In this document: one piece after another, positions 1-64,000 of the stretch
Numbering within the stretch: position 1 is the stretch's first letter
How the letters are laid out: every line of letters starts with the position of its first letter
Assembly: GCF_014199525.1 (NCBI RefSeq)
Contig: NZ_JACHNU010000001.1
Coordinates: forward strand, 1,528,182-1,592,181
Direction of reading: 5' to 3'
Length of the DNA: 64,000 nucleotides
Origin: Conexibacter arvalis
Lineage (GTDB): Bacteria; Actinomycetota; Thermoleophilia; Solirubrobacterales; Solirubrobacteraceae
The notes under the pieces: model-generated
The model's database searches: none
The model's input: only the letters and a program-made list of their open reading frames with translations
What the model was told of the DNA's origin: nothing
Program-made: the position numbers and the translations under genes

Positions 1-126
1 GTGCGCGGAACGATCCTGCAGGAGTTCCCCGCGGGGATGGGGCAGCAGCAGCTGCAGCCGCACGAGGCGGCGCTGATCGACCGCGTCGCCGAGGCGGCGG
101 GGCTGGCGGAGCGGGCGGTCGGGTGA
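1..126 (+). CDS. C-terminal fragment of an unidentified protein
   Basis: An open frame enters from the left edge and stops with TGA at 124-126, giving the last 41 residues of a protein (ending GLAERAVG). It is Gln-rich in the middle (MGQQQLQ) and closes with an acidic/alanine helix. It has the GC3-rich codon use of its neighbours, so it is probably a real gene end. I do not recognise the family. It converges on the GntR gene, which stops 41 bases away on the other strand, so it is not part of the catabolic operon. Confidence 0.5.
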   Translation: MRGTILQEFPAGMGQQQLQPHEAALIDRVAEAAGLAERAVG

Positions 127-167
127 GGACGGGGGTGCGCGTGACGGCCGCCGCCGACCGGCGCGGC

Positions 168-935
168 TCAGGCGTCGGCCTTGGCGGCCCAGTGGTCGAG
201 GGCGCTGGCGACGTGCTCGCGCATCAGCTGCTCGGCGAGGTCGCCCTGGCCGCCGGCGATCGCGGCGGCGATCGCCTTGTGCTCGGCGATGTCTCTGCCC
301 TGCCAGTCGGGTCTGGCGGTGCGGCGCGCGAGCAGCCGGCGGCCGATCTCGACGATCCACTGCGCGGCGAGCGTCGCGACGATGTCGGGGTTGCCGGTCG
401 CGCGGGCGACGGCGAGGTGGAAGTCGCGGCTGGCGTCATGGGTCTCGGCGGCGTCGCGCGCCCGCTCCTCGCGGGCGATCGTCGCGTCGATGGCGGCGAG
501 GTGGTCGGCGGTGGCGCGCTCGGCGGCGAGGCGGGCGACGCCCGGCTCCAGCAGCAGGCGGATCTCCAGCCGCCGCATCACCTCCTCGATGCCGATCTCG
601 GCGACGCGGAAGCCGTGGTTGGTGCGCGCGGTCACGAGGCCCTCGCCGGCGAGCCGGCGCAGCGCCTCGCGCACCGGCGTGCGCGAGATGCCGAGCTGCT
701 CGGCCAGCTCGACCTGCCCGAGCCGCTCGCCCGGCGCGATCGCGCCGGTCAGGATCAGCTCGCGGATCTGCTCGTAGGCGAGGCCGACGACCGAGGAGGA
801 CTCGATCGGCCGCAGCGGTCTGGCGGCCGCGGCTCCCGCGAGCCCGGCCGGACGGCGCGTGGGCTTCGCGGCGGCGTCTGCGGGCGGATGGCCGCCGACG
901 AGCCGGGGCGGGGTGATGTCGGAATCGCGTGCCAC
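168..935 (-). CDS. GntR-family transcriptional regulator (FCD/FadR subfamily)
   Basis: This 255-residue DNA-binding regulator has a GntR winged helix at about residues 52-115 (core GISRTPVREALRRL). An all-helical FCD ligand-binding domain follows at about 125-250. The first 50 residues are a proline/alanine-rich tail. I start at GTG 935 because a -10-like TACGCT lies 8 bases upstream at 944-949 with CCGACA at 966-971, which suggests a leaderless transcript. An in-frame ATG at 995 would sit inside the palindrome at 988-1014. The gene is divergent from the catabolic operon beginning at 1175 and probably represses it until the substrate or an intermediate binds. FCD regulators commonly sense small organic acids; the effector here is unknown. 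Confidence 0.9.
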   Translation of the reverse strand: MARDSDITPPRLVGGHPPADAAAKPTRRPAGLAGAAAARPLRPIESSSVVGLAYEQIRELILTGAIAPGERLGQVELAEQLGISRTPVREALRRLAGEGLVTARTNHGFRVAEIGIEEVMRRLEIRLLLEPGVARLAAERATADHLAAIDATIAREERARDAAETHDASRDFHLAVARATGNPDIVATLAAQWIVEIGRRLLARRTARPDWQGRDIAEHKAIAAAIAGGQGDLAEQLMREHVASALDHWAAKADA

Positions 936-943
936 GGCGGGGA

Positions 944-971
944 AGCGTACTCGTCGAAGGACTTGTGTCGG
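944..971 (-). promoter_or_regulatory. Putative promoter of the GntR regulator gene
   Basis: Reading on the minus strand, CCGACA (966-971) and TACGCT (944-949) are separated by 16 bases. The -10 element ends 8 bases before GTG 935. This matches the TANNNT-then-start layout seen at many other genes in the window. Assignment is by eye. Confidence 0.4.
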
Positions 972-987
972 CAGTGGAACTTCGGAT

Positions 988-1014
988 GTCGACATGCGCG
1001 ATTCGCATGTCGAC
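988..1014. promoter_or_regulatory. Perfect 11-bp inverted repeat, probable GntR operator
   Basis: GTCGACATGCG and CGCATGTCGAC are exact reverse complements around a 5-base centre (CGATT). The site lies in the divergent gap between the GntR gene and the catabolic operon and touches the likely -35 region of the operon promoter. FCD-type GntR proteins bind short palindromes as dimers, so this is the natural autoregulatory and operon operator. The binding itself is inferred. Confidence 0.65.
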
Positions 1015-1031
1015 TTACGAATGGATACAAT
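1002..1031 (+). promoter_or_regulatory. Possible promoter of the catabolic operon
   Basis: TTCGCA (1002-1007) and TACAAT (1026-1031) are 18 bases apart. TACAAT is the best -10-like hexamer in the gap, and the -35 half overlaps the palindrome at 988-1014. It would give a 5' leader of roughly 135 bases before ATG 1175. Confidence 0.4.
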
Positions 1032-1174
1032 ATGGCGAGACTGGAGAACGGCCGACGGTCGCGCGGGGCGCGGCGGCTCGGCCTGGAGGGCGTCGCCGCG
1101 CTGTCGGGCGAGGCGCGCTCGGCGTCGGTCGCTCGCGCGGTCGGCGCGACGAGATTCGAGAGGTGAGACGAGGC

Positions 1175-2059
1175 ATGGCAAGAGTCCGGATCGCCGTCGG
1201 CCCGCGGAGCGCGGAGGCGGCTGACGGCGCGGAGGCGCGCTGGGGGAGAGTCGAGGGCGACGTCGTCGTGCTCGACGACGGCACGCGGCTGCCCGAGGCG
1301 GAGGTCGCCTACCTGGCTCCGGTGGAGCCGTCGAAGATCATCGCGGTGCATCTCACCTATCGCAGCCGGATCGAGGAGTACCAGGCGCGCACGCCCGCCT
1401 ACCCCTCGTACTTCATGAAGCCGCCGACGGCGCTCAACGGCCATCGCGGCGTGCTGAGACGGCCGGCCGGCGCCCGCTTCCTCAACTACGAGGGCGAGCT
1501 GGCGGTCGTCGTCGGCAGACGGATGCACGGCGTCTCGGTCGACGACGCGCTCGCATACGTCGAGGGCTACGCCGTCGCCAACGACGTCGGGCTGCACGAC
1601 TTCCGCCACGCCGACCGCGGCTCGATGCTGCGCGTCAAGGGCCAGGACGGCTTCCTGCCGATCTCCCCGACCGTCGTGCCGGCGAGCGAGTTCGACCCGA
1701 CCAGCTACGAGCTGCGCACGCTGCTCAACGGCGAGGTCGTCCAGCGCGCGACGGCCGACGACCTGATCTGGGGCGTCGCGTACCAGCTCGCCGACCTCTC
1801 CCGCCTGATCACGCTGGAGCCGGGCGACGTGGTCCTCACCGGCACGCCCGCCAACTCCCGCCCGATGGAGGTCGGGGACGTCGTCGCCGTCGAGATCGAC
1901 GGCCTCGGCCGCGTCGAGAGCACCGTCGTCGACTGGGAGGTCGACCTCGGCGAGGCCGGCGACCAGCTCGCGGTCTCGCCCAACACCCTGCACGTCGCGC
2001 TCGCCGTCCCCGAGGACGAGGCCGAGCGCATGGCCGCCGCCGAAGGGAGCGCGTCATGA
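1175..2059 (+). CDS. Fumarylacetoacetate hydrolase-family protein
   Basis: The 294-residue protein belongs to the FAH superfamily, whose members hydrolyse, isomerise, hydrate or decarboxylate 2-oxo/enol acids in aromatic ring catabolism (HpcE/HpaG, XylI and XylJ types). The expected metal-binding acids are visible: NYEGEL (E106, E108) and VANDVGLHD (D137). The substrate-binding stretch VLTGTPAN lies near the C-terminus. The start at ATG 1175 follows a purine-rich AGGTGAGACGAGG. It is the first gene of the operon and overlaps the ferredoxin start by 4 bases. With the extradiol dioxygenase downstream it probably handles a ring-fission product. Which FAH reaction it performs cannot be told from the sequence. 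Confidence 0.85.
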   Translation: MARVRIAVGPRSAEAADGAEARWGRVEGDVVVLDDGTRLPEAEVAYLAPVEPSKIIAVHLTYRSRIEEYQARTPAYPSYFMKPPTALNGHRGVLRRPAGARFLNYEGELAVVVGRRMHGVSVDDALAYVEGYAVANDVGLHDFRHADRGSMLRVKGQDGFLPISPTVVPASEFDPTSYELRTLLNGEVVQRATADDLIWGVAYQLADLSRLITLEPGDVVLTGTPANSRPMEVGDVVAVEIDGLGRVESTVVDWEVDLGEAGDQLAVSPNTLHVALAVPEDEAERMAAAEGSAS

Positions 2060-2244
2060 AGGTCCACGTCGACATGAACCTCTGCCAGGCGCACGGCGAG
2101 TGCGTCTTCGCGGCGCCGGACGTCTTCGAGCTGCACGACGACGACTCGCTCACGTGGGTCGAGGAGGTCGGCGAGGACAGACGGGCCGCGGTCGAGCAGG
2201 CCGCGCAGGTCTGCCCGATGATGGCGATCAGGCTCGAGGGCTGA
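2056..2244 (+). CDS. [3Fe-4S] ferredoxin (P450 redox partner)
   Basis: This small 62-residue ferredoxin has the pattern C10-x2-H13-x2-C16 and C53-P. The usual second cysteine of a 4Fe-4S site is histidine, as in actinobacterial ferredoxins carrying a 3Fe-4S cluster that feed cytochrome P450s. Its ATG overlaps the stop of the FAH gene, and the reductase gene starts 10 bases after its stop. It is expected to carry single electrons from the reductase (2255) to the P450 (5911) in the cytoplasm. Confidence 0.93.
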   Translation: MKVHVDMNLCQAHGECVFAAPDVFELHDDDSLTWVEEVGEDRRAAVEQAAQVCPMMAIRLEG

Positions 2245-2254
2245 GGGCGCGACG

Positions 2255-3637
2255 ATGCGGATCGTCGTCGTCGGCGCCTCGCTGGCCGGGCTGCGCGCCG
2301 CGCAGGCGCTGCGCTCGGCCGGCCACGCGGGCGAGCTGTTCGTCGTCGGCGACGAGCAGCGCCTCCCCTACACCCGCCCTCCGCTCTCCAAGGAGCTGCT
2401 GGCCGGCGCCCACACCGTCGAGCAGTGCGACTTCCCCTGCGACGAGCTGGACGTCACGTGGCGCCTCGGCGCCGCCGCGGCCGCGCTCGACCGCGACGCG
2501 AAGGCGGTCGTGCTGGCCGACGGCGAGCGGATCGCCTACGACCGCCTGATCGTCGCGACCGGCTGCCGCGCGCGCACGTGGACCGGCCCCGGCGCCGAGC
2601 TGGCCGGACTGCACACGCTGCGCGACATCGACGACACGCTGGCGCTGCGGCGCGAGCTGGAAGCGGGCAGCAGGAAGGTCGCCGTCGTCGGCGCCGGCTT
2701 CGTCGGCGCCGAGGTCGCCGCGACCGCGCGCGGGCTCGGCCTCGACGTCACGTTGATCGACGTCGCGCCGCACCCGCTGCTGCCGCTCGGCCCGCTGCTC
2801 GGCGAGCGCTGCGCGCAGCTGCACCGCGATCGCGGCGTCGAGCTGAAGCTCGCGACCGGGGTGAAGGGCTTCCGGGGGAAGGGCGCGCAGGGCGGGGCCG
2901 CGGGCGCGCGCGGCCCCGCCGGCGGCAGCGCTGCCGCGGCCGCCGGCGCTGCCTCCGCGACCGCAGACGGCGCGCCGGCCGCCGCGACGCCCGGCGCCGC
3001 GGACGCCGGATCTGGCGCGCGGCCGACCGCTGACCGCGTCGCCGCCGTCGTGCTCGACGACGGGAGCGAGGTGGCGGCCGACGTGGTCGTCGTCGCGCTC
3101 GGCGCGCTGCCGAACACCGAGTGGCTTGCCGGCTCCGGTCTGACGCTCGATCCCGGCCTCGTCTGCGACGCGACGCTGACCTCGGTCGACGACCCCGACG
3201 TCCTCTGCGCCGGCGACGCGACCAGCTGGCCGCATCCGCTCGCCGACGGCGCGACGATCCGGGTCGAGCACTGGACCAACGCCGCCGAGCAGGGCGCGGC
3301 GGCCGCGCGCAACGCGCTCGCGCCGGCCGCCGAGCGCACCCCGTACGCCGCCGCGCCGTACTTCTGGAGCGACCAGTACGACGTCAAGATCCAGGCCGTC
3401 GGGCTGCCGGGCAGAGCCGAGCGGATCGAGCTGCTGGAGGAGTCGCCGGAGGGCGACCGGCTCGTCGCGGTCGGCGTGCGCGACGGGAAGGTGATCGCCG
3501 CGGTCGCCTTCAACGCCGTGCGGCGGCTCGCCTGGTACCGGCGCCAGCTCGCCGACCCGCCGAGCTTCGAGCAGGTCGCGGCCGCCGTCGCCGCCGACGA
3601 CAGAGCGCTGGGCGCGCCGAGCGGGGTGGGGCGATGA
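2255..3637 (+). CDS. FAD/NAD(P)H-dependent ferredoxin reductase
   Basis: The 460-residue enzyme is of the putidaredoxin-reductase/rubredoxin-reductase type and moves electrons from NAD(P)H via FAD to the ferredoxin. It has an N-terminal dinucleotide motif (VVGASLAGLRAA), a second one near residues 142-155 (VAVVGAGFVGAE), the FAD motif around LCAGDATSW, and a C-terminal reductase domain (YFWSDQYDVKIQ). An odd Ala/Gly-rich insertion at about residues 205-262 separates two conserved blocks of the NAD domain. It makes the protein longer than the usual ~400 residues. Ferredoxin, reductase and P450 together form a complete class-I P450 system. Confidence 0.92.
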   Translation: MRIVVVGASLAGLRAAQALRSAGHAGELFVVGDEQRLPYTRPPLSKELLAGAHTVEQCDFPCDELDVTWRLGAAAAALDRDAKAVVLADGERIAYDRLIVATGCRARTWTGPGAELAGLHTLRDIDDTLALRRELEAGSRKVAVVGAGFVGAEVAATARGLGLDVTLIDVAPHPLLPLGPLLGERCAQLHRDRGVELKLATGVKGFRGKGAQGGAAGARGPAGGSAAAAAGAASATADGAPAAATPGAADAGSGARPTADRVAAVVLDDGSEVAADVVVVALGALPNTEWLAGSGLTLDPGLVCDATLTSVDDPDVLCAGDATSWPHPLADGATIRVEHWTNAAEQGAAAARNALAPAAERTPYAAAPYFWSDQYDVKIQAVGLPGRAERIELLEESPEGDRLVAVGVRDGKVIAAVAFNAVRRLAWYRRQLADPPSFEQVAAAVAADDRALGAPSGVGR

Positions 3638-3717
3638 GCGAGCGGGCCGCGCATGGGAACGACGCGGCGCCGGCCGGGCGCGCCGCGGCGGTGAGCGAGC
3701 GGGCCGCGCATGGGAAC
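3634..3717 (+). repeat. 57-bp-period duplication at the start of the amidotransferase gene
   Basis: Bases 3634-3660 and 3691-3717 are identical except for the first base (ATG versus GTG). Each encodes SERAAHGN. The duplication copies the initiation region in frame, leaving two usable start codons 57 bases apart. Confidence 0.85.
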
Positions 3718-4533
3718 GGCGCAGCGCCCGTCGAGCGCGACGCGCCCGCGCCCGCCGACCGCGCGGCGTGGAATGGCGCTCCCGCGCTGATCCTCCAGCA
3801 CGGCGACTGGGGACCGCCCGGGCTGCTCGCCGACTGGCTGCGGCAGCGGGCGATCCCGTTCGAGATCCACAGGACGTGGCTCGGCAAGCCGTGGCCGGAG
3901 GTCGCGGGGCGTGCCTTCGTCGCCTCGCTCGGCTCGCCGCACAGCCCCGCCGACGCCGACGAGGAGCCCGAGGTCGCGCGGGAGCTGGAGCTGCTGCGCG
4001 CGGCGGTCGACGCCGACACGCCGGTGCTCGGCCTCTGCTTCGGCGGCCAGATGCTGGCGGCCGCGCTCGGCGGCGGGATCGAGGCGGCCGAAGCGCCGGA
4101 GCTGGGCTGGCACGTCGTCGATACGACCGTCCCCGACGAGATCCCGCCCGGCCCGTGGCTGCAGTGGCACTACCACCGCTTCACGGTGCCGCCGGGCGCG
4201 CAGCTGCTGGCGAGCAGTCCGACCGGGCCGCAGGCGTTCCGCCACGGCCGCCACCTCGGCGTCCAGTTCCATCCCGAGTCGACGATCGAGATCGTGCGCG
4301 ACTGGGCGCACACCGACCAGCCGCGGCTCGACCGCCTCGGCCTCGGCGACGGCGACGCGCTGCTCGACGCGGGCAGCGGGTACGCCGCGGCCGCGGTCGA
4401 CGCGGCCTTCCAGCTGTTCGACGCCTTCTGGCGCAACGCACACGACGACGACGCGATCCGCGAGCGCCCGGGCGATTCCGACCGACGGGCGCCGGCGTGG
4501 AACGCGCAAGGCGAAGCCCGAGACGTCCCATGA
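3634..4533 (+). CDS. Class I glutamine amidotransferase-like hydrolase
   Basis: The 299-residue protein has a type-1 glutamine amidotransferase fold: nucleophile C135 in GLCFGGQ, plus H213 and E215 in QFHPES. As a stand-alone protein beside a glutamine-synthetase-like ligase, it resembles gamma-glutamyl-amide hydrolases (PuuD in putrescine use, AtdA2 in aniline use) more than a biosynthetic amidotransferase. It probably cleaves or helps form a gamma-glutamyl amide. Its ATG overlaps the reductase stop. The N-terminus carries a 57-bp duplication (starts at 3634 and 3691), so the GTG at 3691 is an alternative start. The first ~45 residues are low-complexity and precede the conserved domain. The C-terminus overlaps a possible ATG of the next gene. 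Confidence 0.87.
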   Translation: MSERAAHGNDAAPAGRAAAVSERAAHGNGAAPVERDAPAPADRAAWNGAPALILQHGDWGPPGLLADWLRQRAIPFEIHRTWLGKPWPEVAGRAFVASLGSPHSPADADEEPEVARELELLRAAVDADTPVLGLCFGGQMLAAALGGGIEAAEAPELGWHVVDTTVPDEIPPGPWLQWHYHRFTVPPGAQLLASSPTGPQAFRHGRHLGVQFHPESTIEIVRDWAHTDQPRLDRLGLGDGDALLDAGSGYAAAAVDAAFQLFDAFWRNAHDDDAIRERPGDSDRRAPAWNAQGEARDVP

Positions 4534-4547
4534 CACAGGAGAGAGTG

Positions 4548-5894
4548 ATGCAGACCGAGCAGCGCGCGGCGCCCTTCGCCGCGCCGAGCACCGGCGAGAC
4601 GCCGATCACGACGATCCGCGTGCTCTACTCGGACCTCCACGGCGTCGCGCGCGGCAAGGACGTGCCCGTCTCGGAGTTCGAGCGCGTGCGCGAGAGCGGT
4701 CTGGGCTTCTGCGCCGCCGTGATGGGCACCGACCTGCGCCACACGCCGGTCGTCGGCGGCGAGGAGGGCTATCCCGACCTGATCGCAAAGCCCGACCTCG
4801 CGACGCTCGTCCCGCTGCCGTGGGAGCCCGGCGTCGCCTGCTGCCTGGCGAACCTCGAGCCGGTCCACGGCGGGCCGCCGCCGGCCGACCCGCGCGGCGC
4901 CGTCCGCCGCGCCGCCGCCGCGCTGGAGCAGCTCGGCTACGGCGCCGTCGTCGCACCGGAGCTGGAGTTCTTCCTCTGCGCCCGCGACGACAGCGCCCCC
5001 GGCGGGCTCAGACGGATCGTCGACCGCCTGTCGATGGTCTACACGGTCGGCCCGCAGGTCGACCCGGGCGGCGTCGTGCGCAGATTGACCGAGGACCTCG
5101 CGCAGATCGGGCTCGGGGCGTTCGCCTTCAACCACGAGTTCATGAACTCGCAGTACGAGATCAACCAGCACCACGCCGACGCGCTGACCGCCGCCGACAA
5201 CGCCTTCCGGCTCAAGAGCGCGGTCAAGGACGTCGCGGCGCTGCACGGCCTCGTCGCGACCTTCATGGGTAGACCGTTCAACGACCAGGGCGGCTCGGGC
5301 ACCCACGTCCACCTGTCGCTGGAGCGCGACGGCGCCAACGCCTTCGACGCGCCCGGCGCGCCGGACGAGGTCTCCGACGAGCTGCGCTGGTTCACCGCCG
5401 GCGTGCTCGCCCACGCGCCGGCGCTGATGGCCTTCCTCAACCCGACGATCAACGCCTACCGCCGGCTCGTCCCCGACTCGCTCGCGCCGACGCACGCCAA
5501 CTGGGGCCACGACAACCGCTCGACCTTCGTCCGCATCCCGGCCGAGCGCGGCGCCGCGACCCGCGTCGAGGTGCGCGTCGGCGACGGCGCCGCCAACCCC
5601 TACCTCGCCGTCGCCGCGCTCCTGTTCGCCGGCGCCCACGGCCTGCGCGAGCGGATCGAGCCGCCGGCCGCCGTCGCCGGCGACGCCTACCACGCCGCCG
5701 AGGAGATCGCCGGCGCGCCGCTGCCGCGGACGCTGGAGGAGTCGCTCGACGCGCTGGAGGCCGACGCCGTCCTGCGCGAGGCGGTCGGCGAGCAGATCGT
5801 CACGACCTTCCTCGCGATGAAGCGCTTCGAGGTCGAGCGCCACCGGAGCCACGTCTCCGAGTGGGAGCTCGAGGAGTACGCGCACCACGTCTGA
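4548..5894 (+). CDS. Glutamine synthetase-like gamma-glutamyl ligase
   Basis: The 448-residue enzyme is of the glutamine synthetase superfamily (PuuA/IpuC/AtdA1-like branch by context). These ligases use ATP to join the gamma-carboxyl of glutamate to ammonia or an amine. Metal/glutamate-site blocks are visible: APELEF (E138, E140), NHEFMNSQYEIN near residue 210, and GSGTHVHLS near residue 255. The ATP loop RIPAERGAATRVEVR is near the C-terminal third. I start at ATG 4548 because AGGAGAG precedes it; ATG 4530, which overlaps the previous stop, is an alternative. Clustering with a P450 and an amidotransferase argues for amine activation rather than ammonia assimilation. Confidence 0.9.
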   Translation: MQTEQRAAPFAAPSTGETPITTIRVLYSDLHGVARGKDVPVSEFERVRESGLGFCAAVMGTDLRHTPVVGGEEGYPDLIAKPDLATLVPLPWEPGVACCLANLEPVHGGPPPADPRGAVRRAAAALEQLGYGAVVAPELEFFLCARDDSAPGGLRRIVDRLSMVYTVGPQVDPGGVVRRLTEDLAQIGLGAFAFNHEFMNSQYEINQHHADALTAADNAFRLKSAVKDVAALHGLVATFMGRPFNDQGGSGTHVHLSLERDGANAFDAPGAPDEVSDELRWFTAGVLAHAPALMAFLNPTINAYRRLVPDSLAPTHANWGHDNRSTFVRIPAERGAATRVEVRVGDGAANPYLAVAALLFAGAHGLRERIEPPAAVAGDAYHAAEEIAGAPLPRTLEESLDALEADAVLREAVGEQIVTTFLAMKRFEVERHRSHVSEWELEEYAHHV

Positions 5895-5910
5895 CCGGGA
5901 GACCGAACCG

Positions 5911-7140
5911 ATGCCGACCACCGAACGAATCGACCTCTCAAACCACGACCTGTTCGTCGACCGCGTCCCGTACGAGGCGTTCGCGGCGCTGCGCCGCCAG
6001 GAGGGGATCCACTGGAACCCGGAGGCGGAGGGGACCGGCTTCTGGGCCGTCACCCGCTACGACGACATCCGCGAGGTCCACCGCGATCCGGCGACCTACT
6101 CCTCGGAGATCGGCGGGACCTCGCTGGAGGATCTCGAGCCCGAGCACGTCGAGTCGCGCAAGTCGATGATCGACATGGACCCGCCGCGCCACGACGTGCT
6201 GCGCGGGCTGATCAACCGGCGCTTCACGCCGCGGGCGGTGCAGGTGTGGGCCGACCAGGTCCGGCGCGTCACCAACGAGGTGATAGACGCCGCCTTCGCG
6301 AAGGGCCCCGAGTTCGACTTCGTCAGAGAGATCTCCTCCGAGGTCCCGATGCAGGTCTTCGCCGAGATCCTCGGCGTGCCGCAGTCGGAGCGGCGCGAGA
6401 TCATCGAGATCGGCGACCGCCTGCTCGGCAACGCCGACCCCGAGTACGCCGCCGAGGTCCCCGACGACGACTCCCACCGCCACCTGCCGTTCTCCTCGCC
6501 GGCGGCGCTGGAGATGTTCGCCTTCGGCCGGCGGCTGGCCGACGCGCGCCGCAGGGAGCCGCGCGACGACATCATCACCCAGCTGGTCGAGGCCGACCTG
6601 ACCCAGCAGGAGTTCGACGTCTACTTCGTGCTGCTGGCGACGGCCGGCAACGAGACGACGCGCCACACGATCTCGCACGGCCTCGACGCGCTGCTCGCCA
6701 ACCCCGAGCAGATGGAGCTGCTGAGACGCGAGCCGTCGCCGGAGCTGTTCAGATCGATGGCCGACGAGATGCTGCGGTGGGCGACGCCGGTCCACCACTT
6801 CCGCCGCACCGCGACGGTCGACGCCGAGCTGGCCGGCACCGAGATCAAGGCCGGCGACAAGGTCACGACCTGGTTCGTCTCCGGCAACCGCGACGAGGCG
6901 GTCTTCGACGACCCGGAGACCTTCGACGTCACGCGCACGCCCAACCGCCACATGGCGTTCGGTCCCGGCGGCGTCCACCACTGCCTCGGCTCGCACCTGG
7001 CGAAGATGGAGATCGGGATCGTCTACGAGCAGCTGCTGCCGCGCGTCGCCGAGATCGAGCTGGCCGGGCCGGTCGAGCGGCTGCGCTCGAACTTCTTCAA
7101 CGGCATCAAGCGGATGCCGGTGCGGGTGACGCCGGCATGA
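5911..7140 (+). CDS. Cytochrome P450 monooxygenase
   Basis: The 409-residue soluble P450 shows the I-helix motif AGNETTRH, the ExxR-like region in the K helix, PNRHMAFG before the heme loop, and the heme loop FGPGGVHHCLG with the thiolate at C358. The AGNETT form (Glu in place of the usual Asp) is shared with the actinobacterial CYP124/125/142 group. The N-terminus has no membrane anchor, and GGGAG precedes the ATG at a normal distance. Electrons should come from the ferredoxin and reductase of the same operon. It probably hydroxylates the gamma-glutamylated or free amine or its aromatic ring. Substrate specificity cannot be read from the sequence. Confidence 0.95.
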   Translation: MPTTERIDLSNHDLFVDRVPYEAFAALRRQEGIHWNPEAEGTGFWAVTRYDDIREVHRDPATYSSEIGGTSLEDLEPEHVESRKSMIDMDPPRHDVLRGLINRRFTPRAVQVWADQVRRVTNEVIDAAFAKGPEFDFVREISSEVPMQVFAEILGVPQSERREIIEIGDRLLGNADPEYAAEVPDDDSHRHLPFSSPAALEMFAFGRRLADARRREPRDDIITQLVEADLTQQEFDVYFVLLATAGNETTRHTISHGLDALLANPEQMELLRREPSPELFRSMADEMLRWATPVHHFRRTATVDAELAGTEIKAGDKVTTWFVSGNRDEAVFDDPETFDVTRTPNRHMAFGPGGVHHCLGSHLAKMEIGIVYEQLLPRVAEIELAGPVERLRSNFFNGIKRMPVRVTPA

Positions 7141-8153
7141 TCGCCCTGCACCGCATCGACCACGCCGCCCTGCGCGTCGCCGACCTCGACGAGGCCGCCC
7201 GCCGCTGGGCGCTCCAGTTCGGGCTGACCGAGCGGATGCGCGCCGACGGCCGCGTCGCGCTCTCCTGCGACGACGAGCCGCTGGCGCTCGAGCTGGTGGA
7301 ATCGGCCGGCGGCGAGCCCGCGAACCGGGCCGCCTTCGACGCCGGCGGCCCCGGCTTCGACCACGTCGGCTGGGAGCTGGCGCGCGACTGCACGCTCGAC
7401 GACGCCGCCGCCCACCTCGACGGGCTCGGGATCGCCTTCGAGCGCGTCGCGGGGATCGGCGACCGCGCCGGTGGCGAGGCGCTGCGGCTGCGCGACCTGG
7501 AGGGCAACGGCCACGAGCTGCTGCCCTACCGCGCGCCGGAGAGCCGGCTGACGCCGTACGCGCGTCCGGCCGGGACGCTGCCGGTCGGCCATCCGCGCAA
7601 GCTCGGCCACGTCAACTTCCTGACCGGGTCGATCAAGGCGCAGCTCGCCTTCTACGTCGACGCGCTCGGGATGCGGCTGACCGACTGGCTCGGCGACGGC
7701 GGCGCGTGGCTGCACGTCAACCCCGACCACCACGTGATGGCGCTGGTCGACAAGGGCTACAGCCACTTCCACCACCTCGCCCTCGACGTCGTCGACATCG
7801 GTCAGATGCGCGCCGCGCTCGACCACCTCGGCCGTCACGGCCGCTGGCTCGGCTGGGGGCCGACGCGCCACGGCGTCGGCGGCAACATCGCCTCCTACGT
7901 GCGGATCGTCGAGGAGGAGTGCTTCGTCGAGCTCTACTGCGACATGGAGATCCTGCGCGCCGACCACGAGCCGCGCGAGTGGCCCGACGACCGCTACTCC
8001 TCCAACACCTGGGGCCCGCTGCCGCCGCGCTCCTACTTCCGCTTCGACGCGGTCGCGATCGCCTCCGAGCGCGAGTCGCTGGAGTCGCTCGGCACGCCGC
8101 TGCCGCCGGCCGACGCCGCGCCGGTCCCGACCACCGCCACCGCACCCTCCTGA
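7137..8153 (+). CDS. Extradiol ring-cleavage dioxygenase, VOC superfamily
   Basis: This 338-residue two-domain protein is of the type I extradiol dioxygenase type (BphC/XylE/HpaD-like). The C-terminal domain carries a plausible iron triad: H158 in LGHVNF, H213 in FHHLALD and E265 in FVELYCD. The spacing is close to that of catechol 2,3-dioxygenases (about 153, 214 and 265). It would open a catechol-like ring next to its two hydroxyls (meta cleavage) with O2. It overlaps the P450 stop by 4 bases, indicating translational coupling. The aldehyde dehydrogenase and FAH protein of the operon are the usual next steps. Confidence 0.88.
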   Translation: MIALHRIDHAALRVADLDEAARRWALQFGLTERMRADGRVALSCDDEPLALELVESAGGEPANRAAFDAGGPGFDHVGWELARDCTLDDAAAHLDGLGIAFERVAGIGDRAGGEALRLRDLEGNGHELLPYRAPESRLTPYARPAGTLPVGHPRKLGHVNFLTGSIKAQLAFYVDALGMRLTDWLGDGGAWLHVNPDHHVMALVDKGYSHFHHLALDVVDIGQMRAALDHLGRHGRWLGWGPTRHGVGGNIASYVRIVEEECFVELYCDMEILRADHEPREWPDDRYSSNTWGPLPPRSYFRFDAVAIASERESLESLGTPLPPADAAPVPTTATAPS

Positions 8154-8167
8154 CCCGAAGGACCGTC

Positions 8168-8989
8168 ATGTCGCTGAACGGCTACTCACTGCCCCGCTCG
8201 CCGCTCGGCGAGGCCAACCTCGTCCCCGCGCCGCCGTGGCACTACGTCGGCGACTTCCTCGTGATCGACTACTGGGCCGATCCCGAGGCGGTCGCCGCGG
8301 TCCTGCCGCCCGGCCTGGAGCCGCTGCCCGACGACCCGGGCGCCTGCGCGGCGCTGTTCGTCGACTGGCAGTCGTGCAGCGACGGCGGCGAGGAGCTGAC
8401 CGACCCGTCGCGCTCGCAGTACAAGGAGTTCTTCGTCGTCGTCAACGCGCTGCTCGACGGCGAGCAGGTGACGACCTGCCCCTACATCTGGGTCGACCAG
8501 GACTTCGCGCTCGCGCGCGGCTGGGTGCAGGGCTTCCCGAAGAAGCTCGGCGACATCTGGATCACGCGCGCCTTCGACCTGAACGTCACCGCCGCGCCGG
8601 GCCTCGCCGCCGGCTCGCGGATCGGCGGGACCTGCTCGGCCCGCGGCCGCCGGCTCGCGGAGGGCTGCGTCACGCTGACCGGGCCGAGCGACGGCGGGCC
8701 GGTCCACAACGACGCTCCGCTCGTCAACGTGCGCTACTTCCCGCGGCTGGCCGCCGGCCGGCACGAGAGCCCGGCCGTCCACGAGCTGGTGCGGGCAAAG
8801 TCGTACGACCGCTCGATCTCGCAGGTGTGGGAGGGCGACGCCGAGCTGGAGCTGTTCGCCGCGCCCGGCGAGGAGCACGCGGCGCTCGCGCCGACGCGCG
8901 TCGGGAAGGGCTATCGCTTCACCTTCGCGTACACGATCGACGACCTCGAATCGGTGCGTTCGTACGCCGCCGAGGAGGTGTCGTCGTGA
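8168..8989 (+). CDS. Acetoacetate decarboxylase-family protein
   Basis: The 273-residue protein is of the acetoacetate decarboxylase fold, recognised from the N-terminal DYWADPEAVAAVLPPGLEP block and the QGFPKKLGDI stretch. That stretch carries the lysines which form a Schiff base in true decarboxylases. Other family members catalyse aldol/dehydration chemistry on 2-oxo acids, so decarboxylation is not certain. It sits 14 bases after the dioxygenase and overlaps the aldehyde dehydrogenase start. A role on a ring-fission product is the simplest reading. Confidence 0.8.
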   Translation: MSLNGYSLPRSPLGEANLVPAPPWHYVGDFLVIDYWADPEAVAAVLPPGLEPLPDDPGACAALFVDWQSCSDGGEELTDPSRSQYKEFFVVVNALLDGEQVTTCPYIWVDQDFALARGWVQGFPKKLGDIWITRAFDLNVTAAPGLAAGSRIGGTCSARGRRLAEGCVTLTGPSDGGPVHNDAPLVNVRYFPRLAAGRHESPAVHELVRAKSYDRSISQVWEGDAELELFAAPGEEHAALAPTRVGKGYRFTFAYTIDDLESVRSYAAEEVSS

Positions 8990-10497
8990 GCGCGGCGGCG
9001 GAGCGGCAGGCGGGGGCCGGCCCGGCGGGCGGGACGGGCACGGGCGGGACCCGCGCCGTGGTCGCCGGCGTCGAGGTTCCGACCGACCACTTCATCGGCG
9101 GCGAGTGGGTCGCCAGCGCCGAGCGCTTCGACGACATCTCGCCGATCGACGAGACCGTGATCGCGCGGGTGTCGCGCGCCGGCGAGGCCGAGGTCGACCG
9201 CGCGGTCCGCGCCGCGCACGACGCCTTCCCGGCCTGGGCGGCGCTCGGCCCGGCCGGTCGCGCCGCGCACCTGCACCGGCTGGCCGACGCGATCGAGGCC
9301 AACGTCGGGCGGCTCGCCGCCGTCGAGTGCGCCGACATGGCGATGCTGCTGGAGTCGCTGCGGCTGCGCGTGATCGCGCGCGGGGCGGCCAACTACCGCT
9401 CCTACGCCGACCTCGCCGTCTCCTACGAGGAGCGCGACTGGCGCTCGAAGGGGACGTGGAACCGCGTCCAGCGGATGCCGGCCGGCCCGGCCGCGGTGAT
9501 CACGCCGTGGAACGCGCCGTTCATGCTGTCGACCTGGAAGACCGCGCCGGCGCTGGCGGCCGGCTGCACGGTCGTGCTGAAGCCGGCCGAGTGGTCGCCG
9601 CTCGCCTGCGCGCTGCTGGCCGAGCTGGCCTCCGAGGCCGGCCTGCCGCCCGGCGTCTTCAACGTCGTGCAGGGGATCGGCGAGGAGGCCGGGGCGGCGC
9701 TCGTCCGCCACCCGCTGATCCGCCGCGTCTCCTTCACCGGCTCGCCCGACGCCGCCCGCCACATCGGCGTCTCCGCGGCCCGGAACCTCGTCCCGTTCAC
9801 CGGCGAGCTGGGCGGCAAGGGGCCGCTGATCGTCTTCGACGACGCCGACCTCGACGCCGCCGCGAAGAAGGCCGCCGGCCAGTACGACGACTCCGGCCAG
9901 GTCTGCCTCGCCGGCACGCGGCTGCTCGTGCAGGCGTCGATCCGGGACGAGTTCCTGAAGCGCTTCCACGCGCACGCCGACGCGCACGTGCTCGGCGACC
10001 CGCGCGACCCCGCGACGACGATCTCGCCGCTGATCCACCCCGACCACCTCGCGCGCGTCGAGGCGTTCGTCGCGCGGGCGCGCGAGGCCGGCGACACGGT
10101 CGTGCGCGGCGGCAGATGGGTCGGCGACGGCCTCCACTACGAGCCGACGCTGATCGAGCCGAAGTCCAACGACTCCGAGATCGTCCAGCGCGAGGTCTTC
10201 GGGCCGGTGCTGACCTTCCAGACCTTCGCCGACGAGGAGGAGGCGGTCGCGCTCGCCAACAGCACCGAGTACGGGCTGAGCGGGATCGTCTACACCTCCT
10301 CGATGGGGCGCGCCGACCGGATCGGGCGGCGGATCCGCGCCGGGATCGTGTGGGTCAACACCTTCCTCGTGCGCGACCTGACGGCGCCGTTCGGCGGCGT
10401 CGGCATCTCCGGCATCGGCCGCGAGGGCGGCGACTACGCGCTCGACTTCTACAGCGACCTGAAGACGCTCCAGATCCTCGACGGAAGCGTGGGATGA
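8986..10497 (+). CDS. NAD(P)-dependent aldehyde dehydrogenase (muconic-semialdehyde type likely)
   Basis: The 503-residue aldehyde dehydrogenase has the N-terminal block ITPWNAPFMLSTWK, the glutamate block ELGGKGP, catalytic C307 in GQVCLAGTR and the C-terminal PFGGVGISGIGREGG. GTG 8986 overlaps the previous stop (GTGA). The first ~30 residues are Gly/Ala-rich and dispensable. Position after an extradiol dioxygenase suggests oxidation of 2-hydroxymuconate semialdehyde or a carboxymethyl analogue. Activity on another aldehyde, such as one released by the P450, is possible. Confidence 0.9.
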   Translation: MSAAAERQAGAGPAGGTGTGGTRAVVAGVEVPTDHFIGGEWVASAERFDDISPIDETVIARVSRAGEAEVDRAVRAAHDAFPAWAALGPAGRAAHLHRLADAIEANVGRLAAVECADMAMLLESLRLRVIARGAANYRSYADLAVSYEERDWRSKGTWNRVQRMPAGPAAVITPWNAPFMLSTWKTAPALAAGCTVVLKPAEWSPLACALLAELASEAGLPPGVFNVVQGIGEEAGAALVRHPLIRRVSFTGSPDAARHIGVSAARNLVPFTGELGGKGPLIVFDDADLDAAAKKAAGQYDDSGQVCLAGTRLLVQASIRDEFLKRFHAHADAHVLGDPRDPATTISPLIHPDHLARVEAFVARAREAGDTVVRGGRWVGDGLHYEPTLIEPKSNDSEIVQREVFGPVLTFQTFADEEEAVALANSTEYGLSGIVYTSSMGRADRIGRRIRAGIVWVNTFLVRDLTAPFGGVGISGIGREGGDYALDFYSDLKTLQILDGSVG

Positions 10498-11897
10498 GCC
10501 TGGGCGCGAGCGACATCCCACGCGGCGGCGCGGCACCTTCGCCGGCGCAGATCGACGCCGCCGTCGCGGCCGAGCGGGAGTGGATGGAGGCGCTGCTCGT
10601 GCGGCTGGTCGAGGCGCCCACGACCCTGGGCGCCGAGGAGGCCGGGCAGGCGGTCATGGAGGCCGCATTCGCCGACTGCGGCCTCACGCCCCGCTCGGTC
10701 GCGCTCGATGCCGACGCGCTGCGCGCCGACCCGCACTCCTCGCCGTTCTCGTGGAGCGTCGAGGGGAAGCGGAACGTGGTCGCGGCGTGGGACGGCGCGG
10801 GCGGCGCGCCGGTCGCGGGCGGCGCGCTTGCGGCCGACGGCACCCGCCGTGCCCGCTCGCTGATCCTCAACGGCCACGTCGACGTCGTCCCGCCGGCGAG
10901 CGCGAGCCTGTGGACCGGCGACCCGTTCAGAGCCCGCCGCGACGGCGACTGGCTCTACGGCCGCGGCGCCGGCGACATGAAGGCCGGGCTGGTCGCGATG
11001 ACCGGCGCGATCCGCGCGCTGCGAAGACTCGGCGTCGAGCTGGCCGGGCGCGTCGAGCTGCAGTCGGTGGTGGAGGAGGAGTGCACCGGCAACGGCGCGC
11101 TCCAGTGCCTGCTCGACGGCTCTCGCGCCGACGCCTGCGTCATCACCGAGCCCCATCCCGACCACTTCACCGTCGCGCAGGTCGGCGTGCTGTGGTTCCA
11201 CGTCGACGTCCGCGGCGTGCCGGCCCATGCCGCGCGCGCGTCGACCCTTGGCTTCAACGCGATCGAGGCCGCGTACGGGCTGCTCGGCGCGCTGCGCGAG
11301 CTGGAGGCCGAGCTGAACGCCGACCCGCCGGCCCCCTACGACGGCTTCGCGCACCCGATCAACCTCAACCCGGGGATCGTCGCCGGCGGCGACTGGACCT
11401 CCACCGTCGCCGCCGAGTGCACGCTGTCGTGCCGCCTTGGGCTCTACCCGGGCGAGACGCCCGAGCGGGCGAGAGCGCGGGTCGAGGAGACGATCGCCCG
11501 CGCGGCCGCCGCCGACCCGGTCCTGCGCGACCATCCGCCGATCGTCCGCTACGACGGCTTCGCCTGCGAGGGCGCGGTCGTCTCGCGCGAGGAGCCGGTC
11601 GTGCGCGAGCTGGCCGCCGCCTACGAGCGCGTCCGCGGCGCGCCGCCCCGCCTGGAGGCGACGACCGCGACGACCGACGCGCGGCACTTCGTCCGTCACG
11701 GCATCCCAGCCATCTGCTTCGGCCCCCGCGCGGAGGAGATCCACGGCATCGACGAGCGCGTCTCGCTCTCGTCGCTCGCCGAGGTCGCGCGGGTGCTGGC
11801 GTCATTCGTCCCGATGTGGTGCGGGACGGTCAACGAGGAGGTGCGGCCCGCGCTCGCGCGTGCCGCCCACGGAGAGGAGAGCGATGTCTGTCGCTGA
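10494..11897 (+). CDS. M20 family metallohydrolase (ArgE/DapE-like deacylase)
   Basis: The 467-residue enzyme is a zinc-dependent amidohydrolase. It shows H128-x-D130 in NGHVDVVPP, bridging D161 in GAGDMKAG, an EEE acid cluster after SVV near residue 195, and a C-terminal metal histidine in EEIHGIDERV. M20 enzymes cut N-acyl or peptide bonds of amino-acid-like compounds. In this operon it could hydrolyse an N-acyl or gamma-glutamyl conjugate, complementing the amidotransferase-like protein. ATG 10494 overlaps the previous stop. The stop overlaps the permease start by 14 bases. Confidence 0.88.
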   Translation: MSLGASDIPRGGAAPSPAQIDAAVAAEREWMEALLVRLVEAPTTLGAEEAGQAVMEAAFADCGLTPRSVALDADALRADPHSSPFSWSVEGKRNVVAAWDGAGGAPVAGGALAADGTRRARSLILNGHVDVVPPASASLWTGDPFRARRDGDWLYGRGAGDMKAGLVAMTGAIRALRRLGVELAGRVELQSVVEEECTGNGALQCLLDGSRADACVITEPHPDHFTVAQVGVLWFHVDVRGVPAHAARASTLGFNAIEAAYGLLGALRELEAELNADPPAPYDGFAHPINLNPGIVAGGDWTSTVAAECTLSCRLGLYPGETPERARARVEETIARAAAADPVLRDHPPIVRYDGFACEGAVVSREEPVVRELAAAYERVRGAPPRLEATTATTDARHFVRHGIPAICFGPRAEEIHGIDERVSLSSLAEVARVLASFVPMWCGTVNEEVRPALARAAHGEESDVCR

Positions 11898-13425
11898 CAC
11901 AGCCGCCGTCCCGACGGGGCCGGCGAGCGAGGGGCGCCTGCACCGGCGGGCCCTTGGCACGTGGGACCTGGTCTTCTTCATCGTCGCCGCGTCGGCGCCG
12001 CTGACCGCCGTCGCCGGCGGCCAGGCGGCGACCTACCTGGTGACCGGGAACATGGGCATCCCGTTCCTGTTCATCCCGCTCGCCGCCGTGCTCGGCGTCT
12101 TCGCCGTCGGCTACGCGGCGATGAGCCGCTACGTCGCCGACGCCGGCGCCTTCTACACCTACGTCGCGCGTGGTCTCGGCAAGATCCCGGCGGTCGGCGC
12201 GGCATTCGTCGCGCTGATCTCCTACAACGCGATGCAGATGGGGATCTACGGCCTCTTCGGCGTCGCGTTCGGCGCGTTCATGGCCGACAGAGTCGGGATC
12301 ACGCTCGAGTGGTACTGGTGGTGCCTGATCGGCGGGGCGATCGTCGCCACGCTCGGCGTCCTGCAGGTCGACCTCAACGCGCGCGTGCTGGCGCTCGTGC
12401 TGATCCTCGAGGTCATCATCGTCGCGATCTTCGACTTCGCGGTGCTCGCCGATCCCGGCCCGGAGGGGATCACCTTCCTCGGCTTCGACCCGAGCGAGGC
12501 GACCGGCGCCGCGCTCGGCGCCGCGCTGACCTTCTGCGTCGCGTCGTTCGTCGGCTTCGAGTCGGCGGCGATCTACTCGGAGGAGTGCAAGGACCCGAAG
12601 CGGACGGTCGCGCGCGCGACGCTGATCGGCGTCGCGATCATCGGCGGCTTCTACGCGATCTCGTCGTGGCTGCTGGCCAACTCGGTCGGCCCGCACACGA
12701 TGGTCGACCCCGAGGCGCTGATGAGAGCGGGCTTCACGACCCCCGACGGGGCCGCGCCCGACCCGACGACGGTGCTGATAGGCGCCGGCGGCGACCGGCT
12801 CGGCGCCTTCTGGGCCGACTCCGCCTCGCTGCTGTTCGCGACCTCGCTGTTCGCGGCGGTGCTCGCCTTCCACAACGCCGTCGCGCGCTACTTCTTCGCG
12901 CTCGGCCGCGAGGGCGTCTTCCCGTCGGCCTTCGCGAAGGTCAGCTCCCGCACCGGCTCGCCGTTCGTCGGCTCGATCGTCCAGTCGACGCTCGCGCTGA
13001 TCGTCGTCGGCGCCTTCGCGATCGCCGGCAAGGACCCGGTCCTGCACCTGTTCACGTGGCTGACCAACCTCGGCGCGCTCGGCGTGCTGCTGCTGATGGC
13101 GATCACCTCGTTCGCGGTCGTCGCCTTCTTCCGCAAGCGGCCCGGGCTCGACGTCACGCCGTGGCGCGGCCGGATCGCGCCTGCGATCGCCGGCGTCTTC
13201 CTGACCGCGATCCTCGTGATCGGGCTGCTCAACTACAACGTCCTGATCACCAGCGCGATCGACGCGCCGATGGACGACATGACGATCATCCTGCCGCTGA
13301 TCCTGTTCGGCGGCGGCATCCTTGGCCTCCTCGTCGGCGCCTGGACGAAGTCCGCGCGCCCGGCGGTCTACGCCCACATCGGCGAGGCGAGCCCCGAGGA
13401 GATCATCGAGGCGAAGGAGGGCTGA
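11884..13425 (+). CDS. APC-superfamily amino acid/amine permease
   Basis: The 513-residue integral membrane protein has about 12 hydrophobic segments and the first-helix APC signature SAPLTAVAGG. It has a charged C-terminal tail. The family imports amino acids, polyamines and related amines by proton symport. GGAGAG stands before ATG 11884. Location inside the operon suggests that it imports the pathway substrate or a product such as an amino acid. Confidence 0.9.
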   Translation: MSVADTAAVPTGPASEGRLHRRALGTWDLVFFIVAASAPLTAVAGGQAATYLVTGNMGIPFLFIPLAAVLGVFAVGYAAMSRYVADAGAFYTYVARGLGKIPAVGAAFVALISYNAMQMGIYGLFGVAFGAFMADRVGITLEWYWWCLIGGAIVATLGVLQVDLNARVLALVLILEVIIVAIFDFAVLADPGPEGITFLGFDPSEATGAALGAALTFCVASFVGFESAAIYSEECKDPKRTVARATLIGVAIIGGFYAISSWLLANSVGPHTMVDPEALMRAGFTTPDGAAPDPTTVLIGAGGDRLGAFWADSASLLFATSLFAAVLAFHNAVARYFFALGREGVFPSAFAKVSSRTGSPFVGSIVQSTLALIVVGAFAIAGKDPVLHLFTWLTNLGALGVLLLMAITSFAVVAFFRKRPGLDVTPWRGRIAPAIAGVFLTAILVIGLLNYNVLITSAIDAPMDDMTIILPLILFGGGILGLLVGAWTKSARPAVYAHIGEASPEEIIEAKEG

Positions 13426-13429
13426 CGGG

Positions 13430-14941
13430 ATGGCGGTGACGGTGCGGGAGACGGCGGCGCGCGGTGACTCGGAGGGCGAGCGGCGGGCGCGGGCGTTCGC
13501 GGCGCGCGAGCACGGCGCGCTGATCGACGGCCGGCTCGACCCCCTGGAGGGAGCCGAGCGGCCGGCCGTCGAGGATCCGGCGACGGAGGCGGCGCTCGGC
13601 GCCGTCCCGCTCGCCGACGGCGCCGCCGTCGACCGCGCCGTCGCGGCGGCGCGGCGGGCGTGGGAGGACGGCCGCTGGTCGGGGCTCAACCCGGCCGAGC
13701 AGGAGACGGTCCTGCGCCGCGCCGCCGCGCTCGTGCGCGAGCACGGCGACGAGCTGGCGTGGCTGGAGACGCTCGACAACGGCAAGACGCTGACCGAGGC
13801 GCGCGGCGACGTCGGCGGCGTCGCCGCGGTGCTCGACTACTACGCCGGCTGGCCGTCGAAGCTGGCCGGCGCCGTCCACGCGACCGACCGCCGCTTCCTG
13901 GCGCTGTCGGTCGGCGAGCCGGTCGGCGTCTGCGCCCAGATCGTGCCGTGGAACTACCCGTTGCTGATGGCGTCGTGGAAGCTCGGACCGGCGCTGGCGG
14001 CCGGCTGTACGGTCGTGCTGAAGCCGGCCGAGCAGACGCCGCTGAGCGCGCTGCGGCTCGGCGAGCTGCTGCTCGAGGCCGGGCTGCCGGAGGGCGTCGT
14101 CAACGTGCTGCCCGGCGACGGGCGGGCCGGGGCGGCGCTGTCGGCCCATCCCGGCGTCCACAAGGTCGCGTTCACCGGCTCGACGGCGGTCGGTCGCGCG
14201 GTGATGGCCGCCGGCGCGCCGACCGTCAAGCGGGTGACGCTCGAGCTGGGCGGCAAGAACCCGAACGTCGTCTTCGCCGACGCCGACCTCGACGCGGCGC
14301 TGGAGGGCGCGCTCGGCGGCGCCTTCGAGAACCAGGGCCAGGCATGCATCGCCGGCTCGCGGCTGCTGGTCGAGCGCGCCGCGCACGACGAGCTGGTCGC
14401 GCGGCTGGCCGAGCGGGCGGCGGCGCTGAAGGTCGCGCCCGGCTGGGAGGAGGGCGCCGAGATGGGGCCGCTCGTCTCCGCCGGCCAGCTCTCGCGCGTG
14501 CTCGGCTACGTCCGCGGCGCGGCGGAGGAGGGGGCGCGGATCGCGACAGCGGCCGATCCGCGCGCGGCGTTCGCGGACGGCCCCGGCCACTTCATGGCGC
14601 CGACCGTCGTCGGCGGCGTGACGCCGGCGATGACGATCTTCCGCGAGGAGGTCTTCGGCCCGGTCGTGACGGTCACCCCGTTCGACTCCGAGGCCGAGGC
14701 GATCGCGCTCGCCAACGACACCGACTACGGCCTCTCGGCCGGCGTCTGGACCCGCGACGTCTCGCGCGCCGTGCGCGCCGCCAGAGCGATCCGCGCCGGC
14801 ACCGTCTGGGTCAACGCCTACGGCTCGATCCGCCCCGAGGTCCCGTTCGGCGGCATCGGCCAGTCGGGCCTCGGCCGCGAGCTCGGCGCCGCCGCCCTCG
14901 GCGCCTACCGCGAGACGAAGTCGATCTTCATCGCGGAGTAG
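13430..14941 (+). CDS. Aldehyde dehydrogenase (betaine/aminobutyraldehyde-like)
   Basis: A second, distinct 503-residue aldehyde dehydrogenase. It has the block IVPWNYPLLMASWKLGPALA, ELGGKNPNVVFADADLDAA with the general base, catalytic C306 in GQACIAGSR, and PFGGIGQSGLGRELG at the end. This sequence style resembles betaine-aldehyde and gamma-glutamyl-aminobutyraldehyde (PuuC) dehydrogenases. It lies 4 bases after the permease stop and is probably the last gene of the operon. It could oxidise an amino-aldehyde or the alkyl fragment left after P450 attack. Confidence 0.9.
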   Translation: MAVTVRETAARGDSEGERRARAFAAREHGALIDGRLDPLEGAERPAVEDPATEAALGAVPLADGAAVDRAVAAARRAWEDGRWSGLNPAEQETVLRRAAALVREHGDELAWLETLDNGKTLTEARGDVGGVAAVLDYYAGWPSKLAGAVHATDRRFLALSVGEPVGVCAQIVPWNYPLLMASWKLGPALAAGCTVVLKPAEQTPLSALRLGELLLEAGLPEGVVNVLPGDGRAGAALSAHPGVHKVAFTGSTAVGRAVMAAGAPTVKRVTLELGGKNPNVVFADADLDAALEGALGGAFENQGQACIAGSRLLVERAAHDELVARLAERAAALKVAPGWEEGAEMGPLVSAGQLSRVLGYVRGAAEEGARIATAADPRAAFADGPGHFMAPTVVGGVTPAMTIFREEVFGPVVTVTPFDSEAEAIALANDTDYGLSAGVWTRDVSRAVRAARAIRAGTVWVNAYGSIRPEVPFGGIGQSGLGRELGAAALGAYRETKSIFIAE

Positions 14942-15050
14942 GGAGGGCCGCGCCGGGCCGCGCGCTGAGCTGCGTCGATCTGCACTCCTCAGAGGGGTAC
15001 GGACCGACGCAGGTCGCGGCGCGGCGCCGCGTGAACGCGTCATTGGCAGT

Positions 15051-15056
15051 TAGGCT
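15051..15056 (+). promoter_or_regulatory. Possible -10 element of the Mrr gene
   Basis: TAGGCT ends 10 bases before ATG 15067, in the 125-base gap after the catabolic operon. The same hexamer precedes the TetR gene at 18438. No clear -35 partner is seen. Confidence 0.3.
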
Positions 15057-15066
15057 GCTCACGGCC

Positions 15067-16005
15067 ATGGCCGTTCCCGATTTCCAAACGATCATGCGCC
15101 CACTGCTTGTCGCCTTGGATGATGGGGATGAGCATGCGGTCGCATCGATCCGCGCGCGGCTCGCGCGCGAGTTCAACCTCACGGAGCATGATCTTGCGGA
15201 AGAACTCCCGAGCGGTCGTGCCAAGACATTCGCGAATCGGGTCGGCTGGGCCACGACCTATCTTTATCGCTGCAGATTGATCGAACGACCGCGTCGCTCC
15301 GTGTATCGCATCGCCGATCGCGGGCGCGAGGTGCTGATCGCCGAACCCGTTCGAATCGACCTCAGAGTTCTCAGCCAGTTCCCTGAGTTTCACGACTTTC
15401 GACGACCGAGGACGGACTCGACCAAGCCGCTCGGTGATGGCAAGGTAGAGGCGGCGGATCTCGACGCGACTCCCGAGGAGCGGGTGTCAGGAGCGTATCG
15501 CGAGCTGCGTTCTGCGCTTGCCGAGGACCTTCTCGACCGGATTCTCGATCAAACGCCCGTCTTCTTCGAGCAGCTTGTCCTTGATGTCCTCCACGCGATG
15601 GGATACGGCGGCAGTCGCGCTGACGCTGCGGAACGACTCGGGGGAACCGGCGATGAGGGCGTCGACGGCGTGATCAGAGAGGACCGCCTCGGCCTCGACG
15701 TCATCTACGTGCAAGCCAAGCGGTGGTCCCGCGAGCGGACGGTGAAGCGGCCGGACATCCAGCAGTTCGTCGGAGCGCTGCATGGAAAACACGCGGCGAA
15801 GGGCGTCTTCATCACGACTTCTTCCTTTTCGAGAGGGGCGACGGATTACGCGGCAAGCGTCAATTCGCGCGTGATCCTCATTGACGGGAAGGAGCTGGCT
15901 CAGCTGATGATCGACTACGACGTTGGTGTCTTTGTCGCTGAGCGTTTCGAGTTGAAGAAGGTCGACTCCGACTACTTCTCGCCTGACGACGACGGCGCCG
16001 CCTGA
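15067..16005 (+). CDS. mrr: Mrr-family type IV restriction endonuclease
   Basis: The 312-residue nuclease has an N-terminal Mrr-type winged helix (about residues 1-90: PLLVALDDGDEHAV, LYRCRLIERPRRSVYRI) and a C-terminal PD-(D/E)XK domain (about 170-290). Catalytic residues appear as D in GDEGVDGVI and QAK in YVQAKRW. Mrr enzymes cut DNA carrying foreign methylation and need no partner methylase. None is encoded nearby. Codon use is clearly less GC3-biased than on either side (many T- and A-ending codons), which suggests recent acquisition as a defence gene. Confidence 0.92.
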   Translation: MAVPDFQTIMRPLLVALDDGDEHAVASIRARLAREFNLTEHDLAEELPSGRAKTFANRVGWATTYLYRCRLIERPRRSVYRIADRGREVLIAEPVRIDLRVLSQFPEFHDFRRPRTDSTKPLGDGKVEAADLDATPEERVSGAYRELRSALAEDLLDRILDQTPVFFEQLVLDVLHAMGYGGSRADAAERLGGTGDEGVDGVIREDRLGLDVIYVQAKRWSRERTVKRPDIQQFVGALHGKHAAKGVFITTSSFSRGATDYAASVNSRVILIDGKELAQLMIDYDVGVFVAERFELKKVDSDYFSPDDDGAA

Positions 16006-16014
16006 GAACGACGA

Positions 16015-16044
16015 AGGGCCGGGAGCGGCGTCGCTCCCGGCCCT
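16015..16044. terminator. Bidirectional terminator hairpin
   Basis: AGGGCCGGGAGCG and CGCTCCCGGCCCT form a perfect 13-bp GC-rich stem around a 4-base loop (GCGT). It sits between the convergent mrr and MMPL genes, 9 bases after the mrr stop. There is no T tract, as is common in high-GC actinobacteria. Confidence 0.75.
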
Positions 16045-16105
16045 GTCCGGCGCGGCAGGGTCGCGGCCGGCGGATCGCCGCCGGCCGCGCGCTCGAGCCG
16101 TCCGT

Positions 16106-18295
16106 CTAGCCGACCTTCTCCTTCTCGGCCTCGCGGGCGATCTTCGCCTCCAGCTCGGCCTCGGTGCCGGCGTCGACCTCGTGGCCGTCGAGCGAGATGT
16201 TCGGGATCACCTTGTCGAGCCAGTCCGGCATCCACCAGGCCTTGTCGCCGAGCAGCTGGACGACCGCCGGGGCGATCACGAGCCGCACGACGAGCACGTC
16301 TATGAGGATCGCCAGGCCGAGGCCGAGGCCCATCATCTTCGCGATCACGTCGGGCTGCGAGACGAAGGCGAGGAAGACCGACGCCATGATCAGGCCGGCG
16401 AAGAGGATGACCTTGCCGATCCGCGAGACGCCGTGGACCACCGACTCGCGCGGGCCGTCGCCCTCGTGGTACGCCTCGCGGACCCGGGAGAGCAGGAAGA
16501 CGTTGTAGTCCATGCTCAGGCCGAACAGGATCGCGAACAGCATCACGGGGATGAACGACACGATCGGGACGCCCGAGTCGGCGCCGATCAGGCTCGCGCC
16601 CCAACCCTGCTGGAAGACGAGCGTGATGATGCCGTAGGCCGCGCCGATCGACAGCAGGTTGAAGGCGGCCGAGACGAGCGGCACCCAGATCGAGCGGAAG
16701 GCCGCCATCAGCAGCAGGACCGAGAGGCCGATCACGACCGCGATGAAGACCGGCAGGCGCGAGGAGACCTTCGCGGAGAAGTCCTTGAAGCCCGGGGTCG
16801 CGCCGCCGACGAAGACCTCCAGGTCGCTGCCTGCGATCGCGCCGGGGATCACGTCCTCGCGCAGCGTGTCGACGAGCTCGTCGGTGCGCTCGTCCTGCGG
16901 CGCCGTTCTCGGGATCAGGAAGATCGTCGCCATCTCGCCGTCTCTCGACGGGGCCGCGGGCATCACGGCGGCGACGCCGTCGGTGCCTCTCAGCGCCTCC
17001 TCGAGTCTCGTCAGCTCCGCTCTCTGGTCGGTCCCTCTCTGGAGGTCGACCGCGATGAAGAACGGGCCGTTCGAGCCCGGCCCGAAGGCGGTCGCGAGCT
17101 GGTCGTAGGCCTTGCGCTGGGTCTTGGAGGTCGGCTGGTTGCCGTCGTCGGGCTGGCCGAGGCGCATGCTCGTGACCGGGATCGCGAGCGCGAGCAGCAC
17201 GAGGCCGCCGAGCACGATCGAGAGCCACGGCCGCGCGGTGATGATCTCCGCCCAGCGGCTGAACGCCTTCGAGGGCAGCACGTGCTCGGCCTTCTTCGGT
17301 CTCAGCCGCTTCTTCAGCGCGCCGACCATGATCGGCAGGATCGTCAGCGACGAGACGACGACCGACGCGATGCCGATCGCCGAGCCGACGCCGAGCTTGC
17401 CGATCAGCGGGATGCCGATCACGAGCAGGCCGGCGATCGCGACCATCACGATCAGGCCGGCGGCGACGACGGAGGCGCCCGCTGTCGCGGCGGCCTTCGC
17501 CGACGCTCTCTCGGGCGAGTCGCCGGCGGCGACCTGCTCGCGGTAGCGGCCGATGATCAGGAGCGCGTAGTCGATGCCGGCGCCGAGGCCGAGCATCACG
17601 GCGATCGTCGTCGCGAACTCGGGCAGGCCGAGCGGCTTGGCGACGATCTGCAGCACGATCTGGCCGAACATGACGCCGAGCAGCGCGCCGACCAGCGTCG
17701 CGGCCATCGCGGCGCCGGAGCGGAAGAGGAGCGTCAGCAGCACGATCGCGATCGCGACGCCGATCAGCTCGCCGACCGGGACCTCCTGCTCGGAGGCGAG
17801 GTCGACGACGACGCCGCGCATCTCGACGTTGACGTCGCTGCCCTGGAGCGCCTCGTCGACCGTTCTCTCCAGCTCTCTGCCGTTCTCCGGCTCGACCTCG
17901 TCGAACCCAAGGTCGTAGCGGACGTCGGTCGACGCGATCGTCTCGTCTCTGGAGATCTGCCCGAACGGGTCGCCGACCTCGGCGACGCCGTGGAGCCCTC
18001 TCACCTCGGTCAGCGTTCTCTCGATCGCCGCTCTGTTCTCGGCGCTCGTGAGCGTCCCGTCTCTGACCGAGAAGACGAGCGTCGCGTCGACGCCCGCGAG
18101 CGCCGGGGCATGGGCTCTGAAGAGGTCGGTCGCCTGCTGGGACTCGGTGCCCGGGATCTCGAAGTCGTCGGCCGGCATGCCGCCGACCGAGCCGGCGATC
18201 CCCCCGAGCACGAAGACGGTCAGAAGCGCGAACGCGAGGCTGCGCTTCCAGTGGGCTGTCAAGGCGCGGGCTATTCGCGCGAGGAACGACGACAT
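16106..18295 (-). CDS. MMPL/RND-family membrane transporter
   Basis: The 729-residue protein has two MMPL halves, each with an extracytoplasmic loop and a bundle of transmembrane helices (about 12 in all). The first helix follows ARALTAHWKRS. Family members use the proton gradient to export lipids, siderophores or drugs in actinobacteria. The start at ATG 18295 has AGGAG at proper distance. It is divergent from a TetR regulator at 18438, the usual arrangement for an inducible exporter. Many arginines in its loops are AGA codons, conspicuous in such GC-rich DNA. The substrate is unknown. Confidence 0.92.
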   Translation of the reverse strand: MSSFLARIARALTAHWKRSLAFALLTVFVLGGIAGSVGGMPADDFEIPGTESQQATDLFRAHAPALAGVDATLVFSVRDGTLTSAENRAAIERTLTEVRGLHGVAEVGDPFGQISRDETIASTDVRYDLGFDEVEPENGRELERTVDEALQGSDVNVEMRGVVVDLASEQEVPVGELIGVAIAIVLLTLLFRSGAAMAATLVGALLGVMFGQIVLQIVAKPLGLPEFATTIAVMLGLGAGIDYALLIIGRYREQVAAGDSPERASAKAAATAGASVVAAGLIVMVAIAGLLVIGIPLIGKLGVGSAIGIASVVVSSLTILPIMVGALKKRLRPKKAEHVLPSKAFSRWAEIITARPWLSIVLGGLVLLALAIPVTSMRLGQPDDGNQPTSKTQRKAYDQLATAFGPGSNGPFFIAVDLQRGTDQRAELTRLEEALRGTDGVAAVMPAAPSRDGEMATIFLIPRTAPQDERTDELVDTLREDVIPGAIAGSDLEVFVGGATPGFKDFSAKVSSRLPVFIAVVIGLSVLLLMAAFRSIWVPLVSAAFNLLSIGAAYGIITLVFQQGWGASLIGADSGVPIVSFIPVMLFAILFGLSMDYNVFLLSRVREAYHEGDGPRESVVHGVSRIGKVILFAGLIMASVFLAFVSQPDVIAKMMGLGLGLAILIDVLVVRLVIAPAVVQLLGDKAWWMPDWLDKVIPNISLDGHEVDAGTEAELEAKIAREAEKEKVG

Positions 18296-18366
18296 CCGGG
18301 CTCCTGATCGGTGTCGGGGGTGGAGAGGGCGCAAAAAGCGCCGGCGCACGGTATCACAGACGATGT

Positions 18367-18389
18367 AAACTTGCAGGAGATGCAACTTT
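18367..18389. promoter_or_regulatory. Imperfect inverted repeat, candidate TetR operator
   Basis: AAACTTGCA and TGCAACTTT flank GGAGA; 8 of 9 positions pair. The site lies midway between the divergent MMPL and TetR genes, where an autoregulatory TetR operator is expected, and in the only AT-richer stretch of the gap. Confidence 0.5.
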
Positions 18390-18437
18390 GCGTCGGTGGA
18401 ACGGATGCAGCCTGTGCGAAACGGCTAGGCTCCTGAC

Positions 18438-19172
18438 ATGAACGAGGCGACCGGTGGTGCGACGGGCAAGGAGGCGCTCTCGGCCGGCGCGCTGGGCGCC
18501 GCCGCCTACTCCGCCGGCGTGCGTCCCGGGCTGCGCGAGCGCAAGAAGCTGCGCACCTACGAGACGATCGCGGCCTGCGCGCTGGAGCTGTTCGACCGGC
18601 AGGGCTTCCGAGCGACCACGATCGCGCAGATCGCCGACGCCGCCGACGTCTCGCCCCGCACCGTCTCGGCCTACTTCCCGGCCAAGGAGGATCTGCTCTT
18701 CCCCCATCAGGAGCAGGCCTTCCGGCAGCTCGAGCAGCGCCTCGTCGACCGTCCTCCCGGGCAGTGGGCGACCGACGCGCTGCGCGCCTGGATCGAGGAG
18801 CTGTTCGAGGAGGTCGACGCCAAGCACGAGCACGAGCGCGAGCTGGCTCGCCGCCGCGTGATCGACGCCGACGAGTCGCTGCGCGCCTACGAGCGCCACC
18901 AGATGGAGCGCGCCGAGCAGGTCTTCGCGACGGCGGTCGCCAAGGACCTCGGCGCCGAGCCGGGCGACGTCGCCGCGCAGCTCGCCGCCGCGGCGGCCGT
19001 CGGTGCGCTGGCGGCGATCGGCAGGTTCCACGACGAGCACGAGATGGCCGACCCGGCCGCCCATCGCGACGCCGCGCTCGCGCTCGTCGACCAGGCGATC
19101 GTCTTCCTCAGCGGCGGCATCCGTGAGCTGCGCGCCCACCGCGGCGAGCCGCCGCTGACCGCGCAGGGGTAG
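18438..19172 (+). CDS. TetR-family transcriptional regulator
   Basis: The 244-residue regulator has a TetR DNA-binding domain at about residues 34-80 (TIAQIADAADVSPRTVSAYFPAKEDLLF) and a helical ligand domain after it. The first ~25 residues are a flexible extension. TAGGCT at 18426-18431 ends 6 bases before the ATG, so the transcript is probably leaderless. It is divergent from the MMPL exporter and most likely represses it. Confidence 0.9.
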   Translation: MNEATGGATGKEALSAGALGAAAYSAGVRPGLRERKKLRTYETIAACALELFDRQGFRATTIAQIADAADVSPRTVSAYFPAKEDLLFPHQEQAFRQLEQRLVDRPPGQWATDALRAWIEELFEEVDAKHEHERELARRRVIDADESLRAYERHQMERAEQVFATAVAKDLGAEPGDVAAQLAAAAAVGALAAIGRFHDEHEMADPAAHRDAALALVDQAIVFLSGGIRELRAHRGEPPLTAQG

Positions 19173-19243
19173 AGCGGGCGCGCCGGACGGCGCGGCGGCG
19201 CGGGCCGTTCGGGGGCCGGCGGGCGATGTGGGCGCGGCGGCGC

Positions 19244-19307
19244 GGGCCGGTCAGGCGGAGCGGCGCACGGTCGGCGTGACGGTGTGGGCCGGTCAGGCGG
19301 AGCGGCG
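19244..19307. repeat. 22-bp direct repeat duplicating the 3' end of the ArsR gene
   Basis: Bases 19244-19265 and 19286-19307 are identical. The second copy includes the last codons and stop of the ArsR gene; the first is a free copy 42 bases away in the convergent gap. A similar arrangement occurs at the DeoR gene end (35258-35318). Confidence 0.75.
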
Positions 19308-19724
19308 GCGCGCGGGCGGCTGCGCGGCGGCTTGCTCGGCGTCGGCGGCTCGGCGGGCGCGGCGGCCGCGGGCGACCTCGGTCTCCAGCGCGTCGAGCGG
19401 CTGGGCGAACGGCGCGAGCGGGTCGGCGAGCCGGGCGAGCCAGTCGCGCGCGGCGGCGAGGCCGGCCGCGTCGAGCGCGTAGATGCGCCGGGTTCCCTCG
19501 GCGCGCACGCGCACCAGCCCGGCGTCCCGCAGCGCCCTGAGGTGCTGCGAGACGGCCGGCTGCGAGATCGCCGTCCGCGCCTGCAGCTCCGCGACGACCT
19601 CGCCCGCCGTCCGCTCGCCGGCCGACAGCAGCTCGACGATCCGCCGCCGGTTCGGCTCGCCGAGCGCGTCGAAGAGCGCCTCCGGCGAGGGCTGCCCGGG
19701 CGCCGGGGCCGCCGCCGCGCTCAT
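19293..19724 (-). CDS. ArsR-family winged-helix regulator
   Basis: The 143-residue regulator has a winged-helix core LFDALGEPNRRRIVELL through SQPAVSQHLRALRDAGLVRVRAEGTRRIYAL. A C-terminal helix has LARLADPLAPFAQPLDALE, typical of ArsR proteins paired with SRPBCC proteins. No metal-binding cysteines are present, so it is not a classic metal sensor. ATG 19724 gives the core with a short tail; ATG 19787 is an upstream alternative. It follows the SRPBCC gene on the same strand and should autoregulate the pair through the palindrome at 20495-20512. Confidence 0.88.
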   Translation of the reverse strand: MSAAAAPAPGQPSPEALFDALGEPNRRRIVELLSAGERTAGEVVAELQARTAISQPAVSQHLRALRDAGLVRVRAEGTRRIYALDAAGLAAARDWLARLADPLAPFAQPLDALETEVARGRRARRAADAEQAAAQPPARRRSA

Positions 19725-19850
19725 CGGCGCGCCCGCCGACCGCTTCGGCGCCTCCCTCGATCGCCTCGCCGCGTCTGGCGCGCTCATCACCGCGTCCGCC
19801 GGTCGGATCGCCGCGCCCGCCGTGCGCCGACAGCCTCCACCGCCGCGCTC

Positions 19851-20483
19851 CTACTCGGCGCCCGTGTAGAAGGCGACGGTGCGCTCGGCGGCCGCGTGCG
19901 CCGCGGTCGGGTCGTCGCCGTCGCCGATCGCGGCGTCGGCCCAGCCGGCGGCCGCCTCCTGGACGAACGCGACGCCCGCGGGCGTGGTGGGGAAGGCGAG
20001 GCCCGCCTCGCGGTCGACCGGCGCGCCGCTGTCGACGTGGAGACCGAGCCCCATCAGCCCGAGGTCCCAGCCGACGCCGACGGCGCCGGGGCCGAACTGG
20101 TCCCACATCTCGGGCGGGACGTGGGCCTCGTGGAGCAGCTCCAGCGTCGTGCCGTCGTCGGCCTCGGTCAGCCGGACCTCGAGCCACGACACCTGGCCGC
20201 CGTACTCCCATGTGACGGCGAACGACTCGGGCTCGTCGCAGCGCTCGACGACGCCGCCGGCGTTGCCCTCCAGCTGGTATCTGCCGCCGATCTCCAGCTC
20301 GCCGCTGATCGGCAGGAACCAGCGCGGGATCCGCTCGGCGTCGGTGATCGCGCTCCAGAGGTCGGCCTGGTCGGTGCGGTACGTGCGGCGGGCGATCGCG
20401 ATGCGGGTCGGCGCGCCGTCGCGCGAGCCGGTGCGGACCTCGCGCGCCACCAGGCCCGCCGTCGCGACTGGGTCGTCGATCAT
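19851..20483 (-). CDS. SRPBCC (AHSA1-like) family protein
   Basis: The 210-residue protein has the START-like fold of the AHSA1/activator-of-Hsp90 type. It begins with an ARRTYRTDQADLWSAITDAERIPRWF block and continues with SGELEIGGRYQLEGNAGG and EYGGQVSWLEVRLTE. These cavity-containing proteins bind small hydrophobic ligands; their specific roles are mostly unknown. The SD GAAGGAG precedes the ATG. It forms an operon with the ArsR gene downstream. Confidence 0.87.
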   Translation of the reverse strand: MIDDPVATAGLVAREVRTGSRDGAPTRIAIARRTYRTDQADLWSAITDAERIPRWFLPISGELEIGGRYQLEGNAGGVVERCDEPESFAVTWEYGGQVSWLEVRLTEADDGTTLELLHEAHVPPEMWDQFGPGAVGVGWDLGLMGLGLHVDSGAPVDREAGLAFPTTPAGVAFVQEAAAGWADAAIGDGDDPTAAHAAAERTVAFYTGAE

Positions 20484-20494
20484 CTCGCTCCTTC

Positions 20495-20512
20495 TATAAG
20501 CATGGACTTATA
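20495..20512. promoter_or_regulatory. Palindromic operator upstream of the SRPBCC/ArsR pair
   Basis: TATAAG and CTTATA are perfect inverted arms around CATGGA, 11 bases upstream of ATG 20483 and next to its SD sequence. It is the only AT-rich palindrome near the operon and fits ArsR autorepression. Confidence 0.6.
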
Positions 20513-20551
20513 TTAACGTAGCGTTCCGGGTCGGCGGGCGCAAGCGAGCGC

Positions 20552-21685
20552 TCACCGGCCGAGCGCCGCGGCGGTCTCGCGCGCGACCACCAGCTCCTCG
20601 CGCGCGCGGAGGACGAGCACGCGGATCCTCGCCCCCGCAGCGCCGATCTCGCCGTCGGCGCCGCGCGTCGCCGCGCGGTTGCGCGCGTCGTCGAGCGCGA
20701 CGCCGAGGTGGGCGAGGCGGTCGGCGACGGCGGCGCGCAGCGGCGGCGAGTGCTCGCCGATCCCGGCGGTGAAGACGAGCGCGTCGAGCCCGCCGAGCGT
20801 CGTCGTCAGCGCCGCGACGGCGCCGGCGATGCCGCGCACGAATACGTCGACCGCCAGCCGCGCGTCGCGCGAGCCGCCGTCGGCCGCCGCCAGCAGCTCG
20901 CGCAGGTCGGCCGAGCCGGCGATGCCGAGCAGGCCGGAGCGGTGGTTGAGCGCGTCGTCGAGCTGCGCGGCGCCCAGCCCGGCGGCCTGTTGCAGGTACA
21001 GGAGGATGCCGGGATCCAGGGCGCCGGAGCGGGTCGCCATCGGCATCCCGTCGAGCGGCGTGAAGCCCATCGTCGTGTCGCACGAGCGGCCGTCGCGCAC
21101 CGCCGTCGCCGAGCAGCCGCTGCCGAGGTGGCAGACGACCAGCCGCCGCGCCGCGGCCTCCCCGAGCAGCTCGCGCGCCCGCCCGGCGCACCACGCGACG
21201 CTCAATCCGTGGAAGCCGAACCGCCGGATCCCGTGGCGCTCGCGCCACTCGCGCGGAAGCGCGTAGGTCGCGGCGGCCGGGTCGAGCGTGCGATGGAAGG
21301 CGGTGTCGAAGCAGGCGACCTGCGGGACGTCCGGGAAGGCCTCGACCGCGGCGTCGATCCCCTCCAGCGCGGCGCGGTTGTGCAGCGGCGCCAGCCGCGC
21401 CGCCCGCTCGATCCCGGCGCGCACGTCGCCGTCGACGACGGCCGGCGCATCGAAGCGGCCGCCGCCGTGGACGACGCGATGGCCGACCGCGTCCGGCGCG
21501 CCGCCGGCGGCGTCGCGCAGCGCCCGTCGCAGCGCCTCGCCGTGGCGGCCGGGGCTGGCGCCGGGATCCCAGCGCTCCTCGCCGGCGTGCAGCAGCGCGC
21601 CGTCGGGGTCGTCGCCGATCCGCCGGCTGTCGACCAGCGCGTGCTTGAGGCTGCTCGACCCGGCGTTGACGACCAGCACGCGCAT
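20552..21685 (-). CDS. ackA: Acetate kinase
   Basis: The 377-residue enzyme of the acetate kinase family converts acetyl phosphate and ADP to acetate and ATP. The N-terminal NAGSSSLK, the GHRVVHGG block, FDTAFH, the phosphate loop HLGSGCS and the C-terminal FTAGIGEHS are all present. It lies 38 bases downstream of the phosphoketolase on the same strand and should use the acetyl phosphate that enzyme makes. Length is slightly short of the usual ~395. Confidence 0.96.
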   Translation of the reverse strand: MRVLVVNAGSSSLKHALVDSRRIGDDPDGALLHAGEERWDPGASPGRHGEALRRALRDAAGGAPDAVGHRVVHGGGRFDAPAVVDGDVRAGIERAARLAPLHNRAALEGIDAAVEAFPDVPQVACFDTAFHRTLDPAAATYALPREWRERHGIRRFGFHGLSVAWCAGRARELLGEAAARRLVVCHLGSGCSATAVRDGRSCDTTMGFTPLDGMPMATRSGALDPGILLYLQQAAGLGAAQLDDALNHRSGLLGIAGSADLRELLAAADGGSRDARLAVDVFVRGIAGAVAALTTTLGGLDALVFTAGIGEHSPPLRAAVADRLAHLGVALDDARNRAATRGADGEIGAAGARIRVLVLRAREELVVARETAAALGR

Positions 21686-21723
21686 CGCAGCCCGCCGCGT
21701 CCGCGCCGCCGCCGGGCGGGCGG

Positions 21724-24102
21724 TCAGTCGCTCCAGACCCAGTCGCGGATCTCCGGCATGTCCTCGAGGTGCTCGCGCACGTAGGCGCGGTGCCGCGTCA
21801 GCTGCGTCGCGCACAGCCGCTCCAGCGCCGCGGCGCCGGCCGGCACCCGGCGGGCGCGGCGCAGCGCGTCGAGCACGAGGTGGTAGCGGCTCATCTCGTT
21901 CAGCACGACCATGTCGAACGGGGTCGTCGTCGTGCCCTGCTCGTTGAAGCCGTGGACGTGGAAGCGCGCCGCGTTCGGGCGCCCGTGGAGGACCTGGTGG
22001 AGCGCGCGGGCGTAGCCGTGGAAGGCGGTGACGACGTCGACCTCCGTGCCGAACAGCTCGACGAACCGCTCGTCGCTCATCGAGTGGGGGTGGAGCGGCG
22101 GGGGCGTCAGCGCCAGCAGATCGACGACGTTGACGACCCGCACGCGCAGCTCCGGCACGTGGCGCCGCAGCAGCCACGCCGCCGCGACGGTCTCCAGCGA
22201 CGGCACGTCGCCGATGCAGGCGAGCACGACGTCGGGCTCGCGCGCGCCGTCGGCGGCGCCGCCTTCGGTCCCCGCCCAGCCCCAGGTCCCGGCGCCGGCG
22301 GCGCAGTGGGCGCGGGCGGCGTCGAGGCCGAGGTACTGCAGCTGCGGCTGCTTGTCGATCACGATCAGGTTGACGTAGTCGCGGCTGCGCAGGCAGTGGT
22401 CGGCGACCGACAGCAGGCAGTTGGCGTCGGGCGGCAGGTAGACGCGAACGACGTCGCCGCTCATCGAGATCATCGTGTCGATCAGGCCCGGCCCCTGGTG
22501 GCTGAAGCCGTTGTGGTCGTTGCGCCAGCAGGTCGAGGTCAGCAGCACGTTGAGCGAGGAGACCGGCGCGCGCCATGCCAGCCTGCGCGCCCCCTCGAGC
22601 CACTTCGTGTGCTGGATCGCCATCGAAGCCGAGACCATCGCGAACGCCTCGTAGGTCGCGAACATGCCGTGGCGGCCGGTCAGCAGGTAGCCCTCCAGCC
22701 AGCCCTGGCAGAGGTGCTCGGAGAGCACCTCCATCACGCGCCCGCCGGGACCGATCTTCTCGTCCTCGGGGCGGGCCTCCTCCAGCTCCCGCTCGGAGAC
22801 CTCGAAGACGGCGCCGAGCCGGTTGGAGTTGGTCTCGTCGGGACAGAAGAGGCGGAAGTCGCGGGTCGTCTCGGTGCGGGCGTAGAGGTCGCGCAGCAGC
22901 TCGCCGAGCCGGCGCGTCGACTCCGCTCTCGTCGCCGCCGGCCCCGGCACGTCGACGGCGTAGCGGCCGTAGTCGGGCAGGTCGAGGTCGCGCAGCAGCC
23001 GGCCGCCGTTGGCGTACGGCGTCGAGCCGAGCCGTCTGTCGCCGCGCGGCGACAGCGCCGCCAGCTCCGGGATCAGCCGGCCGTGCTCGTCGAAGCGCGC
23101 CTGCGGGCGGTAGCCGCGCATCCACGCCTCCAGCTGGGCGAGGTGCTCGGGGTTCTCGCGCACGTTCGGGAGCGGGACCTGGTGGGCGCGGAAGGTCCCC
23201 TCGACCGGCTTGCCGTCGACGACCTTCGGGCCGCTCCAGCCCTTCGGCGTGCGCAGGACGATCGCCGGCCAGCGCGGCAGGCCCGAGCCGCTGCGGCCGC
23301 CGGCGTGCGCGCCGGCGCGGGCGACCTGCTGGATCGCGCGGATCTCGTCGTAGGCGGCGTCGAGCGCCGAGGCGAAGAGGGCGTGGACCTCGCGCGGGTC
23401 GTCGCCGGCGACCTCGGCCGGCGCCCAGCCGTGGGCGCGCAGCAGCGCGTGGACCTCCTCGTCGGGGACGCGGCCGAGCACGGTCGGGCCGGAGATCTTG
23501 TTCTCGTTGAGGTGGAGGATCGGCAGCACGGCGCCGTCGCGGCGCGGGTCGAGGAAGCGGACGCCCTTCCACGAGCCCTCCAGCGGGCCGGTCTCGGCCT
23601 CGCCGTCGCCGACGGTGCACGCGACGATCAGGTCGGGGTTGTCGAAGGCGGCGCCGAAGGCGTGGACGAGCGCGTAGCCGAGCTCGCCGCCCTCGTGGAT
23701 CGAGCCGGGGACGGGGACGCTGACGTGGCTGGGGATCCCGCCGGGCGTCGAGAACTGCCGCACCAGGCGCCGCAGCCCGTCGAGGTCCCGGCCGACCTCC
23801 GGGTAGACCTCCGACCACGTCCCCTCCATGTAGGTGTTGGCGACGATCGCGGGGCCGCCGTGGCCCGGGCCGGTGATGTTGAGGACGGCGGCGTCGGTGC
23901 GGCGGATCAGCCGGTTGAGCTGCGCGTAGACGAGGTTGAGGCCCGGGGAGGTGCCCCAGTGGCCGAGCAGCCGCGGCTTGATGTGGGCCGGGGCGAGCGG
24001 CTCGCGCAGGAGCGGGTTCTCCTGCAGGTAGATCTGCGCGACCGTCAGGTAGTTCGCCGTCTCCCACCAGGCGACGAGGTCGTCCAGCTCGCTCGCGTCC
24101 AC
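21724..24102 (-). CDS. xfp: Xylulose-5-phosphate/fructose-6-phosphate phosphoketolase
   Basis: This 792-residue ThDP enzyme cleaves xylulose 5-phosphate (and often fructose 6-phosphate) with phosphate to acetyl phosphate plus a triose or tetrose phosphate. Family blocks are seen: GHWGTSPGLNLVYAQLNRLI, GPGHGGPAIVANTYMEG, VGDGEAETGPLEGSW and, near the C-terminus, HVHGFNEQGTTTTPFDM. I use GTG 24102, which has GGAAGG 6-9 bases upstream; GTG 24120 is an in-frame alternative. With ackA it forms a complete phosphoketolase-acetate branch producing ATP. Confidence 0.95.
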   Translation of the reverse strand: MDASELDDLVAWWETANYLTVAQIYLQENPLLREPLAPAHIKPRLLGHWGTSPGLNLVYAQLNRLIRRTDAAVLNITGPGHGGPAIVANTYMEGTWSEVYPEVGRDLDGLRRLVRQFSTPGGIPSHVSVPVPGSIHEGGELGYALVHAFGAAFDNPDLIVACTVGDGEAETGPLEGSWKGVRFLDPRRDGAVLPILHLNENKISGPTVLGRVPDEEVHALLRAHGWAPAEVAGDDPREVHALFASALDAAYDEIRAIQQVARAGAHAGGRSGSGLPRWPAIVLRTPKGWSGPKVVDGKPVEGTFRAHQVPLPNVRENPEHLAQLEAWMRGYRPQARFDEHGRLIPELAALSPRGDRRLGSTPYANGGRLLRDLDLPDYGRYAVDVPGPAATRAESTRRLGELLRDLYARTETTRDFRLFCPDETNSNRLGAVFEVSERELEEARPEDEKIGPGGRVMEVLSEHLCQGWLEGYLLTGRHGMFATYEAFAMVSASMAIQHTKWLEGARRLAWRAPVSSLNVLLTSTCWRNDHNGFSHQGPGLIDTMISMSGDVVRVYLPPDANCLLSVADHCLRSRDYVNLIVIDKQPQLQYLGLDAARAHCAAGAGTWGWAGTEGGAADGAREPDVVLACIGDVPSLETVAAAWLLRRHVPELRVRVVNVVDLLALTPPPLHPHSMSDERFVELFGTEVDVVTAFHGYARALHQVLHGRPNAARFHVHGFNEQGTTTTPFDMVVLNEMSRYHLVLDALRRARRVPAGAAALERLCATQLTRHRAYVREHLEDMPEIRDWVWSD

Positions 24103-24170
24103 GCCCCCGAGCCTTCCCACCGCGCGCCCCCTTGACGCCCCGCCGCTCCGCGCCCCGCCCGCGCGAAGCC

Positions 24171-24223
24171 GGGACCTTTGTCATCCAATGCCTGCTCAGC
24201 ATGCACTGGATGACAAAGGTCCC
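24171..24223. repeat. Long hairpin element (type A)
   Basis: GGGACCTTTGTCATCCA and TGGATGACAAAGGTCCC are perfect 17-bp arms around a 19-base centre that can pair further (ATGC with GCAT). It lies between the divergent phosphoketolase and P-type ATPase genes, so it is not a terminator of either. A close relative is found at 46051-46103. Confidence 0.85.
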
Positions 24224-24291
24224 CGGGGATGGGGGATGGATGTGGGATCTCGGATGGGAACGAGTCCTGTTCTGCGCTTCTCCGTGACATC

Positions 24292-24319
24292 TTGAGATTT
24301 GCGCATATGTGCTTACAGT
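24292..24319 (+). promoter_or_regulatory. Promoter and candidate metal-regulated operator of the P1B ATPase
   Basis: TTGAGA (24292-24297) and TACAGT (24314-24319) are 16 bases apart, and TACAGT ends 6 bases before ATG 24326, implying a leaderless mRNA. The spacer holds an imperfect palindrome GCGCATATGTGC (24301-24312). This is where an ArsR/SmtB repressor such as the one encoded at 27206 would block polymerase. Confidence 0.6.
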
Positions 24320-24325
24320 GGACCC

Positions 24326-27196
<2,871 letters not shown>

Positions 27197-27205
27197 GATC
27201 GAGGC

Positions 27206-27595
27206 ATGAGCGAGTCCGCCTCCACCGACCCGATCCCGCTCGACACGTGCGCGGTGCGGCTGGTCGATCCCGACCGGGTCGCCGCGGTGCGGGAGCGGAT
27301 GCCCGGCGCCGAGGAGGCGCAGCGGCTGGCGCGCGTCTTCCACGTGCTCGGCGAGCCGGCGCGCGTGCGGATCGTTACGGCGCTGCTGGAGGCCGGCGAG
27401 CTGTGCGTCTGCGACCTCGCCGCGACCGTGGGGATGACCGAGGCGCAGACCTCGCAGCACCTGCGCGTGCTGCGCGCCGAGCGGACCGTCCGCAACCGGC
27501 GCGACGGCCGGATGGTCTACTACTCGCTCGACGACGCGCACGTGCGGCTGCTGATGGACCTCGCGCTCCAGCACGTCGCGCACGGGGAGGGGTGA
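27206..27595 (+). CDS. CadC/CmtR-like ArsR metal-sensing repressor
   Basis: The 129-residue winged-helix repressor has cysteines like those of CadC: C15 near the N-terminus (DTCAVRL) and C67/C69 in the helix ELCVCDLA. A possible second site is in DDAHVRLL near the C-terminus. Thiolate ligation by such residues favours Cd, Pb or Zn. TAGGAT, overlapping the ATPase stop, ends 6 bases before ATG 27206, so it may also have its own leaderless promoter. It should derepress the ATPase gene when metal binds. Confidence 0.92.
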   Translation: MSESASTDPIPLDTCAVRLVDPDRVAAVRERMPGAEEAQRLARVFHVLGEPARVRIVTALLEAGELCVCDLAATVGMTEAQTSQHLRVLRAERTVRNRRDGRMVYYSLDDAHVRLLMDLALQHVAHGEG

Positions 27596-27599
27596 GGCG

Positions 27600-27920
27600 A
27601 TGGCGACCGCCGACCTGACCGTGATCGCGCTCGGCCGCCCCGACGCCAGCGCGAGCGCCTACGTCGCCGAGATCCAGCGCCGCCTCGCCGCACAGGACCG
27701 CGTCCGCTACAAGATGCACGCGATGGGCACGTCGCTGGAGGGCGAGACCGCCGACATCCTGGCGATCGTCGGCGAGCTGCACGCGGTCCCGTTCGAGCAG
27801 GGCGTCCCGCGCGTCTACACCGTCCTCAAGCTCGACGACCGCCGCGACAAGCCCGGCCAGACGCTCGACGACAAGGTCCGCTCGGTCGAGCAGCGCCTGA
27901 GCGGCGGCGCGGACGCCTGA
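27600..27920 (+). CDS. MTH1187/YkoF-type thiamine-binding family protein
   Basis: The 106-residue protein has the DUF77 ferredoxin-like fold, recognised by VIALGRPDASASAYVAEIQ, MHAMGTSLEGE and the PRVYTVLKLDDRRDK block. Family members bind thiamine-like molecules or act as small cytoplasmic binding proteins. Why it follows a metal-resistance operon is unclear; it starts 4 bases after the repressor stop and is probably cotranscribed. Confidence 0.85.
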   Translation: MATADLTVIALGRPDASASAYVAEIQRRLAAQDRVRYKMHAMGTSLEGETADILAIVGELHAVPFEQGVPRVYTVLKLDDRRDKPGQTLDDKVRSVEQRLSGGADA

Positions 27921-27971
27921 CACCGCCGCTGCGCCCGAGCCGACCCGCCGGCGCGCTAGCCTGGCGCGTCG

Positions 27972-28628
27972 ATGTCGGGGAACGATGAGGGCCGGGTCCG
28001 TGCCGTCGGCGGCGCCGCCGTGCGCCGTCTCGCGCTCGGCTTCGCGCTGCTGGGGATCGCGGTCGGGGCGATCGTCGTCGTGCTGAGCGGAAGTCGCGAC
28101 GGCGGCCCGCCGGCCGCGCGCGCCGCCGCGCCGTCACCGCCGAAGCCGCGGCCGGCGCCGCCCAACGACGCGGTCCGCACGCAGGGTGTCGCGGCGGTCG
28201 CCGCGAGCAGCGACGGCCACGTCTTCCCGATCCGCGGCAGGCACGACCGCGGCCGCTACGAGACCAACGACTTCGGCGGCGGGCGCGGCCATCGGGGGCA
28301 GGACCTGTTCGCCGACTGCGGGACGCCGCTCGTCGCCGCGCTCGGCGGAACGGTCCTGAGAGCCGGAACCGAGGGCGCCGGCGGCAACTACGTCGTGATC
28401 GCCGGCCGCGACCGGCGCCACTACGTCTACATGCACCTGCAGGCGCCGCCGCGGCTGCGCGCCGGCGACCGCGTCGAGACCGGCCAGCGGATCGGCCGCG
28501 TCGGCGACTCCGGCAACGCCGACGGCTGCCATCTGCACTTCGAGCTGTGGACGGCGCCGGGCTGGTACGCCGGCGGCCGCCCGCTCGACACGGCGAAGCT
28601 GCTCGCCGCCTGGGACGCGGCGACGTAG
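27972..28628 (+). CDS. LytM-type M23 metallopeptidase, membrane anchored
   Basis: The 218-residue protein has one N-terminal membrane helix (LALGFALLGIAVGAIVVVL) and a Pro/Ala linker. An M23 domain follows at about residues 82-215, with zinc ligands in GHRGQDLF (HxxxD) and HLHFE (HxH). It likely cuts peptidoglycan cross-bridges outside the membrane. TAGCCT ends 9 bases before the ATG and there is no SD, so it is probably leaderless. Confidence 0.92.
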   Translation: MSGNDEGRVRAVGGAAVRRLALGFALLGIAVGAIVVVLSGSRDGGPPAARAAAPSPPKPRPAPPNDAVRTQGVAAVAASSDGHVFPIRGRHDRGRYETNDFGGGRGHRGQDLFADCGTPLVAALGGTVLRAGTEGAGGNYVVIAGRDRRHYVYMHLQAPPRLRAGDRVETGQRIGRVGDSGNADGCHLHFELWTAPGWYAGGRPLDTAKLLAAWDAAT

Positions 28629-28658
28629 CCGCGCCCGGTCGCGTCGCCGGCCGGCGAC

Positions 28659-28687
28659 GGCGCGCGCCCGTCCTTCCGGCGCGCGCC
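28659..28687. terminator. Hairpin terminator between convergent genes
   Basis: GGCGCGCGC (28659-28667) and GCGCGCGCC (28679-28687) pair perfectly around an 11-base loop, between the M23 peptidase and the sulfotransferase-like gene. A second short palindrome (28643-28658) is adjacent. Confidence 0.55.
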
Positions 28688-28706
28688 GCCCTCGCCCGCC
28701 GTCCGT

Positions 28707-29360
28707 CTAGGCCGCCGCGGCCGCCGGCATCCCGAGCATCGCGCGGAACGACGCGGTGTCGTTGAGGCGCGGGAAGGGCACGTCGGGGACCGGCACCTCG
28801 AGGAACTCGCAGAGCGGCTCCCAGCCCTGCTTGACCTCGAAGACGAGCAGCTGGTCGGCCGGGACCTTCTCCGTCACGTCGGCGACGTGCGCGTCGAAGA
28901 CGGAGAAGGCGTACTCCTTGTCGAGGAATCTGCCGTGGAAGGTGCCGTTCCAGATGATGTCGTTGATCATCCGCATCACCTCCGGCTCGGGCGCGTTCTC
29001 GGTGTTGCCTCTCAGCTCGCCGCGGGCCGCCATCTCCTTCGCCTCGAAGATCGTCGTGAGGCAGGAGCGGTACCAGCCCTCCTTGTCGCGCACGTTCAGC
29101 AGCACCTTCGCGTCGGGCCACGTCTCGAAGTGCTGCTCCCAGTAGGTGCAGCCGGGCCAGTCGACCGACGAGCCCCAGCCCTCCAGGGCGCTCTGCCAGT
29201 CGATCCGCTCGCCGGCGGCGGCGCGCGCCCACGGCGGCAGCAGCGACGGGTCGCGCAGCAGGTCGATCATGTGGAAGCTCGGGCCGTAGCCGATCAGCTC
29301 CAGCGCCGCCTTCAGCGACATCGTCCCGGTGCGGCCGTAGCCGGCTCCGATCAATCTCAT
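28707..29360 (-). CDS. Sulfotransferase-family P-loop protein
   Basis: The 217-residue protein begins with a P-loop-like GAGYGRTGTMSLKAALE, which binds the 5'-phosphosulfate of PAPS in sulfotransferases of this type. It continues with YWEQHFETWPDAKVLLNVRD and ends with FEVKQGWEPLCEFLEVPVPDVPFPR, the standard C-terminal block. GAGGAG precedes the ATG. It lies 13 bases after the type III PKS on the same strand, so it could sulfonate the polyketide or a derived lipid. Confidence 0.88.
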   Translation of the reverse strand: MRLIGAGYGRTGTMSLKAALELIGYGPSFHMIDLLRDPSLLPPWARAAAGERIDWQSALEGWGSSVDWPGCTYWEQHFETWPDAKVLLNVRDKEGWYRSCLTTIFEAKEMAARGELRGNTENAPEPEVMRMINDIIWNGTFHGRFLDKEYAFSVFDAHVADVTEKVPADQLLVFEVKQGWEPLCEFLEVPVPDVPFPRLNDTASFRAMLGMPAAAAA

Positions 29361-29373
29361 CGCGTCTCCTCTC

Positions 29374-30471
29374 TCACCATTCCAACAGCGCCAGGCCGAC
29401 CGTCACGCCCGGCCCGATCGTCACCATCAGCCCGCGCTCGCCCGGCTGCGGGCGCCGACGCTCCACCAGCTCGCGCAGCACGAAGAAGGCCGACGGCGTG
29501 CCGACGTTGCCGTACTCGGCCAGGACCGCGGCGCTCGCGGCCGTCTCCTCCGGCGTGAGGCCGAGTCCCGCGTGGATCCCCTCGAGGATCCCGCGGCCGC
29601 CGGGATGGACCGGCCAGTGGTCGATCTCAGCTCGCGTCAGCCCGTGGCGGGCGAGGAAGTCGTCGACCAGCCCGCCGAGCCTCGTCGCCGCGTGGACGGG
29701 AAGCGCCTTGCTCATCTGGATCTGGCTGTCGAGCGCCGTCATCGCGCTGCGGACGTCGCCGAGCGTGCCGGGCAGCTGGTGGACGGCGCTGGCGGCGAAG
29801 GTCGGCAGCGTGGCCGGAGCGCCGCCCGTCTCGCCCTCCGCTTCGTCGCCGTCGAGCGCCAGCAGCGCGGCGGCGGCGCCGTCCCCGAACAGCGACGAGC
29901 CGATCGTCTTGACCTTCTCGTCGCCGGGGCCGACCGGGGTCAGGATCCCCGACATGCACTCGGCCGCGACGACGAGCGCCTGCTCGCCGGGGCGGTCGCG
30001 CAGCGCCTGGCCGGCGAGGCGCAGCAGCGGCACGGCGCTCGCGCAGCCGACGCCGAGCACGTGGTACTTGTCGACGTCGGAGGGCAGCCCGAGACGGTCG
30101 ACGAGCCGGTGGGCGAGCGTCGGGGCGCCGAGCGAGACGATGCTCGCGGTCACGACGACGCCGATCCGGTCGGCGTCGAGGTCGAGCTGCGAGATCGCCT
30201 CCTCGGCCAGCTCCAGCAGCCGCAGCTCGCTCGCGGGGGAGCGCTCCTGCAGCGTCGTGGCGACGGTCTCGCGGGTCAGGTCGAGGTGGCGGCGCCTGAC
30301 GCCGCAGCGGTCGAAGATCGCGGTCGCGAACGGGTCGCCGGCGAGGCCGAGCAGGTCGAGCATCTCGTCCTGGTCGAGCACGCGCGCCGGAGCGGCCGTC
30401 GCGAGGCCGGCGAGCCGCGGCGGCGCGGTCGCCGAGCGGTGGTCGGCGGGGGCGGGGGCGGAGAGGGTCAT
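29374..30471 (-). CDS. Type III polyketide synthase (chalcone/stilbene synthase-like)
   Basis: The 365-residue homodimer-type ketosynthase has the Cys-His-Asn triad: C143 in GVGCASA, H289 in WPVHPGGRGIL and N322 in YGNVGTPS. It condenses malonyl-CoA onto a starter acyl-CoA to give pyrones, resorcinols or alkylphenols. ATG 30471 is chosen because an upstream extension is arginine-rich and not conserved. No SD is seen. With the sulfotransferase-like gene it forms a two-gene biosynthetic unit. Confidence 0.93.
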   Translation of the reverse strand: MTLSAPAPADHRSATAPPRLAGLATAAPARVLDQDEMLDLLGLAGDPFATAIFDRCGVRRRHLDLTRETVATTLQERSPASELRLLELAEEAISQLDLDADRIGVVVTASIVSLGAPTLAHRLVDRLGLPSDVDKYHVLGVGCASAVPLLRLAGQALRDRPGEQALVVAAECMSGILTPVGPGDEKVKTIGSSLFGDGAAAALLALDGDEAEGETGGAPATLPTFAASAVHQLPGTLGDVRSAMTALDSQIQMSKALPVHAATRLGGLVDDFLARHGLTRAEIDHWPVHPGGRGILEGIHAGLGLTPEETAASAAVLAEYGNVGTPSAFFVLRELVERRRPQPGERGLMVTIGPGVTVGLALLEW

Positions 30472-30532
30472 CGCCCGGAACGTTGAAGCGGCCCGGGGCG
30501 CCCCACAAGACGCACGAGACCGCACGTTTGCG

Positions 30533-30551
30533 TTGCGTTCGCGCTACGCAA
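30533..30551. promoter_or_regulatory. Inverted repeat in the PKS/response regulator gap
   Basis: TTGCGT and ACGCAA flank seven bases (TCGCGCT). It lies in the 142-base divergent gap between the type III PKS and the LuxR-type regulator, so it may be a binding site for the latter. Evidence is position and symmetry only. Confidence 0.35.
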
Positions 30552-30613
30552 TCGCGTTCAGCGGAAACTACGGAACGCCGGTCGCCCGGCGCGGCTCTGG
30601 AAGACTGGGCGGG

Positions 30614-31273
30614 GTGGAGCCGACGCCGCCGTTCACCGTGGTGCTCGCCGACGACCACGTCGTCGTGCGCAGCGGCCTGCGGCTGCTGTTGGAGGCCGAG
30701 GAGGCGATCGAGGTCGTCGCCGAGGCCGGCGACGTGACCGCCGCGATCGAGGCGGTCGAGCGGCTGCGCCCCGACGTGCTCGTGCTCGACCTGCACATGC
30801 CGGGCGAGCCGAGCCTGCCGGCGATCCCGCGGCTGCGCGCGAGCTGCCCGCGGACCTCGGTCGTCGTCCTCACGGCGCAGCGCGACCCCAGCTACGCGGG
30901 CGAGGCGCTGCGGCTCGGCGCGACCGGCTACGTGCCGAAGGAGGCGGCCGGCGGCCACCTGCTGGCGGCGATCCTGACCGCGGTCAGAGGCGAGACCTAC
31001 CTCGAGCCCCAGCTCGGCGCCCGCCTCGCCGCGACCGCCGCGGCCGCCGCCGGCGCCGCTCCGGAGCTGAGCGCCCGCGAGCTGGAGGTGCTGCGCCTGA
31101 TCGCCCGCGGCCTGACCAACCGCGAGATCGCCGAGCGGCTCTACCTGAGCGTCCGCACCGTCGAATCCCACCGCGCCCGCATCCAGCGCAAGCTCGGCCG
31201 CTCCCGCCGCTCCGACCTCGTCGACTACGCGCTCGAGCGCGGGCTGATCGAGGCCTCCGACCTGTCGGGCTGA
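30614..31273 (+). CDS. NarL/LuxR-type response regulator
   Basis: The 219-residue protein has a receiver domain (D13/D14, phospho-acceptor D59 in LVLDLHMPG, a conserved Thr in VLTAQRD, Lys in VPKEA) and a LuxR helix-turn-helix (LSARELEVLRLIARGLTNREIAERLYLS). GTG 30614 is the start, with an AAGACT -10-like box 7 bases upstream. The partner histidine kinase is encoded convergently 16 bases past the stop. It is divergent from the type III PKS and could control it. Confidence 0.92.
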   Translation: MEPTPPFTVVLADDHVVVRSGLRLLLEAEEAIEVVAEAGDVTAAIEAVERLRPDVLVLDLHMPGEPSLPAIPRLRASCPRTSVVVLTAQRDPSYAGEALRLGATGYVPKEAAGGHLLAAILTAVRGETYLEPQLGARLAATAAAAAGAAPELSARELEVLRLIARGLTNREIAERLYLSVRTVESHRARIQRKLGRSRRSDLVDYALERGLIEASDLSG

Positions 31274-31289
31274 GCGGCCGGGGCGGGGG

Positions 31290-32726
31290 TCAGCGCTGGT
31301 CGCCGGCGCCGGCGACCGGGAGGGAGGCGGTGATCTCGGTGCCGGTGGGGGCGGAGCGGACGAGCAGCTCGCCCTCCAGCAGCTCGACGCGCTCGCGCAT
31401 CGAGCGCAGCCCGTAGCCGGCGCTCTCGCCGGCGGCGTCGAAGCCGCAGCCGTCGTCGCGGACGCGCACGCGCAGCGCGCCGCCGGCGGCCTCGGGGTGG
31501 GTCAGCTCGACGGCGATGCGGGTCGCGCCGGCGTGGCGGGCGGCGTTGGAGAGGCCCTCCTGGACGATCCGGTAGGCGGCCGTCTCGACCTCGGACGGGA
31601 GCCGGCCGGCCGCGCCGTCGGCCGCGGGGGTGGCGCCCGCCGCGCCGCGGCTCGCGCCGTCGCCGGCCGCGGAGGTGCCGTCCGCCGCGCCGCGGCCCGC
31701 GCCGCCGCCGGCCGCACCGGTCTCGACCTCGACCGCGATGCCGTAGACGGTCTCCATCCGCTGTGCGAGGTCGCGCACCGACGCCTCCAGGCCGAGTTCG
31801 TCGAGCGCCGCGGGGCGCAGGTCGTTGATGAGGCCGCGCAGGCTCTCCATCGCCGTCTCGATCTGCTCCTGCGCCAGCTCGATCCGCTCGCGCATCGCCT
31901 CCACGCCGGGCGCGCGCAGGCCGGAGGAGAGCAGCACGTGGAGGCCCGCGAGCCCCTGCAGCGTCTCGTCGTGCAGCTCGCGCGCCCACCGCGCCCGCTC
32001 GGCCTCGGCCGCCTGCATGCGGGCGCGCGCGGCCCGCTCGCTCGCTCTCAGCATCACGCCGAGGCCGTGCAGCGGGCGGCCGTCCTCGTCGCGGATCAGC
32101 GAGACGGTCAGCTGGATCCAGATCGTCTCGCCGCTCTTGCGCACATAGCGCTTGTCGATCCCGAAGCCGGGGATCTCGCCGGCGAACATCCGGTTCACCA
32201 GCCGCTCGCCGACCGCGACGTCGTCGCGGTGGGTGATCTCGCTGAAGGTCCGCTCGCGCAGCTCCTCGGCGGCGTAGCCGGTCAGGCGGCAGTAGGCGTC
32301 GTTGACCTCCGAGAGCCGCATGTCCTCGCCGATCAGCGCCATCGCGACCGGCCCGTCCTCGAACAGCCGCCGGAAGCGCTCGCCGGCCTCGCGCAGCGCC
32401 GCCGCTCTGCGCCGCCGCAGCGTCACGTCGCGCAGCGCGACCGCGAGCGCCGGACCGGCGATGCCCTCGAGCCCCTCGACGACCCGCACCGAGATCTCGA
32501 CCGGCAGCTCGCGCCCGTCTGGCCGCCGCAGCGACAGTCTCATGTCGGGGTCGAGCACGCCCTGGGGGATCAGCGCGTCGAACCGCTCGCCGACCAGCTC
32601 GGCCGCCGGGCGTCCCGCCAGCTCCTCCAACCGCGGATCGGCCGCCGCGACGACGCCGTCGCGGTCGAGCACGAGCAGCGGGTCGGGCGCGAGCGCCATC
32701 AGCGCGTCGAGCGAGGGGGCGACCAT
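31290..32726 (-). CDS. PAS-domain histidine kinase (HisKA_3/NarX type)
   Basis: The 478-residue cytoplasmic sensor kinase has two PAS domains (about 5-105 and 115-235) and an HisKA_3 dimerisation helix with H252 in WARELHDETLQG. The ATPase domain has SNAARHAGATRI (N box) and GYGLRSMRERVELLEG. An Ala/Gly-rich insertion lies inside the ATPase domain between VYGIAVEVE and the N box. TAGACT ends 8 bases before the ATG, so the transcript is probably leaderless. It pairs with the convergent regulator at 30614. Confidence 0.93.
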   Translation of the reverse strand: MVAPSLDALMALAPDPLLVLDRDGVVAAADPRLEELAGRPAAELVGERFDALIPQGVLDPDMRLSLRRPDGRELPVEISVRVVEGLEGIAGPALAVALRDVTLRRRRAAALREAGERFRRLFEDGPVAMALIGEDMRLSEVNDAYCRLTGYAAEELRERTFSEITHRDDVAVGERLVNRMFAGEIPGFGIDKRYVRKSGETIWIQLTVSLIRDEDGRPLHGLGVMLRASERAARARMQAAEAERARWARELHDETLQGLAGLHVLLSSGLRAPGVEAMRERIELAQEQIETAMESLRGLINDLRPAALDELGLEASVRDLAQRMETVYGIAVEVETGAAGGGAGRGAADGTSAAGDGASRGAAGATPAADGAAGRLPSEVETAAYRIVQEGLSNAARHAGATRIAVELTHPEAAGGALRVRVRDDGCGFDAAGESAGYGLRSMRERVELLEGELLVRSAPTGTEITASLPVAGAGDQR

Positions 32727-32791
32727 CGCGCGTCAGTCTACGGAGAGTCGCCGCAGGGCCGACGAGCTGCTCGGGCTGCGCTGACCGCTCC

Positions 32792-33967
32792 CTACCGCGG
32801 CCCCGTCCACGAGCCGGTCAGCACCGGGCGGACGCCGTCGATGCGGGCGCGCTGGAAGCGGGTGCGCTCGACGCCGCGTGCGGAGAGGTCGAGATGGAGG
32901 ATGCCGGTGCGGACCGTGCTCGCGCGGAACGAGGCGAAGACGAAGTTGCCGAGGCTCCACGCGACGACGCGGTTCCCGCTCACCCTCCGCAGCGGCTGCA
33001 GCACGTGCGGGTGGCCGCCGATCACGGCGGTCGCGCCGGCGTCGAAGGCGGCCGCGGCGAAGGCCTGCTGGTCGCCGTTCTCGGAGAGGTCGAGCTCGAC
33101 GCCCCAGTGGAAGGTGGCGATCACGACGTCGGCGACCCGCTTGGCGGCGCCGACGCTCGCGCGGATCTGGGCGATCGTCGCCGGCTGCGTGCCAGGCCGC
33201 GAGGCGGTCGCGAAGAACTCGCTCGGGAGGATGTTGGAGAAGCCGACGAAGGCGATCTTCAGCCCCAGCCGCTCGACGACCTGCGGTCTCGCGGCGGCGG
33301 CCAGCGAGCCGCCGGCGCCGACCGTCGTCAGCCCCAGCCTGCGCGACCACGCGATCGTGTCGAGCATCGCCGCCGTGCCGTAGTCGCCGACGTGGTTGTT
33401 GGCGAGGTTGACGACGTCGATCCCGGCCGTGTCGCGCATCGCCTTCAGCGCCGCCGGGCTGCCGCGGAACGTGTACTGCTTGGAGACCGGGGCGCCGCGC
33501 GTCGAGATCGCGCACTCGAGGTTGACGAAGGCGACGTCGGCGCCGCGCAGCGCCGGCCCGACGCTCGTCCACGGGTACGACAGCCCGCGACTCGCCATCG
33601 CGGAGGCGGTCGCGTCGCCGAGGTTGACGTCGCCGGCGGCGGCGAGCGTCACGTGGCGGCTCCTGACCACCACCGCCCGTGACGCGCGGCCGTCGCGCGT
33701 CGTCACGCGCAGCCGGTAGCCGCGGCGCGGCGTCCGCGGCCGCAGCTCGCGCTCGAAGCGGCCGTCGGCGCCGGCGCGCACGGCGGCCAGCTCGCGCCAG
33801 CGGCCGTCGCGCCCGAGCTCGATCGCGACCCGGCCGCGGGCAGGCGCGCCGCGGCCGCTGACGGTGAAGCCGACGCCGGTCGCGACGAGCTTCGGCGCGC
33901 GCACGACGAGGGCGGGCGGCGGCGCCGGCTGCGGCGGCTCGACCGGCGGCGGGGGAGGGATGGCCAT
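32792..33967 (-). CDS. CapA/PgsA-like metallophosphoesterase-fold protein
   Basis: The 391-residue protein has an N-terminal proline-rich stretch and a beta-sandwich-like segment (about 15-105). A CapA domain follows (about 106-345) with AAGDVNLG, FVNLECAIS, LANNHVGDYG, HWGVELD and GGHPHVLQP, the conserved metal-site-like blocks. CapA proteins take part in poly-gamma-glutamate or capsule synthesis; many homologues have unknown roles. No signal peptide is visible from this start, though GAGG precedes the ATG. It is divergent from the S74-domain gene. Confidence 0.87.
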   Translation of the reverse strand: MAIPPPPPVEPPQPAPPPALVVRAPKLVATGVGFTVSGRGAPARGRVAIELGRDGRWRELAAVRAGADGRFERELRPRTPRRGYRLRVTTRDGRASRAVVVRSRHVTLAAAGDVNLGDATASAMASRGLSYPWTSVGPALRGADVAFVNLECAISTRGAPVSKQYTFRGSPAALKAMRDTAGIDVVNLANNHVGDYGTAAMLDTIAWSRRLGLTTVGAGGSLAAAARPQVVERLGLKIAFVGFSNILPSEFFATASRPGTQPATIAQIRASVGAAKRVADVVIATFHWGVELDLSENGDQQAFAAAAFDAGATAVIGGHPHVLQPLRRVSGNRVVAWSLGNFVFASFRASTVRTGILHLDLSARGVERTRFQRARIDGVRPVLTGSWTGPR

Positions 33968-34025
33968 GCCTCAAGCCTCTCATGCCGGGTCCGATCACCG
34001 TGGGCGATACCACCGAGGAGCCAGC

Positions 34026-35246
34026 TTGCCGATCCGCCCGCCACACCCCGCCCGCCGTTCCCCCGCCGCCCGCCGTCCGGCCGCGGCCGTCCGCGCGGCG
34101 TGCATCGCCGCCGTCGCGGCGGCGGCGCTCGGCGCCGGCGCCGCACCGGCGGGCGCGCTGAACGTCGTCGACGACGACCAGGCGGTGATCGGCCGTCAGT
34201 GCGTCGGCACCGCCTGCTCGAGAACCGGGCTTCCGGCGCTGGAGCTCCAGGTGCACGACGACGACACGCCCGCGATGCGGCTGCAGCAGACCGGCACGGT
34301 GTTCGGCGACTACACCTGGGACGTCGGCGGCAACGAGGCGAACTTCTTCGTTCGCGACATCACCGGCGGCGGCACCCTGCCGTTCCGGATCTTCCCGGGC
34401 GCCGCCGGGAATGCGCTGACGGTCAAACCGGCCGGGATCGGGATCGGGACCGACGCGCCGGCAAGCGCGCTCGACCTGCGCAGGGACGGCGCTCGGATCT
34501 CCGTCAGGGACACGACGGCCGAGCGCGGCGCTCGCGTGCTGGCCGAGCTGGTCGCCAGCGGCGCGCCGCTGCTGCGCTTCGACGACGCCGCGGAAGGTGG
34601 GCAGGACTGGATCGTCGGTGCCGGCAGCGGCGGCGCCTTCGCCCTCCGCGACGGCGCCGACGGCGCGCCGGAGGCCTTCCTCGTGACTCCGGCCGGCACG
34701 GCGACCGCGCGCGGCGTCCTGCAGCAGAGCGCCGACCCGGAGTTGCGGGTCGATGAGCGACCGGTCGACGGCGGCGCGCTGCTGGCGAGCCTGCGGGCGC
34801 TGGAGCTGAACAGCTGGCAGACGCGCGGCGACGCGAGCGGCGGCCGCCATCTCGGCCCGAGCGGCGCCACCTTCCGCGCCGCCTTCGGGATCGGCGGCAG
34901 CGACGCGACGATCGCGCCGGCCGACCTCGCCGGCGTCGCGCTCGTAGCCGCCCAGCAGCTGGCCGGCGAGAGCGACGCGCTCGCCGGCCGCGCCGACGCG
35001 CTCGCGCGGCGGCTCGACGCGATCGAGGCGGCACTCGGCGCACCCCCGGCCGACGGCGACCTGCAGCGCGCCGTCGCGCGGCTGGTCGGCGAGAACGCGG
35101 CGCTGCGCAGACGGGTCGCCGCGCTGGAGCGGGCGCGCCGCGCTCAGAGCCGCAGACTGCGCTCGGTCGCCAAGCGCGAGCGCGCCACCGCCCGCCGGGT
35201 GGCGCGGCTGGGCAAGGCGGTCGACCGCCTCGCCGGCGCCCGCTGA
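34026..35246 (+). CDS. Secreted protein with endosialidase-chaperone-like (S74) domain and coiled coil
   Basis: The 406-residue protein starts at TTG 34026 behind GAGGAG. It has a basic start, a hydrophobic Ala-rich signal segment (to about residue 40), then a beta-rich region in the style of phage tail-fibre proteins (GIGIGTDAPASALDL). An S74-like domain follows (about 235-310: DPELRVDERPVDGG, RHLGPSGATFRAAFGIG, DLAGVALVAAQQL), then a C-terminal coiled coil rich in Arg/Ala. Such domains trimerise and chaperone fibre proteins and are common in secreted bacterial proteins of unknown role. A surface fibre is the likely function. Confidence 0.75.
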   Translation: MPIRPPHPARRSPAARRPAAAVRAACIAAVAAAALGAGAAPAGALNVVDDDQAVIGRQCVGTACSRTGLPALELQVHDDDTPAMRLQQTGTVFGDYTWDVGGNEANFFVRDITGGGTLPFRIFPGAAGNALTVKPAGIGIGTDAPASALDLRRDGARISVRDTTAERGARVLAELVASGAPLLRFDDAAEGGQDWIVGAGSGGAFALRDGADGAPEAFLVTPAGTATARGVLQQSADPELRVDERPVDGGALLASLRALELNSWQTRGDASGGRHLGPSGATFRAAFGIGGSDATIAPADLAGVALVAAQQLAGESDALAGRADALARRLDAIEAALGAPPADGDLQRAVARLVGENAALRRRVAALERARRAQSRRLRSVAKRERATARRVARLGKAVDRLAGAR

Positions 35247-35257
35247 GCCCGCGGCAT

Positions 35258-35318
35258 GCTGAGCCGGCGCGGCGCTCGGCCACCGCCGGCCGCGTCGCGC
35301 TGAGCCGGCGCGGCGCTC
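35258..35318. repeat. 20-bp direct repeat at the 3' end of the DeoR gene
   Basis: Bases 35258-35277 and 35299-35318 are identical (GCTGAGCCGGCGCGGCGCTC). The second copy overlaps the DeoR stop codon. It mirrors the duplication at the ArsR gene end, with 41-base spacing. Confidence 0.75.
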
Positions 35319-36165
35319 AGCCGCCGCCGGCCGGGTCGTCGACGCGGCGAACCGTGACGCCGGTCGCGCGCAGCGCGTCGATCTCGCTGTCGCCGAGACC
35401 TTCGGCGAGCACGCAGCCGAGCTCGTTGACGCTGGCGATCGCGTTCTGACCGCGGGCGCTCAGCTTCGAGCCGTCGACCAGCAGCACCGACTCCTGCGAC
35501 TGGGCGAGCATCGTCCGCTTCAGCTCGGCCTCCAGCTCGTCGGCGTCGGTCATGATCCCGTTCGGCGTCAGCCCCTTGACGCTCATGAACATGCGGTCGG
35601 CGAAGTGGCCGCGGACCGTCTCGACGGCGTACGGGCCGACGAACGAGCCGGTCAGCCGGCGCAGCGTCCCGCCGACCGCGACGAGGTTGATCGGCGGGCT
35701 CTCGACCCCCGCGATCAGGTCCATGATCGGCAGGCTGTTGGTGATGATCGTGACGGCGAGGCCGCGGTCGACGATCCGCTGTGCGAGGAAGTAGGTGGTC
35801 GAGGAGGAGTCGAGCACGATCGTCTCCTCCGGCGCGATCATCGCGACGGCGGCGTCGGCGAGCCTGCCCTTCGCCTCGGCGGCGAGGTTGACCCGCTTGG
35901 CGAACGAGTCCTCCTTCGCCGACATCGACGGCAGCACGGCGCCGCCGTGGGTGCGCCGCGCGACACCCTGCTTCTCGAGCGCCATCAGGTCGCGTCGCGC
36001 CGTCATCGGGGAGACGCCGAAGCGGTTCTCGACCTCGGTGACGCTCACGGCGCCGGCGGCGCGCAGCAGCTCGGCGATCGCGAAGCGGCGCGCTTCGGCG
36101 AGCAGCGGACGACCGGACGACCCTTCAGCAGCGATGACGCACCGTCCCTCCAAGGGAGCGAACAC
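35317..36165 (-). CDS. DeoR-family transcriptional regulator
   Basis: The 282-residue regulator has an N-terminal DeoR helix-turn-helix ([38 protein letters not shown], split here by sense only). The sugar-phosphate sensor domain contains [26 protein letters not shown] and the KLSARG block. The start is uncertain: GTG 36165 gives a near-normal length, while ATG 36213 adds 16 residues. Direct repeats of CGAA just upstream (36159-36176) resemble DeoR operators. Family members usually repress sugar-use genes; no such operon is adjacent, so the target is unknown. Confidence 0.88.
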
Positions 36166-36312
36166 GAACGAACGAATCCGACCGGTCACGCTATCAAGCG
36201 CGCCAGGGCGCATGCTGCGCACCGCCGGCGACCGCGCGACAGGCGGAGTGCGCCGCCTCGCCGCCCCGAAACCCCGCCGCCGGCGGCGGGATCGACTACG
36301 GTTGCGGCGCCC

Positions 36313-36873
36313 ATGACCGGACAACGCTCCGACTTCGCGCGCAACGAGCGGCGGATCGTCGACGCCGCGGCGAGACTGCTGGCCGACTCGCCCGGCGCGG
36401 GGATGAGCGAGATAGCAGCCGCCGCCGGCCTCGGCCGCGCCACGCTCTACCGCCACTTTCCGACGCGCGAGGCGCTGATCGCCGGCATGCGCGAGGAGGC
36501 ATACGACGGCGTCGCCGCGGTGATCGAGCGCCACCGCGCCGCCGGCCCGGCCGAGGGCGGATTCGCGCGGCTCGTGGAGGAGCTGGTCGACGTCGGCGAG
36601 CGCTACAGGATCGTGCTCGCGGGCACCTTCGACCAGCAGCGCCGCGACGAGACGCGCCGCCGCTTCGAGCTGCCGCTGCGCGAGCTGATCGAGCGCGCCC
36701 AGGAGGCCGGCGAGCTCGACCGCGACGTGCCGGCGCAGTGGATCGGGATCGCGCTCGGCGGGCTGCTCGAAGCCGCCTTCAGAGCCCACGCCGAGGGGCG
36801 CGTGACGGTGTCGGAGGCGAAGCTGATCGCGGTCCGCGGGCTGCGCTCCGGCTTCGGCGCCGGACGCTCCTGA
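36313..36873 (+). CDS. TetR-family transcriptional regulator
   Basis: The 186-residue regulator has a TetR N-terminal domain ([35 protein letters not shown]) and a short C-terminal ligand domain. TACGGT at 36297-36302 ends 10 bases before the ATG, and no SD is present. It is divergent from the DeoR gene. No obvious target gene is adjacent. Confidence 0.9.
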
Positions 36874-36999
36874 CGAGCGCCGCGCGCGCCCGTCCGCCGC
36901 CGCCGTCCGCCGCGCCCCGCCGGGCGCCGGTTCACGCCCTGACAGCGCCGCCGCGCGCCTCCCACCGAGGCGTACCATCGGAGGGAGAGGTAGCTCACG

Positions 37000-37473
37000 G
37001 TGGTGCTCATCGGCCTGGTGTCGATCGTCTGCGGAGTCGCCCTGCTGGTCGCGGAGGCGCACCTCCCCGCTGGCGCGCTCGGCGTCGCCGGCGCCGTCGC
37101 GCTCGCCGTCGGCGCGGGCCTCGCGATCGGCGGGGCGGGCGGCGGACTGGCGCTCGCGCTCGCCGGCGTCGCGGCCGCCGGACTCGTCGCGGCCGCGTGG
37201 GGCGGGGTGATCGCGCGCACGGCGCTGGTCACGCGCCGCCGCCGCGTCGTCTCCGGCCGCGAGGCGCTCAGCGGCCGGCTCGGCGAGGTGCGCGCGTGGA
37301 ACGGCGACCGGCGCGGCCAGGTGCTCGTCGACGGCGCGCTGTGGCAGGCGCGCGCGAGCGTGCTGGAGGCGGCGCCGGCCGAGATCCACCGCGGCGACCT
37401 CGTCGTCGTCGAGCGGGTGAGCGGCCTGACGCTGACCGTGCGCCGGGCCGAGGAGTGGGAGGAGGAGCCATGA
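37000..37473 (+). CDS. NfeD-like membrane protein
   Basis: The 157-residue protein has three or four hydrophobic segments in its first 70 residues and a C-terminal OB-fold domain ([41 protein letters not shown]). NfeD proteins partner SPFH/stomatin proteins, which matches the next gene, overlapping by 4 bases. GAGGGAGAGG precedes GTG 37000. Together they likely organise membrane microdomains or membrane protein turnover. Confidence 0.88.
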
Positions 37474-38390
37474 TCGCCGCGGTGCTGGTGGGAGTGGCGG
37501 TGCTGCTCTGCGCGGCGCTCGCGCTGGCGGCGGCGTCGGTGCGGGTCCTGCGCGAGTACGAGCGCGGGGTCGTCTTCCGGCTCGGCCGCGTGATCGACCA
37601 GCAGGGCCCCGGGGTCGTGCTGCTGATCCCGGCCGTCGACCGGCTCGTGCGCACGACGCTGCGGACCGTGACGATGAAGGTGCCGGCGCAGGAGGTGATC
37701 ACGCGCGACAACGTCCCGGTGCGCGTCACCGCGGTCACCTGGTTCCGTGTGATCGACCCGATCCGCTCGGTCGTCGAGGTCGAGGACGTCTTCGCCGCCA
37801 CCTCGCAGGTCGCCCAGACGACGCTGCGCTCGGTGCTCGGCAAGGCCGACCTCGACGCGCTGCTGTCCGAGCGCGAGCGGCTCAACGAGAGCCTCCAGCA
37901 GATCATCGACGAGCAGACCGAGCCGTGGGGCGTGAAGGTGACGATCGTCGAGATCAAGGACGTCGAGATCCCAGAGCGGATGCAGCACGCGCTCGCGCGC
38001 CAGGCCGAGGCCGAGCGCACCCGCCGCGCGAAGGTGATCAACGCCGAGGGCGAGTTCCAGGCCGCCGCGCGGCTGGCCGACGCGGCCGAGGTGATCGAGT
38101 CCAACCCGGTGACGATCCAGCTGCGCACGCTCCAGGCGCTGACCGAGATGAGCGGCAACCAGGGCTCGACGATCGTCTTCCCGCTGCCGCTGGAGCTGCT
38201 GCAGGGGCTCAGATCGCCGGCGGTCCCCGCCACTTCCGCTCGAACGGAAGCCGCCACCGATGCGGCGCGATCAGCTGGTGCTGGGTCTCGGGTCCCCACG
38301 ATCCCGGCTGGTAGATCTGGAGGGGCGGTGGCAGCTCCAGCAGCGGCGCCGAGACCTCCCACAGCCGCTCGATCCCGTCGGCGGTCGTGA
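37470..38390 (+). CDS. SPFH-domain stomatin/slipin-family protein
   Basis: The 306-residue protein has one N-terminal membrane helix. An SPFH domain follows ([45 protein letters not shown]), then a coiled-coil region ([22 protein letters not shown]). The conserved part ends at [10 protein letters not shown] near residue 249. The last ~57 residues are low-complexity and lie antisense over the 3' end of the G6PDH gene. GGAGGAG precedes ATG 37470. It forms an operon with NfeD. Confidence 0.9.
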
Positions 38391-39645
38391 AGAGCGTGTG
38401 GTCGCCCATCAGGGCGTCGTGGATCAGGCGCTCGTAGGCCTCCAGCACGTCGCGGCCGTAGGCGGTCTCGTCGAGCGAGAACTGCATGCTCGCCTTCTCC
38501 AGCCGCATGCCTGGCCCCGGCCGCTTGCCGTAGAAGGAGAGCGACAGGCGTGAGGCCTCGTCGAGGTCGAAGGTCATGTGGTCGGGGCCGTACGCGCCGA
38601 CGCCGGAGCCGCGCGGGAACATCCCCTGCGGCGGCTCGTGGTACGCGATCGAGATGATCCGGCCGCTCTCCGCCAGCCGCTTGCCGGTGCGCAGGTAGAA
38701 CGGAACGCCCGACCAGCGCCAGTTGTCGACCTCGGCCTTCAGCGCGACGAAGGTCTCGGTCTCGGAGTCCGGCGCGACGCCCGGCTCGTCGCGGTAGCCG
38801 GCGTACTGGCCGCGCACGACCTCGCGCGGGTCGAGCGGCTTCATCGAGCGGAAGACCTTGTTCTTCTCCTCGGTGATCGCGCGCGGCTCCAGCGACGTCG
38901 GCGGCTCCATCGCGACGAAGGCGAGCACCTGCATCAGGTGGGTGACGACCATGTCGCGGAAGGCGCCGGTCGCCTCGTAGAAGCTGCCGCGCATCCCGAT
39001 CGAGAGCGTCTCGGGGACCTCGATCAGCACATGGTCGATGTGCAGCCGGTTCCAGATCGGCTCGAACAGGCCGTTGGCGAAGCGCAGCGCGAGGATGTTC
39101 TGCGCCGCCTCCTTGCCGAGGAAGTGGTCGATGCGGAAGACCTGCGGCTCCTCGAAGACTTCGTGGACCGCGGCGTTCAGCTCCCGCGCGCTCGCGAGGT
39201 CGGTGCCGAACGGCTTCTCCATCACGATCCGGGCGCCTTCGGCGAGGCCGGCCTCGCCGAGCTCGGCGACGACCGACTGCGCCGCCCGCGGCGGCACGCT
39301 CAGATAGTGGAGCACGCGCGCCCCGGGCGGCAGCTCCGCGCGCGCGGACCGCACCCGCTCGGCGAGCGCCCGCGGCCCGCCGCTTCCCGGCACGAACGAC
39401 AGCCGTCTCGCGAACGCCTCCCACGAGCGCTCGTAGACGTGCGAGCGCGAGAACTCGGCGACCGCGTCGCGCGCCAGCCTGCGGAAGCGCTCGTCGTCGA
39501 GCTCGTCGAGCGAGGTGCCGACGATGCGGAAGTCGATCGGCAGCAGGCCGGCCTGGAACAGCCGCAGCAGGCCCGGCAGCAGCTTGCGTCTGGCGAGATC
39601 CCCGGAGGCACCGAAGAGGACGATGACGTGGGGATCGGGGTTCAC
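38209..39645 (-). CDS. zwf: Glucose-6-phosphate 1-dehydrogenase
   Basis: The 478-residue enzyme oxidises glucose 6-phosphate to 6-phosphogluconolactone with NADP(+), the entry to the pentose phosphate pathway. It has the dinucleotide motif [13 protein letters not shown] near the N-terminus, the catalytic [13 protein letters not shown] near residue 170, and the C-terminal YQPGSWGP block. The start is GTG 39645 with a CACACT box 8 bases upstream. Its 3' end overlaps the SPFH gene by 182 bases in convergent orientation. Confidence 0.95.
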
Positions 39646-39810
39646 GAGGACGAAGTGTGCACGGCTGGCCGGTCGTCTGGCGTGCGCCTCCGCGGCCGAG
39701 CCTCCCCCGATCGCGGCGCGCGCAAGCGTGGTCCGGGCCCTGACCTTCGTGAGAGCGCGAACTCACGTCCGGGCGATGCCGCACGCCCGGCCGCGACCTA
39801 GTTTCGGCCG

Positions 39811-39852
39811 ATGTCCGCGACGGCCGCGAGCCCGCCGCCGGCCGCGCCGTGA
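39811..39852 (+). CDS. Possible 13-residue leader peptide
   Basis: ATG 39811 follows TAGTTT (39799-39804) by 6 bases, the leaderless arrangement seen elsewhere. It encodes MSATAASPPPAAP and stops in a TGA (39850-39852) that overlaps the GTG start of the kinase. Translation of this peptide, including a PPP stretch that can stall ribosomes, could couple to or control kinase translation. It could instead be chance. Confidence 0.35.
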   Translation: MSATAASPPPAAP

Positions 39853-42230
39853 GCGGCAGGCTCTCCCCGGCCCGCCGGATCGATCTCGCGATCGCCGGCG
39901 GGCTGCTCCTGGTCGGGCAGCTCGAGAACGGCCTGCGCGGGGCGATCGGCCCGCAGGCGGCCTCCCACGCGCTGTGGGCGCTCGCCGCGGTCGCGGTGCT
40001 GTGGCGGCGCCGGCCGCTGCTGTTCTTCGCGTGGGCGATGGTCGTCCACGTGCTGACGGTGACGTGGGACCTGCTGCCCGAGGGCGGGGCCGCCTACGCG
40101 CTCTACACGCCGCTGGCGCTGTTCGGGCTCGGCGCCTACGCCCGCGATCCGCGCCGCGCCGTCGCGGCCGCCGCCGCCGGCCTCGTGACGGTCATGGTCG
40201 TGCGTGTCGGGCTCGACCTCGCCGGCGTGCTGTCGAACCGCAGCGACGACCAGTGGCTGCGCGAGCTCGGGATCTTCGCGCCGGCCGCCGCCGGCGGGCT
40301 GCTGCTGCGCGACCGGGCCGAGGCGCTGCAGCGCGCCCGCCGCCGCGCGGCCGCCGCCGGCGACGACGACGCCGTCGACCTCGCGCTGGTCGCCGAGCGG
40401 ACGCGGATCGCGCGCGAGCTCCACGCCGTCGTGCGCGGCTGCGTGCGCGCGGTGCTCGACGAGGTCGCCGCCGCCCGCTCGACGCTCGCGGCCCGCACCG
40501 GCGTTTCGCGCGCGGCGCTGCGGCGGGCGCGCGACGCCAGCCAGCAGGCGATGGGCGAGATGCGGCGGATGCTCCTGCTGCTGCGCAGCGAGGCCGGCGA
40601 CGGCGCCGCGCCGGCGGCCGCGCTCGCCGGCGGCGAGGTCGGCGGCGTCGGCACCGGCCGGCCCGACGCCGCCGACGTGCCGGCGACGCTCGACGACCTC
40701 GCCGCGCGGCTCGCGGACGGGCCGATCGCGGTGCGGCGCGCCCGCGCCGCGACCTCCGCTCCCGAGGCGCCGCTGCCGGCGGTCGCGATGCGCGTGCTCG
40801 TCGCGCTCGCCGAGCTGCCCGGCTGCACGCGGATCGCGATCGAGCGCGGCGACGGGGTGGTGCGCGCGGCGGCGCGCCTGACCGGCGCCGCCGACCCGCT
40901 CCGCGTCGAGGCGCTGGCGGAGCGGGCCCGGCTCGCGGGCGGGCGGCTGCGGCGCGGCTGGCCGCGCCGCAGCCGGATCGTGCTGCTGCTGCCGGCGGCA
41001 CCGCACGCCGCGCCGCATCCGGTCGACCGCAACCCGTGGCTGCGCCTGCCCGCCTGCGTGCGCGCGCAGGGGGTCCCGCTGCTGTTGTGCGCGCTGGAGG
41101 TGTGCGAGGCGCTGATGGCCGCCGACGGCGACGCCGCCTCCTACGGCCCGGCGTCGACGCCGGTGCGCGTCGCGGGCGCGGTCGTGCTCGCGGCCGCCTT
41201 CCTGCCGCGGCGGCGGTGGCCGCTGCTGACGGTCGCGCTCGTCGTCGCGATCGCCTGGCTGCGGACCGACCTGCTCGGCGACTGGTTCGGCCTCAACCCG
41301 CCGCTCTACCTCGCGGCCTTCGTCGCCGCGGCGTACGCGAAGTCGCTGTGGGCGGCGGCGCTGGGCGGGCTGCTGGCGGCCGGCGGCGGCGTCGCCGTCG
41401 TCGTCTCGGCCTTCGGCTGGGCCGGCTATCCGTCGAGCGTCTTCCTCTTCTTCGTGACGATGGTCGGCGCGGTCTGGGTGACCGGCGTCGGCGGCCGGCG
41501 CCGGCTCGCGCAGGCGGAGGAGCTGCGCGTGCTGTCGGCCGCCGAGGAGCGCCGCCAGGCGCGCGCGATCGCCCGCGCCGTCAACGCCGAGCGTCTGCGC
41601 GTCGCACGCGAGCTGCACGACCTCGTCGGACACGGCCTCACCTCGATCACGCTCCAGTGCGCCGTCGCCGACCAGCTGCTCGACGCCCGCCCGGCCGCCG
41701 CCGCGTCTGCGATCGGCGCCGTCGAGGAGGTCGGCGAGGAGGTGCTGCGGGAGCTGCACCAGCTGCTCGCCGCGCTCGACGGCGGCGACGAGCACGAGGC
41801 GCCCGAGCTGGCGCGGCTGCCGGAGCTTGCGCGGCGCGCCGAGGCGCAGGGGCTGCGCGTGCGGCTGGAGCTGGTGGGGGACGTCGCGACGGTCGCCGCG
41901 GGCCCGGCCGGCGCCGCCTACCGGATCGTCCAGGAGGCGCTCACGAACGCCCGCAAGCACGGCGGGCCGGTGCCGGTGCGGGCGCGCGTCGCGGTCGACC
42001 GCGGCCGGCTGACGGTCGCGGTCCGCAACCCGCTCGCGGCCGCGCCGGCGACCGTCGGAGCCATGCCGGCCGCGCCCGCCTCGGCGCCGGCCCCCGACCG
42101 GCCGCTCGGCAGCGGTCTCGGCCTCGCCGGGATGCGTGAGCGGGTGCGCGTCTACGACGGCTGGCTGCTGGCCGGCCGCGAGCCGGACGGCGACTGGGTC
42201 GTGCGCGCGGAGCTGCCGCTGGCGCGGTGA
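39849..42230 (+). CDS. Double-unit membrane histidine kinase (two HisKA_3 modules)
   Basis: The 793-residue protein looks like two NarL-type sensor kinases joined head to tail. Unit 1 (1-395) has membrane helices and a degenerate dimerisation helix with H192 in ARELHAVVRG, where the usual Asp after His is Ala. It lacks a recognisable ATP-binding N box. Unit 2 (396-793) has more membrane helices, H590 in ARELHDLVGHGLTS, an N box in EALTNARKHGG and the G box LGSGLGLAGMRERV. So only the second half appears catalytic. The response regulator is convergent 20 bases past the stop. Confidence 0.88.
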   Translation: MSGRLSPARRIDLAIAGGLLLVGQLENGLRGAIGPQAASHALWALAAVAVLWRRRPLLFFAWAMVVHVLTVTWDLLPEGGAAYALYTPLALFGLGAYARDPRRAVAAAAAGLVTVMVVRVGLDLAGVLSNRSDDQWLRELGIFAPAAAGGLLLRDRAEALQRARRRAAAAGDDDAVDLALVAERTRIARELHAVVRGCVRAVLDEVAAARSTLAARTGVSRAALRRARDASQQAMGEMRRMLLLLRSEAGDGAAPAAALAGGEVGGVGTGRPDAADVPATLDDLAARLADGPIAVRRARAATSAPEAPLPAVAMRVLVALAELPGCTRIAIERGDGVVRAAARLTGAADPLRVEALAERARLAGGRLRRGWPRRSRIVLLLPAAPHAAPHPVDRNPWLRLPACVRAQGVPLLLCALEVCEALMAADGDAASYGPASTPVRVAGAVVLAAAFLPRRRWPLLTVALVVAIAWLRTDLLGDWFGLNPPLYLAAFVAAAYAKSLWAAALGGLLAAGGGVAVVVSAFGWAGYPSSVFLFFVTMVGAVWVTGVGGRRRLAQAEELRVLSAAEERRQARAIARAVNAERLRVARELHDLVGHGLTSITLQCAVADQLLDARPAAAASAIGAVEEVGEEVLRELHQLLAALDGGDEHEAPELARLPELARRAEAQGLRVRLELVGDVATVAAGPAGAAYRIVQEALTNARKHGGPVPVRARVAVDRGRLTVAVRNPLAAAPATVGAMPAAPASAPAPDRPLGSGLGLAGMRERVRVYDGWLLAGREPDGDWVVRAELPLAR

Positions 42231-42250
42231 GGCGGGTGGCGGGGCCGCGG

Positions 42251-42925
42251 TCAGCTGCCGCGCAGCTCGCCGCTGCCGAGCTCGACGAGGCCGCTCTCGT
42301 AGGCGGCGACGACGATCTGGGTCCGGTTGCGCAGGCCGAGCTTCGACAAGATGCTCGTGACGTGGGTCTTGACCGTGCCCTCGCCGAGGAACAGCTCGCC
42401 GGCGATCTCGGCGTTGGTCATCCCGCGCGCGACGAGGCGGGCGACGTCGAGCTCGCGCGGGGTCAGCTCGGCGAGGCGGCCGGTCAGCTGCTCGTCGGGG
42501 GTCGGGCGGCGCACGTAGTGCTCGATCAGCTGGCGGGTGACGGCAGGGGAGAGGAGCGCGTCGCCGGCCGCGACGGTGCGGACGGCGCCGACGAGCGAGT
42601 CGGGCGCGGTGTCCTTCAGCAGGAAGCCGGCCGCGCCCGCGCGCAGCGCGGCGAGCACGTACTCGTCGAGGTGGAAGGTCGTCACGACCAGCACCCGCAC
42701 GCCCGGCATCCGCTGCTGCAGGCGGCGGGTCGCCTCGATCCCGTCGACGCCCGGCATGCGGATGTCCATCACGGCGACGTCGGGGCTCGATCTGATGATC
42801 TCCTCGACCGCGGCGGCGCCGTCGGCGGCCTCGCCGACGACGCGGATCCCCGGGTCGGCCTCGAGGATCATCTTCATGCCGCCGCGGACGAGGGCCATGT
42901 CGTCGGCGACCACCACGCGGATCAT
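42251..42925 (-). CDS. NarL/LuxR-type response regulator
   Basis: The 224-residue protein has a receiver domain (D8/D9, phospho-acceptor D54 in AVMDIRMPG, TTFHLDEYVL, LLKDTAP) and a LuxR helix-turn-helix (LTPRELDVARLVARGMTNAEIAGELFLGEGTVKTH, named by sense). ATG 42925 has GAGGA upstream. It is encoded tail to tail with the double-unit kinase, which is very likely its partner. Confidence 0.93.
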   Translation of the reverse strand: MIRVVVADDMALVRGGMKMILEADPGIRVVGEAADGAAAVEEIIRSSPDVAVMDIRMPGVDGIEATRRLQQRMPGVRVLVVTTFHLDEYVLAALRAGAAGFLLKDTAPDSLVGAVRTVAAGDALLSPAVTRQLIEHYVRRPTPDEQLTGRLAELTPRELDVARLVARGMTNAEIAGELFLGEGTVKTHVTSILSKLGLRNRTQIVVAAYESGLVELGSGELRGS

Positions 42926-43031
42926 CCCCGCATCCTCGCCGCTGCGCGAGCGGCGCGCAACGCCGCATCCGCGAGGCCTCCTCCGACGAAGGTCGCGGCG
43001 CGCCTCTGCCGATCGGCAGAGGCGTGGCCGG

Positions 43032-43604
43032 TCAGGCGGCGACCGGGTGGCGCAGGTCGCGCAGCGTCGCCTCGACGCGGACCAGCTCGTCGAGCAGACC
43101 GTCCGCGGCATCGGTCATCGTCTCGTTCGCCTGCACGACGCCGTCGTCGCCGACGAATCTGGCGACGAACGGGATCGGCAGCTCGCCGGCGACGGTCAGC
43201 TTCAGCGCCGCGAGCACCGGCTTGATCGCGGTGGCCGCGCGCGTGCCGGCCGACACGCCGCCGTAGCTCACTATGCCGATCGGCTTGTGCTGCCACTCGT
43301 GGTGGAGGTAGTCGAGCGCGTTCTTGACCGGCGCGGTGAAGGTGTGGTTGTACTCGGGCATGACGAGCACGACGGCGTCGGCGGCGGCGACCCGCGCGCT
43401 CCATGCCTTCGTGTGGTCGTGCTCGTAGCGCTGCAGGCGGGGGTGGTTGGGCTCGTCCATCAGCGGCAGGTCGAGCTCGGCGAGGTCGGCGACGTCGACG
43501 TCGAAGCCGCCGTGCGCCTCGGCCCGGGCGCCGAACCAGCGCGCGACCGGAAGGCCGACGCGGCCGGGACGGGTCGAGCCGACGATGATCAGGAGTCGTG
43601 GCAT
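43032..43604 (-). CDS. NADPH-dependent FMN reductase (flavodoxin-like)
   Basis: The 190-residue protein has the FMN phosphate-binding loop VGSTRPGRVG, the flavin-contact block MPEYNHTFTAPVKNALD and SYGGVSAGTRA. It uses NAD(P)H to reduce FMN or azo/quinone compounds. TACATT (43611-43616 on the minus strand) ends 6 bases before the ATG, so the transcript is probably leaderless. Confidence 0.92.
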   Translation of the reverse strand: MPRLLIIVGSTRPGRVGLPVARWFGARAEAHGGFDVDVADLAELDLPLMDEPNHPRLQRYEHDHTKAWSARVAAADAVVLVMPEYNHTFTAPVKNALDYLHHEWQHKPIGIVSYGGVSAGTRAATAIKPVLAALKLTVAGELPIPFVARFVGDDGVVQANETMTDAADGLLDELVRVEATLRDLRHPVAA

Positions 43605-43610
43605 CGTTCG

Positions 43611-43616
43611 AATGTA
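43611..43616 (-). promoter_or_regulatory. -10 element of the FMN reductase gene
   Basis: TACATT on the minus strand, 6 bases before ATG 43604. It sits in a small AT-rich near-palindrome (CGTTTGA ... TCGAACG) that may bind a regulator. Confidence 0.4.
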
Positions 43617-43706
43617 GTCAAACGATGTTTCGCGGGCGGCGCGCCCCCTCGCTTGGCCGACCGTCGAAGGCTCCGCGGCGCCGGGCGGGAAGCGAGGCGG
43701 TGGCGC

Positions 43707-45329
43707 CTATGCGCTCGGCGCGGCGCGCAGCGCCCTTGGCGGGCGCTCGCCGTCCTCGGGCGCGGCGGCCGCCTCGACGCGGTCGCGGCCGGCCCGCTTG
43801 GCGGCGTAGAGCGCGCGGTCGGCGGCGCGCATCAGGCCGTCGGCCTCGAGCGCATGCAGCGGCAGCACCGCGACGCCGAACGAGGCGGTCAGCGTCACGC
43901 CGGGGAAGGGGAGGTCGATCGCGGCGATCGCTCTGCGCAGCTGCTCGGCGACGGCGAGCGCGCCCTCCAGCGGCGTGTCGGGGAGCAGCACCGCGAACTC
44001 CTCGCCGCCGCTGCGGGCCGGCAGGTCCGACTCGCGCAGCTCGCTCAGCAGCGCGTGGCCGACCGCGGCGAGCGCCTGGTCGCCGGCGTCGTGGCCGTGC
44101 GTGTCGTTGAGCTGCTTGAAGTGGTCGAGGTCGAGCAGCACGAGCCCGAGCGAGCTGCGCGAGCGCGCGGTCTGGGCGAGCATCCGCTTGAGCGCGTCCT
44201 GCAGCGCCCAGCGGTTCGGCAGGCCGGTGAGCGCGTCGGTCATCGCGCGTGACTGGGCGAGCGCGAGCGTCCGCAGGCCCGACAGGATCGGCGCGGCCTG
44301 CGCGAGGCTGTCGGCGATCACCCGCTCGTCGCGTTCGCGCACGCGCGGCACCTCGGCGTCGTCGTGCTCGACGAGCACGGAGCCGATCACGCGGTCGGCG
44401 ACCAGCAGCGGACGGCAGCTGGTCGCGCGGCAGTCGCCGCAGACGGCGCAGGCGACGAGCGGCTCGCCGGCTCTGCGGACGTGGGTGCTGCCGCGGCGGA
44501 TCGCGAGGCAGTCGCGCGGTCTCGCGTCGACGATCCCAGGCGCCAGCGGCGAGTCGGGCGGCAGCGGCGTGCCGGCCTCGAGCCTGTCGTCGGCGTCGCT
44601 GCGGCGCAGCACCGTGACGGTCGTGCCCGCGAGCGAACGCTCGAGGTGGCGCTTCAGCAGCGCGTCGGCCTCGCTGGAGTCGACCGCGGACTGCATCGCG
44701 CTCGCGAACTCGGCCTGGGCCTCGGCGTAGCGGCGGCGGCGGTTGGCGCGGCGGCGGGTGATCGCGAGCCCGGTGCCGCCGAGCGCGACGGTGAGGACCA
44801 GCAGGGCGGCGAGCACGCGGAGCAGGATCGCCTCGTCGCGCGCGGCGCGGGCGTCGTCGAGCGCCTCGCGGTAGGCGGCGTTCTGCGCGCGGAAGCGGTC
44901 GACCTGGGCGGTGCGCGCTCTCAGCGTGCGCCGGTAGACCGCCGGGTCGACGGTGAAGGTGCTGGCGTCGCGCTCGGCCAGCCGCCGCCAGGCGAGCGCC
45001 GTCGTCTGCTGGGCGAGCAGCGCGGCGCGCAGCTCCTCGTCGTCGGTCTGGGACAGCTCGGCCTCGATCAGCGTGTCGAAGCGCGAGCGGGTCGCGCTGT
45101 ACGCCTGCAGCAGGTCCTCGTCGGCGGTGCTGAGGTACGCCCGCAGACCGGCCTCCTGGTCGAGCATCCCGGTCAGCAGCCGCTGAGAGGCGTCGACCCG
45201 CGCGAGCTGCCGGGCGGTCGAGCCGTCGAGTGCCGAGAACAGCACCAGCAGCGCGGCGATCGCGCCGCCGAGCAAGGCGGCGAAAACGGCGTACGGCACG
45301 AGGCGACGGACCGACATCCTCCCTGCCAT
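43707..45329 (-). CDS. Membrane diguanylate cyclase with CHASE3-like and GAF-like domains
   Basis: The 540-residue protein has an N-terminal helix, a periplasmic CHASE3-like helical domain (about 35-175) and a second membrane helix. A GAF-like region follows with several cysteines (CLAIRRGS, CAVCGDC, TSCRPLLV), then a GGDEF domain with active-site SGGEEF and the inhibitory RESD motif upstream. It should make c-di-GMP and bind it for feedback. The Cys cluster could hold a metal, an iron-sulfur cluster or a redox switch. ATG 45329 is chosen; ATG 45317 is an alternative. Confidence 0.88.
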   Translation of the reverse strand: MAGRMSVRRLVPYAVFAALLGGAIAALLVLFSALDGSTARQLARVDASQRLLTGMLDQEAGLRAYLSTADEDLLQAYSATRSRFDTLIEAELSQTDDEELRAALLAQQTTALAWRRLAERDASTFTVDPAVYRRTLRARTAQVDRFRAQNAAYREALDDARAARDEAILLRVLAALLVLTVALGGTGLAITRRRANRRRRYAEAQAEFASAMQSAVDSSEADALLKRHLERSLAGTTVTVLRRSDADDRLEAGTPLPPDSPLAPGIVDARPRDCLAIRRGSTHVRRAGEPLVACAVCGDCRATSCRPLLVADRVIGSVLVEHDDAEVPRVRERDERVIADSLAQAAPILSGLRTLALAQSRAMTDALTGLPNRWALQDALKRMLAQTARSRSSLGLVLLDLDHFKQLNDTHGHDAGDQALAAVGHALLSELRESDLPARSGGEEFAVLLPDTPLEGALAVAEQLRRAIAAIDLPFPGVTLTASFGVAVLPLHALEADGLMRAADRALYAAKRAGRDRVEAAAAPEDGERPPRALRAAPSA

Positions 45330-45446
45330 CGGCCAAGATCGCGGGCGGCTTGAGCGGGTTGGCGGCTCGGCGTCGCACGCTGACCGCGGCGGGGCGGGCG
45401 GGCGGCGCGGGTGCGGTGGCGGGCACGGGCGCGGCGGGAGGAGCGG

Positions 45447-45517
45447 GCGGCACGGAGCGCGGCGGGGCCCCGGGCGGCACGGGGCGCGGCGGGGCCCCGG
45501 GCGGCACGGGGCGCGCC
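45447..45517. repeat. 27-bp tandem repeat in an intergenic region
   Basis: A 27-bp GC-only-rich unit starts at 45464 and 45491 with a degraded copy before them. The region (45330-45582) separates the divergent GGDEF and DUF1801 genes and has no convincing gene. Confidence 0.7.
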
Positions 45518-45568
45518 GGGGCAGGGGCGGCGGGTGGTGCGGGCAATGCGGGGCCGGCCCGCGCCGCC

Positions 45569-45574
45569 TACCAT
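45569..45574 (+). promoter_or_regulatory. -10 element of the DUF1801 gene
   Basis: TACCAT ends 8 bases before GTG 45583, with no SD between them. Confidence 0.4.
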
Positions 45575-45582
45575 GGTCGGCC

Positions 45583-46008
45583 GTGACCGAGCCGACGCGC
45601 ACCGTCGAGCAGTTCATGGCCGCGCTGGCGCCCGAGCGGCGGGCGGCGGCCGAGGCGCTGCGCGCGACGGTCCTCGCCAACCTTCCCGCCGGGTTCGACG
45701 AGACGCTCGACTACGGGATGCTCGCCTACGGCACCGCGCGCGAGCCGGGCGGGGGCGGCGGCCGCCTGTCGCTGCTGTCGATCGCCGACCACGCGCCGTA
45801 CATGGCGCTCTACGTCAACTGCGTCGAGCCCGGCGGGGAGGAGGCGCTCTACGCCCGCTGGCGCGCGACCGGCACGCCGCTGGAGACGGGCAGCCGCGCG
45901 ATCCGCTTCCGCCGCCTCGACGAGCTCGCGCTGGGGGTCGTCGCCGAATGGATCGCCGCCCAGTCGCCCGACGCCCTCCGCGCCGCCTTCGCCCGCGCCC
46001 GCCGCTGA
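45583..46008 (+). CDS. DUF1801-family protein
   Basis: The 141-residue protein is of the YdhG/DUF1801 fold, with the blocks RRAAAEALRATVLANLP, ETLDYGMLAYG and APYMALYVNC. The family is small, cytoplasmic and lacks an agreed function; some members resemble iron-chaperone frataxin folds. GTG 45583 is the start. Transcription may begin right at the start codon. Confidence 0.82.
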   Translation: MTEPTRTVEQFMAALAPERRAAAEALRATVLANLPAGFDETLDYGMLAYGTAREPGGGGGRLSLLSIADHAPYMALYVNCVEPGGEEALYARWRATGTPLETGSRAIRFRRLDELALGVVAEWIAAQSPDALRAAFARARR

Positions 46009-46050
46009 CGCGCGCCGCCCGACCCCTCCGCCGCCCCAGCGCCCCGAGCC

Positions 46051-46103
46051 CGGACCTCTGTCATCCAGCTGTTGCTCACCAACAGCTCGATGACAGAGGT
46101 CCG
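46051..46103. repeat. Long hairpin element (type A, second copy)
   Basis: CGGACCTCTGTCATC and GATGACAGAGGTCCG are perfect 15-bp outer arms. An inner 8-bp stem (AGCTGTTG with CAACAGCT) closes a 5-base loop after one mismatch. It shares the GGACCT-TGTCATCCA core with the hairpin at 24171-24223. It lies between the DUF1801 gene and the SixA-like gene, both on the plus strand. Confidence 0.85.
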
Positions 46104-46128
46104 TCGCTGCCGCGCTAGGGTCGGGGTG

Positions 46129-46572
46129 ATGATCTGGCTTCTGCGTCATGGGGACGCGGCGGCGGCCGCGGAGGGGCAGACCGACGCCGAGCGGCCGCTG
46201 ACCGAGAAGGGGCGGCGCCAGTCGCGGGCGGCCGGCGCGGCGCTGGCGCGGCTCGGCGTGACGTTCGACGCCTGCCTCGCGAGCCCGCGGGTGCGCGCCG
46301 CGGACACGGCGAAGCTGGCGTGCGACGCGCTCGGTGTGACGGTCGAGCTGGAGCCGGCGTTGAGCGGCGGCCGCTTCGACGCCGCGGCGCTGGCGGCGGG
46401 ACGGGGCGAGCAGGTGCTGCTCGTCGGCCACGAGCCCGACTTCTCGGAGGCGGTCCGAGAGCTGACCGGCGCGGTCGTGAAGCTGCGCAAGGGCGGCCTC
46501 GCCGCCGCCGAGCCGGGGACGCTGCACCTGCTGCTGCGCCCCGCCGAGCTGCGCGCGATTGCCGGCGGTTGA
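46129..46572 (+). CDS. SixA-like histidine phosphatase
   Basis: The 147-residue protein belongs to the histidine phosphatase (phosphoglycerate mutase-like) family in its short SixA form. RHG at residues 6-8 carries the phospho-acceptor histidine; ASPRVRAADTA gives the second arginine, and VGHEPDF the second histidine. SixA removes phosphate from histidine phosphotransfer domains; other short homologues act on small phosphates. TAGGGT (46116-46121) ends 7 bases before the ATG. Confidence 0.9.
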   Translation: MIWLLRHGDAAAAAEGQTDAERPLTEKGRRQSRAAGAALARLGVTFDACLASPRVRAADTAKLACDALGVTVELEPALSGGRFDAAALAAGRGEQVLLVGHEPDFSEAVRELTGAVVKLRKGGLAAAEPGTLHLLLRPAELRAIAGG

Positions 46573-46682
46573 GCGGGCGCTGTCGGCCGTCCTCCCGCGC
46601 TGTCCGATCGCGGGACGGCGCTCCCCGCCTGCCGGCGCCGATCGCCGGCGTGGGCTACTGCGCCGGGCGATCGCCGGGGCGG

Positions 46683-46877
46683 CTACTCCGCGGGGCGACG
46701 GTCGCTGCGGACGATCCTGCCGGCGAGCGGCCGGTGGCCGGGGTCGGCGGTGCGCAGCGGCGTCATGCTCCGCGGCGTCGGCAGCTCGGTGCCGCAGTTG
46801 CCGCAATGCTCGCGGTTCGACCAGTACGCGGCGGTGAAGGTGCGCACGCCGCAACGTGGGCACGCGATGTAGGGCAT
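46683..46877 (-). CDS. Small zinc-ribbon protein
   Basis: The 64-residue protein has a CPRC/CGNC pair (CPRCGVRTF ... CGNCGTELP) that should bind one zinc ion, followed by an Arg/Pro-rich tail. GAGGAGGG precedes ATG 46877. The role is unknown; such ribbons can be nucleic-acid or protein contact modules. Confidence 0.75.
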   Translation of the reverse strand: MPYIACPRCGVRTFTAAYWSNREHCGNCGTELPTPRSMTPLRTADPGHRPLAGRIVRSDRRPAE

Positions 46878-47304
46878 GACGCCCTCCTCTCGTCCTGAGT
46901 CCCCGCTCCCTGGGCGGAGGTGGACGTTATGTACCCGGTCGGAAAATGGGAGGAAACCACCACGGGCGCACACGCGCTCGCGCGCGGAACGGTGCGTTCG
47001 CGCTCGGGACCGCAGCCGTCCGGTGGCACGTCCACGCTCGGAAACCCCGGACCGGGTGGCACGTCCGCGCTCCGCAGGCGACGCGGTCGCGCGGCGGCCG
47101 CCGGTGTCCTGACTCCGTTCTCTGCCCAACCCTCACCATCACCACCGACGGCGTTGACGGTGCGTCGAGGCGGCTGGTAGACCTGGCATTCAGTCTGATT
47201 GCTTCCGGTTGTCTATGTGCGTTTGTGCGCCAGGACTGATGGGTAGCGACCAGCAATGACCGCCGTGGGTCTGCGCGGCGGCGGGGATACGAGCAGGAGG
47301 AGAG
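46878..47304. other. Intergenic region upstream of the rhamnosidase operon
   Basis: About 427 bases with no convincing gene. It contains short direct repeats (GGTGGCACGTCC at 47022-47033 and 47055-47066, 33 bases apart), an AT-richer stretch at 47180-47240, and the possible promoter listed separately. The long leader and AT-rich part suggest that this is the control region of the secreted rhamnosidase operon. Confidence 0.5.
47154..47183 (+). promoter_or_regulatory. Possible promoter of the rhamnosidase operon
   Basis: TTGACG (47154-47159) and TAGACC (47178-47183) are 18 bases apart. This would give a leader of roughly 115 bases before ATG 47305, which has its own SD. Confidence 0.35.
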
Positions 47305-50300
47305 ATGGCGAGGAGCCTTCGCGGCGCCGCGGTCACCGCTGCGCTGATGGGCGCCGCCGCGCTCGCGGCACCGGCCGCGGCGACGGCGCATGGGCAGGGC
47401 GACGGCGGCCGATCCCACCACGGCCCGCCGGGACACGACCGCGACCACGTCCGCGGCGGCGCGCATGGCGCCGGCGGCGACCATGGGCGCGGCGGGCCCG
47501 GCATCCGTCCCGAGCGGCTCGAGGCCGAGCACGCCCGCGAGCCGCTGGGGCTCGGCAGCGCGCGGCCGCGACTGGGCTGGCAGCTCGACGCCGGCGGCCG
47601 GCGCGGCGCCGCGCAGAGCGGCTTCCGGATCGTCGTCGAGCGCGTCGACGCGCGCGGCGGTCGCGCGGCCGCCGCCGGGACCCGCGCGCCCGAGGCGAGC
47701 GGTGCGGCGCAGCGGCTCGGCGCCGACGCGCGCGGCGGTCACCGCGTCGTGTGGGACAGCGGGATCGTGCGGTCGCGGGCGCAGGAGGTTCGCTACGGCG
47801 GACCGGCGCTCGACTCGCGAACCCGCTACCGCTGGCGCGTCCAGGCGCTCGACGAGCGCGGGCGCCGCGGGCCGTGGAGCCGCGCGGCGACGTTCGAGAC
47901 CGGGCTGCTCTCGGCCGCCGACTGGCGCGGCAGCTGGATCGGGGCGCCGGGCGCCGACGAGGACCCGGCGGCCGTCGACCTCGCCGGCACGAACTGGATC
48001 TGGGAGGACGCCGGCGACCCGCTCTCCGAGGCGCCCGCCGGCAGCCGCTGGTTCCGCCGCGAGCTGACGCTTCCCGCCGGCGCGCGGGTCGCGAGCGCGA
48101 AGCTGGTCGTCGACGCCGACGACGGCTTCACCGCCTGGGTCAACGGCAGCGAGGTCTCCGCGACCGATCCCGACCCGGCGAAGGAGAGCTGGCGCAATCC
48201 GCAGCTCGCCGACGTGACCGCGCTGCTGCGCGCGGGCGCCAACGCGATCGCGGTCAGAGCGACCAACGGCAGGCCGAGCCCGGCCGGGATGTTCGCCCGC
48301 CTCGTCGTCGAGACGGTTGACGGGCAGCGGACGACGGTCGACTCCGACAGCGCGTGGAAGGTCGCCGCGACCGCGCCGGCCGACGGCGACGCCTGGACCC
48401 GGCCCGGGTACGACGACACCGCTTGGAGATCGGCGCGCGAGCTGGTCGCCTGGGGCGGCGCGCCGTGGGGCGAGGTCCGCCCGCAGGTCCGCGCTCGCCC
48501 CGAGCCGCTGCTGCGCCGGAGCTTCACGCTCGGCGGCGGCCGCGGGAGAGGCGCGAATGCGGCCGCCGGCAAGCGCAGTGCCGCGAGCGCGACCCGCGGC
48601 GCCGATCCGGTCGGCCGCGGCCGGCTGCCGGTACGCGCCCGCCTCTACGCCAGCGGCGTCGCGTACGCCGACTTCACGCTGAACGGCCGGCGCGTCACCG
48701 ACGCCGTGCTCGACCCGGCCTTCGCCCGCTACGACAGACGGGTCTTCGCCGTCACCCACGACGTCACGAAGCTCCTGCGCAGGGGCGAGAACGTGCTCGG
48801 TGCGCGGCTCGGGCGCGGCTTCTTCGGCATGCGCCAGGGCAACGCGTGGAACTGGGACAGAGCGCCGTGGACGAGCGAGCCGCGCGTGCGCGCGCAGCTG
48901 GAGCTGACCTGGCCCGACGGCCGCGTCGAGACGATCGCGACCGACGGCGCCTGGAAGACCCACGACGGCCCGACCCGCACCGACTCGCTCTACGCCGGCG
49001 AGCACTACGACGCCCGCGAGCAGCGGCCCGGCTGGGACGAGCCGGGCTTCGACGACCGCGCGTGGGCGAGCGCCGCCGAGGTGAGAGCGCCGGCCGGCAG
49101 GGTCGAGCCGCAGGCGATCGAGCCGATCGTCGTCTCCGGCACGCTCTCGCCGACGGACGTCACCAACCCGAGAGCCGGCACCTACGTCTTCGAGCTGCCG
49201 CGCGTGATGGCCGGCTGGGCGCGGATCCACGTCCGCGGCGAGGCCGGCAGAACGGTGACGCTGCGCTACGGCGAGAAGCTGAAGGCCGACGGCACGGTGC
49301 AGCACGAGAGCGGCTTCGTGACCGGCGAGTCGCAGGTCGACCGCTACACGCTGAACGGCGATCGACGGGGCGAGAGCTGGGAGCCCCGCTACAGCTACAA
49401 GGGGTTCAGATACGTCCAGCTCGACGGCTGGCCGGGGAGCGAGCCGCCGACCGTCGACAACCTCGACGGCCGCGTCGTCCACACCGACCTGACCAGCGTC
49501 GGCGATTTCGACAGCGACGATCCGCTGCTGAACCGGATGCGCGAGATCACGCGCACGACCGTGGTCAACAACTACCACGGCATCCCCACCGACACCCCGA
49601 TGTACGAGAAGAACGGCTGGACCGGCGACGCGATGCTGATGGCCGAGACGCTGCAGCTCGAGTACGACATGCGGCGGCTGCTGCCGAAGTGGGTCGACGA
49701 CATCGCCGACAGCCAGGGGCCGCAGGGCAACCTGCCGGGGCTCGCGCCCGACAACGGCTGGGGCCTTGGCCCCTACGGCCAGGCGCCGCCGTGGAACGCG
49801 GCCTTCCTGCACGTGCCGTGGATCCTCTACGAGCGCTACGGCGACCGTGACGTGCTGGTCGAGCACTACGACGCGATGAAGCGCTACGTCGAGCACGAGC
49901 TGACCCGCGCCCGTCCCGACGGCACCCATCCGTCGTTCCTGAACGACTACCTCGCGCCGAGATACGGCAGCGGCAACAGCCCGGAGGACCCGGCGCTCGC
50001 CGGCACCGCGTACGCCTTCCGCAACGTCGCGCAGTTCGCGCGGATCGCGAAGGTGCTCGGCAGGGACGACGACGCGGCCCGCTACGAGGCGGCGGCCGCC
50101 CGCATCAGGGAGGCGTTCAACGGCGCGTTCCTGAACGGCGCGCGCGACGCCTACGTGACCGCGAGCGATCCCGGCTACCGCCAGACCTCCAACCTGCTGG
50201 CGCTCGCCTTCGGGCTCGTGCCGGCCGACGCGGAGCAGGCGGTCGAGCGGCGGCTGCTCGACGAGATCGCCGCGAAGGGCGACCACCTCGACACCGGCGC

Positions 50301-50850
50301 GCTCGGCACGCGCGAGCTGCTGAGCGAGCTGACCAGACGCGGCCACGGCGAGCTGGCGTACAAGCTCGTCGCGCAGCCGACCTATCCCAGCTTCCGCTTC
50401 ATCGTCGACCAGGGCGCGACCGCCTGGTGGGAGGGGTGGGAGCCGACCGTCCGCTCCTACGACCACACCTTCGTGCAGGGGACGGTCAACCAGTGGCTGA
50501 TCGAGCGGGTCGCCGGCATCCGGCCGCTCGCGCCCGGCTACGAGCGGGTCCTGCTGCAGCCCGGCCCGGTCGGCGAGGTCGATCGCGCCCGCGCCGCGAC
50601 CGCGACGCCGCGCGGAGAGGTCGCGCTCGACTGGAAGCGCTCGCGCGGCGGCCGCTTCGAGCTGCGCGCCGAGGTGCCGGTCGGCGCGACCGCGGTCGTC
50701 GACGTGCCGGCCGCCCGCGCGGCCGACGTGCGCGAGAGCGGGCGGCCGGCGGCGCGCGCCGACGGCGTGCGGCAGATCGCGGGAGCCCCGAGCGGCTCCG
50801 TCCGATTCGAGGTCGTGAGCGGCTCCTACCGCTTCACGACGGGGAGATGA
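47305..50850 (+). CDS. Secreted GH78 alpha-L-rhamnosidase, large form
   Basis: The 1181-residue enzyme has a signal peptide (Ala-rich, to about residue 28) and a His/Gly-rich linker. An Ig/Fn3-like domain follows (about 65-195), then an inserted carbohydrate-binding-like domain (about 205-360) and the usual N-terminal rhamnosidase beta domain (about 440-590). The (alpha/alpha)6 barrel has the catalytic block TDTPMYEKNGWTGDA, with the general acid and neighbouring Glu; GATAWWEGWE supplies the likely base. A C-terminal beta domain ends it. GGAGGAGAG precedes the ATG. It should remove terminal L-rhamnose from plant glycosides or pectin-type polysaccharides outside the cell. Confidence 0.94.
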   Translation: MARSLRGAAVTAALMGAAALAAPAAATAHGQGDGGRSHHGPPGHDRDHVRGGAHGAGGDHGRGGPGIRPERLEAEHAREPLGLGSARPRLGWQLDAGGRRGAAQSGFRIVVERVDARGGRAAAAGTRAPEASGAAQRLGADARGGHRVVWDSGIVRSRAQEVRYGGPALDSRTRYRWRVQALDERGRRGPWSRAATFETGLLSAADWRGSWIGAPGADEDPAAVDLAGTNWIWEDAGDPLSEAPAGSRWFRRELTLPAGARVASAKLVVDADDGFTAWVNGSEVSATDPDPAKESWRNPQLADVTALLRAGANAIAVRATNGRPSPAGMFARLVVETVDGQRTTVDSDSAWKVAATAPADGDAWTRPGYDDTAWRSARELVAWGGAPWGEVRPQVRARPEPLLRRSFTLGGGRGRGANAAAGKRSAASATRGADPVGRGRLPVRARLYASGVAYADFTLNGRRVTDAVLDPAFARYDRRVFAVTHDVTKLLRRGENVLGARLGRGFFGMRQGNAWNWDRAPWTSEPRVRAQLELTWPDGRVETIATDGAWKTHDGPTRTDSLYAGEHYDAREQRPGWDEPGFDDRAWASAAEVRAPAGRVEPQAIEPIVVSGTLSPTDVTNPRAGTYVFELPRVMAGWARIHVRGEAGRTVTLRYGEKLKADGTVQHESGFVTGESQVDRYTLNGDRRGESWEPRYSYKGFRYVQLDGWPGSEPPTVDNLDGRVVHTDLTSVGDFDSDDPLLNRMREITRTTVVNNYHGIPTDTPMYEKNGWTGDAMLMAETLQLEYDMRRLLPKWVDDIADSQGPQGNLPGLAPDNGWGLGPYGQAPPWNAAFLHVPWILYERYGDRDVLVEHYDAMKRYVEHELTRARPDGTHPSFLNDYLAPRYGSGNSPEDPALAGTAYAFRNVAQFARIAKVLGRDDDAARYEAAAARIREAFNGAFLNGARDAYVTASDPGYRQTSNLLALAFGLVPADAEQAVERRLLDEIAAKGDHLDTGALGTRELLSELTRRGHGELAYKLVAQPTYPSFRFIVDQGATAWWEGWEPTVRSYDHTFVQGTVNQWLIERVAGIRPLAPGYERVLLQPGPVGEVDRARAATATPRGEVALDWKRSRGGRFELRAEVPVGATAVVDVPAARAADVRESGRPAARADGVRQIAGAPSGSVRFEVVSGSYRFTTGR

Positions 50851-50852
50851 CC

Positions 50853-53471
50853 ATGTCACGCACGATCACGTGCGGCGGCCGCGCGGGCGCGGGTGCGCTC
50901 GCGCTGGCCGCCGCGGCGGCGCTCGCGACCGCGGGCGCCGCCGCCCCGGTCGCGCTCGCGGCCGGAAAGCAGGGTGGGGGCGCGGCCGGGAAGCAGGGCG
51001 CGGCCGGGAAGCAGGGCGCGGCCGGGAAGCAGGGCGCGGCCGGGAAGCAGGGCGCGGCAGGGAGGTCCGGCAAGCAGCCGCGCGGCGGCCCGGCGCCGTC
51101 CGACCCGGCCCGCGCGCTCGGGCTGCCGCCGCTCGACCGCGCCCAGCGCTACAACCTCTCGCCGCCGTCGCGGACGGTGCGGCCGGTCGAGCTGGAGGAC
51201 GCGACCCCGCTCAACGCCGACTTCGTCACCGCCGCCTCGCCGGCCTCCGAGGAGGCCGGCCACGACCTCGACGCCGACCCGACCAGCAGACGGGCGAAGG
51301 TCGGTGGCTCGTGGGTCCGGATCGCCGGCGCCGAGGAGCCGCAGGCCGAGTTCTCCTACCGTCTGCTGCGACCGCAGGGCGGCGGCGACCTGCGGCTGCG
51401 GATCGAGGAGGCCGGCGCGGAGCGAGCGCAGTACGACGTGCTCGTCAACGGCGTGAAGGTCCACCGCCGCGGGATCACCCCACGCGAGCGCGGCGTCTAC
51501 GGCGGCCAGGTCGGGCTCGTCCACTACGAGATCGACGTGCCGCGCAGCGCGCTGCGCCGCAGCGGCGGACGAGACACCTTCAAGCTGACCTTCCGCAACG
51601 CCGACGACCCCGGACCGGGCGCGCGGATCGCGCAGGTGTGGGCGATCGCCCGCGGCGGCCGCGACGCGCCGGCGCCGTACGGCGGCACCGTCAAGAACCC
51701 GCGCGCGCTGGTCGACGGCCGCGGCAGCGCGACGCTGCGCGGCGACGTGCTGAGCCGCCCGTACGTGCTGCTCGACTTCGGCCGCGAGGTCGGCGGCGAC
51801 GTGACCGTCCGCGCCAAGAAGCTCTCCGGCTCGCCGAAGGTCTCCTTCGCGTTCTCCGAGTCGAAGCAGTTCATGACGAGCGCCTCCGACTACTCGGCCG
51901 ACCCGGTCGGGGTGATCACGGAGACGGAGACGGTCAAGGTCCCGAACGGCACGAGCACGATCTCGCCGCCCGACGGCCGCGGCGGCTTCCGCTACCTGAT
52001 GGTGTGGCTGAGCGGCCCGGGCGCCGTCGAGCTGTCGGACCTGAAGCTGAGCTTCGACGCGGCGCCGCTGCAGAGAGACCTGCGCGACTACGCCGGCGCC
52101 TTCCTCTCCTCCGACGACCAGCTCAACCGCTTCTGGTACTCGGGCGCATACACCGTCCAGCTGTCGACGATCGACCCGCAGACCGGCCGCCGCTACCCGG
52201 CCGAGCCCGGCCCGCCGCGCAACGACGCGAGAGTCGGCGACGGCCCGTCTGTGATCGTCGACGCCCCCAAGCGCGACCGCTTCATCTGGGGCGGCGACCT
52301 CGTGATCGCCAACCCGGTCGCCTACCTCACCACCCACGACACGACGAGCGCCCGGCTCGCCTTCGACTGGCTGGCGCAGAAGCCGCGCGGCAACGGCCAG
52401 CCGTCGGGCGTCTACCTCCCGCTGCCCGGCGATCAGGGCTGGTCGTACAACTGGGGCGAGTACGCGCTCTGGTGGATCGTCAACTACGAGACCCACTGGC
52501 GCTACAGCGGCGACCGCGCGTTCCTCGACCGATGGTTCGACCAGCTCGTCGGCGCGGTCGGCTGGGCGCAGGCGAACGTCGATCCCGCCGACGGCCTGCT
52601 GGTCACGCCCGGCGACGCGGCCGGCCACTGGGGCTACAGCCTTGGCGGCAAGGAGGCCTACAACAACGCGCTGCTCGTCCACGCGCTGAGAGCCGGCGCG
52701 CGCACCGCCGAGGCGAAGGGCCGCGGCGACCTCGCGCAGCAGTGGCTGGCGCTCGCCGACAGGACGGCCGCGGCCGTCAACGGGAAGCTGTGGGACGAGG
52801 CGGCCGGCGCCTACGTCGTCCAGCCCGGCTCGACCGCCCATCCGCAGGACGCCAACGCGATGACGGTGCTCGCCGGCGTCGCGACGGGCGACAGGGCGCA
52901 GCGGGTGCTGTCGCACCTGAAGTCCGGCTGGACGGCGATCGGCTCGCCGAGCGTCGACCGGGAGGGGACCGCGGTGCCGCGCTACGTCAGCCCGTTCGTC
53001 TCCTCGTTCGAGCTCGACGCGCTCGCCGGCAACGGCCGGATCGACGACGCCGTCGAGCTGCTGCGGCGCACGTGGGGCCACATGCTGCGCGGCGACCAGA
53101 CCGGCACCTTCTGGGAGAACATCTCGCTGACGGGCGGACCGCAGCTCGGCTCGTACACGTCGTACGCGCACGGCTGGGGCGCCCACCCGACGGCCTTCCT
53201 GACCGGCACCGTGCTCGGCGTGCAGCCCAGCGGGCCCGGCTACTCGTCGTTCACCGTCGCGCCGAACCCGCCGCGCGGACTGAGCTGGGCCCAGGGCCGC
53301 GTCCCGACGCCGCGAGGCGACATCGACGTCGCCTGGAAGCGCGGGCGCGACGGGCGGCTGGCGCTCGTCGTCGAGGCGCCGGCCGGCACGACCTACGACG
53401 TGCGGCTGCCGGGCGGCGAGCGCCGCACCGGCCTGAGCGGCACGACCACGACCAAGGAGGCGACGCGATGA
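50853..53471 (+). CDS. Secreted GH78-type alpha-L-rhamnosidase, second paralogue
   Basis: The 872-residue protein has a signal peptide and a GKQGAA repeat linker. A beta domain with a YNLSPPSRTVRPVEL-type start and a catalytic barrel with VDAPKRDRFIWGGDL and TFWENIS follow. These match the second GH78 style (acid motif KRDR..W.GD, base motif TFWE). ATG 50853 has GGGGAG upstream; ATG 50847, overlapping the previous stop, is an alternative. It is not a copy of the first enzyme: identity seems limited to motifs. It may act on a different rhamnoside linkage. Confidence 0.9.
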   Translation: MSRTITCGGRAGAGALALAAAAALATAGAAAPVALAAGKQGGGAAGKQGAAGKQGAAGKQGAAGKQGAAGRSGKQPRGGPAPSDPARALGLPPLDRAQRYNLSPPSRTVRPVELEDATPLNADFVTAASPASEEAGHDLDADPTSRRAKVGGSWVRIAGAEEPQAEFSYRLLRPQGGGDLRLRIEEAGAERAQYDVLVNGVKVHRRGITPRERGVYGGQVGLVHYEIDVPRSALRRSGGRDTFKLTFRNADDPGPGARIAQVWAIARGGRDAPAPYGGTVKNPRALVDGRGSATLRGDVLSRPYVLLDFGREVGGDVTVRAKKLSGSPKVSFAFSESKQFMTSASDYSADPVGVITETETVKVPNGTSTISPPDGRGGFRYLMVWLSGPGAVELSDLKLSFDAAPLQRDLRDYAGAFLSSDDQLNRFWYSGAYTVQLSTIDPQTGRRYPAEPGPPRNDARVGDGPSVIVDAPKRDRFIWGGDLVIANPVAYLTTHDTTSARLAFDWLAQKPRGNGQPSGVYLPLPGDQGWSYNWGEYALWWIVNYETHWRYSGDRAFLDRWFDQLVGAVGWAQANVDPADGLLVTPGDAAGHWGYSLGGKEAYNNALLVHALRAGARTAEAKGRGDLAQQWLALADRTAAAVNGKLWDEAAGAYVVQPGSTAHPQDANAMTVLAGVATGDRAQRVLSHLKSGWTAIGSPSVDREGTAVPRYVSPFVSSFELDALAGNGRIDDAVELLRRTWGHMLRGDQTGTFWENISLTGGPQLGSYTSYAHGWGAHPTAFLTGTVLGVQPSGPGYSSFTVAPNPPRGLSWAQGRVPTPRGDIDVAWKRGRDGRLALVVEAPAGTTYDVRLPGGERRTGLSGTTTTKEATR
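50983..51062 (+). repeat. 18-bp tandem repeats in the signal-proximal linker
   Basis: The unit GCGGCCGGGAAGCAGGGC recurs four to five times in frame, encoding AAGKQG. It forms a flexible linker between the signal peptide and the folded part of the second rhamnosidase. Confidence 0.9.
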
Positions 53472-56400
53472 GCGCCCGCAGCAGGACGGCCGCCGCGGCG
53501 GCCGGGACGATCGCACTCGCGCTCGGCGTGGGCGCGGTGGCCGTGGCCGGCGCCGGCGTCGCGGGCGCGGCGCCGGGCGGTTCCGGCAAGCCCGGCAGCG
53601 ACGCCGCTGCGGTGGGCGGCAAGAGCGCCGGCGGCAAGGCGGCTCAGGCGCAGGGCGTCGTGGCGACGCCGGGCGGCGGAAGATCCGCCCAGGGCGGCAA
53701 CGGCCGCGGGCCGGGCAGAGGCGCCGCCGCCCGCACCGCCCCCGCCGCCGACCCGCGCGGACCGTGGCGCGACGCCGACCACCGGCCGCGCAGAGGCCGC
53801 TGGCGCGACTATGTGCTCGCGCCGTCGAGCCGCCTGCTCGCGCCCGAGTCGGTGATCCAGGCGGCGCCGCGGGCCGGCGCGATCGACGGCGACCCGGACG
53901 CGGCGCTGCGCGCCGACGGCCGCGCGGTGACGCTGACGAACGTCGGCGACCGCACCGGATCGCCGCTGCTGGCGGTCGACTTCGGGCAGGAGGTCGGCGG
54001 CCACCTGCGCGTGACGGTGACCGGCGCGACCGGGGAGACGAGACTGCGCGCGTGCTTCAGCGAGTCGCGCCGGTACCGCGCGCTCGGCAGCCGCAACGAC
54101 GGTCAGGCGAGATTCGCGCCGGGCTGCGACACCGCGAACATCTGGGTCGGCTTCCCCGGCCAGGCCTACACCTACGACGTCGACAGCCATGGGCTCGAGC
54201 TGCCGTCCTCCCTGCCGGGCGAGGCGCGCGACGGGATCCTGCGCGGCGGCTTCCGCTACGCGACGCTGTTCCTCGACGGCCCCGGCTCGGTCTCGGTCGA
54301 CGCGATCTCGCTCGACTACACGCCCGAGCCGTCGCGCAGGGACCCGTCGAGGCTGGCCGGCTGGTTCAACAGCTCCGACGCGCAGCTGAACAAGATCTGG
54401 CATGCCGGCGTCTACACGGTGCAGACGAACACCGACCGTGCGGACACCGCCAAGTCGTGGCCGTACAGAGCGGGGGAGACCGACCACGCCGACGGGCAGC
54501 TCGCGGGCCTCAGACCCGACGACGAGGTGATCTACGACGGCGCCAAGCGCGACCGGCTCGTCTGGCAGGGCGACCTCGCCGTCCAGAACCCGGTCGCGTA
54601 CGTGTCGACGTGGAACGTGCGGGCGGCCGAGAACTCGCTGACCCACCTCGCCGGCCAGCAGCTGGAGGACGGCTTCGTGCCGGGCTCGTCGCAGATGGGC
54701 CAGCACAACGCCAACGAGCGGCGCACCTACGGCGAGTACGTCACCTGGTTCGTCTTCAACATGCACGAGCACTGGCGCTACACCGCCGACCGCGCCTACC
54801 TGCGACGGGTCTGGCCGGCGCTGGAGCGGGCGACCGCGTGGCTGGAGAGCGTCCGCAGACAGGACGACGGCGGCCTGATCGGCTTCGGCCGCGTCGGCTC
54901 CTGCGGCCACTACGGCTACTCCGACTGCGGCCACGAGACCTACGTCAACGCGCTCTACGCCCGCAACCTCGACCAGATGGCGGCGATGGCGAGGGCGCTC
55001 GGCGACGGCGCGGCGGCGAGAGCGTACGCCGCTCGCGCCGGAGTCGTGCGCAGAGCGATCGAGTCGCAGCTGTGGGACGAGCAGGCCGGCGCCTACCGGC
55101 TCAGCCGCGAGCTGCCGGACGTCCATCCGCAGGACGGCAACGCGATCGCGATCCTCGCCGGCGTCGCGCGCGGCGACAGAGCGAGCCGGGCGCTCGCCTT
55201 CCTGCGCGCGAGCTCGTGGGGTCGCTACGGCGCGCTGACGGTCGGCCCGGACGAGCCGAACCCGTCGCTGCCGCCGTTCTACGCGCCGCTGCCGAGCGGC
55301 TTCGAGGCGGAGGCGCGCTTCGGCGTCGCGGGCGACGCCCGCGGCCTGGAGGACGCGACGGCGCTGCAGCTGATCCGCCGCTTCTGGGGCCACCAGCTGC
55401 GGCAGGACCCGGGCAGCACCTTCTGGGAGCACATGCAGCCGAGCGGCTATCCGAACCTGTCGCAGTTCTCGAGCCTCGCGCACGGCTGGGCGAGCGCGCC
55501 GACCGTCGTGCTGACGCAGAGAGTGCTCGGCGTGACGCCGACGGCGGCCGGCTACGAGCGGTTCGACGTCGCGCCCTACCCGGCCGACGTCGACTGGGCC
55601 GAGGGCAGCGTGCCGACCCCGCACGGGGCGATCGCGGCCGACTGGCGCCGCAGCGGCGACGGGCTCACGCTGTCGCTGCGCGTGCCGGGCGGCACGACCG
55701 GCCGCGCCTCGCTGCCGACCTTCGGCCGCACGATCGAGGTGCGGCTCGGCGGGCGGCTCGTGTGGGACGGCAGACGGGCGCGGGTGCCCGGCGTCGCGCG
55801 GGAGGGCGACCGGATCGTCGTCGCCGGCCTGGAGCGCGGCTCGCACACGCTGCGCAGCCGCGCGATCGGCGCGCCCGCGCGCGACGAGGTCCGCCTCGTC
55901 GTCACGCCGCGGGCCAAGACGGTCGAGCCGGGCGACCTCGTCGCGGTCAGAGTCGGCTTCTCCGGCATCGCCTCCGGCAGGCTCGCCGGCGAGCTGACGA
56001 CCTCGGTCTCCGACCCCGAATGGGAGGTCAGCCCGCGCAGCACGAGCTTCGCGGTCAAGAGCGACGGCCGCCCGGTCGTGACCGAGAAGACGGTCTGGGT
56101 CGTCGTCCCCGACGATGCCGGCTCCGGCAGACGAACGGTGACGGTGCGGGTTCGCACGCGCGGCGGCGCGACCGCGACCGGCACCGTCGCGCTGTCGCTG
56201 ACGGAGTCGAGAACGCTCTACGGCTTCGAGGAGGGGACCGACGGCTGGGCGCCCGGCGAGAACGTCGCCAGGGTCGCGCGCGTCGCGTCGTTCCCGAACG
56301 GTCCGGGCCGGCCGTTCGAGGGCGGCGGCGCGCTGGAGGCGGCGTCGAGAACGGTCGCCGCCTCGGAGTGGAAGCGCGTCTTCGTCACGCCGGAGAGACC

Positions 56401-56692
56401 GCTCGACCTGACCGCGGCGAGCGAGCTGCACGCGATGGTGAACGGCTACGGCGGCGCGCCGGGCGCGAGCGGCTACGAGGCGGTCGTGACGGTGACCGGC
56501 GCCGGCGGCGAGACGAGGACGACGACCGCCGACGTCCAGGCCGACGCCTGGAACCGCGTCGCCGTCGACCTCACCGGCTGGGCCGGCCGCTCCGCCGTCT
56601 CGCGCATCGAGGTCGGCTTCCGCGCGAAGGGCTCGACGACCGGCTGGTCGATGAGCTTCCAGGTCGACGCCGTGGGGGTGACGAGCGGGTAG
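53468..56692 (+). CDS. Secreted GH78-type alpha-L-rhamnosidase with C-terminal binding domain
   Basis: The 1074-residue protein has a signal peptide, a Gly-rich linker and a catalytic barrel with YDGAKRDRLVWQGDL and STFWEHM. The C-terminal beta domain is followed by about 190 extra residues, including a probable Ig-like and a lectin-like jelly-roll (GFEEGTDGWAPGENV ... VDAVGVTSG). The tail should help it stick to polysaccharide or cell surface. Its ATG overlaps the stop of the second enzyme. Three different GH78 enzymes in one operon suggest stepwise de-rhamnosylation of a complex glycan. Confidence 0.9.
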   Translation: MSARSRTAAAAAGTIALALGVGAVAVAGAGVAGAAPGGSGKPGSDAAAVGGKSAGGKAAQAQGVVATPGGGRSAQGGNGRGPGRGAAARTAPAADPRGPWRDADHRPRRGRWRDYVLAPSSRLLAPESVIQAAPRAGAIDGDPDAALRADGRAVTLTNVGDRTGSPLLAVDFGQEVGGHLRVTVTGATGETRLRACFSESRRYRALGSRNDGQARFAPGCDTANIWVGFPGQAYTYDVDSHGLELPSSLPGEARDGILRGGFRYATLFLDGPGSVSVDAISLDYTPEPSRRDPSRLAGWFNSSDAQLNKIWHAGVYTVQTNTDRADTAKSWPYRAGETDHADGQLAGLRPDDEVIYDGAKRDRLVWQGDLAVQNPVAYVSTWNVRAAENSLTHLAGQQLEDGFVPGSSQMGQHNANERRTYGEYVTWFVFNMHEHWRYTADRAYLRRVWPALERATAWLESVRRQDDGGLIGFGRVGSCGHYGYSDCGHETYVNALYARNLDQMAAMARALGDGAAARAYAARAGVVRRAIESQLWDEQAGAYRLSRELPDVHPQDGNAIAILAGVARGDRASRALAFLRASSWGRYGALTVGPDEPNPSLPPFYAPLPSGFEAEARFGVAGDARGLEDATALQLIRRFWGHQLRQDPGSTFWEHMQPSGYPNLSQFSSLAHGWASAPTVVLTQRVLGVTPTAAGYERFDVAPYPADVDWAEGSVPTPHGAIAADWRRSGDGLTLSLRVPGGTTGRASLPTFGRTIEVRLGGRLVWDGRRARVPGVAREGDRIVVAGLERGSHTLRSRAIGAPARDEVRLVVTPRAKTVEPGDLVAVRVGFSGIASGRLAGELTTSVSDPEWEVSPRSTSFAVKSDGRPVVTEKTVWVVVPDDAGSGRRTVTVRVRTRGGATATGTVALSLTESRTLYGFEEGTDGWAPGENVARVARVASFPNGPGRPFEGGGALEAASRTVAASEWKRVFVTPERPLDLTAASELHAMVNGYGGAPGASGYEAVVTVTGAGGETRTTTADVQADAWNRVAVDLTGWAGRSAVSRIEVGFRAKGSTTGWSMSFQVDAVGVTSG

Positions 56693-57053
56693 CGCGCGGC
56701 GCGCCCTTCGCTCGCGCCGCGCGCTGGCGCGGGCGGTGCGCGGTGCGGGCGCCGGGCGGTGCGGGCGGTGCGCGGCGCGGGCGGTGCGCGGCGGTGCGTG
56801 GTGCGGGCGGTGCGCGGCGGTGCGCGGTGCGGGCGGTGCGCGGCGGTGCGCGGTGCGGGCGGTGCGCGGCGGTGCGCGGTGCGGGCGGCGAGGCCGCCGC
56901 GCGGCCTGTCCGTCCGCGGGGTGGGGCGCGCGGCGCGCCCGTCGCGCAGCGCGGCGCGGCGCGGTGGCGCCGGCAGGGCGCTGCGCCGTCGCGCCCGCCG
57001 TGCCGACTGCGGTGGCGCCGGCACGGCTCGCGCCGGCGACGTACGATGCGCGC
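56693..57053. other. Intergenic region with 26-bp tandem repeats
   Basis: A 361-base gap without a convincing gene. A 26-bp GC-rich unit repeats with starts at 56802, 56828, 56854 and 56880 and with degraded copies back to about 56730. Because 26 is not a multiple of three, the repeat is unlikely to be coding. The -10 element of the next gene lies at its right end. Confidence 0.7.
57042..57047 (+). promoter_or_regulatory. -10 element of the ThDP enzyme gene
   Basis: TACGAT ends 6 bases before GTG 57054 and there is no SD, so the mRNA is probably leaderless. Confidence 0.45.
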
Positions 57054-59066
57054 GTGAGCGCCACCGACCCGCAGCCGACGTCCGTCGCCACCGCGGTCGG
57101 CGCGGCGCTCGCCGCCGCCGGCGTGCGGGTCGTCTTCGGGGTGCTCGGCAGCGGCAACCTCGTCGCGACCAACGCGCTGGTCGACGGCGGGGCCCGCTTC
57201 GTCGCCGCCCGCCACGAGGGCGGCGCCGCGACGATGGCCGACGGCTACGCGCGCGTCAGCGGCGAGGTCGGCGTCGTCTCGGTCCACCAGGGACCGGGCC
57301 TGACGAACGCAATGACAGGGATCGCCGAGGCGGTCAAGAGCCGCACGCCGCTGCTCGTCCTCGCCGCCGACACCCCGGCCGCCGCGCTCACCTCCAACTT
57401 CCGCATCGACCAGGGCGGGATGGTCGCGGCCGTCGGCGCGGTCGCCGAGCGCGTCCATGGCCCGGCGGCCGCGGTCGCCGACGCCCTCCGCGCGCTGGGC
57501 CGCGCCGCCGCCGAGCGCCGCCCGGTCGTCCTCAACCTCCCCCTCGACGTCCAGGCCGCCCCGCTGCCCGAGCCCCCACCCGCCCCCGCGGGGAGGAGTG
57601 GCGTTCTGGGGGGCCATATCACCCCCAGAACGCCACTGGTCGGCGCGGGCGCGAGCGGCGCGGCACTGGTGGGCGGGAGCGGCTCGGCGCGGGCGGGCGC
57701 GAGGGGCGCGGCGCGGGCGGTGGCCGGGGCGGCCGCGCGCGGGGCGGCGCCGGTCGCGGTGCCGTCGGCCGACGCGGTCGCGCGGGCGGCGGCGCTGCTG
57801 GCGGGTGCGGAGCGGCCGGTCGTCGTCGCCGGGCGCGGCGCGGTGCTGGCCGACGCGGGCCCGGCGCTGCAGGCGCTCGCCGAGCGGGCCGGCGCGCTGC
57901 TGGCGACCTCGGCGCCGGCGAACGGGCTGTTCGCGGGCGATCCGTTCGCGCTCGGGATCGCGGGCGGCTTCGCCTCGCCGCTGGCGCAGGAGCTGCTGCC
58001 GCAGTGCGACCTCGTGCTCGCGGTCGGCGCGACGCTCAACCACTGGACGACCCGTCACGGCACCCTCTTCGGCGACGCGCCGGTCGTCCAGGTCGACGTC
58101 GATCCGGCTGCCGGCCAAGAGCCCCACGGCCCCCGCGCGCTCGTCCTCCCCGGCGACGCCCGCGCCACCGCCGAGCTGCTCGCCGCGGCGCTCCCGCACG
58201 CGGAGCCGCCTGCGCCGCGCGTGGCCGCGCCCACCCCGGCCGCGCACGCCGAGCCGCCCGGGTCCGCGCCGCCCGTGCACGCCGCACCGTCCTCCTCGCC
58301 CGCGCCCGCGCCGCCCGCCGGCCCCGCCACCGGCTGGCGCACGCCGGAGACCGCCGCGCTGATCGCCTCGCGCCGCTGGCGCGACGAGCCGGCGGAGACC
58401 GCGATCGCGGCCGAGGCGACCGCCGTCGCGCGGGCGGCCCGCGACGCCGCGCTCGCGACCACCGGGGGCGGCGCCGCGCTCGATCCCGGCCCCTTCGCCG
58501 ACCCGGCCGCGCTCACGAAGCGGCTCGACGAGCTGCTCCCGGCCGACCGCGTCGTCGCCGTCGACTCCGGGCACTTCCTCGGCTGGCCGGCGATGTTCCT
58601 CGGCGTCGCGGAGGCGCGCGCGTGGGTCTTCCCGAACGGCTTCCAGGCGGTCGGCCTCGGCCTCGGCTGCGCGATCGGCGCGGCGCTCGCGCGGCCGGAG
58701 CGCGTCACGGTCGCCGCGCTCGGCGACGGCGGCTGCTTCATGGCGCTGCCGGAGCTGGAGACGGCCGCCCGCCTGCGCCTCAAGCTGCTGGTCGTCGTCT
58801 ACGACGACGCCGCGTACGGCGCCGAGGTCCACCACTTCGGGCCGTCCGGCCACGCGGTCGCGGGTGCGCAGTTCCCGGCTGCCGACCTCGCCGCGCTCGG
58901 CCGTGCCGCCGGGGCCGAGGCGGTCACGGTCCGCGACGCCGCCGACCTCGTCGCCGTCGAGCGGTGGCTCGCCGCCGGCGCCGACGGCCCGCTCGTCGTC
59001 GACGCGAAGGTCGACCCGACGCTCTGCGCCGCCTGGCTCGAGGACGCCTTCAAGGGCGGCGGATGA
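57054..59066 (+). CDS. ThDP-dependent enzyme, acetolactate synthase/benzoylformate decarboxylase-like
   Basis: The 670-residue enzyme has the three-domain ThDP architecture. It has the catalytic glutamate E55 in RHEGGAATMADGYAR, the HQGPGLTNAMTGIAEA block, and a central domain. The C-terminal cofactor motif GDGGCFMALPELETAARL is followed by VYDDAAYG; here the usual Asn pair after the GDG motif is Asp-Asp. Two low-complexity linkers (about 180-240 and 385-430) make it longer than the usual 550 residues; the first contains the hairpin at 57597-57637. The substrate is unknown; clustering with a cyclase-family hydrolase suggests a 2-oxo acid from aromatic catabolism. Confidence 0.87.
   Translation: MSATDPQPTSVATAVGAALAAAGVRVVFGVLGSGNLVATNALVDGGARFVAARHEGGAATMADGYARVSGEVGVVSVHQGPGLTNAMTGIAEAVKSRTPLLVLAADTPAAALTSNFRIDQGGMVAAVGAVAERVHGPAAAVADALRALGRAAAERRPVVLNLPLDVQAAPLPEPPPAPAGRSGVLGGHITPRTPLVGAGASGAALVGGSGSARAGARGAARAVAGAAARGAAPVAVPSADAVARAAALLAGAERPVVVAGRGAVLADAGPALQALAERAGALLATSAPANGLFAGDPFALGIAGGFASPLAQELLPQCDLVLAVGATLNHWTTRHGTLFGDAPVVQVDVDPAAGQEPHGPRALVLPGDARATAELLAAALPHAEPPAPRVAAPTPAAHAEPPGSAPPVHAAPSSSPAPAPPAGPATGWRTPETAALIASRRWRDEPAETAIAAEATAVARAARDAALATTGGGAALDPGPFADPAALTKRLDELLPADRVVAVDSGHFLGWPAMFLGVAEARAWVFPNGFQAVGLGLGCAIGAALARPERVTVAALGDGGCFMALPELETAARLRLKLLVVVYDDAAYGAEVHHFGPSGHAVAGAQFPAADLAALGRAAGAEAVTVRDAADLVAVERWLAAGADGPLVVDAKVDPTLCAAWLEDAFKGGG
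57597..57637. repeat. Perfect hairpin inside a coding sequence
   Basis: AGTGGCGTTCTGGGGG and CCCCCAGAACGCCACT are perfect 16-bp arms around a 9-base loop (GCCATATCA). It lies in the first variable linker of the ThDP enzyme and is read in frame as SGVLGGHITPRTPL. Such a palindrome in a gene suggests insertion of a small mobile or repeat-type element. Confidence 0.85.
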
Positions 59067-59104
59067 GCGGCGCACCACCGACCGCAACCAGGAGAGAGAA
59101 AGCG

Positions 59105-59881
59105 ATGTCCCATCCCGTCACCGCGCTGATCGACGCCCTTGGGGACGCCTCGGCGCAGGTCGTCGACCTGACGCAGCCGCTGAGCGAGCGGACGCCCGTG
59201 ATCCAGCTGCCGCCGCCGTTCGAGAACACGCCGCCGCTGCGCCGCCGCGAGCTGAGCAGATACGACGACAGAGGCCCGATGTGGGCGTGGTCGGTGCTGG
59301 AGATCGGCGAGCACACCGGCACCCACTTCGACGCCCCGATCCACTGGGTCAGCGGCAGGGAGGGCGAGGACGTCGCGTCGGTTGCGCCGAGCAGGCTGAT
59401 CGCCCCGGCGGTCGTCGTCGACCGCCGCGCCGAGGTCGAGCGCGACCCCGGCTATCTCCTGACCGTCGACGAGCTGCAGCGCCACGAGCGCGAGCACGGC
59501 CGCATCCCCGACGGCTCGTGGCTGCTGTTCCGCACCGGCTGGGAGTCGCGCGCGCAGGACGCCGAGGCGTTCCTCAACGCCGGCCCCGACGGCCCGGTCA
59601 CGCCCGGCCCCGACGCGGCCGCGGCCCGCTGGCTCGCCGAGGAGCGGGCGATCGTCGGCTTCGGCGTCGAGACCGTCGGCACCGACGCGGGCGCCGCCGG
59701 CGGCTTCGACCCGCCCTTCCCGGCCCACAACTACCTGCTCGGCGCGGGGATCTACGGCCTCACGCAGCTCGCCAACCTCGGCGAGCTGCCGGTGACCGGC
59801 GCGCTGCTCGTCGTCGCGCCGCTGAAGCTCGTCGACGGCACCGGCAGTCCCGCGCGCGTGCTTGCGATCGTGCCGTCGTAG
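59105..59881 (+). CDS. Cyclase-family metal-dependent hydrolase (kynurenine formamidase-like)
   Basis: The 258-residue protein is of the cyclase/KynB/isatin hydrolase family. The metal motif is complete: H70-x3-H74-x-D76-x3-H80 in GEHTGTHFDAPIHW. It continues with IPDGSWLLFRTGWESR and PAHNYLLGAGIYGLTQLANL. Family members hydrolyse N-formylkynurenine, isatin or related amides and lactones. GGAGAG precedes the ATG. It is 38 bases after the ThDP enzyme and probably in the same operon. Confidence 0.9.
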   Translation: MSHPVTALIDALGDASAQVVDLTQPLSERTPVIQLPPPFENTPPLRRRELSRYDDRGPMWAWSVLEIGEHTGTHFDAPIHWVSGREGEDVASVAPSRLIAPAVVVDRRAEVERDPGYLLTVDELQRHEREHGRIPDGSWLLFRTGWESRAQDAEAFLNAGPDGPVTPGPDAAAARWLAEERAIVGFGVETVGTDAGAAGGFDPPFPAHNYLLGAGIYGLTQLANLGELPVTGALLVVAPLKLVDGTGSPARVLAIVPS

Positions 59882-59928
59882 CGGGCGACCCAGCGGCTCG
59901 CGGCAGCCCGCGCGGCCGGCTCGGTCAG

Positions 59929-60014
59929 CCGCGCGCGGCGCGCTCGGAACGTCCGCGCATCCCGTTCGGGAGGCCGCGCGCGGCGCGCTCGGAAAGCCCG
60001 CGCATCCCGCTCGG
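59929..60014. repeat. Two 41-bp direct repeats in an intergenic region
   Basis: Bases 59929-59969 and 59974-60014 match at about 38 of 41 positions (45-base period). They lie in the 270-base gap between the cyclase and the next gene; the rest of the gap shows nothing convincing. Confidence 0.7.
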
Positions 60015-60151
60015 CTGGTCGCGTTCGGCGCCCGGCCCCCCGCTCCGTCCGCCCGCTGACCCGGCGGTGGTCGCGCCGACCGCCGCCGGGCATCCATCCG
60101 GTGGCGCCTCGGGCGCCCCACCCGCCACGCGACTCCACCGGAGCGAAAGAG

Positions 60152-60910
60152 ATGTACGCCACGACCGACCACCTGCCGCCGTTCTGGGGCGGCCCGGGGA
60201 CTTCGAGCTTCGCGCGCCCGCGCGACGCGCGCGTGCTGGCGTTCACGCGCGAGCAGGCCGCCGACGCGCTCGCGGGCCGCACCGTCTGGTGCATCGCGGC
60301 GCTGCCGTCGGGGATCGCCGCCGCCGAGGCGGTCGAGGCATGCCTCTGCCGACCGCAGGAGGAGCGGGTGACGACGGGCTGGCGCGGGGTGGAGGCGGGC
60401 GCCGAGCTGCGGCGGCTCGCTGGACGCATCGACGCGATGCTCGCCGGCGCCGTCTCCGCAGCCGCCGAGCTCGGCGAGCGCGAGCGGGCAGAGTACGCCG
60501 AGGCGGTCGCCGACGGCGAGGAGCTGCTCGGCGACGAGGTCGCCGCCGACGACGTCGTCGTCCTCCACGACGCGCTCGCCGCGGTCGTCGCCGAGGCGGC
60601 GCGTGCCCGCGGCGCCCACGTCGTCCGCCATCTGCACGGCCACGGACCGCATCGCGCCGGCGCCGCCGCCGCGCGCGGCTTCCTCGGCGGCTTCGACCGC
60701 GGCGTCGACGCGTGGGTGGCGACCGGCCGCGAGGAGGTCGTCGCCGCGATGCCGTCGCCCGGCCACGTCGATCGCAAGCACGCGGCCGAGCGCGGGGAGG
60801 AGGCGCCCGGCCTCTGCTGGCGCGCCGTCCTCGGCGACGTCGTCTCCGAGGACCGCGAGGAGCACGTCGGCGGCACGATCGGCGTCCGCCCGCGCGTCGC
60901 CGCCCGCTGA
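60152..60910 (+). CDS. Hypothetical protein resembling the N-terminal half of a GT-B glycosyltransferase
   Basis: The 252-residue protein starts with MYATTDHLPPFWGGPG. Its middle (DDVVVLHDALAAVVAEA, GAHVVRHLHGHG, FDRGVDAWVATGREEV) recalls the first Rossmann half of trehalose-synthase/phosphorylase-like glycosyltransferases. No second half with the nucleotide-sugar site is present, so it is either a stand-alone domain or a remnant. The similarity is judged by eye. It ends 6 bases before the long hairpin at 60917. Confidence 0.55.
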   Translation: MYATTDHLPPFWGGPGTSSFARPRDARVLAFTREQAADALAGRTVWCIAALPSGIAAAEAVEACLCRPQEERVTTGWRGVEAGAELRRLAGRIDAMLAGAVSAAAELGERERAEYAEAVADGEELLGDEVAADDVVVLHDALAAVVAEAARARGAHVVRHLHGHGPHRAGAAAARGFLGGFDRGVDAWVATGREEVVAAMPSPGHVDRKHAAERGEEAPGLCWRAVLGDVVSEDREEHVGGTIGVRPRVAAR

Positions 60911-60916
60911 GCAGGG

Positions 60917-60965
60917 GAGCATTGGCTTTCCGCACGTGCTGAGCACGTGCGGAAAGCCAATGCTC
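60917..60965. terminator. 49-base near-perfect palindrome, hairpin after the glycosyltransferase-like gene
   Basis: Bases 60917-60940 and 60942-60965 are exact reverse complements (24 bp each, one central base). The arms start GAGCATTGGCTTTCC. It lies 6 bases after the stop of the upstream gene and just before the ECF promoter. It may end transcription, but no T tract follows, and its length and perfection are unusual for a terminator. Confidence 0.55.
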
Positions 60966-60977
60966 GGCCGGGACCGG

Positions 60978-61006
60978 CGTCACAACCGCGTGGGGCTGCT
61001 CGTATT
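60978..61006 (+). promoter_or_regulatory. Probable ECF-type autoregulated promoter
   Basis: CGTCACAACC (60978-60987) and CGTATT (61001-61006) precede GTG 61013 of the sigma factor by 6 bases. A -35 with CACAAC/GTCACA and a -10 starting CGT is the usual form of ECF sigma promoters. Spacing from GTCACAA to CGT is about 15 bases. The sigma factor may transcribe its own gene. Confidence 0.5.
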
Positions 61007-61012
61007 GGGGAT

Positions 61013-61585
61013 GTGGACACGGGGCGACAGGGGGTCGAGGAGAGCGACGGCGAGCTGCTGCGCGACTGCGCCGAGCGGCCCGAGGCGTTCGCGCGCCTCT
61101 ACCGCCGCCATGTCGACGCGCTGCTGCGCTATCTCGTCGCACGGACCGGTCGGCCGGAGCTGGCCGCCGACGTCTGCGCCGAGACCTTCGCCCGCGCGCT
61201 GGAGCGGGCCGACCGCTACGACCCGGCGCGCGGGCCGGGTCGCGCGTGGCTGTTCACGATCGCCGGCTCGGTGCTGGTCGACGGCGCGCGGCGCGGCCGG
61301 GTCGAGGCCCGCGCCCGCCGGCGGCTCGGGATGCCGCCGCGCGAGCTGACCGACGCCGACATCGAGCGGATCGAGGAGCTGGTCGACGCCGGCCGCGGCC
61401 TCGACCCGGCGGCGCTCGTCGCCGACCTGCCGGCCGACCAGCGCGACGCGGTGCTGGCGCGGATCGTCGAGGAGCGCCCGTACGCGGAGATCGCCGCCGA
61501 TCTGGAGGTCTCCGAGGCGGTCGTGCGCCAGCGCGTGAGCCGCGGACTCGCGACGCTGCGCGCGCGGATCGGGGAGGGACGATGA
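61013..61585 (+). CDS. ECF-family RNA polymerase sigma factor
   Basis: The 190-residue sigma factor has region 2 (AFARLYRRHVDALLRYLVARTG, ELAADVCAETFARALERA) and region 4 (LPADQRDAVLARIVEERPYAEIAADLEVSEAVVRQRVSRGLATLRAR, given by sense). GTG 61013 is the start, leaderless behind the ECF promoter. The downstream gene overlaps by 4 bases and encodes a membrane protein that may act as its anti-sigma factor. Confidence 0.92.
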   Translation: MDTGRQGVEESDGELLRDCAERPEAFARLYRRHVDALLRYLVARTGRPELAADVCAETFARALERADRYDPARGPGRAWLFTIAGSVLVDGARRGRVEARARRRLGMPPRELTDADIERIEELVDAGRGLDPAALVADLPADQRDAVLARIVEERPYAEIAADLEVSEAVVRQRVSRGLATLRARIGEGR

Positions 61586-62784
61586 GCTTCCTCGACGAGC
61601 TGGAGCGCGACCTGCTCGACGCGGCCGAGCGCCGCCGCCGCGCGCGGCGGGCCGCCGCCGGCGTGCGCGCGCGGCGCCGCTTCGGCCTCCACGCCCTGCG
61701 CCGCGTCGCCCTCGCGACGGCGCTGTTCGCGCTGATCGGCGCCGCGACGGCCGGCGCCGGGCTGCTGCTCCTGCGCGGCTCGGTGATCCCCGGCCCCGCG
61801 ACGCGCGACGTGCCGCCTGATCAGCTGCCGCTGCCGGGCACGGCGAGAGCGACCGGCCTGACCGCCGACGATCCGGAGCCGGGCCGGCCGCCGTGGACGC
61901 TGCGGCTGGCGCGCTCCTCGACCGGCCTTCTCTGCTCGACGGTCGGTCAGCTCGACGACGGCCGCTTCGGCCTCGTCGGGCTGGACGGTCGCTTCCGCGC
62001 CTACTCCGAGCGGATCGTCGACAGCTGCGGCGAGCAGCTCAGCGGCGAGCGCGCCTCGCTCGTCGGCGCCCGCGTCTTCGACGCCGACGACCCGCAAGAG
62101 GTCCGCACGGTCGTCAACGGCGTCGCCGGCCCGGCGCTCAGAGCGGTGTCGCTCGAGGCCCGCGGCAGAGCCCGTGAGCTCCCGATCGGCCCCGGCGGCA
62201 CCTTCCTCGCCGCCCTCGCCGGCTATCCGGAGGACAGCGGCGTCGAGGTCGAGCTGCGCTTTGCGAGCGGCCACGTCGAGCGTCATGCGTTCGGGCGCTC
62301 GGATCGAGTCGTGCTCGACCCGGACGGCGGCCAGGCGTGGAAGACGTGGGCGCTCGGGATCGGCAACGACCGGCGCACCTGCGTCAGCTTCTCGCTCGCC
62401 CGGATCAGCGACGAGAACATCATCAGTCCGCGCGCCTGCGGGGTGCTGCGGCGCGAGGGCCGCGAGCGCCGCGGCCATTTCTTCGCCGTCCGCCGGCTGG
62501 TTCCCGGAACGCCGGCGGAGCCGCCCGGTCAGGGCTGGCGCGACCATCCGCCGCGGACGGCCGTCTGGGGAGCGGTCGGCGATGAGGTCGACGCCGTCGA
62601 GGTCTCCGGCCCCGGCGGGCTCGAAGCGCGACCGGCGATCGGCGACTCGCGCGCCTTCCTCGCCGTCTTCGGCGGCGACGTCGACCCGGCGTCGCTGGCC
62701 GTCACGCTCCGCTACGACGACGGGCGCGTCGTCCGCAGCAGAGGGAGCGTCAACCTCGTCGACAGAAGGATGCCGTTGAGATGA
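61582..62784 (+). CDS. Membrane-anchored protein, possible anti-sigma factor
   Basis: The 400-residue protein has a basic N-terminus of about 40 residues and one membrane helix (about 44-66, LATALFALIGAATAGAGLLLL). A large outside part of beta-rich repeats follows, with paired cysteines. It overlaps the sigma gene by 4 bases, the place of an anti-sigma factor, but no ZAS zinc motif is visible in the short cytoplasmic tail. The outside domain has the form LRLARSSTGLLCSTVGQ and recurs in the next gene, so the two are paralogues. Confidence 0.75.
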   Translation: MSFLDELERDLLDAAERRRRARRAAAGVRARRRFGLHALRRVALATALFALIGAATAGAGLLLLRGSVIPGPATRDVPPDQLPLPGTARATGLTADDPEPGRPPWTLRLARSSTGLLCSTVGQLDDGRFGLVGLDGRFRAYSERIVDSCGEQLSGERASLVGARVFDADDPQEVRTVVNGVAGPALRAVSLEARGRARELPIGPGGTFLAALAGYPEDSGVEVELRFASGHVERHAFGRSDRVVLDPDGGQAWKTWALGIGNDRRTCVSFSLARISDENIISPRACGVLRREGRERRGHFFAVRRLVPGTPAEPPGQGWRDHPPRTAVWGAVGDEVDAVEVSGPGGLEARPAIGDSRAFLAVFGGDVDPASLAVTLRYDDGRVVRSRGSVNLVDRRMPLR

Positions 62785-64000
62785 CCCGCCGCCCGCTGCT
62801 CGTGCTGTCGTTCGTCGCCGCGCTCGCCGGCCTGCTCGTCGCGATCGCGCTGGCGCTGGCGATCCCGTCGACGCGCGACGCCGCCGCGGTCGCGGCCGGG
62901 CAAGGCGATCCGCTGGCGCCCATTCCCCCGCGGTCCGTCGCCGCGGCCGACCCGGCCGACCCTGTCGTCGCGCCGGCGTTGCGCGAGCCGCCCGAGCTCG
63001 ACCTCGTGGTCCTGAGACCGGTCGCGCCGCCGCGCGTCGAGGCGACAGCGGCCGATCCGCTCGGCGGGCCGCGCTGGGCGGTGCGGACCTTCACCGCCGA
63101 CCGCTTCTCGCGGCGGCCGAACGGGCGCGGGCTGTATCGGATCGGCAAGCCGACGCTGTGTGCGCAGCTCGGCCGCGTGCTCGGCGGCAGATTCGGCTGG
63201 GTCGACGCCGCCAACCGCTGGCGGCCGGTCGCCTTCAGCTTCATCGCGGCTCCGATCGCCTGCATGCGCAGGGGCCAGGATCCGAGAGTCGAGCTGACGA
63301 CCCGCATCAGCGATCCTGCCGCGGGCTCCGCACGTCCGCTCAACACGGTCGTCTGGGGGATGGCGGGCGAGCCGGCGCGCGCCGTCGCGACGATCGGCGG
63401 CCGCCGTCTCCAGGCGGCCGAGACGGCGCACGGCGTCGTGCTGGCGGTCTCGCCGGCGAGCGAGCGCCATCCGGAAGGAGAGATCGAGCTGCGCTACCGC
63501 GACGGCCGCCGCAAGCTCGTCGGCGTCTCGCCGTTCGCGGAGGCCGTGCGGCACTACCGCCGCTCGACCGGCCGCGACGACGGCGGCGCGCGGCTGCTCG
63601 CCGATCCGAGCGACCCGTTCGCGGTCGACTACCGCATGCCCGACCCCGACGGCGGGCTGCCGTGGGGGATCGCCGTCGCGCGCAGACGCGACGGCGGCTG
63701 GTGCCGCGTCGGGATGGGCCGGATCGTCGGCGGCCGCGTCGGCGTCGTCGACCTGCGGCTCGGCACCTTCGGCGACACCTGGCCGGAGGCCGACTGCATC
63801 CGCTACCCGCACCCGCTGCCGGTTCCGACGGAGCGCAGGCCGCTGCGGGTCATGTACGGCGCCGGCTGGGGCGGCGGCCCTGCCGAGCCGGTGGAGGAGC
63901 GCATGTCGGCGTCGGAGGATCCGGCGCGGGTCGCGCGCCGGACGCTCGAGGGCCGCACGGTCGTCTCCGGCGTCGCCCATCCCGACGTCGTCTCGGTGAC
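62781..64000 (+). CDS. Paralogous secreted/membrane protein, cut by window end
   Basis: The frame is open from ATG 62781, which overlaps the previous stop, to the window edge (406 codons). It has an N-terminal signal or anchor helix (LLVLSFVAALAGLLVAIALALAI, given by sense) and at least two repeats of the same beta module as the preceding protein. One begins RWAVRTFTADRF and another PWGIAVARRRDGGWCRVGMG. Cysteines occur at similar places. The function is unknown; it is probably part of the sigma factor regulon. Confidence 0.8.
   Translation, partial: MTRRPLLVLSFVAALAGLLVAIALALAIPSTRDAAAVAAGQGDPLAPIPPRSVAAADPADPVVAPALREPPELDLVVLRPVAPPRVEATAADPLGGPRWAVRTFTADRFSRRPNGRGLYRIGKPTLCAQLGRVLGGRFGWVDAANRWRPVAFSFIAAPIACMRRGQDPRVELTTRISDPAAGSARPLNTVVWGMAGEPARAVATIGGRRLQAAETAHGVVLAVSPASERHPEGEIELRYRDGRRKLVGVSPFAEAVRHYRRSTGRDDGGARLLADPSDPFAVDYRMPDPDGGLPWGIAVARRRDGGWCRVGMGRIVGGRVGVVDLRLGTFGDTWPEADCIRYPHPLPVPTERRPLRVMYGAGWGGGPAEPVEERMSASEDPARVARRTLEGRTVVSGVAHPDVVSV

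Follow-up and report, generated by a model that had tools for sequence, protein, structure and literature searches.

The genome of Conexibacter arvalis carries a superfamily of palindromes of one fixed length, 49 nt, whose members have been copied to new places and are associated with genes for AbiEi–DUF559 proteins, a different palindrome subfamily lying at the 5' end of each gene in a fixed position and reading phase. Two long hairpins, described preliminarily within the window (the whole stretch of 64,000 nt that was analysed), would be solitary copies of this 49-bp element. On the evidence set out below, we lean towards the reading that the palindromes are REP-like elements that are bound, and perhaps spread, by their cognate AbiEi–DUF559 nucleases.

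The preliminary description placed the two hairpins at 24171..24223 and 46051..46103, and both are present there, with the GGACCTYTGTCATC arms, the equal length and the inner stem that it had claimed they share. Their folding energies are −38.6 and −41.2 kcal/mol, respectively (z −8.8 and −11.2), and none of 200 shuffles was as stable as either hairpin. The first, with a 49-nt core at 24173-24221, lies in a divergent gap, as had also been said, flanked by a minus-strand gene for a phosphoketolase (XFP) and by a gene called on the plus strand at 24326; by our own gene caller the second (core 46053-46101) lies in a codirectional gap, with a DUF1801 gene on one side and a histidine-phosphatase gene on the other, each on the plus strand. 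A search for the 14-nt arm with up to one mismatch returned 61 matches in the genome (5.2 Mb, 18 contigs, 99% complete), and 56 of these make 28 pairs with a spacing of exactly 37 nt. The arrangement arm–23 nt–arm, with up to three mismatches, was found at 30 places in the genome and at none in a reversed-pattern control, which sets the two hairpins beyond chance. With a degenerate 31st copy (L034:3815), this subfamily, F1, comprises 31 copies of a single length.

The preliminary description had raised the prospect that these two copies might be the only ones and that nearby species might lack them; F1 alone has 31 copies, and the superfamily occurs in congeners with other arms, the F1 arms themselves being absent there. 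Across 60 other genomes, the F1 arm–23 nt–arm arrangement gave a single match with three mismatches (G041), which was taken as chance, and no exact F1 arm pair was found in viral contigs. A search for the exact arm pair at variable spacing in 84,980 species, a set that possibly omits this genome and very near ones, returned one match, in a Lachnospiraceae; it spans 64 nt and was likewise set aside as chance.

When up to 1.2 Mb of the genome was scanned for palindromes without bias, others of this size and layout came to light that have different arms, and 33 members of the superfamily could be aligned without gaps over 49 columns. Over the whole genome the covariance model gave at least 143 matches on both strands, at no fewer than 72 places (150 candidates scored). 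Distinct places number 87 in the 1.4 Mb examined of 5.2 Mb, part of this DNA (about 50 loci) having been chosen for holding palindromes. In that count, five weak and mostly GC-rich places were excluded (L227:95, L097:4043, L104:2724, L171:15461 and L046:1767), two weak F1 copies were retained (L108:12112 and L034:3815), and window:14967 and L239:1549, which are one place, were counted once. A matrix scan produced 47 hits, 45 of them above the best shuffled score, and these are not independent evidence of the superfamily because 32 of the 40 training sequences lay inside the scanned DNA. By their arms, the 87 places were assigned to F1 (30), F3 (17), F2 (12), F7 (8), F5 (7), F4 (6), F8 (3) and others (4).

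Five members fall in the window (14967-15015, 24173-24221, 46053-46101, 57593-57641 and 60917-60965), the next best match there scoring 23 bits. Beside the two F1 copies, there is an F7 palindrome at 14967..15015 (47 bits), in a convergent gap 25 nt past the stop of a plus-strand gene, and an F2 palindrome at 60917..60965 (62.9 bits), a perfect 49-nt hairpin that begins 6 nt past a stop codon and upstream of a gene for a sigma-70-like factor. The fifth, an F3 palindrome at 57593..57641 (51 bits), is in frame and open within a coding gene, in the linker of a TPP-dependent enzyme encoded at 57054..59066 on the plus strand.

Some unusual members were seen elsewhere in the genome. Two F4-like palindromes stand in tandem about 50 nt apart (C2:101632 and ~C2:101708), the second being even-centred, as though carrying an indel, and a palindrome at C2:669604-669652 has F4-like outer arms around an F3-like centre, which suggests an exchange of modules between subfamilies. 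The first 100 nt of contigs C1 and C2 open with an identical short hairpin-bearing sequence, perhaps a repeat that broke the assembly.

The core at 24173-24221 is identical over 49 nt, reversed, to a palindrome on contig C6 (L051:2992-3040), and their flanks are alike at 20/50 and 14/50 positions; identity across the whole element between unrelated flanks means that this palindrome was copied. Three F7 copies are also identical, and one exact-copy pair of this subfamily (C2:660630/L228) is alike in 13 of 15 nt on the left as well, which the other F7 pairs are not. In the congener G004, the two genes that surround the 46053 site are separated by 26 nt with no palindrome between them. The 60917 palindrome has no counterpart behind the left gene in G003, nor ahead of the right gene in G004. 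In the linker of the TPP-dependent enzyme, G003 has a palindrome with other letters and G004 a weak match (20.9 bits), and the model gave no match in the region of G005 that corresponds to the 57593 linker. Four further slots are common to C. arvalis and G003 (L044/L209, L051/L212, C2:476684 and C2:499342), where the paired palindromes agree at 19 to 32 of 49 positions, and C. arvalis has nothing that corresponds to three of the G003 palindromes (L202, L203 and L213). Among 11 C. arvalis slots with flanks that were located in G003 blocks, three are shared. On this comparison of sequences, slots that are shared while their letters have changed would mean either that palindromes were replaced in place or that they diverged fast.

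At E ≤ 0.001, the model matched 26 of 121 genomes, namely C. arvalis itself, five of six congeners, 16 others of the family and four of the order; many of the family and order genomes have one or two matches, and single matches at E 1e-4 to 1e-3 may be chance. The five congeners gave at least 6, 26, 36, 20 and 14 matches, and G005 gave none. Those palindromes of relatives that were examined have the same 49-nt layout with arms of their own. An unbiased scan of a 200-kb stretch of G003 and two short pieces of other congeners found no superfamily palindrome; absence from G003 had been inferred from that stretch and was dropped, the covariance model having matched elsewhere in that genome. The G003 matches listed span about 1.3 to 5.3 Mb of a 6.36-Mb chromosome, with none in the first 1.3 Mb, and their distribution may be uneven.

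A genome-wide search found seven DUF559 genes in C. arvalis. Every one of them carries a superfamily palindrome at its 5' end, offset by 0 or −6 nt relative to where the profile starts, and the reading phase is the same throughout; an offset of 0 follows by construction in these seven, though not in relatives, because the profile was built from frames that start at the palindrome. Four of the seven have a second palindrome at the stop codon. Each gene has a subfamily of its own, which for L261-L267 are, in order, F3, F5, F6, F2, F8, F1 and F7, and the F1 gene (~G000:C2:476840-477667) lies outside the window. For 77 of the 87 places, the arms allow assignment to a subfamily that one of these genes carries. 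Subfamily F6 has a gene and lacks a solitary copy in the 87-place set, and a search of the genome found no DUF559 gene for F4.

Nine pairs of palindromes lie within 3 kb of each other. Two of them (F1/F1 and F3/F3, some 955 nt apart) have a DUF559 gene between them, six have other called genes and one has none. One of the six, an F1 palindrome and a degenerate palindrome at a distance of about 800 nt, encloses a pair of MazE-like and PIN-like genes (L034:3011-3863; C1, ~907.7-908.6 kb).

In relatives, a palindrome was found within 18 nt of the expected place at 20 of 48 DUF559 genes (28 being without), split as 11 of 13 congener genes and 9 of 35 genes from other genera. The model located 17 of the 20 at −3 to +9 nt and the palindrome scan three more, and all 20 offsets are multiples of 3. 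Taken alone, the palindrome scan found 13 of the 48; for comparison, among genes at large the centre of a palindrome falls no more than 20 nt from the called start in 3 of 478 cases in G003 and 3 of 1068 in C. arvalis. The 48 genes comprise 29 search loci outside C. arvalis and 20 that were hand-picked, less one duplicate (L313 = L283); two of the hand-picked genes (G004:C22 and G006:C31) were on contigs with a nearby palindrome among the model matches listed, and one partial match (L297) had its start extended by hand to full length. Of 21 palindromes at start sites, 10 have ATG as their central triplet, and in L275 an in-frame stop lies ahead of the central triplet, so that translation must begin at that triplet or beyond it. 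A phylum-wide sample gave a 5' palindrome at 5 of 24 scored genes in a wide window with a laxer threshold, and at none within 18 nt, so the tight arrangement has been demonstrated in the genus and in some related genera, and not phylum-wide. One DUF559 gene of the same phylum (L328, in G136) is bounded on both sides by perfect palindromes of 48 nt with an even centre; they differ from each other by one letter, and their geometry is unlike that of the 49-nt family. Distances between proteins and between their palindromes are weakly correlated (Mantel r 0.25, p 0.013, n 18), with r 0.35 and p 0.07 for the seven C. arvalis genes.

All seven proteins match the AbiEi_4 and DUF559 (PF04480) profiles above the cut-off, the latter still being named as of unknown function in Pfam. 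The MTES_1575 nuclease profile also matches all seven, above the cut-off in three, PADLOC AbiEi profiles extend over the N-terminal half in each of the three proteins tested, and the Vsr profile gives a weak match below its cut-off. Residues E245-x-D247, E258-x-D260, H265, D274 and K277 of the nuclease domain are invariant in all seven, and these acidic, His and Lys residues are presumably catalytic. The nearest solved sequences are 3hrl, which is endonuclease-like (E 9.8e-6), and 3r3p, a mobile intron protein (E 5.2e-5) that we take to be I-Bth0305I. These matches point to homology of the domain with EDxHD/Vsr-like nucleases. Searched with the nuclease alignment, viral contigs yielded 26 pattern matches, none from a relative of the protein, and plasmids gave a single weak AbiEi match.

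In the reading that we lean towards, each subfamily would be paired with one AbiEi–DUF559 gene, the frame of which begins at a copy of the palindrome and sometimes ends at a second. The AbiEi-type winged-helix region, to judge from its homologues, would bind both arms of the palindrome that belongs to it, in duplex form, and the Vsr/EDxHD-like domain would nick or cut at or near such palindromes. Repair or strand transfer would then copy the palindrome to new places or over existing palindromes. A nuclease with dozens of sites in its own genome would need restraint, which counts against this reading; with its palindrome lying across the start codon, the protein could hold down its own production, and this may explain why the host tolerates it. 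Also counting against it are F4, for which no gene was found, the lack of solitary F6 copies among the 87 places, the 28 genes of relatives with no palindrome at the expected place, the phylum-wide sample, the weak correlation of protein and palindrome distances, and the left-flank likeness of the F7 pair C2:660630/L228. A bolder form of the same proposal, which we put forward tentatively and rate as less likely than not, is that the AbiEi region, fused to a homing-type (EDxHD/Vsr-like) nuclease, copies its own palindrome, in part by overwriting those of other subfamilies at slots already occupied, so that several pairs compete on one chromosome, and that this is a second, independent REP-like system.

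The preliminary description had taken the difference between CTTTG/CAAAG and CTCTG/CAGAG in the two hairpins as a compensatory change that implied selection on the folded form. In the 31 F1 copies, this position varies independently in the two arms, with Watson–Crick pairing in 15 and 12.8 expected (p 0.24; CG 9, TA 6, TG 6, CC 3, CA 3, GG 2, GA 1 and TC 1), and the cited pair is no evidence of folding. Covariation was also absent from the five other outer F1 pairs that vary on both sides. The inner pairs 17, 18, 19 and 22 are paired in 29, 31, 31 and 28 of the 31 copies, in each case more than expected, with weaker signals at pairs 20 and 21. Since the outer arms vary without covarying while the inner stem covaries, the outer arms appear to be kept by sequence, as expected of duplex half-sites read by a DNA-binding protein, and the inner stem either by pairing or by shared descent of a few inner types. 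Recognition of the outer arms as duplex does not by itself account for the covariation of the inner stem, and this weighs against the explanation that we favour. Between subfamilies (alignment A1), all 22 pairs are changed on both sides and 90.2% are paired, with a covariation score of 0.795 vs 0.207 when shuffled; this count is partly circular, as most rows had been selected for being palindromes, and paired changes would arise with no folding at all if a symmetric dimer read the duplex, so A1 is not taken to prove folding.

The likeliest alternative is that the protein merely binds and the copying has another cause. The palindromes would be autoregulatory sites of the AbiEi-like region, and the solitary copies a regulon or decoys that were spread otherwise, an explanation that we judge unlikely while allowing it some weight. 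It draws on the repression by AbiEi of its own promoter through a 49-bp inverted repeat, as described in part of PMC3985639, and on the position of the palindromes over gene starts, with ATG as the central triplet in 10 of 21. Against it, as assessed with a codon-based gene caller made for this analysis, the 87 places comprise 31 in convergent gaps, 32 in codirectional gaps, 12 in divergent gaps, 10 inside called genes and 2 at locus ends, and no promoter is expected in convergent gaps, which hold 31 of the 75 intergenic copies (159 of 838 background gaps are convergent). Further points against it are that one copy lies inside a conserved enzyme gene, that a second palindrome sits at the stop in four of the seven DUF559 genes, and that copies move.

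The enrichment in convergent gaps would suit hairpins that act in transcripts, as terminators, stabilisers or small RNAs, and so would the distance to the facing stop codon, which is 29 nt or less in 55 of 96 cases (one duplicate place included), and the covariation of the F1 inner stem. We nevertheless consider this explanation improbable. Twelve copies lie in divergent gaps and ten within called genes, the arms are tied to nuclease genes, and a U-tract is not evident after the copies in the window. G.U and A.C pairs on the transcribed strand number 23 and 23 in the 32 codirectional copies, and 30 and 33 in the 31 convergent ones. An RNA hairpin under selection on the coding strand should give more G.U than A.C, and the 21 start-site palindromes show the opposite (A.C 23, G.U 7), the numbers being small. 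With no such G.U excess and no Rfam match in the window, the earlier suggestion of a family of small structured RNAs finds no footing.

That description had also proposed a REP-like or transposase-mobilised element. The part of this proposal that concerns a mobilised, REP-like element is borne out by the dispersed copies, the identical copies with unrelated flanks, the empty sites in congeners and the repeat-bounded gene. The part that looked to a RAYT-type transposase is not, for a search of the C. arvalis genome (99% complete) for RAYT/Y1 (PF01797) gave no match at E ≤ 0.001 (one candidate scored), and the genes bounded by palindromes are DUF559 genes. That a RAYT (Y1) transposase moves these palindromes, as in classical REP systems, is thus very improbable, even though dispersed palindromes, subfamilies and a repeat-flanked gene make up the layout given for RAYT genes in sections of PMC2817692. 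Least credible of all are MITEs of a DDE insertion sequence with the arms as terminal repeats, since, for all that inverted arms do enclose a more variable centre, the edges of the 87 copies have no excess of 5–9 nt direct repeats, the 2-nt and 4-nt repeat signals are weak (p 0.004 to 0.04, uncorrected, 24 tests), and two single-arm matches outside palindromes are at about chance level by a hand estimate.

REP palindromes are widespread bacterial repeats, and the RAYT transposase is, to our knowledge, the one enzyme so far tied to them. A second protein family matched to palindromes subfamily by subfamily would, if the explanation that we favour is true, give DUF559 a concrete substrate and join AbiEi operators, homing-type nucleases and REP elements. 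Each protein should then bind, and perhaps cut, its own 49-bp palindrome in preference to those of its paralogues, and REP classes with no known transposase, such as the CGTC REPs, would be worth re-examining. Caulobacter is among the bacteria with CGTC REPs, and its genome contains a DUF559 match.

Literature that joins DUF559 or AbiEi–nuclease genes with dispersed palindromes was not found in open-licence PMC, a collection that mostly excludes subscription journals and bioRxiv. Rickettsial palindromic elements (RPE) are palindromes that lie in frame within genes, a likeness to the genic copies here, in a different lineage. Two RPE classes are equated with CGTC-tagged REPs in a passage of PMC3733652, where the latter, a large class of REPs, are described as dispersed, also inside genes, and as being without a dedicated transposase. 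The C. arvalis palindromes resemble CGTC REPs in their dispersal and genic copies and differ from them in that the CGTC REPs, in the same passage, have stems of 8–9 bp, a CGTC tag and often form dimers.

The REP/RAYT system, as portrayed in portions of PMC2817692 and PMC8266576, consists of short dispersed palindromes in subfamilies, with the gene for the enzyme flanked by its own repeats. Here too there are dispersed palindromes in subfamilies. The gene beside which they lie (7/7 at the 5' end, 4/7 at both ends) encodes a different enzyme, AbiEi–DUF559, with no Y1 match in the genome, the palindromes are longer (49 nt, fixed), and an unpaired tag of the GTAG type is not apparent in the aligned F1 flanks. 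As no Y1 transposase was found, the system is not classed as REP/RAYT, although its layout is REPtron-like and it would work like one.

Among nucleases, I-Bth0305I is described in part of PMC3943268 as dimerising on a target of nearly 60 bp, and the DUF559 of Caulobacter VsrA as Vsr-like in part of PMC12907096. The proteins studied here are like the EDxHD/Vsr-like nucleases in their profile match to 3r3p and differ in full-length architecture and in their palindromic sites. The AbiEi of Streptococcus agalactiae, a winged-helix protein of the type IV toxin–antitoxin system AbiE, binds, according to part of PMC3985639, an inverted repeat of the form 11-N27-11, or 23-N3-23, which amounts to 49 bp and is situated where its own gene starts. 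An inverted repeat of about 49 bp likewise starts the AbiEi-type gene in 7/7 cases here, with the differences that AbiEi is fused to a nuclease domain and that the palindrome is dispersed genome-wide. This agreement at 49 bp is, by analogy, the best hint that the palindrome may be read as two duplex half-sites at a fixed spacing.
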